From positions 1 to 64,000 of IMG/VR virus record IMGVR_UViG_3300015263_001063: a stretch of 64,000 nt of DNA; one strand, written 5' to 3'. The notes beneath the pieces are model-generated. The model saw only the letters and a program-made list of their open reading frames with translations, was not told the DNA's origin and ran no database searches. Of this stretch, positions 1-64,000 are shown in pieces. Position 1 is the first letter of the stretch. Every line of letters begins with the position of its first letter. A program made the position numbers and the translations under genes. Source of the DNA: a virus.

Positions 1-1
1 T

Positions 2-1243
2 GCTCGGCGCTTGCAGTTGGTCAGCATGGTGGTGGAGGGGATCGAGGAAGGCGACTGCGGCAGTACGGAGTACGTGTCATGGCTGGTGAGGGGACCTGCC
101 ATGAACTCGGCGGGTCACATCAGCTACGGTGGTGACCTACCCCTACTGGTCGGGAAATACCGGTTGGATGAGGATACCGGGACGCTCCGGGAGATCACCA
201 GCGACGACACCTTCCTGATTGGTAAGGTGATCAAGATGCGATCTCACATGTTCTGTCACCTGAAAGACCCGCATATGGTCTGCTCGACCTGTTTCGGGAT
301 GCTCTCCATCAATGTCTCTCGGTTTGCTAACCTAGGACACCTCTGCTGTGCGACGCTGACCCAGCAAAGCACCCAGAGCATCCTGGGCACCAAGCATCTC
401 ATTGGCTCGGGTGTGGGTAGCGACTTCATGCTGTCCCAGGAGGCCCGGCGGTACTTCCACTTCGTTCCGAAAACCATGGCGTTTTACATCCGCCCTGGTA
501 TAAAGACGAGTAAGCTCTCCCTGGTAATCCCCCGCGCTGCCGCGGTGGGGTTGACAGACCTATTGCACGTCAGTAGTAACCAGGGGATCTCTCCGGCACG
601 TATCTCTTCGGTCCAGACCATGGAGATCCGTGAGGAGATGGTGGAGGGTTTTCATGTCCCGACCGTGGTTGGGGTGGACCAGAACGGACGACCCGGGTAC
701 CTGTCCATGGAGTTCCTGGACTACGCTCGGAATGTCCAGTGGGAGACGGATGAACACGAGAACTTCGTATTTGACCTCTCGAAGTGGGCGCTGAACGAAC
801 CCATCCTGAAGATCCCGGATGTCGAGTATAGCTACTCGGATCACTCGAAGCAGATCGCGGAGATGATCGAGTCCAAGATCAAGGACATCCGACTGAGGAG
901 TCGACCGGACGCCCCGGTACGGGTACTCCAGGAGTTGTTCGACCTGGTGAACTCGAAGTTGTCTGTCAATATTGCTGTGCTAGAGACCATCGTGTACGCC
1001 AATATGACGGCAGGTCCGAACAACTACGCCATGGCCCGTAACCACCCGGGTGCCGGCCTGAACGTCGCTAAGAGCATCATTCAGAACCGGTCGATGGGCC
1101 CAAGCCTGGTCTACGAGAAGCAGACGGACATCATCACGAACCCCGCCAGCTTCTTCAATGAGGGCAGACCCAGCTCTCCGCTTGACGTGTACTTCAGACC
1201 CAAGGAAGTGGTTGAAGATACCAAGCGACGCGGTAAACACTGA
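2..1243 (+). CDS. RNA polymerase beta' subunit, carboxy-terminal part (5' end outside window)
   Basis: The frame is open to the left edge, so this is the 3' part of a longer gene. It carries the beta' landmarks that follow the trigger loop: an ARLQLVSMVVEG stretch like the TRRLVDVAQDLVV helix, the DCGS motif (usually DCGT), a CSTCFG zinc-type pair, and LTQQSTQSILGTKHLIGSG, which lines up with the [21 protein letters not shown] segment of cellular beta'. The last 150 residues contain RVLQELFDLVN and LSVNIAVLETIVYANM, like the VYRxQGVxINDKHIEVIVRQM helix near the beta' end. Such split, divergent subunits are known from phiKZ-type jumbo phages, which transcribe their own genes. A second beta'-like gene lies at 8613. 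Whether this one belongs to the virion or the non-virion polymerase cannot be told from sequence alone. Confidence 0.85.
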   Translation, partial: ARRLQLVSMVVEGIEEGDCGSTEYVSWLVRGPAMNSAGHISYGGDLPLLVGKYRLDEDTGTLREITSDDTFLIGKVIKMRSHMFCHLKDPHMVCSTCFGMLSINVSRFANLGHLCCATLTQQSTQSILGTKHLIGSGVGSDFMLSQEARRYFHFVPKTMAFYIRPGIKTSKLSLVIPRAAAVGLTDLLHVSSNQGISPARISSVQTMEIREEMVEGFHVPTVVGVDQNGRPGYLSMEFLDYARNVQWETDEHENFVFDLSKWALNEPILKIPDVEYSYSDHSKQIAEMIESKIKDIRLRSRPDAPVRVLQELFDLVNSKLSVNIAVLETIVYANMTAGPNNYAMARNHPGAGLNVAKSIIQNRSMGPSLVYEKQTDIITNPASFFNEGRPSSPLDVYFRPKEVVEDTKRRGKH

Positions 1244-1294
1244 CCCCGGTGGGGCGGATAGGGACACCCGCCCCTCACCCACGAGGACGACCGT

Positions 1295-2896
1295 TTGGAT
1301 ATTGCGATCGAACCCATATTCAGAATCATTCGCTACACGCACTTCTTCAGGGTGACCAAGATTACCCCGACGGGGCGTCGCTGGGTAGAGACCTTCTTCC
1401 TTAAATACGTCCATCAGGGGTTCTCACCCAACCAAAGCTCCGTCAATCCCCAGCTGAATGCATGGAACCGCTACGTCCCTACCCAGCAGGAGGAGGAGAA
1501 AACCAAGGTTTTCGCTGAATCCATCGGAAATGCCCAGGAATACAGGTTCCACATCGGTCAGTTTCCAGCCTTTGTGGAGTATCTGTACAGCCGGGGCTAT
1601 GACAGCAGTAAGTATGCCGTTGCCGATGCGCCGCTTCATGAAGCTTTGCCAATGAAGGCCAAGATCAGGGAAGGCTGGACACTTCAAGAAGAACGGAAAC
1701 AGCCTCAGGTCGTGGACTTCATCCTGAGAGAGGACATCCATGACTTGCATAGTCGGTTGGTTACCCTCCCCACGGGGTCGGGTAAGACCGTCTGCGGACT
1801 CTGGTCAATCTGCCAAAGGGGTCTGCGTACCGCGGTCTTCCTGATTCCTCGGTATATCGAGAAGTGGGTGGAGGATATTCAGAATACGACCACGGCAGGG
1901 AAGAAGGATATCATGGTCGTCACGGGATCGGATGCGCTTCGAGGGCTTATCGACCTCGGAAAGACAAGCCAGTATCAATCAGACTTCGTGGTGATCTCCC
2001 TGACCACCTGGAATAACTTCCTGAAGTCGTATGCTAAAGACCCTACGTACTGTGTCGACGTAGAGTACGGGTGCGCTCCTGAGGACATCTTTGCGCTGCT
2101 AGGGATTGGTACCGCACTTGTGGACGAGGCTCACCAACATCTCCACATGGTCTACAAGGCGACATGCTACATGAACGTCGACCGACTGATCGCCCTCTCT
2201 GCCACCTTCCTGTCGAACGAGGACTTCATCGACCAGATGCAGAAGGTGATGTTCCCCAGGGAGATTCGCTTCGAAGAAGTGAAGATGGAGAAGTACATCC
2301 AGGCCTACGGGATCGCGTACGGCATCCATCCAGACCGACTCAGGAAGATCAAGACCTCTGAACGTGGGGCGAGTGTCTACTCCCAGTCCGCTTATGAGAA
2401 GTCCATCCTCAAGAACCCTGACATCAAGAAACGATACCTTGAGCTGGTCGAGGAGGTGGTCCGTAATGGGTACATGGACAAGTACGAACCTGGTTTCAAG
2501 TGCATCATCTTCGTCAGGACGGTCAAAATGTGCGATGCGCTCGTCGAACACCTCAAGAAGATCTACCCGAAACTGGATATCCGCCGGTACGTCCAGGAAG
2601 ACCCCTACGTCAACGTGATGGAACCGGATATCCGGGTCACCACCCAGCAATCCGCCGGCACCGCCCTGGATATCGATGGTCTGGTCACCAACATCACCAC
2701 CGACAACACCCGCTCACCCGTCTCCAACCTCCAATGCTTGGGACGACTGCGTAAACCCAAGAAGGGCACCGCCCGATACTTCACGGTCTACTCGGACAAT
2801 ATCAAGAAGCATGTCCAGTACTACCGAGAGCGTCGAGAACTTTTTATGGACCGGGTGGTGTTCTTCAAGGAGTTTCAATCCAACGTGGGACTCTGA
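1295..2896 (+). CDS. SF2 DNA helicase (UvsW-like)
   Basis: 533-residue superfamily 2 helicase. Visible motifs are Walker A LPTGSGKT (near residue 155), Walker B LVDEAHQ, motif III ALSATF, and a motif VI-like QCLGRLRK near the C-terminus. Size and motif order resemble T4 UvsW, a 3'-5' helicase that unwinds branched DNA in recombination-dependent replication; the UvsW role is inferred. The start is a TTG with GAGGA six bases upstream; no better ATG precedes the conserved part. It lies 51 bases after the beta' gene on the same strand and ends at a strong terminator at 2901, where it converges with the SNF2 helicase. Confidence 0.8.
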   Translation: MDIAIEPIFRIIRYTHFFRVTKITPTGRRWVETFFLKYVHQGFSPNQSSVNPQLNAWNRYVPTQQEEEKTKVFAESIGNAQEYRFHIGQFPAFVEYLYSRGYDSSKYAVADAPLHEALPMKAKIREGWTLQEERKQPQVVDFILREDIHDLHSRLVTLPTGSGKTVCGLWSICQRGLRTAVFLIPRYIEKWVEDIQNTTTAGKKDIMVVTGSDALRGLIDLGKTSQYQSDFVVISLTTWNNFLKSYAKDPTYCVDVEYGCAPEDIFALLGIGTALVDEAHQHLHMVYKATCYMNVDRLIALSATFLSNEDFIDQMQKVMFPREIRFEEVKMEKYIQAYGIAYGIHPDRLRKIKTSERGASVYSQSAYEKSILKNPDIKKRYLELVEEVVRNGYMDKYEPGFKCIIFVRTVKMCDALVEHLKKIYPKLDIRRYVQEDPYVNVMEPDIRVTTQQSAGTALDIDGLVTNITTDNTRSPVSNLQCLGRLRKPKKGTARYFTVYSDNIKKHVQYYRERRELFMDRVVFFKEFQSNVGL

Positions 2897-2900
2897 CAGC

Positions 2901-2948
2901 ATAGACTCCAGGGAGCTTCGGCTCCCTGGAGTCTATTCTTTTTTTTGT
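2901..2948 (+). terminator. Intrinsic terminator with TTCG tetraloop
   Basis: A 16-base-pair perfect stem (2901-2916 with 2921-2936) closed by TTCG and followed by a T-rich run. It lies between convergent helicase genes; the T run fits termination of plus-strand transcripts. Confidence 0.9.
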
Positions 2949-2949
2949 C

Positions 2950-4956
2950 TTACCAGCTCTTTGAGAGGGCGGTATAGCGTTTCAAGTACTCGGTGTCATT
3001 CAGACACTCCATCGAGACGGAGTCAGTGGGATCATCGATGATCGGCGTCCCCAGGATCTGGCTGACCTGCTCCTTACACCACTCCAGGATATCCCCGGAC
3101 CTCGTGGAGATGTTGGGCTTATTGCCCGTATCCAGGAAGAGGTTGTAGATGTAAACCGTCGCATCCTGCCCCAGACGGTCCACACGGGAGATGGCCTGGT
3201 TGTAGATGTACTCACGGAACGGTGCATTCAGCATGATGCAAACGTTCGCCATGGTGAGGGGCACGGCTGTGGAGAGGGAGGCGTAGGTGGCGATAAGGGG
3301 GTTGATGTCTTCATTCGCCCCGAACTGCCCCACAATCTGGTTCAAGTTCTTGTTGGTCTCCCCATAGACCTCAAGGGTCTGGTAGCCTTCTTTCTCCAGA
3401 TGAACCTTGGCCGCCTGGACGGCTTCCACGAAAGTGGTGAAGATCACGGCCTTCTTATCCGCTTGATCGATCATCTCTGGGAGATTGCAGTACGGGACCA
3501 TGTCCACGATACACTGCTGACGGAGTCGACCCAGGATACGACCCAGGGCTTCACCCTGGACCTTCAGTTCCACATACTTGACGACTGTACGGGCATCTCG
3601 GAACTGATCCTTGAGCGGCTGGGGTAGGCAGGGAGAGATGGTCTTCAGTTCGAAGTTGTTGCAGTATATCGCCTGGTCCTTGTGGATCTTCGGGTCGTAC
3701 CCGTTCCGAATGACGGCAAAGTACTGCTTATACAGGTCGAAGGCTCTCTGCTGTTCCTTGTTCCTGATGGTGCCCTTGAAGATATCCAGCCCCGTCAGAT
3801 AGGTCTTCTCGTAGCCGCTGAAGTGTTTCTTGTAGTACTCCAACCTCTCCTTAATAAAGGCAGAGGTCTTTTCCCTCACGGCATCCAGGGTGTAGTCCTC
3901 CCCATTTGGGATGGAGATCTTGACTTCCTGGGTGGTGGGCTTAGCCCGCATGAACTCGTCTTTCTTGACGAGCTTCATGATGTGCCCTAGGCGAGCCGCG
4001 ATGATATCCAGACCTCGCTGGGAGTTCTTACCAAAGATCTGAATGAATCGTTCTTCGGCATCTTTGTCAAAGAGGGGGTCGATCGAGCGCATGAGGGGGA
4101 TGACTTCCTTACCCATGGCCTTGATCGGCGTACCCGACGCCCAGATGACATGCTTGGTCTTCAGGACTCTTCTGAGTTCCAGGAACAAAGATGACCGTGT
4201 CGTGTCCATCTCGTTCAGGTTGTGGGACTCGTCCAGCCAGAGCATCGGCTTGTGGAACTGACACTTCTTGGCAAAAGCCACGGCATCTGCCAGGCGTTCG
4301 TAGTGGAAGGCGTAGTTCCGAAGCCCCATGGGCGGCTCACCCGGAGTCGACGAGACCCAGAAGGAGGTCGGTTTCTTGTAGAGCTTGGCGAAGGAGTCCT
4401 TCCACACCAGGTCAATGGCGTTCTTGGGAGAGATGTAGATATTGACATCCGTGTTCAGCATCTCCCCCAGCATCAGACCCATGAGGGTCTTACCCGCACC
4501 AGGCGCAGCCGCCAACAGGAACCCTTCCAGGTTCCACTTCTGGACGGACTCATCGTAGTCCCGGAAGAACTCCTCCTGGTGAGGCATGGGATTGTAGACA
4601 AACCGGTCCAGCTTGTCCCAGTCCAGCATGGGATGGAACTCTCGACGAACCGAGGCCATCCAGGTCTTTTCCAGCAGGAGCTCGATGGTTTTCCTGACGA
4701 CACGGATGTTGACACCCCGCATCTTCTTCTGAACAATGGTGTTCAGCACGTACAGGACATCGGGTCCAAAGAACGGATTGAAGGCAAACGACGTCCGATC
4801 CACCCGGCTGAAGATGTTTCCGGCAATCTTGTTCGTTCGCCAGATACTGAACATCGCCCCTGTCAGGGGGTTCGTGTAGATCCCATCGACCACGATGAGC
4901 CCACGTTTCTCGTAAATGTTAACAGCACCTACGGCTGCTCGAAGGTATGCACTCAT
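2950..4956 (-). CDS. SNF2-family DNA helicase/ATPase
   Basis: 668 residues. Walker A is APGAGKTLMGL (near residue 152), Walker B is LWLDESHN (a DESH box), motif III is WASGTPIK, and the C-terminal lobe has AVIFTTFVEA and the SNF2 signature QAISRVDRLGQDATVYIYNL. These define a two-lobe SF2/SNF2 motor that probably remodels or translocates along DNA during replication or recombination. The N-terminal 130 residues show no known domain. The start is ATG with a CAGGGATC leader; an ACTCC-TTTAATATAG element lies about 20-35 bases upstream (4974-4990 on plus). It is the second helicase of a tail-to-tail pair. Confidence 0.85.
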   Translation of the reverse strand: MSAYLRAAVGAVNIYEKRGLIVVDGIYTNPLTGAMFSIWRTNKIAGNIFSRVDRTSFAFNPFFGPDVLYVLNTIVQKKMRGVNIRVVRKTIELLLEKTWMASVRREFHPMLDWDKLDRFVYNPMPHQEEFFRDYDESVQKWNLEGFLLAAAPGAGKTLMGLMLGEMLNTDVNIYISPKNAIDLVWKDSFAKLYKKPTSFWVSSTPGEPPMGLRNYAFHYERLADAVAFAKKCQFHKPMLWLDESHNLNEMDTTRSSLFLELRRVLKTKHVIWASGTPIKAMGKEVIPLMRSIDPLFDKDAEERFIQIFGKNSQRGLDIIAARLGHIMKLVKKDEFMRAKPTTQEVKISIPNGEDYTLDAVREKTSAFIKERLEYYKKHFSGYEKTYLTGLDIFKGTIRNKEQQRAFDLYKQYFAVIRNGYDPKIHKDQAIYCNNFELKTISPCLPQPLKDQFRDARTVVKYVELKVQGEALGRILGRLRQQCIVDMVPYCNLPEMIDQADKKAVIFTTFVEAVQAAKVHLEKEGYQTLEVYGETNKNLNQIVGQFGANEDINPLIATYASLSTAVPLTMANVCIMLNAPFREYIYNQAISRVDRLGQDATVYIYNLFLDTGNKPNISTRSGDILEWCKEQVSQILGTPIIDDPTDSVSMECLNDTEYLKRYTALSKSW

Positions 4957-5003
4957 CTGGGATCCCTGGGGTGGCTATATTAAAGGAGTCACATCATGAC
5001 AGC

Positions 5004-5034
5004 ACATAGCCCGGGAGAATATCCCGGGCTATGT
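5004..5034 (-). terminator. Hairpin terminator
   Basis: 13-base-pair stem (5004-5016 with 5022-5034) with a five-base loop, just past the 3' end of the minus-strand unit 7666-5038. No long T run follows on the minus strand. Confidence 0.65.
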
Positions 5035-5037
5035 CAT

Positions 5038-5442
5038 TCACCGCTTCAGCGATTCTGCAAGCTGCTTTTCCAGATTCTTCTTGGCATCGTCAGCCTTACC
5101 TTTACTCGCTCTGGCGTGTTCCTCGGCAATCTTGACCAGGTCATTGAAGTCAGGGGCTGGAAGCTTGACGAACTGATCGAGGGGGATATGAAACAAGTCG
5201 TATATCCCCAGTTGGATGTAAAGCTTAGCCACCGTTGCCAGGTTGTGGTAAGCTCTGAAGTCCTCCTGAGGAAAGTACGCCACGCTCGCCAGAGGTCTCT
5301 GCTGCCTAGCGGGGCGATTCGCATTGCTAATTTGGTCGAAGATACCGAACTGAGTCTCGTAGACGTCCGCCATGATCTGCTGGACTTCGATACTGTTCGA
5401 TTGCTTCGTGATCCTCAGAAGCTCGGTCAGCATCTTGTTCAT
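5038..5442 (-). CDS. Hypothetical protein
   Basis: 134 residues, no recognised family. The middle is mixed helix-like sequence; the last 30 residues are rich in Lys, Ala and Glu and probably form a charged helix. No signal peptide or membrane segment. It is the last gene of a three-gene minus-strand unit (7666, 7118, 5442) ending at the hairpin at 5004. The start ATG has only a weak ribosome binding site, so an alternative start at the second Met (four codons later) is possible. Confidence 0.6.
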   Translation of the reverse strand: MNKMLTELLRITKQSNSIEVQQIMADVYETQFGIFDQISNANRPARQQRPLASVAYFPQEDFRAYHNLATVAKLYIQLGIYDLFHIPLDQFVKLPAPDFNDLVKIAEEHARASKGKADDAKKNLEKQLAESLKR

Positions 5443-5480
5443 GTCGATGCCGATACCGAAACTGTGGTGTCCCGCGTAGC

Positions 5481-7118
5481 CTACCGATTGCGGATGGCCC
5501 AGAGCTTCTGAGTGATGAGGATAAAAAAAAGCTGGATCACATCGAGCGGGATGAGATTGCTCTTGAAGGGAAACGTTTCAGGACCGTCGACGGGTTTACC
5601 GCACTTCGGGCAGACATAGGTGGGGATACCCACCACAGCGACTGAGGAGCTCTCGATGTAGTCGATGACGCCCTGGGTGAACTCGTTCCTGATCCGGGTA
5701 TCCCCGGACAGTGGGGCCATGGAGCTTTCGATGGCCAGACGATCCGTGATCGTGCCGCTACCGAAGCTGATGGATTCCACCCAGTGGGAGTACTGGTTGA
5801 CCCAGGACGCATTGGCGTACTGGTCGATCATGCGATTCCGATCTTCGCTGCTGGCCGTGGTGCCCAGTACAGCATCCACCGACTGGACCATGCCGTCGAT
5901 CCAGCGTTGACCGGACTCGATGTACTCAGCGATTGAGGGAGACCGAAGAATGAAGTTGATTTCCCTCGGGGTGTCCTTGTAGACGGTGACCTTACGGTTA
6001 CCTGCCTTCGGGAAGTCCGTCTGGTAGAGTCCAAGGGACTCCAGCGTGGTACTCCGGCTGCCACGTGCCTTGGACATCATCGTGACCTGACGAGGCGTAA
6101 ATCCTCGACGATTCACCATCTGAAGTTTCCGAATGTTCAGGTTCTCCTGAAGCACGTACTGGCACTTCTCCATATTGGCCGTGCAAGCACGGCTGTATGG
6201 GAAGCCATTCGGATAAAGTGTGCAAGCCACACCCCACAATAGCGACGGGAGGTCCTGAATGCGAAGGATCTCCAGCAGGTTCGTACTGACGTCCGGTGAC
6301 AGGGAGGTGGTGTACAGGTGGTCAACCGCAAACTTGGCCATACGGGCCGCCGTATAGGCCGTACGGTTTGAGAGTGCCAGACCATAACTGTACCGACCCA
6401 TCTCGATCTGATCAGAGGTCAGTAGCTGGTGCAGCTCCAACAACGCTTCTTCTGTGGGCGGTTTGAAGGAAGCCCACATGCCCGTATTGTAGAACGGGGT
6501 GTTCCAGGTGGTACCCAGGCCCATATGGGCCATGGTCCTCAACACGGCGCTTTCAGCCGAGTAGACCTCGTTCTGGCTTTCACGGAACCGGATCTGTGAC
6601 GGACCGAAGGTCTCGTTGTTCAGCAGAAGGGTGTTGTGGAACTCGGCTTCCGGATCTTCGAGCGTCTTGGTATAGACATTCGCCATCGTGGCCTGTTCCA
6701 TACCCGTTTGGAGGGTCTGTGCCCAAAACTCACCCTTGGGTTCACCGGCCAGGTTGATCTGGGGCAGGTTCCGGATCATCTCCAGCACCCGGTCAGTCGG
6801 TTCTGACGGCAGCGGTACGGGCGGGTATTGATCTCGAGCCTCGTCACGCGGAAGACTCACTTTGAAGTCAACCGTGACGTTCTGAGGGATAACCTCCGGC
6901 AGAACGATCGTAGGTTCTGATTCAGAAGCTTCTGTCGGAGAGGGCTCTTCTGGATCCGTCGAAGGTTCCTCGACCTCAGGCGCCGGCACTTCCACGGTCT
7001 GAGGTTCCGTAACGCTGGGCTCCTCAATAACGGGATCTTCTGCCGCAACAGGGGCAGAAGGTTCCAGAACCGGATCTTCAGCAGAGGTTTCTTCGGGGGT
7101 CTGGTCGTTTTCGTTCAT
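5481..7118 (-). CDS. Probable virion protein with acidic N-terminus and C-terminal zinc ribbon
   Basis: 545 residues. Residues 1-85 are almost only Glu, Pro, Ser, Thr, Val and Ala, a disordered acidic Pro-rich region. The body is globular with many Tyr, Asn and Thr. Near residue 510 there is YVCPKCGKPVDG, half of a zinc ribbon; a second Cys pair is not evident, so any metal site would need another ligand. I do not recognise the family. Size and neighbours suggest a structural or assembly protein. The start overlaps the stop of the upstream gene (ATGA), implying coupled translation. Confidence 0.6.
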   Translation of the reverse strand: MNENDQTPEETSAEDPVLEPSAPVAAEDPVIEEPSVTEPQTVEVPAPEVEEPSTDPEEPSPTEASESEPTIVLPEVIPQNVTVDFKVSLPRDEARDQYPPVPLPSEPTDRVLEMIRNLPQINLAGEPKGEFWAQTLQTGMEQATMANVYTKTLEDPEAEFHNTLLLNNETFGPSQIRFRESQNEVYSAESAVLRTMAHMGLGTTWNTPFYNTGMWASFKPPTEEALLELHQLLTSDQIEMGRYSYGLALSNRTAYTAARMAKFAVDHLYTTSLSPDVSTNLLEILRIQDLPSLLWGVACTLYPNGFPYSRACTANMEKCQYVLQENLNIRKLQMVNRRGFTPRQVTMMSKARGSRSTTLESLGLYQTDFPKAGNRKVTVYKDTPREINFILRSPSIAEYIESGQRWIDGMVQSVDAVLGTTASSEDRNRMIDQYANASWVNQYSHWVESISFGSGTITDRLAIESSMAPLSGDTRIRNEFTQGVIDYIESSSVAVVGIPTYVCPKCGKPVDGPETFPFKSNLIPLDVIQLFFILITQKLWAIRNR

Positions 7119-7666
7119 GCCGGGGTTTCTGACTTCGTGGAAAGGGCGATCACTTCTTGATCGATACGCGCCAGGTGGGTCTGGATACTGGACTCAGGTG
7201 CGATCTCGTGACTCAGGTCGATGGTATAGTCCATGATCTCAAGCGAGATCTGCTGAGCTAAACATATGAACTTGTCGAACAGTCCGTTGTATTCGTCACC
7301 GAGTAGGAAGTAGGTGGCGATATCTGCATCGTCGACCACTCCCTTTCGGGTGTCGTGCTTTGCGTGGATCTTTTCCAGTTCAATGGAGATCGCTTCGCAG
7401 TCTCTGGTGGTCGTCATGACCAGTTGGTTCAGATGCGCATCGACCTTGTTATGCTTGGTCAGCATGAGGTGAGTATCCTGAATACCTTCCAGGTAAGTCA
7501 CGATACCGCCGGAGATTTTCCCAAACAGACCTTCCAGCCCGGACCAATTGAGGTTCGTCTTGCCCTTCTGAGGTTTGCCAGAACTCTCTGGACTCAGCGT
7601 GGAGGCCTTGGTGTTCTGTTTCTTTGCGAGTGTTGACTGAATCTCGCGAATACGCATCTTTCCCAT
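7115..7666 (-). CDS. Hypothetical protein
   Basis: 183 residues, predicted largely helical, no known family. Residues 1-40 are basic and Ser/Lys-rich; the rest is amphipathic helix-like sequence. It starts the minus-strand unit, has a good GAGGTGA ribosome binding site eight bases from ATG, and overlaps the next gene by four bases. It faces the gene at 7772 across a 105-base divergent region. Confidence 0.6.
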   Translation of the reverse strand: MGKMRIREIQSTLAKKQNTKASTLSPESSGKPQKGKTNLNWSGLEGLFGKISGGIVTYLEGIQDTHLMLTKHNKVDAHLNQLVMTTTRDCEAISIELEKIHAKHDTRKGVVDDADIATYFLLGDEYNGLFDKFICLAQQISLEIMDYTIDLSHEIAPESSIQTHLARIDQEVIALSTKSETPA

Positions 7667-7771
7667 TGAAATGTCACCTCTGTCGTAAACGGACGTTCGA
7701 GTTTATGCTATGACTGACGCTATTTTATACCAAGCCATCGGGAAAAATCCCCCATCTTTAAGGCGCTTTCG
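7667..7771. promoter_or_regulatory. Divergent intergenic region, likely promoters
   Basis: 105 bases between divergent genes. It holds AT-rich stretches (TATGCTATGAC, TATTTTATACC) that could be -10-type elements, but no convincing -35 box. It must hold start signals for one or both directions unless promoters lie inside neighbouring genes. Confidence 0.4.
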
Positions 7772-8626
7772 ATGAACGAGTTGATTGAGCAGTTCATAAC
7801 GGACAATCTCACGGAGGACTACCGAGATCTGATCCGTCAATGCTTTAGTTTGTTTGAAGCTTACGAGCATCAGAATGCGTATAGCGGTTTCGTGGATCTC
7901 CTCATGGAGGAATCCACGACCTCCATCGAAGACCGGGTGGACAACTTCACCGTTGAACTGGCCAAACAGCTGGATTACATTCTGAATCTTCACCTGACTC
8001 ACGTCACGGATGAGTGCACGATCCGTGAGCGGTACCTGATCCTCAAGGCGTACCTGGACATCCAGCACTTGGAGGACTACACCGAGATCCTCTCCCTCTG
8101 CGAAGGGGACCTTGAAGCGACTGAGAAGATGACGGGCATCCTGGAGCCCTATACAGGAATTGACCAGGCTCGGTTGATGGAGGTCATCGACTATGTGGCG
8201 GATGCAACTATCCGGCTGCTGGTCACTTTCATTGACATTCAGCTTCGAGGGATCCCAGAGGAGGCCAAGGGTCCTCTCCCGGAACACATCGCTGAGATGA
8301 AGTTGTTCTTCGTTGCCTTCGGAGACGAGACACTTCTCTCAGAACTCCTGAAAGCAGACATGACGCCGGGCATGCCCTTCGACAGCTACCTCCCCTTTGT
8401 CGGGGAGTACCTGGGCAACCCAGAGGAGAAGACCTTCTCGGCTGAGAACTTCTACTCACTCCTTTATATAAGCGACGCATACAAGGAGAACCCCGTCAAG
8501 GTTCTTCGTGATCATGCTGATCGGTTCTTCCCGAACCTGGATGCCGCCCGACTGGCGGAGACCGAGGTGTTGACCCTGGTGGGTCGCCTCAACGAAGTCA
8601 GGAGCGCTACCCGTGGAACGCATTGA
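7772..8626 (+). CDS. Hypothetical helical protein, upstream partner of the beta'-like gene
   Basis: 284 residues, acidic and Leu-rich, predicted all-helical, with no recognised domain, signal peptide or membrane segment. It begins a plus-strand unit and overlaps the RNA polymerase beta'-like gene by 14 bases, so the two are probably made together. A polymerase-associated role is inference from position only. Confidence 0.6.
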   Translation: MNELIEQFITDNLTEDYRDLIRQCFSLFEAYEHQNAYSGFVDLLMEESTTSIEDRVDNFTVELAKQLDYILNLHLTHVTDECTIRERYLILKAYLDIQHLEDYTEILSLCEGDLEATEKMTGILEPYTGIDQARLMEVIDYVADATIRLLVTFIDIQLRGIPEEAKGPLPEHIAEMKLFFVAFGDETLLSELLKADMTPGMPFDSYLPFVGEYLGNPEEKTFSAENFYSLLYISDAYKENPVKVLRDHADRFFPNLDAARLAETEVLTLVGRLNEVRSATRGTH

Positions 8627-9914
8627 ATTTCTGAAAACAGCCCTGCTCGCCGGAAAGGCTGATGACCTGGGCTGGATGTTCTCAGCCTTCTCCATTACCC
8701 GCCCTGGCGCCAATGGGGATAAGAGACACCTGGCCGTTGTCTCCCAACCCTGGGGTTACCAGTACCTGAATGACAAGCTCCAGCTGGACGATATCGAAGG
8801 TGCCAAGCCAGGTCAGCCCCTATTCAGCTTTCAGGAAGAGCTTCAGGTGGATAGCTCCTGGGGTGCCAACATCAAGGAACCCACCACTACGAAGATCGGT
8901 AACCTCATCTTCAACATGGTCGTGGTCAAAGACTCCTTTGGTTGGAAGTTCCCTTTCCAGAACGGAAAGCTCTCCATCGGCGGCATGGAAAAGTACATCG
9001 CTTCACGGGTGAAGTCCACCCCGAAGGCTGGGGAGTTTCGAGATGAGTCGGCGCTCTACGTGGATGAATACCTGAAGTTCCGGGACCACCTGTCCTACAT
9101 GGAGCACCTGGCGCCCCTGGTCAATTGGTCAACCACCCGAAAGGGTATCACCAAAGATCCGGCCATGGCCGCCTATCGGAAGCAGCTTCAGGAGGAGTAT
9201 GGGGATAGTCTCAATGACCCGCTAGTCCTGGCTGAATACGAAGGTAAGCTGAAAGCCTTTGATAAGGAATGGCTGAAAGATGACCCAGCCTACGGAAACT
9301 TCCTCTCGGGTAAGATTCTGAATATCTCCCGAAAGAAGATGTTCATCGGTATCGGCTCCGAAGACCGGATGGACATCAAAGACCCCCTGGTCACCGTCAA
9401 GAACACCCTTGAGGAGGGTATCCCCACGGATCCCAAGGACTTCGTGGCGGTTGTCAATGGTGCCAGAGCGGGTTCCTACTCTCGTGGTACCGAAACGATC
9501 AACGGCGGTGTGGTTGCCAAAACCCTGATCCGTGTCGGCAGCAACGTCAAGATTGACGTCGAAGACTGCGGTACGACATCCGGGGTTCAGATGACCTACA
9601 CCAAGGACAATGTGGACGACCTGGTAGGCCACAGCATCGTCCTGAATGGCCGGTCTATCTTCCTGGAAAAGAAAGAAGATGCACTCCATTATCTGGATAG
9701 ACCTTTGACCGTCAGATCAGCGGCCAAGTGCAAGGCAGGCCCGGGTGATCGGTTCTGCAAGGTCTGTGCTGGCGCCAGAATGAGCCGCTACGAACAGGGT
9801 GTCGTCATCCCCTTTACTGAAGCATCCAGCATCATTCTGACATCCAGCCTCAAGGCCATGCACGGCAAGATCCTATCAACGGCCGAAGTTGATCTCATGA
9901 CCGCACTCACTTGA
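8613..9914 (+). CDS. Second RNA polymerase beta'-like protein (trigger loop to zinc region)
   Basis: 433 residues matching beta' downstream of the active-site aspartates. TTKIGNLIFNMVV corresponds to TTxGRxxFN; NGARAGSYSRGTETINGG (about 282-299) corresponds to the trigger-loop segment HGARKGLADTALKTANSG; DCGT is near 317; KCK and CKVC (372-385) form a zinc-type cluster; SSLKAMHGKI matches the segment around TQLTMRTFH. It ends soon after, lacking the roughly 290 C-terminal residues present in the gene at window position 2, so the two are paralogues and not two halves. phiKZ-type phages carry two RNA polymerases (virion and non-virion), each with split beta'; this may be the second one. Confidence 0.75.
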   Translation: MERIEFLKTALLAGKADDLGWMFSAFSITRPGANGDKRHLAVVSQPWGYQYLNDKLQLDDIEGAKPGQPLFSFQEELQVDSSWGANIKEPTTTKIGNLIFNMVVVKDSFGWKFPFQNGKLSIGGMEKYIASRVKSTPKAGEFRDESALYVDEYLKFRDHLSYMEHLAPLVNWSTTRKGITKDPAMAAYRKQLQEEYGDSLNDPLVLAEYEGKLKAFDKEWLKDDPAYGNFLSGKILNISRKKMFIGIGSEDRMDIKDPLVTVKNTLEEGIPTDPKDFVAVVNGARAGSYSRGTETINGGVVAKTLIRVGSNVKIDVEDCGTTSGVQMTYTKDNVDDLVGHSIVLNGRSIFLEKKEDALHYLDRPLTVRSAAKCKAGPGDRFCKVCAGARMSRYEQGVVIPFTEASSIILTSSLKAMHGKILSTAEVDLMTALT

Positions 9915-9927
9915 AATAGGAACGCGT

Positions 9928-10719
9928 ATGTCCGAACGAGACTATAACAGCCCCTCCTCGGGGTACGAAAACGGGGGATATCGTGAACGTAACTACGATG
10001 ATCAGAGCCGTGGGCAAAATGATCGCCGTGATAACTACGGCGGTGGTTCCAATCGCAGCTATGGTGGTTCTGGTTCTCAGTCCCAGGGCGGATATCGTAA
10101 TAATTATTCTGGCGGTAATCGCTCTGGTGGCTACCGGGGTAATCGAGCTGAGAAAAAGAATCCCGAGGATATTAAACTCTATATTCCCGCCTACCTTACC
10201 TCCAACTCAGACGCCCCCGAACACATCGGACGACTCTTCGTCGAGATCGGAGAACGACTGAAACAGGCCGGGTACACCATCCGGACCACGGGTCTGGAGG
10301 GTCCAGATATCGAGACCGCCAAGATTCCGGATGCCGAGGTCTACATTCCTTGGAAGGGTTTCCGGGGGATCGAGAACAACTTCAGCTTCCCCAGCGACGA
10401 ATCCAAGATCCTGGCGATCCAGTTCCAGCCGGCGTTTCGTCCGGGTGACCGTCTCCCCGAGGGAGACGACCTCAGGAAAACCTTCATGGCCTTCCTGTCA
10501 GTGAACATCCGTGCTCTCCAGGGTCAGCGCATGAACAGCCCTGCCTCTCTGCTGATTGTCTGGTCAAAGGACGGCTGTGAGCACGCGCGTAACCGCAGTG
10601 CCGAAACCGGGAACGTGGGGCATGCCATCTCGGTGGCCTCTGCGATGCACATCCCGATCTTCAATCTGAACCGCTCCGACGCCAAGGACCGACTGTATCG
10701 GTTCCTGGGTATCGAATAA
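9928..10719 (+). CDS. SLOG/DprA-like protein with RG- and GY-rich disordered N-terminus
   Basis: 263 residues in two parts. Residues 1-75 are a low-complexity Gly/Ser/Tyr/Arg/Asn segment with repeated GGYR, SYGG and NYGG, like RNA-binding, condensate-forming proteins. Residues 80-263 look like a SLOG (Smf/DprA-LOG) fold: AEVYIPWKGFRG and LLIVWSKDGCEHARN followed by GHAISVASAMHIPIFNL match the nucleotide-pocket regions of phage DprA-like proteins, whose usual RSGGAxGAD motif is here degraded to RTTGLEGPD. SLOG proteins bind nucleotides or act on DNA. Whether this one is active, given the changed loop, is unknown. It follows the beta'-like gene by 13 bases. Confidence 0.65.
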   Translation: MSERDYNSPSSGYENGGYRERNYDDQSRGQNDRRDNYGGGSNRSYGGSGSQSQGGYRNNYSGGNRSGGYRGNRAEKKNPEDIKLYIPAYLTSNSDAPEHIGRLFVEIGERLKQAGYTIRTTGLEGPDIETAKIPDAEVYIPWKGFRGIENNFSFPSDESKILAIQFQPAFRPGDRLPEGDDLRKTFMAFLSVNIRALQGQRMNSPASLLIVWSKDGCEHARNRSAETGNVGHAISVASAMHIPIFNLNRSDAKDRLYRFLGIE

Positions 10720-10734
10720 CCTACAGGACCCCTC

Positions 10735-11397
10735 ATGGCTGACGACACCACCACGACGACCACAACCACCGATACGTCGACGACCACCACATCGTCGACG
10801 GCTCAGAGCACCACGCCGGTCACCACAACCACGGCAACCAAGCGGAACTCCCTCCGCATGAAGAGCACCGTGACCCCGGTCAAGATCTCTTCCACCCCGG
10901 TTACTACCAGTACTGTCAAGATCAAAGACCCGGTGACGGGCTTTGCTCAGCTGGTAGCCAATATCCAGAGCAGTGGAGCAGACTCCACCAAGACCCTGCT
11001 CTCGACGCTCCAAGCCTATGTAAAGGTGATGTCCAACGATATCACCAGCACGGATGGCGCCAGGCAACAACAGCTTCTGTGGTTTGCTATCTTCAATACG
11101 GCAGAGAAGATTACGGATCGCTCAGAGTTCCGAAAGAACTGGAGCCTGATCCTGGCGTTCTACTACCAGTACCGCGATGGCGTGTTCAGCATGACCAAGG
11201 TGAACCGCTTCTCAGACAGCTGGAGCCGTAAGGACAGCCGTCTGACTGCATTCCAGCGCCTCAACAACTTGTTGATCGTCACAGCTGCGCCAGATACCCG
11301 GTTCAGTGCCGTGAGCAAGGTCAACATGACCAGCACGTTGGACCTCTGCTGGACAGAAGCCGGAAAAGCCAACATCAACGCGTATTACCGCATCTGA
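10735..11397 (+). CDS. Thr-rich protein of unknown function
   Basis: 220 residues. Residues 1-60 are dominated by Thr (runs of eight and four) with Ser, Val and Pro, probably disordered; residues 65-220 form a globular Trp/Tyr/Arg-containing domain with no family I recognise. It ends the 7772-11397 unit before a large hairpin. A virion or host-surface role is only a guess from composition. Confidence 0.6.
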   Translation: MADDTTTTTTTTDTSTTTTSSTAQSTTPVTTTTATKRNSLRMKSTVTPVKISSTPVTTSTVKIKDPVTGFAQLVANIQSSGADSTKTLLSTLQAYVKVMSNDITSTDGARQQQLLWFAIFNTAEKITDRSEFRKNWSLILAFYYQYRDGVFSMTKVNRFSDSWSRKDSRLTAFQRLNNLLIVTAAPDTRFSAVSKVNMTSTLDLCWTEAGKANINAYYRI

Positions 11398-11411
11398 CGT
11401 CATCATGACAG

Positions 11412-11455
11412 CATACTCCCTCCCTACCCGACAGACTGGGTAGGGAGGGAGTATG
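11412..11455 (+). terminator. Long-stem hairpin terminator
   Basis: 18-base-pair perfect stem (11412-11429 with 11438-11455) with an eight-base loop, just after the Thr-rich gene. It lacks a T run. Confidence 0.7.
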
Positions 11456-11470
11456 TACTGAATAGAAAGC

Positions 11471-11498
11471 CCAGGCTGGAAGAGGGTTTCCAGCCTGG
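11471..11498 (-). terminator. Hairpin, probable terminator of the DNA polymerase gene
   Basis: 11-base-pair stem (11471-11481 with 11488-11498) between convergent genes, 77 bases beyond the polymerase stop on the minus strand. Confidence 0.5.
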
Positions 11499-11574
11499 AA
11501 TAGGGTCCGAATAAATTCAGACAACAAGGGAACCAGATTACCCTGTCACACTATGGTGGTTAAAGAATCCTCAA

Positions 11575-13326
11575 TTACTCAGCTTCCTCATACGGAATCT
11601 GAACTGCCTGTTCCGGCTGTTTGAAGTGTACGCCGTTCTGGTGGTCTACAACCACCATCTCTTCGAGCTCGAAGAGTGTCGGTAATCCAAACATCTCATG
11701 TCCGTACTCCAGCATGTTGACATGCCCAGAGAGGAGGTTGATGTTCTGAAGTCGGAAGACATCTTCGTCGATACCGACGATGGTGATGATCTCTCGCTTC
11801 GTGGTCTCCTTGGAGACATTGAGGATGGAAATGCAAGTGGGATAGGCGGAGGTGCAGTCGCTGTCATAGACGAACGCCCGGATCATGGTCGGTAGTTGAG
11901 AGACTTCATCTACCAGGCAGAGCCCTGGGGCGGTCAGATGAGCTGGCAGGGTCATAATCCACCCCTTCAGGTCCAGCGTGTCGTCGTCTTCCTCGATACC
12001 GACCTCTTCATACCCGATATCGTCCTCCTGTCCAACGGACTGGAGGACATACCCCTTCTCCAGGACGTAGTAATGAAGAGCATCCGCGATACACCGGGGC
12101 TTCGAGTTGAACTTCCAGAAGTCCGTCGTGACCGAGAACGTTGGGACGGTAAACGACAGATCCAGGATCTTCCGGTCCAGCATCGCCATCGACAAGGTAT
12201 CGAACATACCGTAGACGATATACTCGATCTTGTAATTCTGCTGCATAAACTGGTGCTTCTGGAGACCACTGAGGTGGTCAGCCTGGCTGAAGGACAGCTT
12301 ACGGACACCCAGTTCCAGGTCCAGTACGGCGTCCAGACTATACGAAGGGAGCTTAGGCTTGGCTAGACGAAGCAGACGGTAGACGCACATGGCGTCAAGG
12401 AAGTAGAAGCTGGCGGTCAGGATGAAGTAATGCCACTGATCGACATAGTCGATCGAGATCTCCTTACCACCTGCCTTTTTCTTCTTATCCGGACCTTCCT
12501 TGTACTCGCAGAGCCTGACGCTCTTGGGGATGGAGGGGTCGCAGTAAACGTCAGCAGGGTCCACCCCATACTTCCTGAGACAAGCGGTCATCTTGGGAAT
12601 ATCGAAGTTGATGTTCCAGATGGCTACGATATCCGGCTTTTCCTGGTGCAGCCAGGCAAACGCACCCTTGATCAACTCAGCTCCGTCTTCGTACTCCGTC
12701 CCGATGATCAGCTCGTAGTTATCGAGCTTCTCGTACTGACCGATGTACTTATGGGCTGCATCCAGGATCTGTCGCTCAGCAAACGCGATACCCCCGATAA
12801 ACCGTTTGCTGACCCCTGTCCAGATCTTGTCGCCCAGGGTGATCGTGATGATGATCGGGTCCTCGGTCATGTCCACGACATCGGTTTCGATGTCGAGGCA
12901 GGCCACCCGGTACGCCGTACGGTGGTCAGGCCACCGTTTCATATACTCGTGCTTGATCAGGGAGGTCGAGGAGATCTCAGTCCCGTAGAGGTAGGGGCTG
13001 TTTGCGAGCTTCTTCAGGTGATCCCGGCTAAACCCTCTCTCTAACGCATGGGCCACCTCGTCCCGTAGGTCCGACTGCGTGCAGGAGTACTTGACCACGC
13101 TGCTCAGCTTCTCGAACTCTTTCTTCTGTTTGTACGTCCGCTTGTTAGGCGTGGTGATGTAGAAGTCCCGCTTGAAATTCTTGATGAACCGAATAGCCGG
13201 TTCGGTCGTGCCATCCGAGTAATGTCTGACCTCCTTGACCATGTGGAGGTCCGGGTTGTTCTTGGACGCGGGGATATGCCAGGCAAACCGACATTCCTTC
13301 CCAACGAGTTGACGTGCGTCGCTCAT
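11575..13326 (-). CDS. Family B DNA polymerase, exonuclease domain to palm motif A (no motifs B or C)
   Basis: 583 residues from the chosen start MSDARQ (an upstream Met at 13416 lacks a ribosome binding site). The proofreading exonuclease motifs are all visible: Exo I CLDIETD (about 143-149), Exo II IWNINFDIP, Exo III YGMFDT. Polymerase motif A, SDCTSAYPTCISILNVSKET (about 489-508), closely parallels T4 DLTSLYPSIIRQVNISPET. The protein stops about 75 residues later, before the fingers KxxxNSxYG motif and the catalytic DTD motif. It can proofread in principle but cannot polymerise alone. The C-terminal half should be a separate gene outside the window; T4-like phages with 43A/43B split polymerases are precedents. 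Confidence 0.85.
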   Translation of the reverse strand: MSDARQLVGKECRFAWHIPASKNNPDLHMVKEVRHYSDGTTEPAIRFIKNFKRDFYITTPNKRTYKQKKEFEKLSSVVKYSCTQSDLRDEVAHALERGFSRDHLKKLANSPYLYGTEISSTSLIKHEYMKRWPDHRTAYRVACLDIETDVVDMTEDPIIITITLGDKIWTGVSKRFIGGIAFAERQILDAAHKYIGQYEKLDNYELIIGTEYEDGAELIKGAFAWLHQEKPDIVAIWNINFDIPKMTACLRKYGVDPADVYCDPSIPKSVRLCEYKEGPDKKKKAGGKEISIDYVDQWHYFILTASFYFLDAMCVYRLLRLAKPKLPSYSLDAVLDLELGVRKLSFSQADHLSGLQKHQFMQQNYKIEYIVYGMFDTLSMAMLDRKILDLSFTVPTFSVTTDFWKFNSKPRCIADALHYYVLEKGYVLQSVGQEDDIGYEEVGIEEDDDTLDLKGWIMTLPAHLTAPGLCLVDEVSQLPTMIRAFVYDSDCTSAYPTCISILNVSKETTKREIITIVGIDEDVFRLQNINLLSGHVNMLEYGHEMFGLPTLFELEEMVVVDHQNGVHFKQPEQAVQIPYEEAE

Positions 13327-13339
13327 CTCTTTCCCTTTG

Positions 13340-13429
13340 TGGACTGCACTATATAAAGGAGTCGGAATCGTTTTTACCATCTCGGGTGAGGAGATGTTAT
13401 GACTCCCACATTCCACCTATAGGTCAGCC
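13340..13429. promoter_or_regulatory. Divergent promoter region with TATATAAAGGAGT element
   Basis: Lies between the DNA polymerase (minus) and metallopeptidase (plus) genes. It holds ACTATATAAAGGAGTC (13348-13363), a half-palindromic variant of the CCTTATATAAGG element, sitting about 25 bases upstream of the polymerase start and 67 bases from the peptidase start, where it cannot be a ribosome binding site for either. Confidence 0.45.
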
Positions 13430-14743
13430 ATGCCTCGTTTCTTTGACAGCCTGTCGATCAGCCAGGAGATGATTTCGCGTCAGACTGACGGCTTCCCGGA
13501 GAAGTTCGAGGCAGCCATCACCGACTGCATGACCGAATTGTTCAAAACCAAGGCCAGTTCCTTGAAAAAGGACAATCCGGCCCTGGTAAACCTAACCCAG
13601 TTGATCAATACTCGGTTCGGTATCAACGTACTCATTGTGACCAACTCTACCCTGGCTGCGGCCTGGCCAGTGTATCTGAACACATCGACCACCATGCTCC
13701 TGCCTTATGAGCGCGGTTTGGAATACGAACGGGTCATGTACGAAGAGAACCGTAAACACACACGAAGTGCGGTGACAGGGTCTGTCGACTTTGAACATGC
13801 CAAGGTTAGCGGGGGATTTTCCGAAGTGACCTGCTGTCTGTATATCAATTTTTCAAAGTGTCGAAGGTTCTGGTCGGTTAAACAGATTGCCGGTATCATG
13901 TTACACGAAATCGGACATTTGTTCTACTCGTTTGCCTTCTCCTCCAGGATGAACGCCGTCAACATGATCCTGGACAAGCTGACAAAGAAGAAGCTCGATA
14001 CCGGTAAGGTCGACCTGGACTTGATGTTTGTTGAACTCAGCAAGGTAAACCCGGACCTTAAAAAGGAAGACCTTGAAGAACTGACCATCCAGGGTAAGCT
14101 GATTCCAGGACCAAGGGTCCTTGAGATTCTTGGAATCTCGGTTCATGAAAGCAACCGGAAGAGCGCATACAACAACAATAGCTTTGAGATGTTAGCCGAT
14201 CACTTCGCAGCCAGTTTCGGGTACAGCGAGGCTCTCGGTACCGCTCTTCAGCATTTCACTACGAAACGCTACTCACCCATGTGGCTGCTTACGGTAACCG
14301 CGGACGTCATTGGTGTGGTCAGGACGCTACTGTTCTTATTCATTCCGTGGACAATCGCCCGACTTTTCGCGATATTGATCGGTTTTGGTTTGTACAATAA
14401 GAGAGCCAGCTGGTTCTTTGGTCCGCCGACGAGCAATTCTGCAAACACCATGCTCTACGACTACGACCCAGATCGAACAATACGACTGAAGAATCATCTT
14501 ATCGAGCAGCTCAAAGATACTGATTTGTCTCCAAAGGACACGAAGATCGCCATTGAGCAGATCCGAACGCTTGACAACATTGCCAAGACTCAAATCTCGG
14601 GCAAAACCATCGTGGCGAAGCTGTATGACGCCGTCGACCCACTCTCTCGCCAAGCCACCAAGGATCTGGCGTACCAGCAGCTCTTGGAGCAACTCTCCGC
14701 CAATCCGTTGTACGTAGAAGCTGCCAAGCTCCGCACCACATAA
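13430..14743 (+). CDS. Membrane-associated zinc metallopeptidase (HExxH)
   Basis: 437 residues. IMLHEIGHLFYSF (157-169) is a zincin HExxH motif (His159, Glu160, His163), and SFEMLADHFAASFG (251-264) provides a likely third ligand, Glu253, as in gluzincins. A hydrophobic stretch around 285-325 could form one or two membrane spans. The C-terminal 100 residues are helical and charged. A phage protease of this form could process virion proteins or act on the host envelope; the substrate is unknown. It heads a three-gene plus-strand unit with genes at 14760 and 15227. Confidence 0.7.
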   Translation: MPRFFDSLSISQEMISRQTDGFPEKFEAAITDCMTELFKTKASSLKKDNPALVNLTQLINTRFGINVLIVTNSTLAAAWPVYLNTSTTMLLPYERGLEYERVMYEENRKHTRSAVTGSVDFEHAKVSGGFSEVTCCLYINFSKCRRFWSVKQIAGIMLHEIGHLFYSFAFSSRMNAVNMILDKLTKKKLDTGKVDLDLMFVELSKVNPDLKKEDLEELTIQGKLIPGPRVLEILGISVHESNRKSAYNNNSFEMLADHFAASFGYSEALGTALQHFTTKRYSPMWLLTVTADVIGVVRTLLFLFIPWTIARLFAILIGFGLYNKRASWFFGPPTSNSANTMLYDYDPDRTIRLKNHLIEQLKDTDLSPKDTKIAIEQIRTLDNIAKTQISGKTIVAKLYDAVDPLSRQATKDLAYQQLLEQLSANPLYVEAAKLRTT

Positions 14744-14759
14744 CCCAGGGATCCCAGAC

Positions 14760-15230
14760 ATGTCGTATTTCAGTTTGACGAAACTCACCATGAGCTCAAA
14801 GCAGTACCTGTCCACCTTCTCTGGGACTTCTACCGGCCGTATGCCGGCCGTCACCCATGCGCTGGCGATGCTTCTGGTTGAAAGCCTGCACGTCCCCGTG
14901 GACATGCCGGCTGACCTGAGCGAACATTTCAGGGAGGTCCAGTGGGGGAATCTGGAGAAGACCCTGACCCTGCTGAATGAACACATCCGCCTGGATGTCG
15001 AGGCTATCGAGGACCAGGCCTGCAAGCTGTATTGCTGGCGTGTCGCAGTTGCTTCGGGTAAGATCAACGGTGGTGCACTCTACGAAGGGACTGCCGTGGT
15101 CGACTACTTCGGCATCTCCCGGTTCTTCTCCCCCGACGAGTTGAAGTGCATTGAAGACTGCCGGGTTGACATCATTCGACACTGTATCTCCCTCAAACTG
15201 CTGCTCACTGACCTGGGACTCTCAACATGA
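14760..15230 (+). CDS. Hypothetical protein
   Basis: 156 residues, mostly helical, no recognised domain. It contains several Cys residues without a metal-site pattern. It overlaps the next gene by four bases (ATGA), indicating coupled translation with the protein at 15227. Confidence 0.6.
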   Translation: MSYFSLTKLTMSSKQYLSTFSGTSTGRMPAVTHALAMLLVESLHVPVDMPADLSEHFREVQWGNLEKTLTLLNEHIRLDVEAIEDQACKLYCWRVAVASGKINGGALYEGTAVVDYFGISRFFSPDELKCIEDCRVDIIRHCISLKLLLTDLGLST

Positions 15231-16333
15231 GCCAATACGAAGACGACGATTTTGACCCAGAGAACCCGGATGAGGCCGCCCTGGACCTTTCCATCCTGAA
15301 GCCGGAGTCGAAGGAGAAGATCATCCTGGAACCTCCGACGAGTGGTAAGATACCTCGTTCAATCGACGAGGCCCTGGAAATCCAGGAGAAGCTTCCCGAC
15401 ATGGACATTCAGTTCAAGCTCGTGGAAGACAAAGCTGAACGTCTGGTGGACCTGAAGACGGTCGATTCGGAGATCGCTCCTGGTGAGACCATGGACACGG
15501 GACTGGCAGAGGCTGTGCAGGAAAGCTTTGGGGGTCTCTATGACAGCATCCCGAAGCAGACCTTCACCAACATCCCAACCCGCACCAACTACCAGAAGAC
15601 CCGGAACTACATGCAGAACCGGATCGCTCTGGAGTCTTTGGAGTTGATGGACCTCTACAAGACCTACCTCTCTGGCCCGATGACCCAGGCCAAGGAGGCA
15701 TTGGTCACTCTGGTGGAACGGCAAATCCCGGGGCTGGTGCGGGTATCGACCTCTCTGGCTAGCGAAGTCAGATCAATCCAAGACCGTTTGGGGAGCAACC
15801 CCTCGAATGTGGTGCCCACCACCACAGGGGAGTTCATCAACCTCTACACCACCGATATCTCCGTGTTGGACCCCTTGGTCATCAAGACCACCCTGAAAAC
15901 GCTACCCCGCTTCCAGCGGGCGCTGCGGACCATGGGGAAGGCATTGAGCGACCACGGTGTCCGTCACACGGTCTGTCGCTTGGGTAGCGAAGACCCGGAA
16001 CAGTACTCCAAGCTGGGCGTGATGCCTCACGACCACCATGAACCGATCGGCTTCGACATGCTGGTTCGGTACATCACCAGCCCAGAGTACCCGGATCTTC
16101 TGGAGAATCTGGTCAAGGACATCACGGACCAGATCGCTCACATTGACACCCTTCTGGCCAACGCTCAGGGTCTGGAGACGAAACCCGAGGAGCTCTCCGA
16201 CTACATCGTGGAGCATGCCCCGGCCTTCATGAAGTTCCACGACACCGTCGCACGGAACAACAACCTGGTCTACGGCCTGACCATGCTGAACCTGGCGCTC
16301 GAAGAGATGTTGGTGACGTACCTGGAACTGTGA
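15227..16333 (+). CDS. Hypothetical acidic protein, possibly structural
   Basis: 368 residues. The first 45 are acidic and disordered-looking; the rest is predicted helical with an HDHHEPIGFDML segment. No family recognised. It ends the 13430-16333 unit at a 38-base perfect palindrome and converges with a tail-type gene. Confidence 0.6.
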   Translation: MSQYEDDDFDPENPDEAALDLSILKPESKEKIILEPPTSGKIPRSIDEALEIQEKLPDMDIQFKLVEDKAERLVDLKTVDSEIAPGETMDTGLAEAVQESFGGLYDSIPKQTFTNIPTRTNYQKTRNYMQNRIALESLELMDLYKTYLSGPMTQAKEALVTLVERQIPGLVRVSTSLASEVRSIQDRLGSNPSNVVPTTTGEFINLYTTDISVLDPLVIKTTLKTLPRFQRALRTMGKALSDHGVRHTVCRLGSEDPEQYSKLGVMPHDHHEPIGFDMLVRYITSPEYPDLLENLVKDITDQIAHIDTLLANAQGLETKPEELSDYIVEHAPAFMKFHDTVARNNNLVYGLTMLNLALEEMLVTYLEL

Positions 16334-16342
16334 CACCAAACA

Positions 16343-16380
16343 CCCACTAGGGACTCCTTATATAAGGAGTCCCTAGTGGG
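16343..16380. terminator. 38-base perfect palindrome between convergent genes
   Basis: Perfect inverted repeat with no spacer whose centre is CCTTATATAAGG (16356-16367). Position 10 bases after one stop and 7 before the other suggests a bidirectional terminator. It also carries the regulatory-type core motif and the arms CCCACTAGGGA / TCCCTAGTGGG. Confidence 0.7.
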
Positions 16381-16387
16381 CTTATGC

Positions 16388-18745
16388 TCAGTACTGTGTG
16401 AACGTCAGGGTGAGATCTTCCGTCACGTAGAGGGTCCCGTCTGTCTGGGTAGCCAACTTCTTGGCCAGACAAAGCTTGTTGTACCCGGTAGCGACCGTGA
16501 TGGACTGGTAGTTGGTACTGCCGCCAATACCCGAAACCACCACACCGCTGACTGAAGTACCCAACGCATCGATAATCGCATTGTGCAGGTAGGTCATGGT
16601 GAAGCTTGATTCCGAGAAGACCGTGTTGATGGTGGCGACCAGGGTAGCCCGCATCTGGTCTTGGATGGTCTGGGAAGCCAGTACTGCGCTCTCCACATAG
16701 AGCGTCACTGTCAGCGACTGTTCGGAGTCGATAGACGCCGTGGTGCTGGCACTGGTCATGATCTTGGTGGTGCCGATCGCTGAGAGCGGGTAGTAGTAGA
16801 TCTGAGTCTTCTCGAGCAGACGCTCCTCGAGGTCTTCCAGGTCATTCACCACCCAGTCGGTGATCGTAGCAGAGATCTCCTCGCGATAGGCCAGGTAGTC
16901 CGTGTCAGTCACGAAGTACATCTTACCATCCACCACCAGCAGATCCAGGTTGTAGCTGGAACGAATGGCATCGACTTCCAAGGGGTTGCCGCTGGAGTCC
17001 AGGACCGTATCGCCTTCCAGATGCTCATATTCCTGGTTACCTTCGTCGTCATAGACGTAGTCACCCTTGCTGTAAAGCTTGGTGTACGTGGGTACGCCAG
17101 TCGACATATCCAGGATGGAGCCCGTGTCGGTATCCGTGCTGTAGTAGTCCTGAGCGTAGACCTTCGGGATGTTCTTGGTATAGGTCTGGTACGTCGCACC
17201 CGCCACAGCCGGACGACAACGTGTCCAGAGGTTGCTCAGGGCTTGACCGATGGTGACCGTAAAGGTCTCCTGCGTATTACCCGCCACGCCGGTGGGTAGC
17301 TGGAACTTGCCCAGCAAAGCGTCCGTTTCATCGGCGATATAAGCCGTGGTCAGGGAGGTGGTCGCGTGGAACAGGTTCATGGTGAAGGAGATCGGGACAT
17401 AGAGCCCGACAGTATCCTCGTCCACCGAGAGCGTACTGATGTAGATCTGGTCATCACCGTTCACATCGTAGTTCGTCTCCAGAACGAACTCAAAGATGCG
17501 TTCATCGTCATCGGTCGTCCCTGTCATGGTACCCAGGACATACCCCGTCGTCGCAGTGTCCGTGTTCGGGAGATATCCTGAGATCCCCAGCTGAGCGAAG
17601 ACCATGCTGTCTGCGACCTGCTGGTAGTTGTTACCCGAGGAGGTGGTCACCACGATCTTGAAGCCGGTCGACTCCTTGGTGATGGTGTACTCATCGGTAT
17701 TGACGGGCATTTGGAGGGTCTGGTTCTGTCGAATGATCGACAGATCCGAGATTGTCGGGTTGTCCAGATCGTACGCTCTGATCTCCGGAACATCCTCAGA
17801 GACATCCAACACGTAGTAGAACGGGTTGTAGACGTAGCTGGTTGCGTTGACAGTCGAGATCAGGGTCGTGCGGTTCAACGCCTCGATATCGTCGATATCC
17901 GACTGGTCGATCAGCGTGGCCACACCGTTGTCCATACTGAACAGATTGTAGGACAGGAACGTGGCGCGGCGGTCATTGATCTTGACGTTCGTGTAATTCT
18001 TGAGAGCATCCAGGTCGGCAGTATAGGAGATCATGCCCATGTTGGCTGGGGTATTGATGTCCGCGTTCGTCGGGGTCGGGAGACTCTGGGTCGCCAGGAA
18101 GATACGGTTTGTCAGAGCATCCACGTTCGGGACCAGCGTAAAGCCAGCCTTCGAGATCTCAGAGGCCGCTTCCACGTTGGTGATCGGGATCTGCCGGGGT
18201 CCTGCCACGTGGTTGATGACCTGATCCCTGAGAGTGTCGAAGTCAATTGCCGCTGTACCCCCGGTGATCTCACCCGAGCTGTACGCGTTCAGGGACAGGT
18301 TGGCCCACTGGTTGGTGTATACATTCAGGTCACGGGTACTGTCGATAGCCCGGATGCTCAGCTTGAACGAATCAACCGTATAGGTCGAGAGGTCCTCAGT
18401 GATCTCCCCCAGGGTCGTGTAGATGTCCACCCGCAACACGCCCGAGATCGAACCATTCGAGACGTATATATAAGGAATAGAGACATTCAGAGTTCCTGTG
18501 GTAGACCCCTCTGCTGGGTCCGATACCGTCAGAACCACCGTTGGGGTGCCTGAGTCAAAGACCTGGTCACTGTGGGTCGTAGCCACTTCGACCCATTCCG
18601 TACCCGTCGCTGAGTTCTGATAGAAGGCACGAGCATATACGAAGTAGTTCGTGTAGCTATAATCCACCGAGAAGATCGTCGAGGCACTGATGGTCGTCTG
18701 ACTGCTGGTCAGCGTCATTTGTTTCATATCCACGGTAAAGTTCAC
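16388..18745 (-). CDS. Putative baseplate wedge-type virion protein, large part
   Basis: 785 residues, rich in Thr, Ser, Asp, Tyr and Val, beta-rich, as is typical for tail baseplate proteins. The start is a GTG overlapping the stop of the 191-residue gene upstream (GTGA). Together the two resemble one large baseplate J/gp6-like protein divided in two: the upstream piece carries the helical N-terminal part and this one the beta-rich body. The family match is weak and based on architecture; tail localisation is more secure than the exact identity. Confidence 0.5.
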   Translation of the reverse strand: MNFTVDMKQMTLTSSQTTISASTIFSVDYSYTNYFVYARAFYQNSATGTEWVEVATTHSDQVFDSGTPTVVLTVSDPAEGSTTGTLNVSIPYIYVSNGSISGVLRVDIYTTLGEITEDLSTYTVDSFKLSIRAIDSTRDLNVYTNQWANLSLNAYSSGEITGGTAAIDFDTLRDQVINHVAGPRQIPITNVEAASEISKAGFTLVPNVDALTNRIFLATQSLPTPTNADINTPANMGMISYTADLDALKNYTNVKINDRRATFLSYNLFSMDNGVATLIDQSDIDDIEALNRTTLISTVNATSYVYNPFYYVLDVSEDVPEIRAYDLDNPTISDLSIIRQNQTLQMPVNTDEYTITKESTGFKIVVTTSSGNNYQQVADSMVFAQLGISGYLPNTDTATTGYVLGTMTGTTDDDERIFEFVLETNYDVNGDDQIYISTLSVDEDTVGLYVPISFTMNLFHATTSLTTAYIADETDALLGKFQLPTGVAGNTQETFTVTIGQALSNLWTRCRPAVAGATYQTYTKNIPKVYAQDYYSTDTDTGSILDMSTGVPTYTKLYSKGDYVYDDEGNQEYEHLEGDTVLDSSGNPLEVDAIRSSYNLDLLVVDGKMYFVTDTDYLAYREEISATITDWVVNDLEDLEERLLEKTQIYYYPLSAIGTTKIMTSASTTASIDSEQSLTVTLYVESAVLASQTIQDQMRATLVATINTVFSESSFTMTYLHNAIIDALGTSVSGVVVSGIGGSTNYQSITVATGYNKLCLAKKLATQTDGTLYVTEDLTLTFTQY

Positions 18746-19317
18746 ATACTGAACCTATACGGAATGATCAGCTGGCTCAGCGTGGTGATCGGCGATGTGT
18801 ACGTCGAGTCGTAGCTGATCTGCACCACCCCGTTGTCATAGCGTCGAATGACGATCGGGTACTCATTGGTCAGGACGTATCCGTCCACCGTGACATAGCT
18901 GTCTCGAGGGATGATACCCTTGTAGGCACCTTCTGACTCATCGTAGACCAGCTTATTGATCAGCTCATTCACTTCCAGCATGATCGTCACGGGAGCAGTG
19001 CCCGGTGTCGCAAAGCGACCCAGGTAGTCCGAGTCCGTCATGTGGTGGTAGAGTTCTTCCTGGGTCTGCGCCATCTTGGCGTAGGCCGCCCTCAGGTTGA
19101 CGATGTTGGTATTCACCGCCACAGAGGTCGATACCGCGCTCATCTCCAGCAGCAGAATGAAAGGGTTGGTGGGATCCACGATATCCACCGCTCCGTCCAG
19201 GAGCTCGTCGATGTAGTCCACCATGGTGTCCACGATCTTGACGGGAGACGTCTTGTAGGTGTCGATGTTATCGTAGAGGGTCTGCATGCTGACAGATCCG
19301 CTGGTAAGCTCCGTCAT
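18742..19317 (-). CDS. Putative baseplate protein, N-terminal part
   Basis: 191 residues. It contains DPTNPFILLLEMSAVSTSVA and a following EELYHHMTDSDYLGRFATPG segment, a pattern like the N-terminal region of baseplate J/gp6 wedge proteins. It overlaps the 785-residue gene by four bases. A single ancestral gene divided in two, or translation coupling of two subunits, are both possible. Confidence 0.5.
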   Translation of the reverse strand: MTELTSGSVSMQTLYDNIDTYKTSPVKIVDTMVDYIDELLDGAVDIVDPTNPFILLLEMSAVSTSVAVNTNIVNLRAAYAKMAQTQEELYHHMTDSDYLGRFATPGTAPVTIMLEVNELINKLVYDESEGAYKGIIPRDSYVTVDGYVLTNEYPIVIRRYDNGVVQISYDSTYTSPITTLSQLIIPYRFSM

Positions 19318-19328
19318 TGACGTGTCCT

Positions 19329-20435
19329 TTATTCTGATTCGGTTGAATTGGCTATATCGACGTCAGGGTAGGCCTGGCTATACGTCGTCAACAGAGCAAG
19401 GGTTCGACTGCTGTATAGGGACTGCGGCACCCACCACTGGAGCTGATAGGTATCAGGATCAATCCGAGGATACCCGCGATTGTTAAACAACTGCCGGAGA
19501 TGGGCGGGAACCTGAATCATGTCGCTTTCAAGGTTATCGTCCTTCATACTGGCATTGAACATCTGGACGGTTTGGTTGAACTCAGAGAGCAGGATGGGGT
19601 CAAAGACCTCGAACCCCGTGCACTGGAACCGAACTGTCAGTTCTTTGTTCTGCTCGGAGAAAGGTCTCTCCTTGTTATAGTCACCGAACGTACCGACCGG
19701 GATGGAGATCGGTATTGCCGGGCCTGTGGACAGGATCTTGGTGACTTTGTTCTTTCTGGAGTCCAACACCAGACGGTAAATCCGGGTGTGGTAGTCGATC
19801 CGATTCGAGGCCAGCATGTCTGGGTAGGGCATCATCGTCCCTTCGAAGACACAGTCTCCGTAGGTCTGCCATACGTAGAACATGTAGATGATCGGATCAG
19901 AGACCGTGTTCCGGAAGGTCGCATCCAGGGTGTAAGTCCCAAAGTTCTGTACGGGACCATCATACATGGAGACCGCTTCTTCCACGATCCCTGGTTTACT
20001 GGTGTAAACCGGACTGACCGTATCAGGCCAGCCCGATATGGAAGTGAGGTTATTGGTCAGAATGGGAATGAATGCCATATCTGGGTCCGTCAGTGGACAG
20101 GTGATCGGTGCGATACTCTGCTTATTGAACGTATAGCCTGCCTGTAGCCGAGGATCCAGCAGAGTTCTGATGACCCGATGGATGGACACGTCAGAGTAAT
20201 CCGCCATCAACGGCATCAGTCTCCGAACGTTTCGAATGTTGTCAGCCTGCAGATTCAGCTGAGGACGTACAAAAAAAGTATAGCCTTGCTGTTCCCTATT
20301 ACTGATAACCGCAGTCGGCATCTGCTGATGGTTAATGCCGTAGAGATTGTTACCTACGGCCTTATCTAATGAACCGACTGAAGTTGTCTGAAAAATGTCG
20401 TCGATCGATATCGACGATATTGTATTATCAGCCAT
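19329..20435 (-). CDS. Virion structural protein, probably tail
   Basis: 368 residues from start MADNTISS, which has a GGGAGG site 11 bases upstream; an extension to 20513 would run into the divergent gene and is rejected. Mixed alpha/beta sequence rich in Tyr, Pro and Asn, no family recognised. It is the first gene of a minus-strand tail unit followed by the two baseplate-type genes. Confidence 0.5.
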   Translation of the reverse strand: MADNTISSISIDDIFQTTSVGSLDKAVGNNLYGINHQQMPTAVISNREQQGYTFFVRPQLNLQADNIRNVRRLMPLMADYSDVSIHRVIRTLLDPRLQAGYTFNKQSIAPITCPLTDPDMAFIPILTNNLTSISGWPDTVSPVYTSKPGIVEEAVSMYDGPVQNFGTYTLDATFRNTVSDPIIYMFYVWQTYGDCVFEGTMMPYPDMLASNRIDYHTRIYRLVLDSRKNKVTKILSTGPAIPISIPVGTFGDYNKERPFSEQNKELTVRFQCTGFEVFDPILLSEFNQTVQMFNASMKDDNLESDMIQVPAHLRQLFNNRGYPRIDPDTYQLQWWVPQSLYSSRTLALLTTYSQAYPDVDIANSTESE

Positions 20436-20468
20436 TGATTTTTTTACCTCCCACACTAGGAGTTTGAT
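20436..20468. promoter_or_regulatory. Very short divergent intergenic with paired ribosome binding sites
   Basis: 33 bases between two divergent start codons, containing CTCCCACACTAGGAG: the GGAGG used by the minus gene and the AGGAG used by the plus gene form an inverted repeat. No promoter-like element is visible, so promoters probably lie inside the flanking genes. Confidence 0.5.
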
Positions 20469-21629
20469 GTGGATCCGATAAGCGCAACGATCGCCACGGC
20501 TGGTGCCGTTCATGGTGCCGCCATGGCGGCTGCCAAGTATGCTGACGCTGCCAAAAAGGGCGCGGCATTTGTTCGAGACACATCCCTCACCGATGTGACG
20601 AGTCTGGCACGGGTCGAACCCCTGACCATACTATCGAACGACCTGGTGAATTTTGAAAACACCAAAGACATTCTGATGACACTGAATTCTCTGTTTGCGG
20701 GATACTACCTGCAAGCTGTGAATCTCTCCATGCGTCTGAAGGACGTCGAGAATGTTCGACTCCTGGACCGACTGAACCCGAACCGTGACGGTAGCGGCTG
20801 GATGCTGGAAGGTTCCATTCGCGGGAAGAAGGCGGCTACCGAGGGTTTCGGAAACCCGGTGATCGAGGTTGAAGCCCGTCACATCACCTTTGAAGACATG
20901 AAGTACCGACTCCCGACGACCAATCGTCCGTCGGTGTCCATGGAAGCAGATGGTGGCGATCTGAACCTCGAGATCTCCTCCAATCTGTCGATCGGCAAGG
21001 TCATCAACCTGGAACTCCAGGTGGAAGGCGCCGATGGCAAGGTCAAAACCACGACCATGCCGGTGAGCATTCGTCTGATGGTGACCCCTGCCTCTGCCGC
21101 AGTCGTCGAGACCATCTTCACCTACGGCAAGGGTGAAGAGCTGACCCTCAAGGATCGCTTTCAGTCCTGGCAGGCAGGCCGTATCGAGTTCTGGCGTGAT
21201 CTGGTGTTCGCTCAGGACTTGATCGAAAACTACAACAAAGCGCTGATCTCCGACAGCTCCAATGTCCTGGCAGAGATCGGTCGCCGCCGCACCAACGCCA
21301 AGAAGTGGGGTGCTCTGACTGCCAATCCGTCTCTGGCATCGGCATCCACCCTGGTGGTTATGTCCGAAGTCATCGCCAAGTCCATCGAACAGAAGGTCCG
21401 TGGCAAGTGGAGCAATGCGGGTGTCCGCAAGCATCTCTTCTCCCAGACTGGCTCGATGGTGGTGGCGATCGTGGACCGTGAGTGGGGCCAGGTGACGTTC
21501 TACGTCCGTGGCGCTGAACGCGGCACCAGTCTGACCTTCAAGGAAATCCAGAGCAAGAATAAGGGCGGCGGCCCGGATGTGATGGACATCTTCAAAACCC
21601 TCCTGTCCGGCGGCGCACCGACGTTCTAA
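20469..21629 (+). CDS. Abundant virion-type protein, unknown
   Basis: 386 residues, starting at GTG with AGGAG five bases before. Residues 5-40 are an Ala-rich helix. The body is mixed alpha/beta. Codon use is biased to C- and G-ending codons as in the capsid gene, suggesting high expression. No family recognised. It heads a run of five adjacent plus-strand genes (20469-26014) that look like head or internal-virion proteins. Confidence 0.55.
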   Translation: MDPISATIATAGAVHGAAMAAAKYADAAKKGAAFVRDTSLTDVTSLARVEPLTILSNDLVNFENTKDILMTLNSLFAGYYLQAVNLSMRLKDVENVRLLDRLNPNRDGSGWMLEGSIRGKKAATEGFGNPVIEVEARHITFEDMKYRLPTTNRPSVSMEADGGDLNLEISSNLSIGKVINLELQVEGADGKVKTTTMPVSIRLMVTPASAAVVETIFTYGKGEELTLKDRFQSWQAGRIEFWRDLVFAQDLIENYNKALISDSSNVLAEIGRRRTNAKKWGALTANPSLASASTLVVMSEVIAKSIEQKVRGKWSNAGVRKHLFSQTGSMVVAIVDREWGQVTFYVRGAERGTSLTFKEIQSKNKGGGPDVMDIFKTLLSGGAPTF

Positions 21630-21631
21630 GC

Positions 21632-21643
21632 CCTTATATAAGG
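21632..21643 (+). promoter_or_regulatory. CCTTATATAAGG element at ribosome binding site
   Basis: Perfect 12-base palindrome ending seven bases before the ATG at 21651; its AAGGA is the ribosome binding site. It could pair with CCTT as a hairpin that hides the site, or be a promoter core. Confidence 0.5.
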
Positions 21644-21650
21644 AATACCC

Positions 21651-22544
21651 ATGTCCTCGATTCTGGATTTCTTCAAGTCTCTGCTGCCGCGCGTCGAGAA
21701 AGACGACGTGATGGACAGCATCCTCGCCGTGGACGATCTTCTCGAGAAGATCGTCATTCCCGCCTACCGCCAGATGGTCCCGGTCTTCAGCGATGGTTTC
21801 AAGTCCAAGGAAGCCAAGACAGTCAATGACTTCTTCCTGAAGGAACTTGGAATTCGTGGTGCCAAGACCTTCCTGCCGAAGTTTGCTGAACACTTGGAGT
21901 TCATGCACAACAATCTGGATGTCCTTAAGAAGGAAGTCCAGGCTGAACTCGGTCGTGACGTGGTCGTCGATGGTGCCACCTCCCGGAAGATCATGCTGAT
22001 CCGCGTGGTCAGCAACTTCGAGTTCTGTGCCAACAGCGCTCTGGCCCTGACCAACTACCTCCTGTCGGCTGAGAAAGCTGAGATCGACGGCGGTGATGTC
22101 ATGAAGGACCTGAACCCGATGGAGGTCCGTGAAGTCGTCGACGCTTCCTTCAACCTGGCCAAGCTGGTGCCGGCCTACGGTGTTCCCAGCGACAAGTTCC
22201 AGAAAATCCTTGACGGTGCCATCGACGTGCATCTGAGCAAGAATGACCAGACCAGCGAGAACCTCTATCGCGAGACCGAGCTGGATCCCATCACACCGCC
22301 GGGTCTCAAGAACTTTCGTGGCAATCCGATCTACATGGTTCGGATGTCCGTCTCCGAGTGGCGGAAGCGCCGGTATGACGCTGCTAAGGATCGGAAGAAA
22401 CTCCTGGAGCTCCGTATCCTGGATCTCGAACAGCTCCGTGAAGGTTCCAGCAACCCAGCCCTCGAGAAGGAAATCACCTTCTGGCAGGGTAAGGTCTCCA
22501 AGCTGGAGAAGTACATTCGCGAGCAGGAAGAGGTCCTCGACTAA
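21651..22544 (+). CDS. Abundant helical virion-type protein
   Basis: 297 residues, helical, with a charged coiled-coil-like C-terminus (about 240-297). Its ATG follows the CCTTATATAAGG element. The stop overlaps the next start (TAATG). High-expression codon bias as in neighbours. No family recognised; the position suggests a head or internal protein. Confidence 0.55.
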   Translation: MSSILDFFKSLLPRVEKDDVMDSILAVDDLLEKIVIPAYRQMVPVFSDGFKSKEAKTVNDFFLKELGIRGAKTFLPKFAEHLEFMHNNLDVLKKEVQAELGRDVVVDGATSRKIMLIRVVSNFEFCANSALALTNYLLSAEKAEIDGGDVMKDLNPMEVREVVDASFNLAKLVPAYGVPSDKFQKILDGAIDVHLSKNDQTSENLYRETELDPITPPGLKNFRGNPIYMVRMSVSEWRKRRYDAAKDRKKLLELRILDLEQLREGSSNPALEKEITFWQGKVSKLEKYIREQEEVLD

Positions 22545-23131
22545 TGGCCACCCAGTACCCCATCCTCCAGTCGGGGTTTCTGTCCTACCCCACTGACGAC
22601 CTGGTATTCCCGGAGACCGAGGGTAAAAACCTCGGTGTGGCGATCCTGATGAAGGATTACCTGACCCCCAAGTCAACGGGTTTCTTTAACAAGCCGGTGG
22701 AGATGCTCTACGAGGATTCCCTCCGTACCCCGGCGTTGGTGAATGACTTTGACTTCCAGGAGCGCATCATCAAGGCCGCCTCGGCGGCTTTCGGTGCACC
22801 TGTGATTACCGACTGGCTAGCCCTTCAGGTGAACACCCCGTCAGTGACGATCCAGCACCGCAACTTCCTGCTGGATACCCTGAACTATGTATCGGGTCAG
22901 GGTCGTCGTATGGATCCGGCACTCTGGTTTCCGCTACTGAGTTCGGGTAACGTCGGCCCCGGTGTGTCGATCATGGCAGCGAAGTACTTCATCGCCGATG
23001 ATGGCGGGTATGCCCTCCCTCAGAGCAAGGGCGGGTTCCTCGCCCATTGGCTTGGACAACCCGGCGGTACGCAGGATCTCCTGACGAGCCTGCGTATCAT
23101 CTTTGGCAAACGTCGCAAAGTGGTGGGGTGA
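22544..23131 (+). CDS. Hypothetical virion-associated protein
   Basis: 195 residues, globular, with several aromatic and Gly residues, no signal or membrane segment and no family recognised. It overlaps the previous gene by one base, and the next likely start (GTG 23136) lies four bases on. Coupled expression with the surrounding head-type genes is likely. Confidence 0.55.
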   Translation: MATQYPILQSGFLSYPTDDLVFPETEGKNLGVAILMKDYLTPKSTGFFNKPVEMLYEDSLRTPALVNDFDFQERIIKAASAAFGAPVITDWLALQVNTPSVTIQHRNFLLDTLNYVSGQGRRMDPALWFPLLSSGNVGPGVSIMAAKYFIADDGGYALPQSKGGFLAHWLGQPGGTQDLLTSLRIIFGKRRKVVG

Positions 23132-23135
23132 TCCC

Positions 23136-24563
23136 GTGAGAAAGTCGTTCTTTACGCCAACCCCCGCGCTAGAGGACCTGGAGCTCGAGCAAGTCATCCG
23201 GTCGGAAGACCTGGCTGAGAAGACCTCGGACTTCACGGAAATCTACACGGACAAGAAGGTGGAAGAACAGCAGGAAGAAGACGATACGTCAGAGGACTCT
23301 TCGGTGTCATCCGAAGAGTCCTCTGATTCCGTTGATGAGACTGCTGAGTCTGACACCGATACATCAACCGACAAGGATGAGGAGTCTGACGAGGCTCCGA
23401 TCGACATCCCTGATGAGGTCTCCGCAGAGTCCCTGAGGTACCTGTCAAAGACGCGCGGGCTTCTGAGCGTGTCGAATGAAGGACTGTTGGGTGATGGTGG
23501 AGGTGTCGAAGGGAGCGCTGCTGATGCCGTATCGACGGTTGAAAACATCGTGGCCATGTCGGCTTACCTGGCTATCTTTGGCATCAAGGCCACAGCTCAG
23601 GCGATCACTCGACTGACTAAGCTGGTCTTCAAGGGCGTGCTGTACATCTTCGGTCGTCTGGGGTACGCCATGGCTGTCTCCATGACGGCACTGGAACAGA
23701 CCATCCGTCGTCAGAAGGAAAGCTTCAGTAGACTGGAAGACCGAATCGCTGAAGCCAGGAAGGCCCTGGAGGCCGTGGAGGTCCCTGAGGGGGACCTGAC
23801 GGGGGACTTTGGGAATGTCAAGGTTCTCAACCGGCTGAAGATCAAGGGTGAGGTCAACCTGCTCCAGAGCCTGCCGCAGGCTACTGCCTTTGTGAACCAG
23901 ACGTTTGATGGGATCAGTAAGAGCGTCAGAGCCGATCTCCAGAGCATTCGGTACCTGATCGAACTGTTTAAGGACGGGACGATCTCTAACGCCCCGAAGG
24001 CCATGGTCATCTCGACCCATATCCCCGGGTTGGTGGAAGGTACCGTAGCTGGGTATGACCAATACGACGAGACCGTCACACCCTTCCGACTGAACCGTAC
24101 CCTACCGGGCGACATCGTTCTGGCTGGGTTCTTCCCCAGACAGGACCTAGAAGACATCTCGTTGACGGCAAAGGCCTACAACAACAGCATGCTCTTCCTG
24201 GCGATCGACAAGGAAGACTACCAAGAAGTGCTGACCACGCCCTTCCTGTCAAAGGAGGATCTCTCCAAGATCCTCGACCTTCTGGAGGAACTCCGCGAAG
24301 CAGGTGTCAAGCACCAGGTGTTCTACGAAGACCTCAAAGACCAGAAGCTCAAACTCCGGTATGTCTATCATCGGTACTTCGAAGACATCACCAAGAAGCA
24401 GAAGAAGGTGTCGATCTCGGACTCCCTGGCCGAGTACGTCTACCTGCGCAACAACTTCATCGACCGTGTGTATCTACCCGGTGCCATGGATACCCACACG
24501 TACATCGTACGTCTGATTACGTCCACACTGACGTTCGTCGAGAAGAACCTCAAGGCATTTTAA
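23136..24563 (+). CDS. Probable internal-head protein with acidic N-terminus
   Basis: 475 residues from GTG 23136, preceded by GGTGGGG; a longer frame from 23103 would overlap the upstream gene. Residues 20-100 are almost all Glu, Asp, Ser and Thr, then a hydrophobic helical stretch (about 130-180) and a long charged helix. This acidic-leader plus helical-body layout matches internal head proteins of large phages, which are often trimmed by the prohead protease. The family is not firmly identified. Confidence 0.55.
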   Translation: MRKSFFTPTPALEDLELEQVIRSEDLAEKTSDFTEIYTDKKVEEQQEEDDTSEDSSVSSEESSDSVDETAESDTDTSTDKDEESDEAPIDIPDEVSAESLRYLSKTRGLLSVSNEGLLGDGGGVEGSAADAVSTVENIVAMSAYLAIFGIKATAQAITRLTKLVFKGVLYIFGRLGYAMAVSMTALEQTIRRQKESFSRLEDRIAEARKALEAVEVPEGDLTGDFGNVKVLNRLKIKGEVNLLQSLPQATAFVNQTFDGISKSVRADLQSIRYLIELFKDGTISNAPKAMVISTHIPGLVEGTVAGYDQYDETVTPFRLNRTLPGDIVLAGFFPRQDLEDISLTAKAYNNSMLFLAIDKEDYQEVLTTPFLSKEDLSKILDLLEELREAGVKHQVFYEDLKDQKLKLRYVYHRYFEDITKKQKKVSISDSLAEYVYLRNNFIDRVYLPGAMDTHTYIVRLITSTLTFVEKNLKAF

Positions 24564-24745
24564 GTACTTATAGTTTAGAACAAGTGCTTTGAGGTGCGAT
24601 ATCGCCCGCTAACCCCGGGCGAGGTTGCTCAACTATCTTTTGGGATGCTCATTCATCGGGTGCAAGGCCGGCACGAGAGCATACCTGGGAGTGGCTCACC
24701 CAAGAGCTAACAATCGATTGTTACCATTCAAGCTGGAGTGCTTAT
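24564..24745. promoter_or_regulatory. Intergenic leader of the internal-head gene
   Basis: 182 bases without a gene, the longest gap in the window. It holds a GC hairpin CGCCCG/CGGGCG (near 24603-24621), a 14-base perfect palindrome AACAATCGATTGTT (24709-24722), and two near-identical GTGCTTATA/GTACTTATA stretches at either end. This could be a terminator followed by a promoter and untranslated leader. Confidence 0.45.
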
Positions 24746-26014
24746 ATGTCCCGCAACAAGTTTTTCTCTCTCGAAGCCGAAGATCTGGAAGTTCAGGAAG
24801 AAACGCCGGTGGATGATTCCGAGATCCTGGAATCCGCTGGTGAAATTCAGGACGCCGACGACGAAGCTGCTGAAATGTCGGATGAGATCGACGATGTCGT
24901 GGAAATGTCTGACGCCGCTGGTGAGTCCGTTGACACGCTGACCGATACTGCCGACACGATGGCGGAAACCCTGGATGACGGCGGCGAAGGCATGGACGAA
25001 ACCACTGCCAAGCTGGCCGAAGTCACGATCGAATCGATCAAGACCCGCCTGAAGTACGCTGGCCGCGCTGGCCGCGTGCCGTCCATGGAAAACTTCGCCA
25101 ACCCGAAGAGCCGCCGCGAAGCGACCCGTCTGGCCCTGGAAGAAGTCGGTGACTTCGTCAAGAAGGTCATCGAACAGCTGAAGCAGATCATCGCCAAGGT
25201 CATGGCGAAGCTGAAAGCGTTCTTCGCGAACCTCGGCCCGAACCTGGCCAAACTTCAGAAGCATCTCGAGTTGCTGAAGAGCAAAGCCAAGACCATCGCT
25301 CCTGAAACCAAGCCGAAGAGCGAAACCATCACCAAGGGCAGCGTGCTGCGCGCCTTCAGCGTCGACGGCAAGTGCGACGTGGTCACCATCAAGGAAATCG
25401 CCCAGAACCAGGCCGACCTGGTGAAGGCTTCCCAGAACGTGGCCACCAAGATTGCCAGCGTGGAAGATCTCATCGGGAAGTCCGACGAGATTGCCAAAGC
25501 CATGATGGTGGATGGAAAGACGACCTTCGGTCCTCTCTTCGGCGGTCGCGACCTGGAAGTCGGCATCGAAGATGCCATCTTCTCGATCTCGTTCAAGGAA
25601 ACGGAAAAGGTGGCAGAGTCCATGCCGGCCCTGAAGCCGGGTGAGATCGTTCCCTTCATCGAAGAGATCGAGAAGTTCGTCGCCGAAGCCATGAAGGCTG
25701 CCGACGAGAACAAGCTCGCTCAGAAGGCGTTCGACAAGATCCTCAAGGAAGTGGATTCCGAGGGCAAGGATGTCGACAAGAAGCTGGCTGCTCAGGGCGA
25801 AGCCGGCACTGCCTCCCGCGAGACCTTCAAGAAGCGTTTCGCAGTTGCTCGCAGCCTGGTGACCTCCGCCGGTACTCTGATGGGCAGCGCTTGCTCTCAG
25901 AACTACAGCGTGGTCAAGGCTGCCAGCGACTACGCTTCCGCCTGCATCAGCAACCTTGGCGATGCCAAGGAAGCGAAGGAAGCTCCGGGTGAAGGCGAAG
26001 GCGTCGCTGCCTAA
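24746..26014 (+). CDS. Abundant internal-head-type protein
   Basis: 422 residues with the strongest codon bias in the window after the capsid gene. Residues 5-100 are acidic and disordered-looking (many Glu, Asp, Thr, Ala), a possible propeptide; residues 125-190 form a Lys-rich amphipathic helix (FVKKVIEQLKQIIAKVMAKL); the rest is helical. It resembles internal head proteins of large myoviruses. It ends at a clear terminator at 26030. Proteolytic processing is inferred. Confidence 0.6.
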   Translation: MSRNKFFSLEAEDLEVQEETPVDDSEILESAGEIQDADDEAAEMSDEIDDVVEMSDAAGESVDTLTDTADTMAETLDDGGEGMDETTAKLAEVTIESIKTRLKYAGRAGRVPSMENFANPKSRREATRLALEEVGDFVKKVIEQLKQIIAKVMAKLKAFFANLGPNLAKLQKHLELLKSKAKTIAPETKPKSETITKGSVLRAFSVDGKCDVVTIKEIAQNQADLVKASQNVATKIASVEDLIGKSDEIAKAMMVDGKTTFGPLFGGRDLEVGIEDAIFSISFKETEKVAESMPALKPGEIVPFIEEIEKFVAEAMKAADENKLAQKAFDKILKEVDSEGKDVDKKLAAQGEAGTASRETFKKRFAVARSLVTSAGTLMGSACSQNYSVVKAASDYASACISNLGDAKEAKEAPGEGEGVAA

Positions 26015-26029
26015 GTTGTGAATTGAGAC

Positions 26030-26075
26030 TAGGATACACCCGGGGAGACCCGGGTGTATCCTATGTCTTTTTGTT
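26030..26075 (+). terminator. Intrinsic terminator with GAGA loop
   Basis: 15-base-pair stem (26030-26044 with 26049-26063), GAGA tetraloop, then TGTCTTTTTG. Confidence 0.9.
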
Positions 26076-26113
26076 AGGTGAGGCCTCAATAGGTTAGTAC
26101 GACCTGGAGAGAC

Positions 26114-26497
26114 ATGATGTCAATTGACATAGGGGCTGCTGCTGTCGAAGAAGCAGTGCAAGACGACGGGCTCGGGAATGTAGTCCCAACTCCCATCGTG
26201 ATACGCCTCGTGAGGTCTTTAGGGCCGTGGGTGATCCGCCGTTTGGAATCCAGAGCGTTCATGCACAAACTGGTAAACAGCGACACCATGACGTTCCCTG
26301 TACCGACAAATGACGAGTACCTGCTGCTCCTCAGGAAGAACCTGATGACCAGGACGTCAATGAAACGGATAGACGCCGAAATGCTCATCATGAAGCTGAT
26401 CATCCGAATACTTGAATTTTCAGGTTATCATGTGAACCTGAAAGAGGGCAGGTTCGGTGTACTGTTGTATGTGACTTCCATACGTTTCACTCGCTGA
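26114..26497 (+). CDS. Hypothetical small basic protein
   Basis: 127 residues, basic, helix-rich, with many Arg, Leu, Ile and Met. A second Met directly follows the first. GGAG precedes the start. No known family. It is a single gene flanked by terminators at 26030 and 26504. Confidence 0.55.
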   Translation: MMSIDIGAAAVEEAVQDDGLGNVVPTPIVIRLVRSLGPWVIRRLESRAFMHKLVNSDTMTFPVPTNDEYLLLLRKNLMTRTSMKRIDAEMLIMKLIIRILEFSGYHVNLKEGRFGVLLYVTSIRFTR

Positions 26498-26503
26498 GCT
26501 TCG

Positions 26504-26535
26504 GTACGGACACCTTCTTCGGAGGGTGTCCGTAC
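26504..26535 (+). terminator. Hairpin terminator
   Basis: 11-base-pair stem (26504-26514 with 26525-26535) just past the small gene's stop; no strong T run. Confidence 0.6.
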
Positions 26536-26591
26536 TGATTGTTGTCTGGTGGGCTTCATGCTATGACCTTATCTGCGTACAGGACGTCGTC

Positions 26592-27959
26592 ATGCCTATT
26601 GCGAATTACAAGCCGACCACCACCTTCCCTGAGAACCTGAACACTCCGAAGACGGCGCCGGATGAGTACAAGGGTGTGGTGGTTGATGACAAGTACCACA
26701 ACCTACAGAGTCTCACAGCCTATGTTGAGGGATATGCCCAGACGATCGACTACTATGGTCAGATCCTGGGTGAGCACAACGATGCTCGTGAGTTGGATCC
26801 TGCCCAGGCAGCGACCTACCAGCCCTACCAGAAGGTCATCGGGTTGGATGTCCGGGTAGAGACCCCCCTGGAGTTCAACTACGATGACAACACAGCCCTG
26901 AGTAACGTCACCGGCAGTGCCACGATGATGCCGGGGATCATCCCGAACGCTTACGACTACTTTGTGGTCAAGACGACCCGGGGTACCCCTGCGTTGTTCC
27001 GGGTGACCGATGTCACCCGTCTCTCCATGAACCGGGACAGTCTGTACCAGATTGACTACGCCATGGTGGGATACGCCAACACGGGTGACCCGAAGGCTTG
27101 GGTTGACAACCTCAATACGAAGGTCCAGAAGACCTACTACTTTCGGAGTGATCGGCTGATCGAGGGCTTTAGTCCTCTGGTGAAAGAGCAGGAGAACAAG
27201 TACATCGATGACCTGTACAAGCAGTATGGGGACATCATGACGTATTACTTCAGCGTCTTCTTCAACCGTCAGACCAAGACACTGCTGGTTCCTGGCCAGG
27301 ATGGTCGGGCTTACGACAGCTTTTTGATGTCGATGTTCCTCTCCATCGTGAATGTTTCCGATGCTGCTGAGATCCAGGAGTGTCGGATCCTGGGTAATGA
27401 CCAGGACCCTTACATGTTACAGCCCCAGTTCTGGAAGCTACTACAGTCCCGCAACCCCGTGTATGTATCGGCCTGCAACAAGACCATGATGCTGGCACGC
27501 CGCGAAGAGTTCAACCGGGACAAGTACATCCTGGGCGCGGGCTGGTACATGGTGAACTACTTCGTCTACCCGAGCACGGGGGATGAGTCGACCAGACTGC
27601 CGGGTGACCCGGGTCTTAAGGAGTGGCTGTACGATTTTGTCGACAGTACTGGGGACGATACGACGTTCTTTGGGACGACGGACAACAACTTCACCACCGA
27701 GGACGGGACGGTCATTCTCTACAAGAAGGTTCTGGAGGATACCTACTACGTCCTGAGTGAAGCCTTCTACACCCAAAGCGACAGTCAGTGTCTCCTGGAA
27801 AGTCTCGTATGGACCTACCTGAATGGCGAAGCCGTCAATCTGTCCCAGCTGTACGCCCTGACCGCAGCTTTCTATAAGCTCCCCAGGTTGGAACAGTTCT
27901 ACTACGCGCCTATCCTGCTGACCCTGATCCAGGATACTCGCCGGACACAATACACTTGA
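26592..27959 (+). CDS. Virion structural protein (tail/baseplate type)
   Basis: 455 residues from ATG 26592, with AGGAC upstream; the longer frame to 26526 would start inside the terminator hairpin. Rich in Tyr, Asp, Thr and Asn with a mixed-fold look. No family recognised. It begins a unit with 27967, 28653 and 30053 that overlap or nearly touch, typical of a baseplate block. Confidence 0.55.
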   Translation: MPIANYKPTTTFPENLNTPKTAPDEYKGVVVDDKYHNLQSLTAYVEGYAQTIDYYGQILGEHNDARELDPAQAATYQPYQKVIGLDVRVETPLEFNYDDNTALSNVTGSATMMPGIIPNAYDYFVVKTTRGTPALFRVTDVTRLSMNRDSLYQIDYAMVGYANTGDPKAWVDNLNTKVQKTYYFRSDRLIEGFSPLVKEQENKYIDDLYKQYGDIMTYYFSVFFNRQTKTLLVPGQDGRAYDSFLMSMFLSIVNVSDAAEIQECRILGNDQDPYMLQPQFWKLLQSRNPVYVSACNKTMMLARREEFNRDKYILGAGWYMVNYFVYPSTGDESTRLPGDPGLKEWLYDFVDSTGDDTTFFGTTDNNFTTEDGTVILYKKVLEDTYYVLSEAFYTQSDSQCLLESLVWTYLNGEAVNLSQLYALTAAFYKLPRLEQFYYAPILLTLIQDTRRTQYT

Positions 27960-27966
27960 GGGACCT

Positions 27967-28656
27967 ATGGCTAACGTCTATAAGAGACCCAAGGTCAAAC
28001 TGACTACCTGCGAACACATCTGGGGCTGGTATTACAAAATCAAAGCCCCAGCCCTCTCCTCCCGGACCATTGAGGACGTCAAGAGGAGAGGTGTGCTATT
28101 GACGGGTAACCGTAAGCTGGATGCCGAGTTGGTCGATGCTTTCGAGTTGCAGAACAAGACCATCGACCAGATGGTGGAGTACTACCGCAGGGGTGTACCG
28201 TTCTCCATTGTAAAGGTTGACGACACCAAGGCAATCTACGATGTGGTGCAAGAACACCTTTTGGCCTGGAAGGAAGCGCTGGCCACGATGTTCAACGTCA
28301 GGAACGCTCCCTTGGATGACCTGGTCCTTATGGACCAGTTCGCGACAGACATCTACGCCTACGCCAGGGATGTTGGAGGTAAACGGATGCTGACACAGGG
28401 TGTCCACACGGCCTACGAGGGTGCTCAGCGGATCAACATGAGTAACTTCTTTGATCCGAAGAAGCTACAGCGTGCAGGTATGGGTAATGTTCCCGGTATC
28501 TCCAGTAGCAATACCCAGCCACCCCGGATGCCGGACCGAGACCCGCTCATGGACTTCTTCAAGACCGGTATCTCCAACGTTCAAAATAAAGAAGCAACGG
28601 AGCCGAAATACAATACGGCCCCCACAGCCGGGATGTTCAGGAACTTCGACGAATGA
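27967..28656 (+). CDS. Hypothetical protein, virion-associated
   Basis: 229 residues: helical N-terminal 160, then a Pro/Asn-rich flexible C-terminal 70. No family recognised. It starts 8 bases after the previous gene and overlaps the next by four bases (ATGA). Confidence 0.55.
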   Translation: MANVYKRPKVKLTTCEHIWGWYYKIKAPALSSRTIEDVKRRGVLLTGNRKLDAELVDAFELQNKTIDQMVEYYRRGVPFSIVKVDDTKAIYDVVQEHLLAWKEALATMFNVRNAPLDDLVLMDQFATDIYAYARDVGGKRMLTQGVHTAYEGAQRINMSNFFDPKKLQRAGMGNVPGISSSNTQPPRMPDRDPLMDFFKTGISNVQNKEATEPKYNTAPTAGMFRNFDE

Positions 28657-30056
28657 GTATCGAGAACTTCAAGACCTCACCGATCTACGCCTCGGTGAAT
28701 CCGATCATGCAGTCCTCATCCAAACCAGTCCGTACCCGCCTATCCGCGATACTGAGCACTTCGTCGCTCGATTACACCATCTTGAACATCGAGTCCGTGA
28801 ATGTATTTCGGGACTATGCCTCCTCCATTACGGACCATACTCAGATCCGTATCAACGTCCCCTGGGGTGATTACGTCTACTTGATCTATCCAAACCGTCA
28901 TAACCTGGAGCTCACTCTAAGTAAGACGGTTCTGAATGAGTCAGGGGACTCCTCTTCGGGGGACTCCTCAGTGACGGAAACGGTCTACAAGGTCACTTTC
29001 GATCCAACCAATCCGAACTTCGTGGGGACAGAGATCGGAAGTCGCAAGCAGTCTGACCTGAACAACAGCACTCTGGTGTCTGTCTCCCTCCAGCTTCTAG
29101 ATCGTCGCGTCGAGGCATTTCGCTTCAAGATGGTCGATGGGGTCTACCGTGGAGCCACGGCGAAACAGCTGATCAGCGCACTATTACTGGGTCAGGCTCA
29201 GAAGGTACAGATCTCGGGCACTCCCTCGGCAGACGGTATCGATCTGGTCGAGCCAGACAACACAACCGTCTTCACTCAGGCGGTGTTTCCGTCAGGGACA
29301 CGGGCGATCCGTGTCCCTACGTACATCCAGGAGCGTATCGGCGGGGTGTATAAGAACGCTATCGGTACGTACTTCCAGACATACAACGACTTAGGCCTCT
29401 GGTTCGTGTACCCGCTCTACGACCATACCCGGTTTGATAATAACACCGGGCGGGATGTGGTGACCTTCTATGCCACACCCAAGCAGATCACCACGGGTAT
29501 GGAACGAACCTACCTGGCTGATGCCAGCTCTCTGAGTATTGCAGTTACGGCTGAAAGGCTGTATTTTAGTGTGGACGACATCACTCAGATGAATGAGGGC
29601 GTCGGATTTCGTATGGTGGACCAGACTGCGTTCACCACCAAACCCGCCACATTCGACAACAACGAGCCTGTAGCCTCACGCGCTAACCTGAATCGAGAGG
29701 TATCATTCATTAGTCGCGATGACGGACTCACCAACTCACCAGTGGTGAATGACTACAGTACCAACCCCTATTCGCAGCTATCCAAGATCGCCGCCAGACA
29801 GACGGCGATTGTGCGACTCACCTGGGAGAATGCCAACCCAGACCTGCTGTACCCCGGTATGCCTGCCAAGTATGTCTTTATGCAGGGTGAAAACCTGGTC
29901 GAGATCAAAGGAACTGTCCAGACCGTGGAGATCGCCACTGTCATGCAGAGTAATACCCTCTCCAATACGCTGTACCTTACTAATTGTATCGTAACGCTGG
30001 CCACTGAGGTGACTACCTTTGTGCCCGATTACGAAGACCAAGGGGTCGCTTCATGA
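28653..30056 (+). CDS. Putative baseplate hub/tail protein
   Basis: 467 residues, beta-rich, with a Ser/Gly linker near residues 92-102. The size and a segment around residues 210-260 (IRVPTYIQERIGGVYKNAIG...FVYPLYDHTRF) recall large baseplate-hub type proteins, but I cannot confirm the family. Coupled to flanking genes by ATGA overlaps. Confidence 0.4.
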   Translation: MSIENFKTSPIYASVNPIMQSSSKPVRTRLSAILSTSSLDYTILNIESVNVFRDYASSITDHTQIRINVPWGDYVYLIYPNRHNLELTLSKTVLNESGDSSSGDSSVTETVYKVTFDPTNPNFVGTEIGSRKQSDLNNSTLVSVSLQLLDRRVEAFRFKMVDGVYRGATAKQLISALLLGQAQKVQISGTPSADGIDLVEPDNTTVFTQAVFPSGTRAIRVPTYIQERIGGVYKNAIGTYFQTYNDLGLWFVYPLYDHTRFDNNTGRDVVTFYATPKQITTGMERTYLADASSLSIAVTAERLYFSVDDITQMNEGVGFRMVDQTAFTTKPATFDNNEPVASRANLNREVSFISRDDGLTNSPVVNDYSTNPYSQLSKIAARQTAIVRLTWENANPDLLYPGMPAKYVFMQGENLVEIKGTVQTVEIATVMQSNTLSNTLYLTNCIVTLATEVTTFVPDYEDQGVAS

Positions 30057-30463
30057 TCAACCGTATCTTTCAAACTCACCGTCACCGTCGCAGTAGTATC
30101 TCGACGACGACCGAAGAACTCCTGCCCAAGGAAGAGCAGATCCAGTTCAGTAAATCCGCAGTAGAGAAGGCCAAAGACGAGTTCATCGCTCGTGAAGAGT
30201 CCGTTCTCCAAGAAGAATCCCTCGATGCAGATCCGATCGATGAATCCGACGCATCCGAAACCGAAGAGGAAGTTGTGGAAACTACCCTCGAGGATACATC
30301 CAGCGAACTCAGTACCACTGAAGAAGATCTTCCTGAGGTGGTTGAAAAGACTGATTCGAACGAGCCGGTCATTTACCAGACCGAGGAAGAGGAGCTGGCC
30401 CAGCTCCAGGCCGAGATTGACGCCATGGACCCCGACAGTAAGGCAGGTAATACGGAAGGTTAA
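30053..30463 (+). CDS. Small acidic protein
   Basis: 136 residues. The first 35 are basic (HRHRRSS); the rest is very acidic (Glu/Asp/Ser/Thr), likely disordered. No family recognised. Overlaps the previous gene by four bases. It could be an assembly chaperone or a virion linker, but this is a guess. Confidence 0.55.
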   Translation: MINRIFQTHRHRRSSISTTTEELLPKEEQIQFSKSAVEKAKDEFIAREESVLQEESLDADPIDESDASETEEEVVETTLEDTSSELSTTEEDLPEVVEKTDSNEPVIYQTEEEELAQLQAEIDAMDPDSKAGNTEG

Positions 30464-30484
30464 GTATCCTTTGACCTTTCGACT

Positions 30485-30496
30485 CCTTATATAAGG
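30485..30496 (+). promoter_or_regulatory. CCTTATATAAGG element at ribosome binding site
   Basis: Perfect palindrome ending eight bases before ATG 30505; AAGGA serves as the ribosome binding site. Preceded by GACT. Confidence 0.5.
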
Positions 30497-30504
30497 AACC
30501 CCTC

Positions 30505-31710
30505 ATGGCTCAATCTGTAGTGATCCCTACCGTAGAGATCGAACGACTCATTGAGTTGGTCGATGAAGCGTTCTACGCGTATTCGGACATACGGGTCGGC
30601 ACCACGCAAATCACCACGAAATTCATCCCAGGTCGCGTGTATACGCGACTTGGGTTTGAAATTCAGACTGTGATTGCCGGTGCCTATCTCCGTGTACGCT
30701 CGTACATCACGGGCTTTGCCGAACTTCCTGACTTCACGCCTTACCGTCTGGAGCAGATCCAGAACAAAGCGCCAGGGCCTGAGGATGAAGTCCATGTCTG
30801 CTACGTTACCCTCCCCAGGGCCTTCTTCCCAGTCCTGTCCAGAGTCCCTTATGAGGACATCTACCAGGAAGAGGATACGGAGTATCTGGAGCGAGAGACC
30901 GGTGATGAGTACATCGAAACCGAGTTCAGCGAGGCTATTGAGCTGGAATCAGATGACGATAGCGGGAATGACGACGCTCTGGTGACCGCAGTACAAACCA
31001 TCGCGCGACCATACTCCTGGTACCGACTGGACGACCTCTCCACGGGGTCAGTGATGTCGGACTCCTCGGGTAATGGAAACGATGGCTCGTACATGGCGAC
31101 CGCTGAAAGCGGTACAGCGATCAGCAATGCGTTGAAATCCTACAAACCTCAAGGTCAGACGAACCTGGGCGGCTTTACGCTACCCGGTACCCTATGGACC
31201 CAAGGTGCCTCTGAGACGAATGGTTGGATTGTCTCGGTGTTCCTGGCCAAGGCGGCATCCGTTACCGCGGGTACGACTGCCCGCTTCCTCTGGGGGTCTG
31301 TTGCGACAAATGGGACTGGCATCACGTCGGGTGCGTTCACCCAGGACGGACTCATGGTCTATAACCCTAGTGGGACGGTCACGGCATACGCCAGCCTCCC
31401 TCGTCAGGATGCCGTAGTAACCGACGAGGAAGTCCATATGTACTCCCTGGCCTACCGTCCTAGCGCTACGGGAAGGACTCAGTACCAGGCGTACCTGGAC
31501 GGCGTGGCTGTAACAACCTACAGTTCTGATTCGACCGTGACGCCCATTGCGGCTACGGCGGATATCCGAGGCGGCTCACCGAACATCAACGGTACCGTCT
31601 ACGGTAACGACTTCCGCATGGCTGAACTGATCTCGATCCCGGGATACAGCAGCGATAGCGAAGAAGCGTCGGCTCTGCTTCAGCTGTACTACATGCTGAA
31701 ATTGAGCTAA
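30505..31710 (+). CDS. LamG/concanavalin-like adhesin, tail protein
   Basis: 401 residues. The N-terminal 150 form an unassigned domain likely to attach the protein to the tail. From about residue 170, WYRLDD...VMSDSSGNGNDGSY is the start of a classic LamG/concanavalin A-like fold, and the beta-rich sequence continues to the end. Such domains bind sugars or proteins, so this is likely a host-recognition or tail-tip protein. Expressed as a separate gene from the element at 30485, next to a peptidase and a fibre gene. Confidence 0.65.
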   Translation: MAQSVVIPTVEIERLIELVDEAFYAYSDIRVGTTQITTKFIPGRVYTRLGFEIQTVIAGAYLRVRSYITGFAELPDFTPYRLEQIQNKAPGPEDEVHVCYVTLPRAFFPVLSRVPYEDIYQEEDTEYLERETGDEYIETEFSEAIELESDDDSGNDDALVTAVQTIARPYSWYRLDDLSTGSVMSDSSGNGNDGSYMATAESGTAISNALKSYKPQGQTNLGGFTLPGTLWTQGASETNGWIVSVFLAKAASVTAGTTARFLWGSVATNGTGITSGAFTQDGLMVYNPSGTVTAYASLPRQDAVVTDEEVHMYSLAYRPSATGRTQYQAYLDGVAVTTYSSDSTVTPIAATADIRGGSPNINGTVYGNDFRMAELISIPGYSSDSEEASALLQLYYMLKLS

Positions 31711-31744
31711 TATAACAAGCTGTACGAGCATATCGGAGTAGGTT

Positions 31745-32290
31745 ATGGATCAGATCGTGAGCACGAGTCAGTTGGACGCTGTGCAGTCCGGGGATTTACT
31801 GGCGTGGAGCGACACGTCTCATTGGAACGACACCGAGACCGATTGGTGGGGTCGTTTGATCCTGATGATCGTCCGTGGGTTTACTTTCTCGGAGTACGGC
31901 CATGTCGGGATTGCTTACCGGAACGAAGAAGGACTCTACGTTCTGGAAGCGACACAGCCGTATATCCGGTTTACCCGGATCATCGAAGGTAGCGTCTTCT
32001 ACCATCTCCCCATGGGGATCGAATGGCAGGAGTCTTACCTTGACATCCTGAAAGAGAAGATTGGAACACGCTATTCGGTACTTGACGCTATCCGGGGATA
32101 CCTGGGGATGGCGGTTGATGACAACAACCGGTGGCAGTGTGTCGAACTGTCAAACTACTCTTACCTGAAAATGGGGATTGACCTCAAGGTCGGGCGTCTG
32201 ACCCCCTCGAACATTGTTAAGGCGGCCCTTCTGTGGTCCAAGAAGGGCCTCTTCCTGATCAACACAGAAGGCGAAGAATTCAATGGCTGA
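31745..32290 (+). CDS. Permuted NlpC/P60-type cysteine peptidase
   Basis: 181 residues. SGDLLAW and GHVGIAY (His53) precede RWQCVELSNY (Cys132), the His-before-Cys order of circularly permuted NlpC/P60 (YiiX/LRAT-like) proteins; the LYVLEAT strand is also typical. These hydrolyse amide or peptide bonds, often in cell wall or lipid substrates. It overlaps the start of the fibre gene by eight bases, so it is likely a virion-associated cell wall enzyme or a tail-fibre processing factor. Confidence 0.65.
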   Translation: MDQIVSTSQLDAVQSGDLLAWSDTSHWNDTETDWWGRLILMIVRGFTFSEYGHVGIAYRNEEGLYVLEATQPYIRFTRIIEGSVFYHLPMGIEWQESYLDILKEKIGTRYSVLDAIRGYLGMAVDDNNRWQCVELSNYSYLKMGIDLKVGRLTPSNIVKAALLWSKKGLFLINTEGEEFNG

Positions 32291-35200
32291 TTACGTTTAT
32301 GAGGAAGACCTCACCGGCACCAGTCCGGACAATCTGGTCACAGACGAGGTCATCACTCTGAGTTCGGCCTCGAACCGTGCGGTGGTCCCGGCCTACGGCC
32401 CGGTCTACACCGACTCGTTCGTGATGTATGATGACTCCACGAACACCCTGCTGGTGCGGGATACGGACTACATCTTCGTACAGATGTTCCAGGAAGGCAC
32501 CATCAAGACCGGCCTGGAGATCGCCTCCATGGCGATCGTCACCAACACCTCCGTCAGTGACCGTGTACGTATCACGTACCAAGTGCTGGGCGGTGCGTAC
32601 ATGCAGAGCATCACTTCGATCGCCAACATGTACGAGACCATCATGACGGACGACCGTCCGGTGGCCTGGGAGAATGTGGTTGACAAGTGGAGCTTTTACC
32701 CCCCGTCACTGCACAATCATTTGCTACTGGACATCAAGGGCTTCGAACCGGTCATCTACGCCCTGGAACGGGTCAAGGATGCTATCGTCCTGACGAACAT
32801 CCCGGCCTTTCAGGCGATCTCAGACTGGAACATCTCCCAGTTCGAGACGCAGGATGCTCTGATCGCCAGTGTCCAGAACGGCTTTGCCGACACATTGTTG
32901 GCACATACGCTGAACTATTCGAACCCTCATGGGGTATCTCCGAGTCAAATCGGAGCATACACCACTGCAGAGGTCGATACGCTTTTGGGGACATATCTCC
33001 CCAAGACCGGCGGGGCGATGTCCGGCCGGATCGACGGTGCGAACCTTCCGGTGGGGAAAGGTTCGGATCTAGATACATACATGGGTGGAATGAACTTCCA
33101 GTCAAGTCACGCGACACTCATGGCTGGTTGTTCCTTTACCCATACCACCAACGGTTACAGTGTAGGAGTGGGTATCGATGCGAATGGTGTATTTGGTTGG
33201 GGTGGCTGGGACACAGGTGTGCTGTCCCTCTATCAACAGTCGAACGGAGATCTGACGATCGTGGGCAACCTGACCGAACTCTCCGACCGCCGCCTGAAGC
33301 AGGATATCGTCGAGGCCGATGGTGGCCTTGATCTGATGCGACAGGTCAAAATCTACGACTTCACGTACAATGACAATCCGGTAAACGGCGCCCTCAAGGG
33401 CGAACGCCGGCGTGGTGTCATGGCCGATGAATTGATCTCTCAGCGTCCTGAGATGGTCAAGAACACGGTCAAGGTATCTCCGAATGCCGACACCTACAAC
33501 ACTGTGGTCTACACGGCCTTCATCCCGGAGCTGATTCTTGCGCTTCAGGAAGTGGACGAGACCGTGCAAGCCGTGGTGGCCGAGAATACCGCACTGAAGG
33601 CATCTCTGGAAAACGTCAGCGGTTTCCTGTACAGCCTCTGCGGTGAACTGGGTCTGGAAATCCCGGAATTCCTGATTCCGGCTGCTGACGAAGCCATCGA
33701 CCTCGAGAAGGTCGATGACGAAACCCCGGCAGACTCGTCCGACACCTCGTCGGACGATACGTCCACGGACGACGACAGCAGCGACATCAACACCGGCGAT
33801 GACACCAGCTCCGAAGACGATACCTCGTCGGACGACAGTGACGTGACTGGCGACGATACCACGGTTCCGGCTGATGATACCGGCACCGAAAGCGACACCT
33901 CGTCAGACAGTGCCGACGCAACCGGCGACGACAGCAGTTCGTCGGATGACTCGGCTGACGATACCTCGGCTGAAGAGCCGGCAACGGACGATACCAGCAC
34001 TGACGACAACTCCGCTGACGCCGGTACGGCCGATGAGTCTGGTGATTCAGCAGCTTCGGATGACTCGACCTCGACCGACGAGTCCAGCTCGGACGAAACC
34101 CCGGCAACGGACGATACCGGCAGCGAGTCGTCGGATTCGTCCGACGAAGTCCCGGCTGACGACTCCTCGTCGGAATCCACTGACAGTTCCACCGACGCCG
34201 AAGTGCCGGCCGATGAGTCCTCCTCCGAGGATGAGTCCGACGCCACCGATACCGGTGCCGATGCGAATTTGGATGGTGACACTGGTGACGAAGCTCCGGC
34301 TGACGACACCGGCAGCGATACCTCGACTGACGAAAGCGCCACGGATGATTCGACCTCGGTCGATGACACCGCCGCTGACGAGTCGAGCGATGAATCCAGC
34401 GACGAGACGGCTTCGGATGACTCGGCTTCGACCGAGGATACCCAGGCTGATGAGTCGTCGGATGAGGCAGATGCATCGACCACCGATGCGACCGATGACA
34501 CCTCTGCTGCCGAGGCCTCTGATGGGGCTACCGACGACAGCGCCAGTGAGTCCGCTGACGAATCCTCCTCGGAGGAGTCTGCTGCCGGCGACGATACGGG
34601 TGCTGCTGACGAGACAGCGGAGACTTCCACCTCCGATGAGGCAACTGCCTCTGAAGAGCCCTCCACCACTTCCGAAGACACTGCGGCCAGCGACAGCGAT
34701 GTGACGGATGATTCGGCTTCGACCGACTCCAGTGCTGAAACGCCCACCGAAGACACCTCCTCGGAACCTGCTGCTGATGCGTCGACTGCCGACGAGACGA
34801 CCGACACTTCCTCGGAAGAACCGGCTGCCTCCGACGAGACGGCGACTGAAAGCGAACCCGCTGCGGATGACTCAGCCTCGGCTGAGGAGACCCCGGCGGA
34901 CGATACGGAAGCTTCTGACTCCGACGCGACGGTGTCTGAGGACGACTCGACGGCGGAAGCCGCTGACGACTCTTCGGAATCGACGGCTGACGAGACGGCG
35001 ACCGAATCCACCGAAAGCGATGCGACGGTGGATGACTCGGCTTCGGAGACTTCCGAGGCTGAAACGACCGATACGACGGAAGAGGCTTCGGCTGATGCCA
35101 GCGAATCGGTTGATGATACCACGGTGACGGACGCCGGTGAGTCTGATGACGAGGCGGAAGCCTCCGAGGATTCGTCGGGTTCGGAAACCGAAAGCAGCGA

Positions 35201-35426
35201 CGCTTCGACGGAAGAAGCAGCTGACACGTCCAGTGAGACCACGGAGGAGGCCCCCGCTTCCGACGCCTCCAGCGATGAGTCGGCTTCAACCGAAGAGACT
35301 CCGGCTGATGACTCCTCGGCGGAAACGTCGAGCGATGAGACGGCCGCTGAGTCCGAGTCGACCGATGCGTCGACCACTGACGCTGCTGGTACCGACGACT
35401 CTTCCACGGAAGAGAAGTCTGCCTAA
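32283..35426 (+). CDS. Tail fibre with S74 chaperone domain and long acidic low-complexity tail
   Basis: 1047 residues. Residues 1-330 are a beta-rich fibre section. Residues about 334-450 are an intramolecular chaperone (peptidase S74): LSDRRLKQDI (Ser334, Lys339, Asp341 of the self-cleavage motif), MADELISQRPEMV, YTAFIPELILALQ, then a coiled segment. Family members are normally C-terminal and cut themselves off before the Ser. Here about 565 residues of Asp, Ser, Glu, Thr, Ala, Pro and Gly follow (about 482-1047), with almost no hydrophobics. If cleavage occurs between Leu333 and Ser334, the chaperone and the acidic tail would be released together. Expressed with the upstream peptidase by an eight-base overlap. 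Confidence 0.8.
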   Translation: MADYVYEEDLTGTSPDNLVTDEVITLSSASNRAVVPAYGPVYTDSFVMYDDSTNTLLVRDTDYIFVQMFQEGTIKTGLEIASMAIVTNTSVSDRVRITYQVLGGAYMQSITSIANMYETIMTDDRPVAWENVVDKWSFYPPSLHNHLLLDIKGFEPVIYALERVKDAIVLTNIPAFQAISDWNISQFETQDALIASVQNGFADTLLAHTLNYSNPHGVSPSQIGAYTTAEVDTLLGTYLPKTGGAMSGRIDGANLPVGKGSDLDTYMGGMNFQSSHATLMAGCSFTHTTNGYSVGVGIDANGVFGWGGWDTGVLSLYQQSNGDLTIVGNLTELSDRRLKQDIVEADGGLDLMRQVKIYDFTYNDNPVNGALKGERRRGVMADELISQRPEMVKNTVKVSPNADTYNTVVYTAFIPELILALQEVDETVQAVVAENTALKASLENVSGFLYSLCGELGLEIPEFLIPAADEAIDLEKVDDETPADSSDTSSDDTSTDDDSSDINTGDDTSSEDDTSSDDSDVTGDDTTVPADDTGTESDTSSDSADATGDDSSSSDDSADDTSAEEPATDDTSTDDNSADAGTADESGDSAASDDSTSTDESSSDETPATDDTGSESSDSSDEVPADDSSSESTDSSTDAEVPADESSSEDESDATDTGADANLDGDTGDEAPADDTGSDTSTDESATDDSTSVDDTAADESSDESSDETASDDSASTEDTQADESSDEADASTTDATDDTSAAEASDGATDDSASESADESSSEESAAGDDTGAADETAETSTSDEATASEEPSTTSEDTAASDSDVTDDSASTDSSAETPTEDTSSEPAADASTADETTDTSSEEPAASDETATESEPAADDSASAEETPADDTEASDSDATVSEDDSTAEAADDSSESTADETATESTESDATVDDSASETSEAETTDTTEEASADASESVDDTTVTDAGESDDEAEASEDSSGSETESSDASTEEAADTSSETTEEAPASDASSDESASTEETPADDSSAETSSDETAAESESTDASTTDAAGTDDSSTEEKSA
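33730..35420 (+). repeat. Low-complexity Asp/Ser/Glu/Thr coding repeat
   Basis: Degenerate repeats of codons for Ser, Asp, Glu, Ala and Thr encode about 565 residues with recurring units such as SSDE, PADD and TSSE. The repetition is at the protein level; codons vary (TCG, TCC, AGC), so it is not a simple DNA repeat. Confidence 0.8.
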
Positions 35427-35437
35427 GTAGGCTATGG

Positions 35438-35479
35438 TCTCGGCTGGGGTTCGCCCCAGCCGAGATCCTATGTGTTTTG
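35438..35479 (+). terminator. Terminator with TTCG tetraloop
   Basis: 12-base-pair stem (35438-35449 with 35454-35465), TTCG loop, followed by TGTGTTTTG. Ends the tail-fibre unit. Confidence 0.8.
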
Positions 35480-35497
35480 ACAATATGAGGTAACCCC

Positions 35498-35827
35498 ATG
35501 TTTAAAATGCGTTTTCGCTACGTCTTCATGATCCTCGGGTCAGTCGTGGTGTTGCTGTCCTACCTGTTGACCGACCCGAATGCCGGTCTGTTGACGGATC
35601 TGCCGGTGGGTGCCGATACCATCGTGCTGCTGCTCAGCCTGGCCAAGGTCACCTGGTTCGTTGCGACGCTTCACGGTGCCCGTAGGGCTCTGACGGACTA
35701 CATCGACTTCCAGACTGTCTTCAACAAGGCTATGGAGTCGTCAGAAGGGGCTGGTCGAGCCATGATGGCGGTATCGATCATCATGGTGGCCATTGCCATC
35801 GTCATCCTGGCCGCGGTCATTACGTGA
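35498..35827 (+). CDS. Small membrane protein, holin candidate
   Basis: 109 residues with three hydrophobic stretches (about 8-26, 37-60, 88-109). First of four tightly coupled genes ending in a lysozyme-type enzyme, the usual place for a holin. Overlaps the next gene by GTGA. The central AKVTWFVATLHGARR is not a known holin signature, so the holin call rests on position and topology. Confidence 0.55.
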   Translation: MFKMRFRYVFMILGSVVVLLSYLLTDPNAGLLTDLPVGADTIVLLLSLAKVTWFVATLHGARRALTDYIDFQTVFNKAMESSEGAGRAMMAVSIIMVAIAIVILAAVIT

Positions 35828-35946
35828 CCACGCCGGAAGCAGAGGACGTACGGGTCACGAGACTGGCATTGCAACGAGTGCTCTCCATGATCGGAGGAGT
35901 ACTGACCGCGGCATTGCTGGTCTCCTTTCTGTACGGCATCTCGTGA
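35824..35946 (+). CDS. Tiny membrane protein of the lysis cassette
   Basis: 40 residues starting at GTG; an N-terminal charged 17 residues then one membrane span (LSMIGGVLTAALLVSFLYG). Its start overlaps the previous stop and its stop overlaps the next start (both GTGA). It could be a holin partner or antiholin; not recognised. Confidence 0.5.
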   Translation: MTTPEAEDVRVTRLALQRVLSMIGGVLTAALLVSFLYGIS

Positions 35947-36074
35947 GGAGCCTCAAGGTTCTTCTGGGCACCGTGTTTTTCTTCATCGGTGCCATGGCCC
36001 TCCTCATACCTCCGCACCATCGAGCCAAGCATCACCATACTCAAGGAGCGCACCATGAGAAGGCGTCAACGTAA
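35943..36074 (+). CDS. Tiny membrane protein with His-rich tail
   Basis: 43 residues from GTG: one membrane span (KVLLGTVFFFIGAMALLIP) then a His-rich tail (HHRAKHHHTQGAHH). It overlaps the following enzyme gene by 20 bases. It could act as an accessory lysis protein; function unknown. The His cluster might bind metal ions. Confidence 0.5.
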   Translation: MRSLKVLLGTVFFFIGAMALLIPPHHRAKHHHTQGAHHEKAST

Positions 36075-36831
36075 AGAAGAGTTCGATCTGGGGGGCGTCA
36101 TCGCCGATTTTCTGATCGCGCTGGCTTCTGCCCTGATCTTTTTCTTTGTACTCGGGTCTTTTCGCCAGGCGCATGCCTTGGATGTGAAGACCTACATCCC
36201 GAAGAATGCCCCGAAATACCTGCCGACGCTCAGTACTGAGGTACATACGCTGATTCCTGGGATGGCATCTCCGTGGTACTTCGGGGGACTGATCGAGCAG
36301 GAGTCCTGTATCTCCCTTACCCATAGCAAATGCTGGAACCCTGCTTCTGAGTTGAAGACATCCCGTGAACAGGGTGTGGGGTTTGGGCAGATTACCCGGG
36401 CTTGGAGTAAAAGTGGGGCATTACGGTTCGATACCCTTAGTGATCTCCGGAGAAAGTACCCCAAGGAACTCGGGGACCTCTCCTGGGAGAACATCAAGGA
36501 ACGACCCGAGCTACAGATGTCAGCGATGATCCTGCTCTCCAGAGAGAACATCACTGCTCTCTCCAAGGTACCGACTGAAGCTGCCAGGCTACAGATGGCT
36601 GATGCTGCCTACAATGGCGGGCTGTCCGGGCTGAATAAGGACCGCAGGGCCTGCGGGCTAGCCGCTGGCTGCGATCCCAACCTCTGGTTTGACAATGTTG
36701 AGAAGCACTGTACCAAGAGCAAGGCGATCCTCTACGGGAATCGGTCAGCCTGCGACATCAATCGTGAACATGTCACAAATGTGTTCAAGCTGAGGATGGG
36801 CAAGTACAAGCCGTATTTCGAGCAGAACTGA
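36055..36831 (+). CDS. Membrane-anchored lytic transglycosylase/endolysin
   Basis: 258 residues from ATG 36055 (AGGAG six bases upstream; the longer frame is rejected). Residues 15-36 form an N-terminal membrane anchor or signal-arrest segment. LIEQESCISL (Glu83 in the ES pair is the likely catalytic acid) and GVGFGQIT (about 108-115) match the SLT-type lysozyme fold; AAYNGG is also typical. It would cut peptidoglycan glycan strands from the periplasmic side. The anchor suggests a signal-arrest-release endolysin. It closes the lysis cassette and is followed by a terminator. Confidence 0.75.
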   Translation: MRRRQRKEEFDLGGVIADFLIALASALIFFFVLGSFRQAHALDVKTYIPKNAPKYLPTLSTEVHTLIPGMASPWYFGGLIEQESCISLTHSKCWNPASELKTSREQGVGFGQITRAWSKSGALRFDTLSDLRRKYPKELGDLSWENIKERPELQMSAMILLSRENITALSKVPTEAARLQMADAAYNGGLSGLNKDRRACGLAAGCDPNLWFDNVEKHCTKSKAILYGNRSACDINREHVTNVFKLRMGKYKPYFEQN

Positions 36832-36840
36832 CGACATAGG

Positions 36841-36880
36841 AGAGCTCTGGGGACTACCCCAGAGCTCTCTGCTTTTTATG
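36841..36880 (+). terminator. Terminator with CTGCTTTTT tail
   Basis: 12-base-pair stem (36841-36852 with 36857-36868), ACTA loop, followed by CTGCTTTTTATG. Confidence 0.9.
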
Positions 36881-36927
36881 CTGAAATCTTGTATTCATTA
36901 GAAACCTTTTTTATGTCCTCTCAGACC

Positions 36928-36937
36928 GATATACTCT
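36928..36937 (+). promoter_or_regulatory. GATATACTCT motif, copy 1
   Basis: Ten-base motif 34 bases before the start at 36972, after the terminator. The same ten bases occur at 49014 and 52282 at a similar distance from starts. TATACT is -10-like, but no -35 box is evident. Confidence 0.5.
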
Positions 36938-36952
36938 TCTCGAGGACATACT

Positions 36953-36964
36953 CCTTATATAAGG
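36953..36964 (+). promoter_or_regulatory. CCTTATATAAGG element at ribosome binding site
   Basis: Perfect palindrome ending seven bases before ATG 36972; heads the dTTP synthesis operon. Confidence 0.5.
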
Positions 36965-36971
36965 ACTTACC

Positions 36972-37436
36972 ATGCGATTCGAGCGGATCATACCCCTCAG
37001 GACCAAGAACCTCTACTACACAGATCCTGAGAAATGCCGGCTAGACCCGGGCATTATCTTCGTGTATGGGTCGAACACGGCAGGGATACACGGGGCCGGC
37101 ACGGCCCTGACCGCCCGTGAGAAGTATGGGGCTGAGCCGGGAAAAGGTCAGGGACTCGTAGGAAGATCCTACGGTATCCCCACCAAAGACGCCACAAAGC
37201 TCCCCAATGGGAAGTACGACCTGAGTCAGCGGAAGATCGAAGAGGTCTTCGAAGACATCCAGAAGTTCATTCAGTTCACCCACGCCAACCCGGAGTTCAC
37301 CTTCTACGTGGCCAATGTAGGGACTGGATTGGCAGGCTTTACCATCGAGCAGATCGCCCCTATGTTCAACGGCGCCATTCGCTGCTGGTTCCACCTTTCT
37401 TGGAAACCGTTTCATGCACATCCAACCACCATCTAA
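36972..37436 (+). CDS. Macro-domain-like protein (A1S_2505 type)
   Basis: 154 residues. FVYGSNTAGIHGAGTALTA, RSYGIPTKD and NVGTGLAGF match the conserved core of a widespread phage family that resembles macro domains, which bind ADP-ribose-type nucleotides. The family lacks a settled role in phages. First gene of the dTTP operon; it overlaps the dTMP kinase by 23 bases. Confidence 0.7.
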   Translation: MRFERIIPLRTKNLYYTDPEKCRLDPGIIFVYGSNTAGIHGAGTALTAREKYGAEPGKGQGLVGRSYGIPTKDATKLPNGKYDLSQRKIEEVFEDIQKFIQFTHANPEFTFYVANVGTGLAGFTIEQIAPMFNGAIRCWFHLSWKPFHAHPTTI

Positions 37437-38175
37437 GCTGATCCCTACCGCTGGCACCTCGAAGCTAGGCTTCGGCAATGAGAACTGGGGAACCTATATT
37501 GCTTTCGATGGTCCCGATGGTACGGGTAAGAGCACCCTGGTCAAACGGGTAGCTGAGGCCCTAACGGCTAAAGGTCACGAGGTTCTGACCATCCGAGAAC
37601 CCGGCAGTACCGAACTGGGGGTCCAGCTTCGGTCCATTCTCATGAGTACCGAAGTCCCCATTGAGGTGGCGATCATGCTCTTCGCTGCTGATCGAGCAGT
37701 CACCATGAAGGAACTGGTCATTCCGGCGCTAAAAGCCGGCAAGGTTGTCCTGACTGACCGTAGCCTGCTCAGTAGTCTAGTCTACCAGGGCCGTATGAAC
37801 GGCAGCGATATGACGGACATGGTGACTTCGGTTCACAAGGCGATCCCTGGGTTCTTTGTGCCCGATCTGATCATGCTCTGTCAAACCTCCGTAAAGACGG
37901 CGTTGAGTCGGATCAATGTTCGGTCGAGTAATGGCGAGAAGGCCACGATCTTCGATATGAAGAGCAACGACTACCACAAGAGAGTCCATCAGCTCTTCGA
38001 CAGTTCCCCACTTTGGTCCAGCCTCCCCATCGTTCGTTTGGACTGCGATCGAGACCAGGACCCCATCCTGAAGGGAGCGATGACCTATGTGGAGAACGCT
38101 ATCCAGAAACGGTATCGAGACTACCACAAGAACATTGCGTCCCATCTGAGCACGCTTGGCCATGATACTCTCTGA
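37414..38175 (+). CDS. tmk: Thymidylate kinase (dTMP kinase)
   Basis: 253 residues. P-loop GPDGTGKST (33-41), the dTMP-binding REPGSTELG, and DRS in the following region are typical of thymidylate kinase, which phosphorylates dTMP to dTDP. A 25-residue N-terminal extension precedes the family's usual start. It lies between a macro-like gene and dCTP deaminase, so it serves dTTP synthesis. The overlap with the macro-like gene (23 bases) suggests coupled translation. Confidence 0.85.
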   Translation: MHIQPPSKLIPTAGTSKLGFGNENWGTYIAFDGPDGTGKSTLVKRVAEALTAKGHEVLTIREPGSTELGVQLRSILMSTEVPIEVAIMLFAADRAVTMKELVIPALKAGKVVLTDRSLLSSLVYQGRMNGSDMTDMVTSVHKAIPGFFVPDLIMLCQTSVKTALSRINVRSSNGEKATIFDMKSNDYHKRVHQLFDSSPLWSSLPIVRLDCDRDQDPILKGAMTYVENAIQKRYRDYHKNIASHLSTLGHDTL

Positions 38176-38725
38176 TCGCGAAATCCTCAAACTCTGTGAG
38201 CTGAACCAGCTCCTGACGCCATACATGCCCAGCAAGGTCACCGTGGACGAGGACGGTAAGAAGGTCCTCTCCTACGGCCCCAGTGCGTATAGCTACGACA
38301 TTCGAGCCGTGGGCAAGTACAAGATCTCCTCGAACCTTACCCACGGCATCGTCGACCCTTTGAACGTGGACGAACAGTCTTTTCACCAGTTAGAGGGGAA
38401 GAGCTGCGTCATCCCGCCGGGTTCCTTCATGCTGACGCATTCCCAGGAGTACTTCCGGATGCCAAGCAACGTGACGGGTCTGGTCTTCAGCAAGAGCTCC
38501 TATGCTCGCTGTGGGCTCTACTGCCTGACAACGGTCATCAACGCGGGCTGGGAGGGCGAGCTGGTCCTGGAGTACGCCAACCACAGCAGCCGTCCCATCA
38601 CATTCTACGCAGGCATGGGTGCTGCCCAGATCCTCTTTCTGACCGGCACTGACTGCGAGCTCCCCTATGGACCCACTGGCCAGTTTCAGGGCCAGATGGG
38701 CATCACCCTACCGAAAGGACAGTAA
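38162..38725 (+). CDS. dcd: dCTP deaminase
   Basis: 187 residues from ATG 38162. LVFSKSSYARCGL (the SSxxR motif of the active site) and INAGWEGELVLEYANHS with the catalytic Glu fit dCTP deaminase, which makes dUTP from dCTP. The family includes bifunctional dCTP deaminase/dUTPase enzymes that give dUMP directly; no separate dUTPase is visible here, so that option is attractive but unproven. It overlaps the kinase by 14 bases and the synthase by one (TAATG). Confidence 0.85.
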   Translation: MILSDREILKLCELNQLLTPYMPSKVTVDEDGKKVLSYGPSAYSYDIRAVGKYKISSNLTHGIVDPLNVDEQSFHQLEGKSCVIPPGSFMLTHSQEYFRMPSNVTGLVFSKSSYARCGLYCLTTVINAGWEGELVLEYANHSSRPITFYAGMGAAQILFLTGTDCELPYGPTGQFQGQMGITLPKGQ

Positions 38726-39825
38726 TGCAGAACTACCTGAACCTGATGAAAGAGATCCTGGATACCGCCAGCGTCTCCCCAGATCGTACCAAGACGGGGC
38801 GTCTCCGCGTCTTTGGTCGGGAACTTCGGTTTGACCTCTCGGACGGGAGCATCCCGGCAGTCACCACCCGAAAGATCAACTTGAACCACGGTATCGAGGA
38901 ACTCCTCTGGATGATCCGGGGATCCGTGGATGTTCGAGAGCTTCAGAAGGTGGGGGTCCCCATCTGGAACGGATGGGCAGTGACGGAGGCGTCTGTCAAC
39001 GAGATCGTGGACGAGACGTTCCCCGAAGCCGACCCTCTGTTCCGAGAACAGACAGTCAAGGAGCTGTTGGCCAAGTACGAGGGCAGCATCGGTGAGATGT
39101 ACGGACACCGCTGGCGCCGTAACCCAGGCGGCACCCGGTCAGTCCTCTGGCCGATCGACTCGTTCGCCATGGAAGACCTTCCGTCTGACAAGCTGACTCG
39201 CTATCGTGAGATCTATGACGAAAACGTCTTCATGGAACCCGCCCTTGCCGAGAAGATCCCCTTTGAGGTCTTTGCTCGGCATCAGTACATCGAAGACAAT
39301 GACCAACTGGGTGAACTGGTGCGCCTTCTGAAGCGCGAGCCCTTCTCATCCCGACTGGTCGTGGATAGCTGGGATCCCCGCTACGTCCCCTTCTCGACCC
39401 TCTCCCCACAGGCCAATGTCCTGCTGGGTCGTGGCGCACTGGCCGTCTGTCACATGGCCTTCCAGTGCTTCGTCGAGAAAGCCCCAGACGGCGGTCCTCA
39501 TCTCCTCTCTCTGAAAGTCATCCAGCGTTCGGCTGACCTCCCGCTGGGCGTCAGCACCAACCTGGTGTTCTACGGCACCCTGCTCCACCTTTTGGCTCAC
39601 GTCTCCGACCTGCGTCCAAAGGAACTGATCTGGTCTGGTGGGGATGTCCACGTTTATGCCAACCAGGTCGAGGGTGCCCAGGAACAGGTCACCCGCACAC
39701 CACTCGCTCCCCCGAAGATCAAGATCAACCCGGAAGCCAGGGATCTCTTCAAGATCCAACGATCCGATATCGAGGTCATCGGGTACGAGTCGCTCCCCGC
39801 TATCAAGTACCCTGTTTCCATTTAA
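38725..39825 (+). CDS. thyA: Thymidylate synthase (ThyA type)
   Basis: 366 residues. Signatures: GEMYGHRWR, SSRLVVDSWDP, the catalytic Cys in AVCHMAFQCFV, QRSADLPLGVSTNL with the uracil-specific Asn (in GVSTN; the aligned residue is Asp in dCMP hydroxymethylase) and GGDVHVYANQ. It converts dUMP to dTMP with methylenetetrahydrofolate. It is about 100 residues longer than the bacterial enzyme because of an insertion between GEMYGHRWR and SSRLVVDSWDP. The Asn argues against a dCMP hydroxymethylase. It completes the dCTP-to-dTMP route with the two upstream genes. Confidence 0.9.
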   Translation: MQNYLNLMKEILDTASVSPDRTKTGRLRVFGRELRFDLSDGSIPAVTTRKINLNHGIEELLWMIRGSVDVRELQKVGVPIWNGWAVTEASVNEIVDETFPEADPLFREQTVKELLAKYEGSIGEMYGHRWRRNPGGTRSVLWPIDSFAMEDLPSDKLTRYREIYDENVFMEPALAEKIPFEVFARHQYIEDNDQLGELVRLLKREPFSSRLVVDSWDPRYVPFSTLSPQANVLLGRGALAVCHMAFQCFVEKAPDGGPHLLSLKVIQRSADLPLGVSTNLVFYGTLLHLLAHVSDLRPKELIWSGGDVHVYANQVEGAQEQVTRTPLAPPKIKINPEARDLFKIQRSDIEVIGYESLPAIKYPVSI

Positions 39826-39842
39826 CCACCAGGAGGCTCGTC

Positions 39843-40283
39843 ATGAGCACCAAGAAACCCGCGTCAAAGACCAAGGCTGCCCCAGGCAAGTCCGATACCA
39901 AAGGCACTGTCGACAAGTCCGCTGAAAAGGTGACCAAGAAGCCAGCGCCCTCCAAGAAGGCCGAGAAACTCGACAAGCGTGTCGACAAGGTCATGGCCAA
40001 GGGCAAGCCGAAACCCAAGGTGGCCGTCAAGAAGAAGGTTGAACTGGCTACCACATCCGACCTGGCCAAAGCCTTCGCCAGCATCCCGGCTGCCGAATCA
40101 ACCCTGACCCCTTCCAAAGTCAAGCCCCATACGGCGCCGAACGAAATGGTTTCCGCCCCGGCGCCGAGGCCTGCAGCGAAGTCCAACAAGAACTCCAACA
40201 AGGTCAGCTTCGATGAGCTGAACCTGAACGGTCCCGTCCAGAGCTACCCGGCACTGTTCGGTATGTTCAAGACGCGTTCGTGA
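39843..40283 (+). CDS. Lys/Ala/Pro-rich histone H1-like protein
   Basis: 146 residues. The first 75 are Lys, Ala, Pro, Ser and Thr, like histone H1 tails or bacterial nucleoid proteins; the C-terminus (KVSFDELNLNGPV) is less biased. It is probably disordered and could bind DNA by charge. Codon use is biased to C/G endings. Last gene of the dTTP operon, ending at a terminator. A DNA-condensing role is inferred. Confidence 0.6.
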   Translation: MSTKKPASKTKAAPGKSDTKGTVDKSAEKVTKKPAPSKKAEKLDKRVDKVMAKGKPKPKVAVKKKVELATTSDLAKAFASIPAAESTLTPSKVKPHTAPNEMVSAPAPRPAAKSNKNSNKVSFDELNLNGPVQSYPALFGMFKTRS

Positions 40284-40290
40284 TGTCGGC

Positions 40291-40323
40291 ATAGCCCAGC
40301 GAGGTCTATCCTCGCTGGGCTAT
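40291..40323 (+). terminator. Hairpin terminator running into TATATAAAGGA
   Basis: 14-base-pair stem (40291-40304 with 40310-40323), followed immediately by ATAAAGGA, so its 3' arm overlaps the TATATAAAGG element for the next gene. Confidence 0.75.
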
Positions 40324-40331
40324 ATAAAGGA
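40320..40331 (+). promoter_or_regulatory. Half-palindromic CTATATAAAGGA element
   Basis: A variant of the CCTTATATAAGG element; AAAGGA serves as ribosome binding site for ATG 40341. Confidence 0.4.
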
Positions 40332-40340
40332 AAGGGAACC

Positions 40341-40754
40341 ATGATAACAGAAACCAGAGATGACCAGGGACGGCTGATCGCGGTGGCATTTTTCGGGGAC
40401 CCGACCCACGTCTGGAGTTGGACCAAGACGTACGACGCCCAAGGCTACTGTACCAGCCAGATCTTCGGGGAGAACCCGAAGGACCAAAGCAGCTGGACCA
40501 GAAAGTATGACCCCTCCGGGAGGTTGGTGGAGCACATCCAGTCGGCCGACATGTCGCATCCCATGAGCTGGACGTACATTTTATCGGAAGATGGCCAACG
40601 GATCAATCGGAAGATCCTCGCTGGCTCGACCACGAACTTCCTTAGCTGGGAGCGTATATACGACAGCAATGGACTGCTGAGACAGGTAATCTTCTCAGAT
40701 GACATTAATCACCGATATAGCCGCATGCTGTCCAAGTCTGATTGCGATACTTGA
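40341..40754 (+). CDS. Small protein with YD-like repeats
   Basis: 137 residues. It holds four imperfect repeats built on SWTxxYDxxG (WSWTKTYDAQG, SSWTRKYDPSG, MSWTYILSEDG, LSWERIYDSNG) spaced about 28-32 residues, reminiscent of RHS/YD repeats, which form beta-sheet shells and bind sugars or proteins. No signal peptide. A role is not known; it could be a small structural or moron-type protein. Confidence 0.55.
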   Translation: MITETRDDQGRLIAVAFFGDPTHVWSWTKTYDAQGYCTSQIFGENPKDQSSWTRKYDPSGRLVEHIQSADMSHPMSWTYILSEDGQRINRKILAGSTTNFLSWERIYDSNGLLRQVIFSDDINHRYSRMLSKSDCDT

Positions 40755-40767
40755 TTCCCCACACCCC

Positions 40768-40806
40768 AGTTCAGAACCGGAACAGCTCGTTCTGAACTTT
40801 TTTCAA
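40768..40806 (+). terminator. Intrinsic terminator
   Basis: 10-base-pair stem (40768-40777 with 40789-40798) followed by TTTTTTCAA. Confidence 0.85.
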
Positions 40807-40878
40807 TTAGATATACCTTACCTGAACCAGTATCACAGTTCAATAGAAACTGGATATTTCAATCATCAGGAGAAAGGT

Positions 40879-41112
40879 ATGTCTCGCTACATCGTACAGG
40901 AAGTAACTGTAGGACCCGAAGGGGAGTCGATCGTTCTGGAGTACCGGAGTGATCGGCTTCCAGACGGGATCTTTGTGGAAACACTCGAGGGGGTCATGAT
41001 GTTTCAGACCCTCTCCGGACAGGTCTATGCAACACCGGTTGCCACGGATGGCAACCAGTACATGTTCAACTTTGAGGTTGACAGCCAGCCGGAGGAGTTG
41101 GCTGTCGCATAA
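40879..41112 (+). CDS. Small hypothetical protein
   Basis: 77 residues from ATG 40879 with AGGAGAAAGG upstream; a longer frame from 40699 would cross the terminator and is rejected. Beta-rich sequence, acidic end, no family recognised. It starts a run of small genes. Confidence 0.55.
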   Translation: MSRYIVQEVTVGPEGESIVLEYRSDRLPDGIFVETLEGVMMFQTLSGQVYATPVATDGNQYMFNFEVDSQPEELAVA

Positions 41113-41121
41113 GGAGCCAGT

Positions 41122-41544
41122 ATGCTGCACTTGAAGATGGCGCTGGAGATCCTCTCGGTCTGGGGGATCTACCTCATTGCCGTCTATTACGTCCTCCCCA
41201 CCAAGATCGCCCGGTGGAAGCACACCGGGCGATTCGGCATCGTGCTGTTCTTTGTGGTGCTCCTCTATGCCTTCGGGATCGGGAGCCCTAACGAGACCCT
41301 GAGCCGCCCCTGGCTCTTCGCCTTTGGGTTTGTGATCTCGGCGTTCACCCTGACCGCCGCGATCTTCTACCCACCTGCCGCCCTCAAGACCATCCGAGAG
41401 GATGGCTTTGTCGGACAACTTCGTGCGTTCTGGAACACGATCTTCATCGTGTCCATGTTGAGTCTCGGGTACATCATGATGGTCGGATACCCGTACTTCT
41501 CTCCAGACGCACCCCGCATTCATCTTCAGCATCTCTTCAGGTGA
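41122..41544 (+). CDS. Membrane protein
   Basis: 140 residues with four hydrophobic spans (about 6-26, 38-55, 64-86, 106-124). No known family. Followed closely by another membrane protein at 41548. Confidence 0.55.
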   Translation: MLHLKMALEILSVWGIYLIAVYYVLPTKIARWKHTGRFGIVLFFVVLLYAFGIGSPNETLSRPWLFAFGFVISAFTLTAAIFYPPAALKTIREDGFVGQLRAFWNTIFIVSMLSLGYIMMVGYPYFSPDAPRIHLQHLFR

Positions 41545-41547
41545 CTC

Positions 41548-41814
41548 ATGAATCGCAATCCGTTCAGCACCCAGCAGTCCTATGCCAAGTTCCCCGCCCA
41601 AGACCGGGCGGGGGATGTGCTCGCAAAGCTGTACCCCGTTTCATACAAGAAATGGGATCTGTACTGGCTCTTGGCCAGCATCGTCCTGATTCCGACCTGG
41701 TTCGCCGGTATCGGGATGGCCACTACATGGTACGGAAAGATCCTTTGTGTCTTCCCGCCCGTCGGCGTGGTCAACTTCTTCCGGGTTCTCTGGAAGATCC
41801 TCGCTGGATACTGA
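41548..41814 (+). CDS. Small membrane protein
   Basis: 88 residues with one clear span (about 34-56) and a hydrophobic C-terminal stretch. It lies three bases after the preceding membrane protein gene and ends at a hairpin before the convergent helicase. Confidence 0.55.
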   Translation: MNRNPFSTQQSYAKFPAQDRAGDVLAKLYPVSYKKWDLYWLLASIVLIPTWFAGIGMATTWYGKILCVFPPVGVVNFFRVLWKILAGY

Positions 41815-41822
41815 CGACATAC

Positions 41823-41854
41823 TCCCTCCTACGACCCGAAGGTCGTAGGAGGGA
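41823..41854. terminator. Bidirectional hairpin with CGAA loop
   Basis: 14-base-pair perfect stem (41823-41836 with 41841-41854) closed by CGAA, between convergent genes, 8 bases after the stop at 41814. The T run on the plus side is weak (ACTTTCTTTTTT starts about 20 bases on). Confidence 0.8.
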
Positions 41855-41874
41855 TGTGCTGACACTTTCTTTTT

Positions 41875-43407
41875 TCACTCACCGAAGCTGAAGAGACTTT
41901 CATCAGCATTCCCGGCGTAGCTGGGGAGCTTATACAGGGTGCTGTCATCTCCGTTGAGGTCATCCGGGATCGGCATTCCCTTTGGAAACTTCAGCAACAT
42001 GTACTTGTACTTCTCATCCACAATGCTCAACAGACGATGACGGTCGCGCTGGATCGCCAGATACGTCTCGCCATTGTGAACGAACTTGTGGTTGAAGATG
42101 ATGCCGTCTGGGATCTGATCGAGCTGCGTGGTACCTTTAAAGTACCCACGACCGACGATCTCTTTGACCAGTTTGTCCTCACTGATCTGTCCACGGATCA
42201 GTTTCTTGCAGTCTGGGGAAAGCTGATGAGGCGTCCAGAAGGCGATCTTCTTCTCACTGAAGAACAGACGAGTCCTCTTAAAGAGGTCCAGGATGTCGTT
42301 ACCGGAAGGTCCGGACGTATCGCACCCCGTCTTGGGGAGCTGGTCCAGATAGTCCGCCATGACAAACTCAATAGAATACCCAGAAGTCTCCAGATGCTGA
42401 ATATGACGGAAGAGGTCCATGTAGGTCCACTTCGTTGGATTCACACGGAAGAAGAACACCTCAAACCCATTGACCTTTAGTCGGGTCTGTACGGCGTCCT
42501 GCATTTCCGTGGTCGTCATATTGCGGATATCGATCATCTCTCGACGCTCCGTATAAAGGAGTTGCGTCAAGGTGAACTTCATGCCTTCTTCGATCGTGTC
42601 TTCGAACGAGTAATGAATAACGGCAGGTACACGACCATTTCCACCCGTGTACGGCTGGTTGTAGAGCGGGATGTGGCTGAAGATGGATTTGGACAAGCCG
42701 GTCTTGTAGTTGTGCTGAAGACCACCCTGTACCCACATCTCCCCACGGCGGATACCTCCCTGCAACATCCGGTTGAGTCCCTGCCATCCTGTTCGGTAGA
42801 ACTGGCTAGAGGTCTCTGTGATGTGGATATCTGACAGCACCTTCGATAACGAGGAGTTATCCCCGATCCTGACCTCGTTAATGATCGCTGGATCCTCTCG
42901 GGTCTTCAGTGCCGCCAGCGGTTCGAGCTGACTTCTCAGGGTTTCTAGAAACTCGTAGGTGTTCTCGATCTTGTCTCGACTATAGTTCCAACGAGAATTC
43001 GCTGCTGAAAGAAGTTCGGTTACCCTGGTGTCATCCAAGTAGCGATCAATAGACCGACGGTTGTTCTTGATGGAGCGTCGGATCACGTCCGGCTCGTTAT
43101 CGTCATCAAGACCTTTCTCAATCGCCGAATACAGCTTATCGTTGTCACCAACATCTATTCTTATTCTTTGAAGCAGACCTGATCTGTCAATCTCCTGGTC
43201 AGGAGGTGTGGCGATCATGTCCATCACAGTCATTTTCAGAGCTGCGATCGTGTTGTTCTCCGAGGTCAATCCCATGCCGGGATCCCTCGTTACGATCCGA
43301 CTGACTGCGTTCTTAACGTAGTCCCGGCTATCGCCACCCTCGTTCTTCAGCTTGCTCTCTTTGTAGATCAGCCCGATACACTTGGCGAGTAGAAGCTTTT
43401 GGTCCAT
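41875..43407 (-). CDS. DnaB-type replicative helicase
   Basis: 510 residues. The RecA-type core has Walker A in GGLQHNYKTGLSKS (about 222-235), Walker B in EFVMADYLDQL, and TPHQLS as the sensor region. N-terminal 190 residues are helical. These are typical of the DnaB/gp41 hexameric replicative helicases that unwind DNA ahead of the polymerase. The start has a poor ribosome binding site. It diverges from the gene at 43527. Confidence 0.75.
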   Translation of the reverse strand: MDQKLLLAKCIGLIYKESKLKNEGGDSRDYVKNAVSRIVTRDPGMGLTSENNTIAALKMTVMDMIATPPDQEIDRSGLLQRIRIDVGDNDKLYSAIEKGLDDDNEPDVIRRSIKNNRRSIDRYLDDTRVTELLSAANSRWNYSRDKIENTYEFLETLRSQLEPLAALKTREDPAIINEVRIGDNSSLSKVLSDIHITETSSQFYRTGWQGLNRMLQGGIRRGEMWVQGGLQHNYKTGLSKSIFSHIPLYNQPYTGGNGRVPAVIHYSFEDTIEEGMKFTLTQLLYTERREMIDIRNMTTTEMQDAVQTRLKVNGFEVFFFRVNPTKWTYMDLFRHIQHLETSGYSIEFVMADYLDQLPKTGCDTSGPSGNDILDLFKRTRLFFSEKKIAFWTPHQLSPDCKKLIRGQISEDKLVKEIVGRGYFKGTTQLDQIPDGIIFNHKFVHNGETYLAIQRDRHRLLSIVDEKYKYMLLKFPKGMPIPDDLNGDDSTLYKLPSYAGNADESLFSFGE

Positions 43408-43526
43408 GGTCTGATTTCGTATTGTTTAGAGAACCGTGCGATAGCCGGGCGGTTCTGAGCGGATGTAAGTCGTGCTCTAACTCAATTAGGCACAGTATAG
43501 GGTTCTCGTTTATTTTACTACATGCC
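43408..43526. promoter_or_regulatory. Divergent intergenic region
   Basis: 119 bases between the helicase and the gene at 43527. It has an inverted repeat GAACCG/CGGTTC (about 43431-43455) and AT-rich boxes (CAGTATAGG) that could be a promoter core; no clear -35 box is seen. Confidence 0.4.
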
Positions 43527-44117
43527 ATGACCAACGAAGTCGACAAGCGGGACGTGTCACGGGTCCGGGTCATCCCGGAGTGGATCTTCAAAATGCTCTC
43601 CAAGCGGGGGATCAGCGGAGAGGAGTACATGAATCTGGGGCTCGTGCGTCCGTATCTCTCGACGGATGACATGGCTGGCTGGATCGCTTTGAACAACCGA
43701 GGTGTCCTCTTTGAGGGTATCTCTCTCTGCGTCACTGGTTCTGCTTTGGCCAGCGCAGGAAAATATGCGCTCTTTGATTCCCTTCCATCGGGACAGAGAG
43801 ACATCACTTTCATGGATCAGGCCCTAGGGCTTTCCATGACAGAAGAGATCGTCAAAACAGTCGTTGACCGATTGACGGACTCTTCTGAGGAGAAACTTAC
43901 TACTGATGATATGTCATCGTTGCCTTACCAGCACGTTCTGGTTGGGACCAACCTCTGGCTTGTCGTCAAGAAAGGTTTCTCAAATCTCGTGAAGAATCCG
44001 CAACTTCGAGCGGTCTTCTTCCGTGATCATTTGAAGGCCCTATATAAGGTGGCGCCTGTCAGCACTGTTTCAAACACTGAGATCTTCAGGATGTACGTCG
44101 GGGAGATCGCTGGTTGA
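43527..44117 (+). CDS. Hypothetical protein upstream of capsid
   Basis: 196 residues from ATG 43527; upstream in-frame codons lie in the divergent region. Globular, mixed fold, no recognised domain. It precedes the capsid gene by 37 bases, a common place for head-assembly proteins. The exact role is unknown. Confidence 0.55.
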   Translation: MTNEVDKRDVSRVRVIPEWIFKMLSKRGISGEEYMNLGLVRPYLSTDDMAGWIALNNRGVLFEGISLCVTGSALASAGKYALFDSLPSGQRDITFMDQALGLSMTEEIVKTVVDRLTDSSEEKLTTDDMSSLPYQHVLVGTNLWLVVKKGFSNLVKNPQLRAVFFRDHLKALYKVAPVSTVSNTEIFRMYVGEIAG

Positions 44118-44154
44118 ATATTCGTCACATCGAAAACACTGAAGGAAAATTTGT

Positions 44155-46353
44155 ATGAGCAATCTTTCTGAAAAGAAGCAGGGCATGCACAGCCCGATCG
44201 GCGATCTCATCGCTTCCATCACTGCCAATGTGGCTCGCCAGAGCGGCCTGAAAGCGATCTCGAGCCGCGTTGTTTCTGTTGAGTCCCTGAACGACAGCGA
44301 TCTCCGTGAGATGTCCAGCGTCGGCGACAACATTCGTCAGTTCTTCAACGGCGAATCCGAAGCTTCCCTGGAATCCCTGAAGCAACTCGGTGCCAACGGC
44401 AAGCGTGGTTTCAGCCAGGCCCAGATCGATGCCGCCACTCAGGGCGCGTTCATCGGTTCCGGTTGGGAGCGCTTCAAGAAGCGCGCTCCGCTGGATGCGA
44501 TGCCCCTCGGCGTGAACCCGAGCTCGGTCGTGACGGTCGAGTCCTATGGCGTCAGCGATGCCATGGCCACCCGCAGCTACGCCAACGAAGCCTACAACGA
44601 AGCGGACAACCGTTCGGCCGTGGCTTTCACGATCGCCTACAACCTGATGGCCTCCCGTCAGGACGAGTTCGGTGAAGCGTTGTACCCGACGCTGACCATT
44701 CCGGCTGACGAAGCTGGCGTGTCGATCGCCGTGAACCTGATGTACGTGCTCGACAACGTTGACCGCGAAACCAGCGGCGATGCGTACGACACGTACCGCA
44801 AGAACCTGCTCCGCGCTGCCGAAGATCCGACCATCCTGCACAAGGATCAGACCCTCTGCGTCCCGGTGGTCCGCTCGCAGTCCCTGGACAAGTTCGTTGA
44901 TGCCAGCGATATCGCCGCCACCGACGTGGTTCTGGAAGACGGCACCACGATCAGCACCGCTCCGCTGCTCTTCAACAAGAAGATCGACCTGCTGGGCATC
45001 TCCCAGTCGGACGCCATGGTCGCCATGGGCGTGCAGAACCAGACCGATACGCTGGAGCCGGGTGCGATCGTCTCCTATGTCTACGTGAAGCTCGGCGCCG
45101 ACATCCTGAAGCTCCGCACCGACGGCCTGCCGGGTTCGAACTTCACCCCGGGTGTCCAGGGTGACTACAAGAACCACACGCTGAACCTCGACAGCACCAG
45201 CGTGCTGCTGAGCGGCACCGTGACCCAGTGGGACGGCTCGGCTGTGACCGAAGCTCCGCTGGTCGCCCTGGCGACCTCCGGCAACCGCGTGCGTCTGCAC
45301 CTGGTCCTCTCTGGCACCCTGCGTACCGACTACGGCAACATCACGGTCTACGCCAACACGCTGGAAGTGTCCGAGATCAGCACCGAAGACGGCACCACGC
45401 TGGCCAGCACGGACACCGTGTACGCCGCGATGGCCACCCTGATCGACGCCGCCACCTTCATGGGCTACGATCAGAAGTCCTACCGCTCGAACGCCAACCG
45501 TCGCCAGCAGGGTCAGTTCATCGACGTGGCCACGCAGTACCAGCGCTACGTCGTGCCGCTTCGCAGCCCGATCACCGCTCGTCACCCGGCCCATGTCGAT
45601 GCCAACGTCGATGCGACCGATGTGCAGGCTCTCATCGCGGCGACACGTCTCCGTATGGGCAACGAAGCCGTGACCTCGGTCCTCAGCGCCGTGGACATGC
45701 TGTCGACCTACGTGGACGTGCAGGACACCGCGGGCGAAGGTCCGGACGTGTTGGGTGTCGGTCGCTTCTATGTTCGTCCGACCTATCTGTACCGCGAGTG
45801 GGATGCGACTCTGAAGGTCGATTCCAAGACCTCGTTCGAACGCGCCCAGGACATCAGCGCCGCGCTCATCAACGAGCTGCGTGACATGGCCTACCGCCTG
45901 TACCGTGACTCGCAGTACAAGGTCGCTGCCGACATGCTGAACGGCGACGTGGGTCCGGTGCCGACCGTGATCATCGCGACCGATCCGGTCACGATGCGTT
46001 ACCTGATCGTGCCGGGCGACCTGCGCACGCTGGGCAACGAGTTCAACGTGAAGGTCGTGTCCACGCTGGACCGTCGTATGAAGGGCAAGATCGTCATGGC
46101 CTTCGGCGTCTTCGACGGACAGCAGAACACCACGATCAACCCGCTGACCAACGGCAACCTCTTCTGGGCGCCGGAACTCGTGCTGACGGCGAACATCGGC
46201 CGCGGTGGTACCTACAACCGTGAAACGCTGGTGCAGCCGCGCTACCTGTTCGTGAACCACCTGCCGGTTCTGGGCGTGATGGATGTGAGCAACATCCCGA
46301 ACGTGCTGAACAAGGTGCCGCTGAACGTCAACGATGTGACCGCTGCTCCGTAA
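44155..46353 (+). CDS. Major capsid protein
   Basis: 732 residues. The strongest codon bias in the window (nearly all C- or G-ending codons), AAGGAA ribosome binding site, and a length matching major capsid proteins of phiKZ-type phages (around 740). The N-terminal 120 residues are helical and may be removed at maturation; the body is mixed alpha/beta as in HK97-type folds. No direct sequence match was made, so the call rests on expression signature, size and position. Confidence 0.7.
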   Translation: MSNLSEKKQGMHSPIGDLIASITANVARQSGLKAISSRVVSVESLNDSDLREMSSVGDNIRQFFNGESEASLESLKQLGANGKRGFSQAQIDAATQGAFIGSGWERFKKRAPLDAMPLGVNPSSVVTVESYGVSDAMATRSYANEAYNEADNRSAVAFTIAYNLMASRQDEFGEALYPTLTIPADEAGVSIAVNLMYVLDNVDRETSGDAYDTYRKNLLRAAEDPTILHKDQTLCVPVVRSQSLDKFVDASDIAATDVVLEDGTTISTAPLLFNKKIDLLGISQSDAMVAMGVQNQTDTLEPGAIVSYVYVKLGADILKLRTDGLPGSNFTPGVQGDYKNHTLNLDSTSVLLSGTVTQWDGSAVTEAPLVALATSGNRVRLHLVLSGTLRTDYGNITVYANTLEVSEISTEDGTTLASTDTVYAAMATLIDAATFMGYDQKSYRSNANRRQQGQFIDVATQYQRYVVPLRSPITARHPAHVDANVDATDVQALIAATRLRMGNEAVTSVLSAVDMLSTYVDVQDTAGEGPDVLGVGRFYVRPTYLYREWDATLKVDSKTSFERAQDISAALINELRDMAYRLYRDSQYKVAADMLNGDVGPVPTVIIATDPVTMRYLIVPGDLRTLGNEFNVKVVSTLDRRMKGKIVMAFGVFDGQQNTTINPLTNGNLFWAPELVLTANIGRGGTYNRETLVQPRYLFVNHLPVLGVMDVSNIPNVLNKVPLNVNDVTAAP

Positions 46354-46390
46354 GGAGCCGTAGGACTCAGTCGCACAGTGCTGACGTGAC

Positions 46391-46426
46391 TACTCCCCCA
46401 CCAGGCCGAAGCCTGGTGGGGGAGTA
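46391..46426 (+). terminator. Capsid-gene terminator with CGAA loop
   Basis: 16-base-pair perfect stem (46391-46406 with 46411-46426) closed by CGAA, 37 bases after the capsid stop. Confidence 0.85.
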
Positions 46427-46477
46427 TGTTGTATGTTCTCGATCATATTCAATGAGGCTGTCACCGGAGACCTTCCT

Positions 46478-46861
46478 ATGTTTTTCCAAGCTGTAGCAGT
46501 CGTGGTGGCTGTCGCTGGGATCGTCGGTGTGGTCCATAGACAGCTATCCAAACGGGTAACCAACCAGACCACTCGGGCCATATCGTCCATCCTACTGGCG
46601 ATCCTGACGGCGTTAGGGTTACCTGTCCTTTTAAATGTGCTATCGTTGGTCAGTGTCGATACCCCATGGCTGCTGGTCATGGGTTGGGTGGTGATGGGTT
46701 CTCTCGTTCTGATTTTTGCCATTGCTAAGGGCAGTCATAAGTTTTTTGACTGGCTGTGGCCTAAGCTAGGGCGGGTTGAGTACCTGTTACTGTCAATTAT
46801 GTTCTGGCCTGGGTTTCTTTTGGTGTTAGTGACGAAGTCAGGTAAGCGAGTCAGGAACTAG
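46478..46861 (+). CDS. Membrane protein
   Basis: 127 residues from ATG 46478, with GGAGA upstream. Hydrophobic spans at about 2-19, 36-59, 66-88 and 102-118. No family recognised. Followed by ACTCCTTTATATAAG (46863-46879). Confidence 0.55.
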   Translation: MFFQAVAVVVAVAGIVGVVHRQLSKRVTNQTTRAISSILLAILTALGLPVLLNVLSLVSVDTPWLLVMGWVVMGSLVLIFAIAKGSHKFFDWLWPKLGRVEYLLLSIMFWPGFLLVLVTKSGKRVRN

Positions 46862-46946
46862 GACTCCTTTATATAAGAAGCGGCTGGGGATAACGGGCTG
46901 ACCTCTTCATGGATAGATGCGTCTACGAATGGAGCCGGAGGTTACA

Positions 46947-47180
46947 ATGTATGTTGATAGGGCAGTATTCGCTTGGGTCGGTATGGGAATCATTCTGCTT
47001 ACGATCGCTTTATTGGTCACGAAGCACCTGCCTGAGCCCAAAGTCAATGCAGTATTTCGGATGATGCTAACGGGTAGTCCGTTATCACCCACATTCTTCA
47101 TCTTCGCCTGGCCGCTAACGGTCGGAATCTTGCTATTCATTCTCTCTCATTGGTTCTACTCGAAGCGTCTTCTTCGGTAA
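46947..47180 (+). CDS. Small membrane protein
   Basis: 77 residues from ATG 46947 with GGAGG upstream. Two hydrophobic spans (about 6-26 and 48-68) around a short loop. No family recognised. Confidence 0.55.
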   Translation: MYVDRAVFAWVGMGIILLTIALLVTKHLPEPKVNAVFRMMLTGSPLSPTFFIFAWPLTVGILLFILSHWFYSKRLLR

Positions 47181-47201
47181 ACCCTCGACCAAAGGTGATC
47201 C

Positions 47202-47744
47202 ATGTCTGTCATCCAGGCAATGCCGTATTATCAGCCGCATACCCAGAAGTACTTCTGCATCCATTCGAAGATCATCCCTGACAATGAGACGCTGCTGGGG
47301 ATCCCCCACCGAGTCCTGCCGTACAAGTCAAAGATTGACATACCCATTATCGAAGCTGCCTACCACAAGGCTTCGGATGACTACGAGTACCGATTCTGTT
47401 TGAGCGATCAGGTAGTACTGCCAGCCAAATTGAAGGCGATCTACCTGGAACCCGTCTCAGGGACGGTCAAGATGATCGACGTCTCTGGTCTGGAGGAGTC
47501 CAACATCACGTCCTCCGGTATCCTGGGTAACCAATACGTCTCCCACTTCTCCATCGCAGCGGATGACCCGCTGCTGACCGACCAGGGTATCAGTGCCACA
47601 AGCAGCCTGGTGTTCTCTGTGATCGTCTCTCTGAATGAGAAGACCTGCCGACTGGCACAGCCCAAGTTCTCCGAGAACAATGTCGCACCCATCATCGGTT
47701 ACGACATGGAGCTGTACCGCACGCCGTTCGTAGCAACGACGTGA
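47202..47744 (+). CDS. Hypothetical protein
   Basis: 180 residues, beta-rich, no signal or membrane segment, no family recognised. Ribosome binding site AAAGGTGA. Possible structural protein by composition, but unproven. Confidence 0.55.
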   Translation: MSVIQAMPYYQPHTQKYFCIHSKIIPDNETLLGIPHRVLPYKSKIDIPIIEAAYHKASDDYEYRFCLSDQVVLPAKLKAIYLEPVSGTVKMIDVSGLEESNITSSGILGNQYVSHFSIAADDPLLTDQGISATSSLVFSVIVSLNEKTCRLAQPKFSENNVAPIIGYDMELYRTPFVATT

Positions 47745-47773
47745 CCCGTTCCTAAAATACAACAATACGAAAT

Positions 47774-47788
47774 ACTCTCTACGAGAGT
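47774..47788 (+). terminator. Small hairpin
   Basis: ACTCTC/GAGAGT stem with a three-base loop in the gap between genes; weak and without a T run. Confidence 0.35.
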
Positions 47789-47821
47789 AGTTCTCAATGC
47801 AAACATGCGAGGAGTCGACTG

Positions 47822-48007
47822 ATGACGGGACAAAGGCGTCCCCACCTCTTTTCTTTTAAGCAAATCAAGAATGTGGTGGTAGAGATCGTAGTGATCGGTG
47901 CTATTCTGAGTACCCTCATTCTTCCTTTCTATCTATTGAGGTGGATGGACGACCAGTCATGGACGAGCATAATCGGTCACCAAGAGCAGGAGTCTCCACA
48001 GAAGTAG
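47822..48007 (+). CDS. Small membrane protein
   Basis: 61 residues, one hydrophobic span (about 17-40) with a short acidic C-terminal tail. Good GAGGAG site upstream. No family recognised. Confidence 0.5.
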   Translation: MTGQRRPHLFSFKQIKNVVVEIVVIGAILSTLILPFYLLRWMDDQSWTSIIGHQEQESPQK

Positions 48008-48056
48008 TAGGGAAGGACTCCTCTCATTTCTTTATTCCAATGGTGAGATCAGGACG

Positions 48057-48284
48057 ATGCAGGTTCTTAATTTGACTTTCGGTAGAGCGGTCGAAGCAGC
48101 TGCCAAACAGAACTTCGAACGTGATGTACGCTTGGGGGCCACCAGTGAAGTCGAACGCGAGATGGCGTTTCCGGAGTACGTCAGTGAAGCACGAGCGTAC
48201 CTCCAGACCCATGGACAGAACCTCGAACCCATGTTTGAAGACCACCCGCACATCGTGGTCGTCCGTAACACCGTGGTGAGTTAA
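48057..48284 (+). CDS. Small hypothetical protein
   Basis: 75 residues, helical and charged, with Glu/Arg-rich middle. CAGGAC precedes the start. No family recognised. Confidence 0.5.
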   Translation: MQVLNLTFGRAVEAAAKQNFERDVRLGATSEVEREMAFPEYVSEARAYLQTHGQNLEPMFEDHPHIVVVRNTVVS

Positions 48285-48340
48285 TCTCACCGTAGATCAT
48301 ATGCGGTCCCACCGCGCCTGACCATTTCCTGGAGAACCCC

Positions 48341-48499
48341 ATGTCTTTCAGCAGCAACAAAGCCGACGAAGCCCCCGCCGCCGACGCCACCGAAGAAGTG
48401 ACCACCACGACCAAGGTGTCCATCATCGTGGACGGTGTTCAGAAGACCATCACCATTCAGGAACTGGCGGACATGATCACCACCATCCAGGCTGGTTGA
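48341..48499 (+). CDS. Very small hypothetical protein
   Basis: 52 residues (MSFSSNKADE...), with TGGAGAA before the start. Thr-rich middle then a VSIIVDGVQKTITIQELADMI segment. Codon use is highly biased to C/G endings like the capsid gene, which supports it being a real and well-expressed gene. No family recognised. Confidence 0.55.
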   Translation: MSFSSNKADEAPAADATEEVTTTTKVSIIVDGVQKTITIQELADMITTIQAG

Positions 48500-48509
48500 T
48501 CCCGGTTTC

Positions 48510-48545
48510 ATACAGGAGAGTAGCCTCTTGGCTACTCTCCTGTAT
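48510..48545 (+). terminator. Hairpin terminator with TCTT loop
   Basis: 16-base-pair stem (48510-48525 with 48530-48545), loop TCTT, after the 52-residue gene. Confidence 0.8.
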
Positions 48546-48556
48546 ATGTTGCATCA

Positions 48557-48576
48557 GACTCCTTATATAAGGAGTC
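48557..48576 (+). promoter_or_regulatory. Extended CCTTATATAAGG palindrome
   Basis: 20-base perfect palindrome with core 48561-48572, seven bases (from the core) before the GTG at 48580; AAGGAG is the ribosome binding site. Confidence 0.5.
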
Positions 48577-48579
48577 CCA

Positions 48580-48951
48580 GTGGAGTGTGACATGATCTAC
48601 AACTTTCGTGATGGTGCACCCGCAGCCTGCCCAGGCACTGCCAGGTTTCTGATTCCCCAGAATTCAGCCCTGGACATCCCCAAAGTCATCCTCTTCCAGC
48701 CCAGAAGGTTTGAGGATAAGTTTGACCGGTACGTCAAGCACCCGGAGAGGGAGGTAGAAATGGTTGGCTTGATTGCTGGCCTCTACAACCTGAACCAGGA
48801 ATACGACATCACGGAGATCGTCTCACCACACAGGTCGCTGAAGGATCAGCACGAAAGGGCGGTCATCCGGCTCTTGCAGGAAATGGAAGACGTGGTCAAG
48901 AAGACACATGAGTACTTCCCGCTGCCCGTGGGATCTGTACAAACCTGGTAA
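48580..48951 (+). CDS. Hypothetical protein
   Basis: 123 residues if started at GTG 48580 (119 from ATG 48592). Mixed fold, no family recognised. Expressed from the palindromic element at 48557 and ended by the hairpin at 48954. Confidence 0.55.
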   Translation: MECDMIYNFRDGAPAACPGTARFLIPQNSALDIPKVILFQPRRFEDKFDRYVKHPEREVEMVGLIAGLYNLNQEYDITEIVSPHRSLKDQHERAVIRLLQEMEDVVKKTHEYFPLPVGSVQTW

Positions 48952-48953
48952 TG

Positions 48954-48991
48954 CCATAGACAGGGAGGCCAGAAGGCCTCCCTGTCTATGG
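48954..48991 (+). terminator. Hairpin terminator
   Basis: 17-base-pair stem (48954-48970 with 48975-48991), AGAA loop, followed by TCTTTCTATTTC. Confidence 0.85.
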
Positions 48992-49013
48992 TCTTTCTAT
49001 TTCTTCTTGACTT

Positions 49014-49023
49014 GATATACTCT
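49014..49023 (+). promoter_or_regulatory. GATATACTCT motif, copy 2
   Basis: Ten-base motif 41 bases before the start at 49065, identical to the copies at 36928 and 52282. Confidence 0.5.
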
Positions 49024-49064
49024 ACTTAGACAAGAGGTACAATATTAAAGAATAGGAGACTGCA

Positions 49065-50519
49065 ATGGCCGTCCGAGATGCCCGTATTGACGACACCCGT
49101 CCGTGCCCACCGCCGGTGGTCAAGTACGACAACCCCTCCTATCCGACAGGGAGGCCGTATGAATCCATCGTGACCGACTCGAAGATCCCGGTCAGACCCA
49201 AGATCGTCAAGACGGACCAGAACTGTCTGGTCTATGATGACAGCATCATGATCTCTGTCGAGGTCAAGCCCACTGAGGGCTCTCTCCCAGACTTGGAGAT
49301 GAATGCCTCGTACTCCCTCCAGACCCAGTACTTCAATCGGACGGAAAACAACTTCATGGTGACGGACCGTCAGAACCTGACGGTCACCATCCCCAAGAGC
49401 AAGATTCTCCATCACCGGACCCGCCAGGCCTTTGTGGTTCGGCGGCACCATACGTTCTCTAACCGAGAGGCTGTGGAGAGTGCTCTGGAGAACCACCGGG
49501 TCGAACGGGGTAACCTCATCGAGGAGAACACCGAGCTACTTCAGGTACTGGAGCAGCTAGAGAAGGAGCTGAATCGTGGGAACATCCACCACAATAGCGT
49601 AGGGATTAGCGTCTTCGTCGATCGACTGATCCCTGTTGAGCTCCTCACCCGGTATGCGTCGATCTATATCTCCGACCTGGATATCCTGGTTCGCCTGGAT
49701 GGACAGATGATCTATACGCCGCATCCGACCAGTAAGGATGCAATGTTGAGAGGGGAATTCCTGGAACAGACGGAAGGTCGACCTGTGTCCGGGGGTCTCT
49801 ACGAGATCGTCGACAATGAAAGTTCCTTCGCCCAGCGATTCATTTCCGTGGGTACAGACATCATCGAGCTTCCGATCCTGAGGGATCGTAGCCGGAAGTC
49901 CGGGGTGTACGCGTTCAAGGCTGAGTTCTCTCAGATGGGTAAGCGAGAGTTCAACTTGCAGTATTACCCTCTCGAGGACATGAACAAACTGGGGATCTAT
50001 CCGACTCGTGAGGAAGCCCTGGGTAACGGTAACGCTGCTCGGGTCTTTGAGCGAGAAATGATCGCTGCCAAGATGGAGCTGGACCGATTCAAGGTGGAGA
50101 GTGAACGGGCGCAGCGTGAGCGGGACCTTGAGATTGCCAACATGCGCCACGAGCGGGCCCTGTTGGAGAATAAGCTCCAGATGGAAAAAAGTTCCAGGGA
50201 CCAGGAATTGGGTAAGTCAGAATTTGAAAGCGAGATGGAACGCCTTCGAGTGAAAGACGACCTTGAACGTCGGCGCTGGGCCCAGGAACAGGAGAAGCAT
50301 CTCCAAGAGATCCAGGCCAACATTCAGCGGATGATGACCGAACAGATGAAGGACCGGCTTGACCGAGAGAAGATGGAGAGAGCCGATCATTACGATCGGA
50401 AGTCTCAGGCGAGGAAGAACACCAGCGAGCTTCTGAAACAAATCCCGGCTATCATTGCCGGTGTCGCGTCGATTGTCGCACTGGTGCTCGCAACCAAATC
50501 GAACACAACGGGCAAATAA
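49065..50519 (+). CDS. Coiled-coil protein with C-terminal membrane anchor
   Basis: 484 residues. Residues 1-300 are a mixed globular part; 320-445 are a long charged coiled coil (Glu, Arg, Lys, Gln-rich); the final 25 residues contain one membrane span (IIAGVASIVALVLA). It could be an inner-membrane scaffold or assembly factor. No family recognised. Begins a unit with the 579-residue gene at 50527. Confidence 0.55.
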   Translation: MAVRDARIDDTRPCPPPVVKYDNPSYPTGRPYESIVTDSKIPVRPKIVKTDQNCLVYDDSIMISVEVKPTEGSLPDLEMNASYSLQTQYFNRTENNFMVTDRQNLTVTIPKSKILHHRTRQAFVVRRHHTFSNREAVESALENHRVERGNLIEENTELLQVLEQLEKELNRGNIHHNSVGISVFVDRLIPVELLTRYASIYISDLDILVRLDGQMIYTPHPTSKDAMLRGEFLEQTEGRPVSGGLYEIVDNESSFAQRFISVGTDIIELPILRDRSRKSGVYAFKAEFSQMGKREFNLQYYPLEDMNKLGIYPTREEALGNGNAARVFEREMIAAKMELDRFKVESERAQRERDLEIANMRHERALLENKLQMEKSSRDQELGKSEFESEMERLRVKDDLERRRWAQEQEKHLQEIQANIQRMMTEQMKDRLDREKMERADHYDRKSQARKNTSELLKQIPAIIAGVASIVALVLATKSNTTGK

Positions 50520-50526
50520 GGGTAAT

Positions 50527-52263
50527 ATGAACAGATTGTTCGCAGCGATGGTGGAGAAGAACACACCGAAGTTCAATCCTCACATCGTGAAGGGGCTAGC
50601 CTGCGAATATGTGCCGAAAGCAGAGGCTTGGGTCCACCAAACCCTACTCTCTGCCTCCCGGAGCTTTCCGGACGGCTTGGTCTATCATGGATACGAACGT
50701 TGTAACTTCTACGAAGAGTACGAAGAGACCACCAAAATCAGTGGGAACAAGCGGAGCTTTGAGCTGGCAGAGTCTGACCTGTATATGGTCAAGTATCTCT
50801 TCTCCTTTAAAGGAGAGTCCCTCCCACCTCGATATATGTACCTCCCCTATGTCCGTGAGGCAGGTCTCATCAATCTGAGCGGCACCCTGTACCACATCAC
50901 CGGCGTGCTCTGCGACAAGATCGTCTCTCCGGGTAGCGAGAGCATCTTTGTCCGGTTGATCCGCGACAAGATCATCTTCCTGCGGCAAGGACACACCATC
51001 GTAGCGGATGGTCGACGTCAAACCGTGAATACGGTCTGGAGCAACATCTACCGGAAGTCCAAGTCCAAGCGGAATCCAGGGAACTCCAAGATTGCCAGGA
51101 CGTTGATTGCGCATTACCTGTTCGCTCGGTTCGGGTTTTACGAGGCGTTCCAGCAATATGCCGGGTTCCGTCCTGTATCTGCCGTATATGACCCGAGTGA
51201 ACCCGAAGATCCGAACGTCGTGGTCTGCCGGAGTACGTACTATGGCGGGTCTAGCCGTCCCGCCTCGTACCAGGGCTCGCTCTACTCTCCGACAGACATC
51301 TGCCTGAAAATCCCACGACAACACTGGAACGACACCACCGCCGCTATGGTGGCGGGGTTCTTCTACGTGGTCGACAACTTTCCGGACCGTTTCCGGCACG
51401 ACTGGCTGGACGACACCTTCCGGTGGCGGGTGATCCTTGGGCACATCATCTTCTCCGGGGCGTATACCGAAGCCAAGCTGAATGCCAACATCGAGGAGCA
51501 CTTTGCCTCCTTGGATGACTACATGGACCAGTTCGTCATCGATAAGCTCAAGGAGATTGGCTGGGAGATCCATGACTTCTATGGTCTCATTGCCAAGATC
51601 ATGGTCGACTTCCCCCGGTTGCTCCTGGAGAACCCTGAGCGTGTCTCCAACATGTACCACAAGAACATCGAGATCTTGTATTACATGCTCTCGGACATCA
51701 CGCACCAGATCTTCACGATGAACTACCAGCTGAGGAAGCAGGAGAACCGAAAGCCACTGACCGCCAAGGCAGTGATCTCGACGTTCACGAAGTCACTCAC
51801 GAAACGAGTGATCTTCAAACTGCATTCCAACAGCCTGGTCTGCGAAACCGTCTCGTACTGTGGGGACCACATGTATCCGAAGATTACGTCCCGAGTATCC
51901 TCTCAGGACGGGGCTGCCAAGGGAAAACGTGTCGTACTGGGTCCCAACCACCACCTCAATGCCAGCGCCATCACGGCAGGGAGTGTTCTCTTCCTGTCCA
52001 AGTCCAACCCAGATCCCTCCAGTCGCTTGAATCCGTACGGATGCTTCGACCTGGAAAGCGGGACGGTGCTACCCAATCCGAAGTATGTCGATATCATCGC
52101 CGATGTGCAGGCGAGACTCTCACAGCTTTCCAGGGAGGAAGTCGAGATCGAGGAAGTTATAGAAACCTCTGCTCTGGAGTCAGATGACGACAATCCAGAA
52201 CTCGACGAGGATGAGGAGTCTGAAGAACTCAGTGACGACTCGGAAGACGAGGACGACGAGTAA
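50527..52263 (+). CDS. Large protein, possible divergent RNA polymerase beta amino-terminal part
   Basis: 578 residues from ATG 50527; the longer frame from 50455 is rejected because it lies in the previous gene. GLINLSGTLYHITGVLCDKIVSPG is weakly like the beta FVINGTERVIVSQLHRSPG segment, and RLNPYGCFDLESG near 505 is like the beta TNEYGFLETP region. The last 45 residues are almost only Asp, Glu and Ser. Because the phage encodes beta' pieces, a split beta subunit is plausible, but the similarity is thin and needs profile searches. Otherwise it is a large virion or unknown protein. Confidence 0.45.
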   Translation: MNRLFAAMVEKNTPKFNPHIVKGLACEYVPKAEAWVHQTLLSASRSFPDGLVYHGYERCNFYEEYEETTKISGNKRSFELAESDLYMVKYLFSFKGESLPPRYMYLPYVREAGLINLSGTLYHITGVLCDKIVSPGSESIFVRLIRDKIIFLRQGHTIVADGRRQTVNTVWSNIYRKSKSKRNPGNSKIARTLIAHYLFARFGFYEAFQQYAGFRPVSAVYDPSEPEDPNVVVCRSTYYGGSSRPASYQGSLYSPTDICLKIPRQHWNDTTAAMVAGFFYVVDNFPDRFRHDWLDDTFRWRVILGHIIFSGAYTEAKLNANIEEHFASLDDYMDQFVIDKLKEIGWEIHDFYGLIAKIMVDFPRLLLENPERVSNMYHKNIEILYYMLSDITHQIFTMNYQLRKQENRKPLTAKAVISTFTKSLTKRVIFKLHSNSLVCETVSYCGDHMYPKITSRVSSQDGAAKGKRVVLGPNHHLNASAITAGSVLFLSKSNPDPSSRLNPYGCFDLESGTVLPNPKYVDIIADVQARLSQLSREEVEIEEVIETSALESDDDNPELDEDEESEELSDDSEDEDDE

Positions 52264-52272
52264 GCTAACCAA

Positions 52273-52303
52273 ACTAGGCCAGATATACTCTATCTGGCCT
52301 AGT
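52273..52303 (+). terminator. Hairpin terminator containing GATATACTCT in its loop side
   Basis: 13-base-pair stem (52273-52285 with 52291-52303), loop TACTC. The GATATACTCT motif copy 3 (52282-52291) lies across the loop and stem edge. Confidence 0.7.
52282..52291 (+). promoter_or_regulatory. GATATACTCT motif, copy 3
   Basis: Ten-base motif 47 bases before the start at 52339. Its overlap with a terminator stem weakens the promoter reading for this copy. Confidence 0.4.
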
Positions 52304-52317
52304 CTAGTTTGTGTCGC

Positions 52318-52329
52318 TATATAAAGGAG
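52318..52329 (+). promoter_or_regulatory. Half-palindromic TATATAAAGGAG element
   Basis: Variant of the CCTTATATAAGG element; AAAGGAG is the ribosome binding site for ATG 52339. Confidence 0.4.
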
Positions 52330-52338
52330 TGTAACCAG

Positions 52339-52722
52339 ATGTTAACTGCTACTGTTATTTTATCCAGCGTGGTCCTTGACCTGTTTGTCATTATCCTGTT
52401 TTGGCTATCCACGCACCACTTGAATAAATACCAGCTGCTCGTGGGGTGGGTTACGCTGACTCTGACAGTCCTCTCGTCCATCCCCTTGCCGTTATTGATG
52501 GGAATGAACCCTGAGTTCGTCTGGAACATGGGCATTGACCCGATGATCCTTAACCAGGCCTGGGTGGTCCTCCTTTACGCAGCGTGGAAACTGTGGTACT
52601 TCACGGGGTACGGGATGCTGTGCGTTAATGTCCTCTCGAGGGATAGCGACCCTGTGAGGTACTCCCTGATGGACTGTTTCAAGGATGTCTTCCTGTTCAC
52701 ACGCTGGAGAACCCCTTTCTGA
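52339..52722 (+). CDS. Membrane protein
   Basis: 127 residues from ATG 52339. Three to four hydrophobic spans (about 4-24, 34-56, 73-95). No family recognised. Followed closely by the gene at 52733. Confidence 0.55.
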   Translation: MLTATVILSSVVLDLFVIILFWLSTHHLNKYQLLVGWVTLTLTVLSSIPLPLLMGMNPEFVWNMGIDPMILNQAWVVLLYAAWKLWYFTGYGMLCVNVLSRDSDPVRYSLMDCFKDVFLFTRWRTPF

Positions 52723-52732
52723 GGATGCTGCA

Positions 52733-54592
52733 ATGAGTCTCCCAGTGTCGCCAACGGCGTACGATACCCCGCCCAGATTGGTCAATCTCGACACACTTCC
52801 GGTATTCCCCTACCCAAACGTCGATACCCAACTGGGTCCTTCTGTTCAGTTTGCCGCAGTCGTTCTGGTCAATGAGTGTGTCAGTCAAGCACCCGCTAAC
52901 AGCGCTAGGACGTTCTGCTACAACCTGTTGAGTCAAAACCGGTGGAACAACCATACGTTCTCGGAGCTTCTGAGGATCTTCCTGGTTCGAGCCTGGAACA
53001 TGACCCAGCGGGGGACCTATCGCTCCATGGATGGAGCGTTGCGAGAAACCGCATCGTCGCTATTAGCGACCTACACGGCCCACCTCGTCTATGAGTTTCC
53101 GGAGCTGCAACAATACCTGCCTGAAGCGGTAATCCGGGCAGCGAGTCAGAATGCCCCTCTTTTCCTAGATATACAGAACGAGAGTCACTCGATGAACCCA
53201 GTCTGGAACCACCCTCATCCACACCAGCAGCCCCAGTATCCAGGAGTCCCTGCTGGTCATCCAAATGCTCCGTACCCCTCTCAGCAGCCGGCTCCCCAGT
53301 ACCTCGATCCTCATGGACGCCCGCTGCCGCCTGGTGTGATCATGGGTGCTGATGGCCGTTATTACCAGGTCGCACCCCAGCAGCCAGGGTATCCTCCTCA
53401 GATGCAGCCAACAGGACCCAGCCGTACGGCAGGTTCTACAGGCCGATTCGGCTTTCAGGAGACCTCTGCGCCCCCTGCCGATCGTTTCAGTGGAGATTCT
53501 GGATTCTCGGACCATCGCGCATTCGTGGATCAGGGTCGATGGTTTAGCAAAGCAGCCCCTCCCCCGCCGCAATCTCAAGAGACGCAACCTGTCAAGGAGT
53601 CCACGCCCGTGGATACGATCAAACTTTTCATGGACCGCCCACAAGGAATCGAAGATATGGATCGCTCTCGTCACGAACTGGCTATTCTGGGCAAGCAATC
53701 TGGTCTGGAAATGACCAGTCGCTTTGACAGCTTCCGCCAGTCCGTCAACGACCTGCCCGATCTCAAGATCATCGATACTTCCGAGGCCAGTGCCACGACG
53801 CTGTCGGATCTCTCGCTCGAGACCGGTATCGGTCGTATCCGAGTTCTGCGGCGGTCCATGGGTAAACAACCCGACAGCGTGTTCCGCTGGACGCTGGTAG
53901 TGCCGCACGTCATCGTGACTGAAGCCGAGATCGACGCCATCTTCAAGTCGTTGTTCTCGGTTCCGGATTTCCGCCATGTGGCCAAGGCCATGGGTGAATA
54001 CCGGACCCTCCTGCTCTCTGAAGTTCATGATGACGAGGACGAGGCTCTCGAAACGCTCGGTGTCCTGGAGAACATCAACACCTTCCTGACCCAGCGTATC
54101 AATGACATCCTGAAGTTCGACATGCGGTACGATTCGCTCTCGATCGACAGCTTCTTCGAGGACTACGCCGAGATCTGCAAGTACCCGATGCGGCGAGAAG
54201 GCCGACCTGGCCAGGATTTCTGGGACGACCTGATGAAGAACATGGCTCTGCGGGTCTGTAGCCTGGACTATCAGAAGTACTTCGACACCCTCGAACCCGT
54301 TGAACTCGAAGCCGAGCAGAAATCTGCCGGTATCCCGGTGTGGTACAGCGTCACGATGATCCCGCTGACCCGGTCAGCGATCGGGTATCCTGTATTCGAA
54401 GGTATCCGCACCGTGAGCAAAAACACCAGCCCCATTCTGTGGAAAATTGTAGACTCCCTGTACCGCAAGGCTGATGGCACCCCCGTGGACACCGTCGCCG
54501 ACATGCACATCATCGTCACGGAAGACGACGTCCGCTACCAGGTCGCCCGATCGATTCGGGATGGTGGTCAGTACCTGATCAAGCAGATCTAA
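52733..54592 (+). CDS. Virion structural protein with Pro/Gln-rich linker
   Basis: 619 residues from ATG 52733. Residues 1-150 are a helical domain; 155-290 are a Pro/Gln/Gly/His-rich linker (HPHPHQQPQYPGVPAGHP); 300-619 are a mixed-fold domain. The layout is that of a tail or head assembly protein with two domains joined by a flexible tether. No family recognised. Followed by a hairpin at 54600. Confidence 0.55.
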   Translation: MSLPVSPTAYDTPPRLVNLDTLPVFPYPNVDTQLGPSVQFAAVVLVNECVSQAPANSARTFCYNLLSQNRWNNHTFSELLRIFLVRAWNMTQRGTYRSMDGALRETASSLLATYTAHLVYEFPELQQYLPEAVIRAASQNAPLFLDIQNESHSMNPVWNHPHPHQQPQYPGVPAGHPNAPYPSQQPAPQYLDPHGRPLPPGVIMGADGRYYQVAPQQPGYPPQMQPTGPSRTAGSTGRFGFQETSAPPADRFSGDSGFSDHRAFVDQGRWFSKAAPPPPQSQETQPVKESTPVDTIKLFMDRPQGIEDMDRSRHELAILGKQSGLEMTSRFDSFRQSVNDLPDLKIIDTSEASATTLSDLSLETGIGRIRVLRRSMGKQPDSVFRWTLVVPHVIVTEAEIDAIFKSLFSVPDFRHVAKAMGEYRTLLLSEVHDDEDEALETLGVLENINTFLTQRINDILKFDMRYDSLSIDSFFEDYAEICKYPMRREGRPGQDFWDDLMKNMALRVCSLDYQKYFDTLEPVELEAEQKSAGIPVWYSVTMIPLTRSAIGYPVFEGIRTVSKNTSPILWKIVDSLYRKADGTPVDTVADMHIIVTEDDVRYQVARSIRDGGQYLIKQI

Positions 54593-54599
54593 CGCTGTG

Positions 54600-54625
54600 C
54601 CGGCACCCTCGTCCCAGGGTGCCGG
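54600..54625 (+). terminator. Hairpin terminator
   Basis: 10-base-pair stem (54600-54609 with 54616-54625) just after the stop; no T run. Confidence 0.55.
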
Positions 54626-54645
54626 TCTCCCCCAAAGGACACACC

Positions 54646-55590
54646 ATGTTCGAAGAACCCATTCCCCAAACTTCAGATATTGGGGTCGCTTATACTTTCA
54701 TACCCTGCCGGGACGGCAGTTCTGTGGATTGCCTGACGTTAGATGTCGACGCCACGCAGTTCAAGGAACCTTACGGCTTCGATGCCGAGCGTTTGGAACG
54801 CTATATCACGGACTGCCTCATCCGGATCCGTCAACGTTCCAAACCGACCATTGGCCAACACCCACCCATTGCAGTCTCAGGATACTGGGCTCACAGCGGC
54901 CGTATCGCCAATGAGTTTGTCAAATACCTCGTCGAGGAAAACAAAAATGAGCCTGTTGAGGGCTTCCGCCTGGTGGTCACGGGACATTGTGACCGTATCC
55001 TGGGCTACCTCGAGTCCCGTTATTACCAGTTCAGCGTCCAGCTCCCCAGCACTGGAGGGATACGGATCTGTAATGTCGTGTCGAATACCTTCAGCAATCA
55101 GATTCTGTGGAAGGTGTACAACGACTCGCGTTTCTCCATGAGGTTCCTTCTGGACCTCAGGGCCCCGATGACGGAGATCCAGAAAGTACTGACGTATCAC
55201 ATCAAACAGGTCGGAGACCTGGAGGATCTGGCAGAATACGTTGGTGTCATCCAGAAACAGGTCGTTGAGGTCGTGAATGAACGCATCTCGACGATGGGGT
55301 TAGGGATCCCCGAAGCCAAGGTACGCCCCTTCGTCTTTGACGCCGGCGCTGCTGAAGCCAAAATGATCTCGACGATGGAAGACGCTGTTAAGAAGTCGGT
55401 GCTCTCTGAATCCACGGCCCGTTACATGGTGTCCATGGACTTTGAGTTTACCGTACACATGGAAGACGCGACCGTGTCGGTGAAGCCGACGTTGGAAGTC
55501 TTTGTAGAACGGACGGAGACCCCTGACCTGTTTGGAGACGATCACGCGTACAAGGGACGTATGACCAGTCGGTTTGTCGTCCCATTGTGA
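54646..55590 (+). CDS. Virion-type protein, unknown
   Basis: 314 residues from ATG 54646 with AAAGGA upstream. Mixed fold, no family recognised. It sits in a row of three similar-sized unassigned proteins (52733, 54646, 55648) before the portal gene, suggesting a structural block. Confidence 0.5.
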   Translation: MFEEPIPQTSDIGVAYTFIPCRDGSSVDCLTLDVDATQFKEPYGFDAERLERYITDCLIRIRQRSKPTIGQHPPIAVSGYWAHSGRIANEFVKYLVEENKNEPVEGFRLVVTGHCDRILGYLESRYYQFSVQLPSTGGIRICNVVSNTFSNQILWKVYNDSRFSMRFLLDLRAPMTEIQKVLTYHIKQVGDLEDLAEYVGVIQKQVVEVVNERISTMGLGIPEAKVRPFVFDAGAAEAKMISTMEDAVKKSVLSESTARYMVSMDFEFTVHMEDATVSVKPTLEVFVERTETPDLFGDDHAYKGRMTSRFVVPL

Positions 55591-55594
55591 CTAT

Positions 55595-55620
55595 AGACGC
55601 CGGGGATATCCCCGGCGTCT
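55595..55620 (+). terminator. Near-palindromic hairpin terminator
   Basis: 12-base-pair stem (55595-55606 with 55609-55620) with only two bases between arms; it follows the stop at 55590. Confidence 0.65.
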
Positions 55621-55647
55621 AGTGCGACATGATAAGAAGGAAGACCT

Positions 55648-56511
55648 GTGCCTGTTCCCATTGAAGCAGTTTTTGGTAAGCCCTCCTGGGAAATTGACTC
55701 TTTCGATAACCAACTCGTTGCACAGTTGAAGGTTATCTTGAGCCGAGACGACCTCATTTCTCGTCAAGACGAATACCGAGATGGTCTGACACACTTCCTC
55801 CGGAGATCCCAGGAAGTCCTCCTGAGAACCCCGGAAGTCTCGGTGCAGTACAGCGATTATTGCAACTCAGACCCAAGGGAGCTGGCCTGTCGGATCATCG
55901 ATACCATCCAAGAGTATCCCGGGGACTTCGACGAAGAGCCAGCCTGCATCATTTCTGTAATGATTCTCTGCGAAGATAAAACTACGTCCTTCCCGGGTAG
56001 TTCAGTCAATGTCTTCTTCGGCAGGTTCTTTGGTGAGGCGAGTTTCGTCAAGACAACCCGTTTCACCATCTCCTTGAACCCCGTGGTTCGTGTTTATTGC
56101 CGGGAAGACCGCCCAGATCTGTGCAGAATCATTGACAAGCCGTGGTTTGTCATCTTTGTTTATGCCTTCGATATCAATTCGTTCCCCATGACGACCGACG
56201 AGAGTAAGATCGTTCGTCGAATGACGCGAGCACTCATGCGTGAAAGCAACGCTACTGAAGCCGAGACCAAGAGGGTCATTCGAGGTGTCGAGCGATGCAT
56301 CAGGAATGGCTATGGAAAGCTGGAAGGTGAAAACAAAAGGGGGATGGTGACGCTGGCTATGACGGAGTCAGCCGGACAGGACGTCATGGAACTCAATGTC
56401 GATATCCGTCTGACCGTCGGTAGTCGCGATGAAAGCTATGAGTCTCGTCCCTTTGTGATCGAACACCCCCGGCTGGCCAGCCTGGACACGTCGAGCGCTA
56501 CGATGCATTAA
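55648..56511 (+). CDS. Virion-type protein, unknown
   Basis: 287 residues, GTG start with AAGGAAG upstream. Mixed fold, several Cys and Phe residues, no family recognised. It ends at a terminator that separates it from the convergent portal gene. Confidence 0.5.
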   Translation: MPVPIEAVFGKPSWEIDSFDNQLVAQLKVILSRDDLISRQDEYRDGLTHFLRRSQEVLLRTPEVSVQYSDYCNSDPRELACRIIDTIQEYPGDFDEEPACIISVMILCEDKTTSFPGSSVNVFFGRFFGEASFVKTTRFTISLNPVVRVYCREDRPDLCRIIDKPWFVIFVYAFDINSFPMTTDESKIVRRMTRALMRESNATEAETKRVIRGVERCIRNGYGKLEGENKRGMVTLAMTESAGQDVMELNVDIRLTVGSRDESYESRPFVIEHPRLASLDTSSATMH

Positions 56512-56513
56512 TA

Positions 56514-56568
56514 TAGGAGAGAGGAGACCCTTGCGGGTCTCCTCTCTCCTAGGGGTGCTTCTTTTTTG
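56514..56568 (+). terminator. Terminator between convergent genes
   Basis: 17-base-pair stem (56514-56530 with 56535-56551), TTGC loop, followed by GGGGTGCTTCTTTTTTG. Confidence 0.9.
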
Positions 56569-59418
56569 TCACTCAGGCGTCTTTTCTTCCTCACCTGTTC
56601 CAGAAGACTCCTCCCCTTCAGGGGTCTCGCCCTCTGTTCCCTCACCCTCACCTTCTTCGGGAGATCCTTCCTCACCCTCGGTACCGGTGTCTTCTTCTCC
56701 GGAGGTCTCCCCCTCAGATCCAAATTCATCACCGCCGCCACCGAAGCCGAAGTCTCCACCGAACTCATCACCGCCACCGCCCTCGGATCCCTCGTCACCG
56801 CTATACGAGGAGCCGCCACCTTCGACATTCAGGTTGTCGAGGTCCTTATCAGCGGCATTACGGGTAGCCGAGACCTCCTTGATGTACTCCATGGCCGAGA
56901 GCATGGTGTCGTTGACATGTGTCTTGATGATGTCCAGGACGTCATGGATGGGTTTCTCGTTCTCATCACGAGCAAAGAGCTCGCTGATCTCTGGCAGGAA
57001 GCCCTCATCCGACATCCAGCCACGGAGCAGGAAGTGCTTGTAGACCTTCTTGATGTCGTCGGCATGCTGCGCCAGCTCACCATTCAGATCGGCATTGAGG
57101 ACTTCACTGGAGATCCAGGACTCCAGCGCCTTCTCGTAGGCTTCATCCATCTCGTTGAAGGCTTCCATCTTGTCAGTGACGCTACCCAGGTCCGGCTTGG
57201 GGAGGTCAACGTAGATGTTGGCAATGATGGAATCCACCATGTAGTCGAGGAACTTCTCCCGATCGTTCGCGTAGATGGTCTTTTCACGCTCATCTGCGTA
57301 CTTCAGGATCTGGTCCCCAGCTTCCTTGAGAACGTCCAGAATCTCCTCACGAATGGTGGCATCGTTAGAGACAACGTTCTGACAGTCTGCGCTCAGGAGT
57401 TCACTGAACTGATCGCTCAGGATCTTGATACGTTTGGCGAACAGGGCGTTCTGATGGAGGACGGTGGTTGCGAAGTTGGCTGAGAAACCCTCGTCCACCT
57501 GCTCCGGGGTCAGGCCGAAGGCCATGAAGATGTACTTGCGGAGGTTCTCGTCCAGGTCGATATCCGGCAGCTGGTGCTGCATGGAACCATTCGAGAAGTC
57601 GAACTTGGTATCCGGAAGCCCCGGATGGCCTGAGTACGTGACCATGAACCCAGCACGCTGGATCCACTGCATCAGGTCCACAGGAGCGTTCACGCCCAGG
57701 GGGAAGTAGTTCTCACGAAGCTGCATCGCGTCCGCTGTGGCGACTTCGATGGTCTTCATGGGGTCGTGGTCGTCGGGGTCCAGCTGAATCTCCATCTTGG
57801 TGACATTGATGGAATTCTTGAGCTGACCCATGGTCTTGCTGAACAACAAGGCCGCACGGATACTGGACAGGATACGGATCTGGTCCAGGTAGGACATCCC
57901 GATACCGTTGTCATGGAACATGAAAGCGTAGTAGGTTACGATCTCCTTGGGGATGTAGACCATACGGGTCATCTTTCCCTGGAGGGCGCGAGCCAGCATC
58001 ACGCGGTCCCACTCACGATCCTTGCTGAACTGAAGTTCTGTCCCGTAAACGCCATTCCGGAGACGGTTAACCATCTCCTTTTCCACGATGGAGCTGTAGA
58101 TCTCCAGCATGTTGTCCACATAGACGGTGGAAGTCTGGTCGGAGAAGCTTCTCTTGGTCTTCTCTAACAGCATCCCTTCCAGGGTGTTGTTCTGCTGATG
58201 GTTACGCACCAGACTGTCCAGACCACCCTGCCCGTGCTGGGTAATACCCTTGGTGACCCAGTTGCCATCCCCGTCCACCAGGACGAAGTACCCACGATGG
58301 TTACCCGGGTCACCCGGCGGGAAAACCGGAATCACCGCTTCACTCGGGATACGGGTCCGGAGGGGTCGGCCAATTGACCGGCGTTTCAGGTTCTTTCTGG
58401 TCGGGATCTGCTGGAATGGCACCGACATGGGGTCGATGTTCTTGTAGATCAGCTTCTCGAACTCACCAGCGCTCAGGGTCTTGCTCTTCTTTGGTTTCAT
58501 TTCGATTCTCCCATCGATCGACTCGAGGGAGTATCGCTTGCTTCCCCGCATGGGGTTCTTCAGAGCGGCCTTGACACGCCGTTCTGCCATCGCATTGCTG
58601 ACCGCCGGGAGTTTCAGGAGCTGGTAGTTATCGGTGATCTCGATACTGGCCATCCCCTCCAGGGCTTTCTTATAGCCTGGGTTATCCTTGGTGATCTCAT
58701 GCTTGAACATGGTCTCCTTGAATGACTCCAGATTGACGACAGGGGTCGTGGTGGCGAAACTGGCATCTCGAGACATGAGGCTCTCGAGCGCTGAGACCGC
58801 CCCGGTGGTCGGGGATCCCAGAATCCCCATGCTCACAGGTTGATTGTTGCTATCGACCAAATCCCGGAGACTCTCAGTAGAGATTGCTGTGCCGTTGATC
58901 AGCTCATCGACCGCCGCTTCGGGGATCGTCGCGACCACGTACGACCCTGTCCGGAAGAGGGCTTCCTTCAGAACAACCGAGAGATCTTTCTCGAAATTGT
59001 AGAACTCATCCATATGGCTCCGGATGAGCTCATCAATCCTCTGTTGCAGAGACGGAGGAATCAGTTCTCCCTTGTGGCCGTAGATCAGGTTCTCACTGAT
59101 GAGATCCTTCGGCGACAAGATACTGCTGACGATGATCTGTTCTCCCAGCAGAATGTCTGGGAAAACGTCAAGGATATTCTGATTCTGAGAGAGTCGATCC
59201 TTCTGGACATCCGAGATCGCCTGAAATTGGTTATGCCGTAGACCCTGGTACGTCTTCGGGTTTGAGATGTCGAAGCTTGTTCGCAACGCACTCCGGGCCG
59301 CCTTACTGATGGCCGCCGCAGCTTCCGGGTTGGTCCGGATCAGCTGCACCTTCTGAATCTTGGTACCGGGCAGCGTTTGACCCCGAAGCCCTCCGGGACC
59401 GCTTACGTTACTGACCAT
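56569..59418 (-). CDS. Portal protein with acidic Gly/Glu tail
   Basis: 949 residues. The central region (about 460-560), with KMTRMVYIPKEIVTYYAFMFHD and RILSSIRAALLFSKTMGQL, parallels the T4 gp20 portal segment YIPKELLTYIAYDF and the ISRIMSQ helix. Portal proteins form the ring through which DNA is packaged and ejected. The last 85 residues are a Gly/Glu/Asp/Ser-rich tail (GGDEFGGDFGFGGGGDEFG) not typical of the family, likely disordered. The ATG has AAGGA seven bases upstream. It diverges from the next gene by 27 bases. Confidence 0.7.
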   Translation of the reverse strand: MVSNVSGPGGLRGQTLPGTKIQKVQLIRTNPEAAAAISKAARSALRTSFDISNPKTYQGLRHNQFQAISDVQKDRLSQNQNILDVFPDILLGEQIIVSSILSPKDLISENLIYGHKGELIPPSLQQRIDELIRSHMDEFYNFEKDLSVVLKEALFRTGSYVVATIPEAAVDELINGTAISTESLRDLVDSNNQPVSMGILGSPTTGAVSALESLMSRDASFATTTPVVNLESFKETMFKHEITKDNPGYKKALEGMASIEITDNYQLLKLPAVSNAMAERRVKAALKNPMRGSKRYSLESIDGRIEMKPKKSKTLSAGEFEKLIYKNIDPMSVPFQQIPTRKNLKRRSIGRPLRTRIPSEAVIPVFPPGDPGNHRGYFVLVDGDGNWVTKGITQHGQGGLDSLVRNHQQNNTLEGMLLEKTKRSFSDQTSTVYVDNMLEIYSSIVEKEMVNRLRNGVYGTELQFSKDREWDRVMLARALQGKMTRMVYIPKEIVTYYAFMFHDNGIGMSYLDQIRILSSIRAALLFSKTMGQLKNSINVTKMEIQLDPDDHDPMKTIEVATADAMQLRENYFPLGVNAPVDLMQWIQRAGFMVTYSGHPGLPDTKFDFSNGSMQHQLPDIDLDENLRKYIFMAFGLTPEQVDEGFSANFATTVLHQNALFAKRIKILSDQFSELLSADCQNVVSNDATIREEILDVLKEAGDQILKYADEREKTIYANDREKFLDYMVDSIIANIYVDLPKPDLGSVTDKMEAFNEMDEAYEKALESWISSEVLNADLNGELAQHADDIKKVYKHFLLRGWMSDEGFLPEISELFARDENEKPIHDVLDIIKTHVNDTMLSAMEYIKEVSATRNAADKDLDNLNVEGGGSSYSGDEGSEGGGGDEFGGDFGFGGGGDEFGSEGETSGEEDTGTEGEEGSPEEGEGEGTEGETPEGEESSGTGEEEKTPE

Positions 59419-59425
59419 AAAGTTT

Positions 59426-59435
59426 CCTTATAAGG
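59426..59435. promoter_or_regulatory. CCTTATAAGG palindrome serving two divergent genes
   Basis: A 10-base palindrome in a 27-base gap between the portal (minus) and the gene at 59446 (plus). Its AAGG halves are ribosome binding site cores for each gene on opposite strands. Confidence 0.55.
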
Positions 59436-59445
59436 GATAGAGACC

Positions 59446-61554
59446 GTGATAACCGATAACGTCATTCAAGAGTACTATGACCAGTGTAAGGAGCTCGTCC
59501 GATCGATTACGATCAAGATAAGTGCATTTGCTGATCTGATCAACGCTGACGTCATTCTGAAAAATGGTACCAGTGCCGTCGATACCACCGATGCGACGAC
59601 ATGGAAGTACTACATGAACATCGCTGGCGAATATCACGCCACCGACAGTCCGATGTATGTATTGTCACTGGATACTGCGGAGACAATCCTTTTTAGTGTC
59701 GACAACCTGGCGCTGCATCCGAATACCAAGGAAGCCTACCAGGTCGGTCTGAAGTACTACAAACGTCTGATCGCCACCTATCCCGACCAGGTCGCCCTGA
59801 TCCGGGGTATTCTGTCCCCTGTAGCGATCCAGACAGCGATCGATGCCGACGATGGCACCATCATGTCCTACGGTGGGACGTACGTGGAGGACCAGGAGTA
59901 CTCCCTGATCCAGAACATCCAGAACTACATCATCGACCACATCAAACGTTGGTACGTGACGGCCTACACGGTCACTCACGAGTATTATCCAGCGGCATAC
60001 CTGGGTGTACTCACGGCTGGGCTGATCCCACTGGTGATGAACCTGAGAGATGAAAAGCGGGGGACCTATGAGGTCCACTCCTTTCATGTCAAGGCGAAGC
60101 TAGCGAGCCATAACTATTTGGATGCTATCTACCCCTACCTGACCCTGAAGCAGGCGCTGTGGCTCTATCGAAATATCGACCGACTCCAGCGCTACTCCGG
60201 GTTCACCAGCCAGCTATCAGAACTGATTCCGATCATCCTGACGGAGCGAAACATCCCCATCTCCTCCCATACGGTCCATCTGTACAACGGGTTTGATGAG
60301 GACTACTACCCCCAGACCACGGTCAGGACCCGTCCTTTGAATGCGTCTTCTGATTTGGTGACGGACTCATACGGGACGCTGACCCATCTCTTCAAACGTG
60401 AAGAGACCGTGGTGCCTGGGACGACCTTGTTCTATGAAGACAATGCCGATAACGTCGAGCTGAGCATCCAGAACAACAGTTCTTCGACGATCCAGACCAA
60501 GGATCTCGATTCCGAGATGGTCAACTTCGAGAACTTCTTCCCAGATAACCTGGAAAGCGTGGTCATGCGCTACTGGGCTTACCTGGCGTCTGAGGGGCTA
60601 TATAAGGCGACCATCGTCTTCAAGCACCCTCTGACGGAAGAAGAGTACGTCATCACGGCAGATGTCGCGTTCCAGTACATCTGGTACTTGACCCTCTGTA
60701 ACCTGGGGTTGATTCCCACGATCGTCCCGGACTACTATGTCCTGAAGATGTATCGGACGACTCAAGTCACCGCAGCTGATCTGCTGAAACTGGTCGCTGC
60801 GACCCGGGACGGCATGACCGACCTGGCAGCAGACCTGGTGACCCGACAGATCACCTACAGCCAGCTTTCCACGGTATCTGCCTTCAACAGCTTCTTTATG
60901 GCGATCTACCTGGAGCATATCCGTCAGTTCCAGCTGGGTAACAATACCCAGGACATGGACAGGAAGGCTTATATAAGGAATATGATCTATGGTCTCTATG
61001 AGGACCGGATCGTGGAGTTCCAGCCGGATACGGTCTCGATCGACAGCTTTTTGACGGATAACAACCTACCCGCCTATGACGGTAACGTTGCAAATACCGA
61101 ACTGTTGATTACGGCAGTTTACTCAGCGGGTACTGGGATCACAGATGACCAGTACCTGGATCCCGAGGCGGTACAGCGAGCCATGATCCAAGTCATGCGG
61201 TCCCTGTCCAGCTACAGCGTGCAATATATTTACAGCATCACGGGTCCGAACACCAAGAACCTCAACTGGGCGGGTATCAACCTCAGTGAGACAGTTGGTC
61301 TCGAGATCGACGCTTTGTTTGGCGTCTACGGAGCAACCAAGGTCCTGGGTGTTGAGACCGAAATGTACGGAGAAGTGACCATTTATGATGGCACAATCTC
61401 GATAGATGGGCTGACCCTGGAGATTCCGCCGTATGAGTACAACCTGGAAACATCCAATGTCACCATCGAAGGTGGAATGACCTCCACGTACGACATTGGT
61501 GTCAGAGGCACAGATCATCGTGTCGCTATGACCCTGGAAATCTTCGAAGGGTAA
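59446..61554 (+). CDS. Large virion structural protein
   Basis: 702 residues, GTG start. Mixed fold, Tyr-rich, with a beta-rich C-terminal 180 residues that could form a domain; no family recognised. The length is near that of tail sheath proteins, but no sheath signature is visible. It contains in-frame TATATAAGG copies at 60598 and 60968. It lies next to the portal and begins the right-hand unit. Confidence 0.5.
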   Translation: MITDNVIQEYYDQCKELVRSITIKISAFADLINADVILKNGTSAVDTTDATTWKYYMNIAGEYHATDSPMYVLSLDTAETILFSVDNLALHPNTKEAYQVGLKYYKRLIATYPDQVALIRGILSPVAIQTAIDADDGTIMSYGGTYVEDQEYSLIQNIQNYIIDHIKRWYVTAYTVTHEYYPAAYLGVLTAGLIPLVMNLRDEKRGTYEVHSFHVKAKLASHNYLDAIYPYLTLKQALWLYRNIDRLQRYSGFTSQLSELIPIILTERNIPISSHTVHLYNGFDEDYYPQTTVRTRPLNASSDLVTDSYGTLTHLFKREETVVPGTTLFYEDNADNVELSIQNNSSSTIQTKDLDSEMVNFENFFPDNLESVVMRYWAYLASEGLYKATIVFKHPLTEEEYVITADVAFQYIWYLTLCNLGLIPTIVPDYYVLKMYRTTQVTAADLLKLVAATRDGMTDLAADLVTRQITYSQLSTVSAFNSFFMAIYLEHIRQFQLGNNTQDMDRKAYIRNMIYGLYEDRIVEFQPDTVSIDSFLTDNNLPAYDGNVANTELLITAVYSAGTGITDDQYLDPEAVQRAMIQVMRSLSSYSVQYIYSITGPNTKNLNWAGINLSETVGLEIDALFGVYGATKVLGVETEMYGEVTIYDGTISIDGLTLEIPPYEYNLETSNVTIEGGMTSTYDIGVRGTDHRVAMTLEIFEG

Positions 61555-61616
61555 GTCGGATAGTGTGAATACTGACCCTATGTCTTCATTGTGTTAACCT
61601 CTGAGTAGAAAAGAAC

Positions 61617-62468
61617 ATGGAACAGACCGTATCAACCGCCCTCCGAGCTTTGTTGCAGCTGAATCAATACCTGGGTATCGCTCCGACGGTGTTGACGAAC
61701 TCCACGCTGAACCAGAAGTTCAGTGTGCAGTCCAGTGCGACACCGACCTCCAGCGAGGTACCGACTCTCCAGTACATCTGCGCCGGTATCAATGGTCGCA
61801 GTATCTCCACGGGTTCGGATGGCATCGCTTTGACCATCCCGAACCAGCATCAGCCGCGTGAGGCGGCTCTGTTCAAGCATATCCCCTGGTTGGTTCGCGA
61901 GATCACGAACGACCTGGACGCCACCACCCGTGCCGACTATCGCCTGCGGGCCGTGGAGACATACGGCAGTACGCAGTATGCCTGCTACTACGCCAAGGTC
62001 ATGGATCTCTCGGATGTGACGCCCAGCTTGGTCATTCGTACCATCGACGACGAAACGGGCGACGTCACCGAGACGGCCTATACGCCGACTGCCAGTGACC
62101 TCTCCCCGACGCCGACCTCACTCTCAGAAGGTCAGTCCTTGGTTGCCTCCGGTGATTACATCGCCGCTACGGCCAAGATTACCGTGACCCTGAGTTCCAG
62201 TGACATGGAAGAGTTCGCCAATGCCTGCGAGATCATCATGGGTGATGAAAACTACGCAGTCATCAGCGAAATAGCCATCTGTACTGGGGCTGACCGTACA
62301 GTGACGGCGACCATCAACAGTGTGTCCACCTCCTATGCCGAGGTGATCGCTTGTCAGGTGGCTTCCTTCATTTCCACGGAGATCTCGGCAATCACGGCGA
62401 CCTCGGGTGCCAGCCTGACCTTCGACGTGGGTAACGTCGAACCCCTCCTGACGCTGTCGACCAGCTGA
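61617..62468 (+). CDS. Virion-type protein, unknown
   Basis: 283 residues. Beta-rich, Thr/Ser-rich (residues 150-260), typical of tail or decoration proteins; no family recognised. Good codon bias suggests decent expression. It follows a 62-base gap that has a GAATACTGAC stretch but no clear promoter. Confidence 0.5.
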   Translation: MEQTVSTALRALLQLNQYLGIAPTVLTNSTLNQKFSVQSSATPTSSEVPTLQYICAGINGRSISTGSDGIALTIPNQHQPREAALFKHIPWLVREITNDLDATTRADYRLRAVETYGSTQYACYYAKVMDLSDVTPSLVIRTIDDETGDVTETAYTPTASDLSPTPTSLSEGQSLVASGDYIAATAKITVTLSSSDMEEFANACEIIMGDENYAVISEIAICTGADRTVTATINSVSTSYAEVIACQVASFISTEISAITATSGASLTFDVGNVEPLLTLSTS

Positions 62469-62471
62469 TGA

Positions 62472-62510
62472 TTAGACCTCCTGGTAGCCCCTACGCTACC
62501 AGGAGGTCTA
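62472..62510 (+). terminator. Hairpin terminator carrying the next gene's ribosome binding site
   Basis: Stem TAGACCTCCTGGTAGC (62473-62488) with GCTACCAGGAGGTCTA (62495-62510), a six-base loop. The 3' arm contains AGGAGG, just before the ATG at 62510. Confidence 0.7.
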
Positions 62511-63190
62511 TGGTACTGACCATGCTCTTTGCGATCCCGCCGAATCTCAAGACGTTCTCCTGGATCGGGATCGATCCAGGTACCCATCACTGCGGTGTGT
62601 CCTTATATAAGGTCATCGATCGAAATGTGGGGGTGATCGACTCTTTCACCCTGCATCCGGGTAAGCATAAGCACCTGGCCCAGATCGACCCGCTCATCCA
62701 TGGAGATCGACAGATGACACTGAACATCCTGTCGCAACTCCTTTATATAGTCATCGAAGAGACAAACCCTATTGGGGTGGTCTGTGAAGCACCCTTCTGG
62801 AACAGCCGGTTCCCTGGGGCGTATGGTCCTTTAGTTGAAGTTTTGACTGTTCTGAGGAACAGCCTCTTCCGCTACAACCCCCACACGCCCTTGATCACCT
62901 TCTCCCCAGGAGAGGTCAAGGAGACCGTAAAGCAGGCAGGAACCCGTGGGAAGGACCCTATGCGCGAGGCTATCCTCAGGACGCCCGACATTTTGGACCG
63001 TTTGACCCAACCGGTAGAGATATTAGATGAACATGCCATCGACGCTACCGTGGTTGGGTATACGTGGCTGAAACGTCAACCTTTCTTTGAGGTGTTCCGT
63101 GAGCTTCCCAAACCTGCTCGGCCTGAAGAATTCCGTAGTTGCTGGAGTAGCAATAGCCTGTATCCTGGTGGTTGGGTACACGGTCTATGA
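62510..63190 (+). CDS. RuvC-like Holliday junction resolvase
   Basis: 226 residues from ATG 62510. WIGIDPGTHHCGVSLY (acid in GIDPGT), VVCEAPFWN (Glu) and DEHAIDATVVGYTWL (paired Asp) are the RuvC-fold catalytic residues. It resolves branched DNA in recombination or before packaging. An ATG at 62522 is an alternative start. The C-terminal 31 codons overlap the i-spanin gene in another frame. The gene contains in-frame copies of CCTTATATAAGG (62601) and TCCTTTATATA (62739). Confidence 0.75.
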   Translation: MVLTMLFAIPPNLKTFSWIGIDPGTHHCGVSLYKVIDRNVGVIDSFTLHPGKHKHLAQIDPLIHGDRQMTLNILSQLLYIVIEETNPIGVVCEAPFWNSRFPGAYGPLVEVLTVLRNSLFRYNPHTPLITFSPGEVKETVKQAGTRGKDPMREAILRTPDILDRLTQPVEILDEHAIDATVVGYTWLKRQPFFEVFRELPKPARPEEFRSCWSSNSLYPGGWVHGL

Positions 63191-63557
63191 AATCGGAGGT
63201 GCCTTTGGGCTCTTCAATAGTAAGGACAAACTGAAGGCTGAACTCGAAGCGGCTAACCGGGCTAATGAGCAGCTGGTTCGGGAAAACAAGGCCAAGGACG
63301 ACCAGCTCAAGACAGCGAAGCAGATCGGTCAAGCCGCTGTTAAGGTGGTTGAAACCAATCAAGAGAAAAAAGAAGAGACCCGTCAAACGGTCTCAGATGC
63401 CAAAGAAACGGTAAGGGTGGCCTATGAAACGGCTACCAAGAAGAAGGCGGAGTCCTCTTCTGACAACAGTGAGGCAGCAGCAGAAGCTGACCGTGAACTG
63501 GCAGAGGCACAAATAGACCAGCTCACGCAGACCTACAACGCGTTATTCATGCACTAA
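63099..63557 (+). CDS. Inner-membrane spanin subunit (i-spanin)
   Basis: 152 residues from GTG 63099 (GAGG seven bases upstream). An N-terminal membrane span (about 14-36) is followed by a long charged helix (Lys, Glu, Ala, Asn). This is the layout of an i-spanin (Rz type): anchored in the inner membrane with a periplasmic coiled coil. It works with the o-spanin to fuse membranes at lysis. It overlaps the RuvC-like gene by 92 bases and is followed by the o-spanin. Confidence 0.7.
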   Translation: MSFPNLLGLKNSVVAGVAIACILVVGYTVYEIGGAFGLFNSKDKLKAELEAANRANEQLVRENKAKDDQLKTAKQIGQAAVKVVETNQEKKEETRQTVSDAKETVRVAYETATKKKAESSSDNSEAAAEADRELAEAQIDQLTQTYNALFMH

Positions 63558-63579
63558 CCCCTTGTCCGAGGACTCTGTT

Positions 63580-63921
63580 GTGCGCAACGTCGTTATCCTT
63601 TTCAGTGTAATACTCGGTACCTTGGGACTCACTGGGTGTGATCCCAAGATTGTTATTGTCAAACAACACGTGTACGAGGTCACGGAGATCCCGGAGAGCC
63701 TCACCAAACCCATCACCCCAGAAGCGCCCCCGGCTCGGGAGGACTACGTCAGCGCCTCTCCCACTGAGCGGACGCAGATGTTGACCAACTACTCCTTGGA
63801 TCTGCTTGGGACCATCAAAGATCTGAATGTACAGCTGGAGTCGATCAAGACTCTTCAAGACAAGAACAAAGCCTTGTTGGCAGCTGATACCCAGAAAGAA
63901 GCTGAGAGAACCAAGCAATGA
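63580..63921 (+). CDS. Outer-membrane spanin lipoprotein (o-spanin)
   Basis: 113 residues from GTG 63580 (GAGGAC upstream). MRNVVILFSVILGTLGLTGC is a lipoprotein signal: a short hydrophobic stretch with a lipobox LTGC and Cys at residue 20. The rest is Pro-rich then helical, as in Rz1-type o-spanins. It would be lipid-anchored in the outer membrane and pair with the i-spanin in the periplasm. The Cys being followed by Asp (inner-membrane retention signal in some lipoproteins) is atypical for an outer-membrane lipoprotein. Confidence 0.65.
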   Translation: MRNVVILFSVILGTLGLTGCDPKIVIVKQHVYEVTEIPESLTKPITPEAPPAREDYVSASPTERTQMLTNYSLDLLGTIKDLNVQLESIKTLQDKNKALLAADTQKEAERTKQ

Positions 63922-64000
63922 CCCCCGAAGAGAACGCAGACAAACCTACCCCGATCAAGGCTGAGCGGGAGGTCGAAGTTGTCATCTATGCAGAGATCAC
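63918..64000 (+). CDS. Partial gene at right edge
   Basis: First 27 codons of a gene that runs out of the window; the start overlaps the o-spanin stop (ATGA). Residues begin MTPEENADKPTP. No function can be assigned. Confidence 0.5.
   Translation, partial: MTPEENADKPTPIKAEREVEVVIYAEI

Follow-up and report, generated by a model that had tools for sequence, protein, structure and literature searches.

The locus at 32283-35426 (+) raises the question of why a tail fibre protein with a self-cleaving chaperone should continue for more than half its length beyond that chaperone, as a highly acidic chain. The gene is a single open ORF of 1047 aa and lies in what is here called the window, the whole stretch of DNA analysed, which covers the first 64,000 bases of a virus record 67,387 bases long. 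The same window yielded matches to the PhiKZ_MCP major capsid protein (PF25620, 2.9e-169) and the phiKZ_IP internal head protein (PF12699, 3e-26), which mark it as part of the genome of a phiKZ-like jumbo phage; judged by these profile matches, the genome context of the fibre gene is phiKZ-type. No close kin were found in IMG/VR via the major capsid protein, for which Burkholderia phage FLC9 gave the best match at 36% identity, and a megablast search of 50,697 phage records with 24 kb of the window returned no match. Similarly, the whole fibre protein had no close relatives in IMG/VR or bacterial genomes.

Acidic stretches were also seen elsewhere in the window. The product of 23103-24563 (+) is acidic and S/D/E/T-rich at residues 45-113, with an S-N-E motif further on at residue 124; it had no Pfam or PHROG match and may be a head-protein propeptide. 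The phiKZ-type internal head protein (PF12699), encoded by 24746-26014 (+), is acidic in an N-terminal stretch and contains several small-x-Glu motifs. Just upstream of the fibre gene, 30053-30463 (+) encodes a strongly acidic protein of 136 residues (pI ~4, charge -29) with a weak PHROG match only, and 30505-31710 (+) encodes 401 residues with an acidic linker and, by eye, a LamG/concanavalin-type fold, for which no match was found in Pfam, PHROG or the phage records. Finally, the large virion protein encoded by 56569-59418 (-) (phrog_3004, possibly portal) ends in a Gly/Glu/Asp-rich C-terminal tail at residues 848-949, and a similar acidic protein is found near the fibre genes of FLC9-type relatives.

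The first part of the fibre protein resembles other jumbo-phage fibres. Residues 1-224 (32283..32954, +) constitute a putative N-terminal virion/tail attachment region common to jumbo-phage fibre paralogues, matching phrog_2163 at 2.1e-54 and other tail families more weakly. When residues 1-477 were used in tblastn, matches were obtained in 272 phage records, often with several paralogues side by side. A direct phmmer search of the PDB with the whole protein gave nothing, but relatives were detected with profiles of individual parts, and the profile of the N-terminal region matched the solved tail collar fibre 9d93 gp4 (8e-14, profile positions 114-190). The following residues 225-333 (32955..33281, +) are assigned to the fibre stalk or tip by their position between the N-terminal region and the chaperone; the tail fibre family phrog_5481 is matched from residue 245 on. 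This segment was poorly modelled as a monomer, and it would remain on the mature fibre after cleavage.

By profile match and predicted fold, residues 334-456 are an S74/ICA self-cleaving chaperone, in agreement with the identity proposed in the earlier note. The domain core (residues 334-392; 33282..33458, +) matched PF13884 with 36.7 bits against a curated cut-off of 22 (E 5e-9, and 6.6e-12 in a second search), and the match starts exactly at Ser334, the residue at which the cleavage motif had been placed. The predicted structure (pLDDT 82) has the ICA fold with a C-terminal helix, and its best PDB matches were MyRF 7dc3 (Foldseek 2.8e-5, Z 9.0), endoNF 3gw6 and GA-1 3gud. In endoNF and MyRF the catalytic dyad is formed by S911/K916 and S587/K592, respectively (PMC8326128), and the corresponding Ser-Lys pair is present here as S334 and K339, with the Lys at Ser+5. 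Processing of MYRF also needs the residue at Ser+1 and a Gly (PMC3742443), and the counterparts of these two residues (D579 and G626 in MYRF) are intact as D335 and G378. S334, D335, R337, L338, K339 and G378 were invariant in a 41-sequence alignment, most rows of which were picked by a motif that fixes the listed residues from S334 to K339 but not G378. Alignment to endoNF S911 and MyRF S587 places the predicted self-cleavage point at Leu333/Ser334 (33279..33284, +). The domain ends in a long predicted helix at residues 410-456 (33510..33650, +), which is expected to form a trimeric coiled coil, as trimerisation of MyRF is driven by its C-terminal coiled coil (PMC8326128).

How unusual the arrangement is was assessed in a survey of S74 proteins, conducted by motif scans of one motif type, as the S74-only alignment was too little conserved for pattern scans. 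Among the matches listed, 418 ORFs were complete, 320 from viral and 98 from bacterial/archaeal assemblies. In this set the S74 domain is followed by a median of 11 aa, and the catalytic Ser lies a median of 91 residues from the stop, compared to 714 in the present protein. The statement that the chaperone normally occupies the extreme C-terminus thus holds as a rule, but not absolutely: 20 of these 418 ORFs continue past the domain for more than 100 aa, and MYRF is a further exception. A terminal position, absent here, is accordingly a usual rather than a strictly defining trait of S74 domains. None of the 418 listed ORFs displayed a strongly acidic extension after S74, the largest net acidic fraction being 0.10 compared to 0.36 in the present protein. 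An internal S74 domain is therefore uncommon but known, while a long polyanion behind it was not seen elsewhere among the matches listed. FLC9 gp70 and eight S74 relatives from IMG/VR stop soon after the coiled coil and have no acidic tail. Eight viral proteins of ~900-1600 residues (L042, L050, L090, L106, L116, L126, L323 and L404) carry internal S74 domains, in some cases two, with long Gly/Ala-rich parts between and after them, and represent a separate architecture.

The acidic tail itself comprises residues 478-1047 (33714..35423, +), joined straight to the chaperone on the side that cleavage would release. The earlier estimate of about 565 acidic residues making up over half of the protein came close to the measured 570 of 1047 aa, with a net charge of -206. 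Five residue types make up 91% of the tail (S131, D129, T93, A90 and E78); aromatic residues are absent, a single Lys is present, and neither Lys nor Arg occurs between residues 476 and 1045. With a net charge per residue of -0.36, the chain falls on the disordered side of the charge-hydropathy line, and no structure was predicted for it (pLDDT 34-45). The tail by itself gave no match in either DNA or protein searches, though low-complexity filtering weakens both. The absence of Lys and Arg means that trypsin proteomics would barely detect the tail and that other proteases would be needed. Tails of this kind are easily missed, since neither absorbance at 280 nm (A280) nor trypsin proteomics registers them to any extent. 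The S74 domain fixes the reading frame, with the two remaining forward frames containing 3 and 62 stops in this part, and a strong intrinsic terminator-like hairpin of 14 pairs (35436..35467, +) starts 10 bases past the stop codon. An antisense ORF of 620 aa (33545-35407) was rejected as a gene, as it is a compositional mirror that starts inside the S74 gene region and has nothing in its support.

A feature overlooked in the earlier note is that the acidic residues of the tail are regularly spaced, so that the chain can be described as a degenerate [DE][DE]xxx array. No acidic run is longer than 3 residues and no gap longer than 5, whereas the smallest maxima among 1000 shuffles were 4 and 8. 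The autocorrelation of acidic residues is strongly negative at lag 2 (z -9.3) and positive at lag 5 (z +6.3), corresponding to a charge period near 5 residues (spectral peak 4.79), and the even spacing holds in every third of the tail. At the DNA level, shared 10-12-mers are more frequent than in synonymous shuffles, which indicates that the tail grew by duplication; the spacing could therefore be partly inherited from an ancestral repeat. The synonymous positions are mixed (GAT 53, GAC 76, and all six Ser codons in use), with a codon usage broadly like that of the other genes in the window apart from some excess of TCG and GCT. One-step drift from D/E/T/S codons is rare, with 3 N, 1 K, 1 I, 1 L and no F among 570 residues, and the commonest departures are 10 V and 17 G. 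This combination of mixed synonymous sites and rare non-synonymous drift suggests that the tail is under selection for charge and composition.

An assembly artefact in the repetitive part, which the earlier note had named as a possible objection, was rejected for the simple-repeat kind in this one record: Tandem Repeats Finder reported nothing in the tail DNA, the longest exact repeat is 18 bp, the codons are mixed, and a terminator follows the stop codon. The fusion of S74 and tail is known from a single record and may reflect a chimeric join.

The reading we favour, to which we give about an even chance, is that the protein is a precursor consisting of a trimeric fibre (residues 1-333), the S74 chaperone (334-456) and a polyanionic bristle, the last two being shed together on cleavage. 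It builds on the observed domains, catalytic residues, charge and regular spacing, together with the predicted disorder; from these we infer trimerisation, cleavage, the bristle function and the absence of the tail from the virion. Three chaperones would trimerise via the coiled coil and set the fibre chains in register, while the three polyanions, carrying ~-620 charges together, would splay beyond it. Acting as an entropic and electrostatic bristle, they could prevent aggregation or early docking of unfinished fibres. With folding complete, the Ser334/Lys339 dyad would cut before Ser334, and the chaperone and tail would leave as one piece of 714 aa (72 kDa, charge -217), so that the mature virion would keep only a 36 kDa tail or collar fibre. 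Since the tail is located on the part that would be cut off, any work it does would be done before maturation or as a free fragment after release. The solubility tag for trimer assembly suggested in the earlier note provides the best fit, as the net charge per residue falls within the entropic-bristle range. The relatives fold their fibres without an acidic tail, which argues that such a tail is not generally needed. The more specific proposal, that this is a disposable polyelectrolyte cis-chaperone in which S74 is combined with a 570-residue brush selected for its charge spacing and discarded with the fibre finished, is put forward tentatively, at somewhat less than an even chance.

Four other explanations were considered, in falling order of probability: retained arms, functionless expansion, a nucleic-acid mimic and a prohead-protease propeptide. 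If cleavage does not take place, or the fragment stays bound, the virion could keep the tails as charged arms, with a role in tuning adsorption, in binding cations or in repelling surfaces of like charge. In favour of this, the gene places the tail at the distal end of a fibre, a long S/D/T-rich chain could serve as an extended hydrophilic arm, and acidic stretches occur in several other virion proteins of the window; nevertheless, none of the four residues on which cleavage is known to depend has been lost, which argues for release, and we consider retention unlikely. It is also improbable, though hardly more so, that the tail is a functionless product of repeat expansion, which the phage can tolerate because it departs with the chaperone. 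Such an origin would agree with the residual shared DNA words, which indicate growth by duplication, with the absence of the tail from all relatives and with its location on a disposable fragment. On the other hand, the charge spacing has stayed uniform despite the decay of the DNA repeats, changes that lose charge are rare, and 570 codons without decay would be a costly filler.

That the released polyanion is an effector, acting as a nucleic-acid mimic or a decoy for host DNA- or RNA-binding proteins, appears highly improbable. A fragment with ~-217 charges would be expected free in the infected cell, but the chain is predicted to be disordered and offers no folded mimic, and fibres are late products, which is late for counter-defence. 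To our knowledge, DNA mimics are folded proteins, and the DNA mimic raised in the earlier note gained no positive support; the general searches brought up no resemblance to a known mimic. The least probable explanation is that the phage prohead protease processes the tail like a propeptide, cutting it into small pieces as in head proteins: the tail contains 53 [SAG]-x-E sites, the head proteins of the window carry acidic N-terminal stretches with such motifs, and long propeptides with many motifs are known from SPN3US (PMC10052503), but the excess over a control with the acid pattern preserved is small (z 2.1 for [SAG]-x-E, 0.9 for A-x-E) and appears to be explained mostly by the charge pattern, and the substrates described are head proteins with nearly all propeptides N-terminal (PMC10052503), while the N-terminus here is of tail type.

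Should the shed-bristle reading be correct, the tail would represent a second, purely physical chaperone layer on top of the known autoproteolytic one, and the protein would be a natural example of a solubility tag that can be cleaved off, the protease, the trimer register and the tag all being contained in a single chain. The tail would also allow one to examine whether the linear spacing of charge along a disordered chain is selected in evolution.

Compared to known systems, the protein is closest in its first half to FLC9 gp70 (BDD79589.1; tblastn 27% over 89% of residues 1-477) and the IMG/VR proteins L004-L011 and L017, which have the N-terminal region in common followed by S74 with SDxRLK; these end within a few to ~40 residues of the S74 coiled coil and lack the acidic tail. 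The fold and Ser-Lys dyad are shared with endoNF (3gw6), the GA-1 neck appendage (3gud) and the T5 L-shaped fibre (4uw8), and the expected role at the end of a trimeric fibre is alike, but in these proteins the chaperone is the C-terminal end with nothing after it, in contrast to the 570-aa tail. MYRF (7dc3), the best structural match, likewise extends far past its ICA domain towards the C-terminus (PMC3742443), though it is a membrane transcription factor in which a transmembrane segment rather than a polyanion follows. The long viral proteins with internal S74 (e.g. L042, L106 and L126) also continue for hundreds of residues, but their extensions are Gly/Ala/Pro-rich, near neutral and sometimes contain a second S74, unlike the polyanion described here.

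Acidic pentad linkers without S74 are common among viral proteins. The EEAPA and EEPPA linkers (e.g. L177 and L207) likewise place an acidic pair in every five residues, but they are Pro/Ala-rich and often near-perfect repeats, and in the sample none occurs with S74 and the acidic stretch spans 247 aa at the most, compared to 570 here. A family of viral proteins (L153, L174, L176, L177, L249 and L268) displays near-perfect EEPPA arrays of varying copy number that adjoin a conserved DGKI..EAEDILNELASDGEVT part. Finally, in the synthetic entropic-bristle tags of Santner et al. the net charge per residue ranged from -0.26 to -0.40 and length mattered most (reviewed in PMC7503639). These tags are disordered acidic chains like the present tail, whose -0.36 falls within their range, but they span 60-250 residues and are not self-removing, while the tail has about twice the length of the longest tag and would be released by the chaperone to which it is joined.
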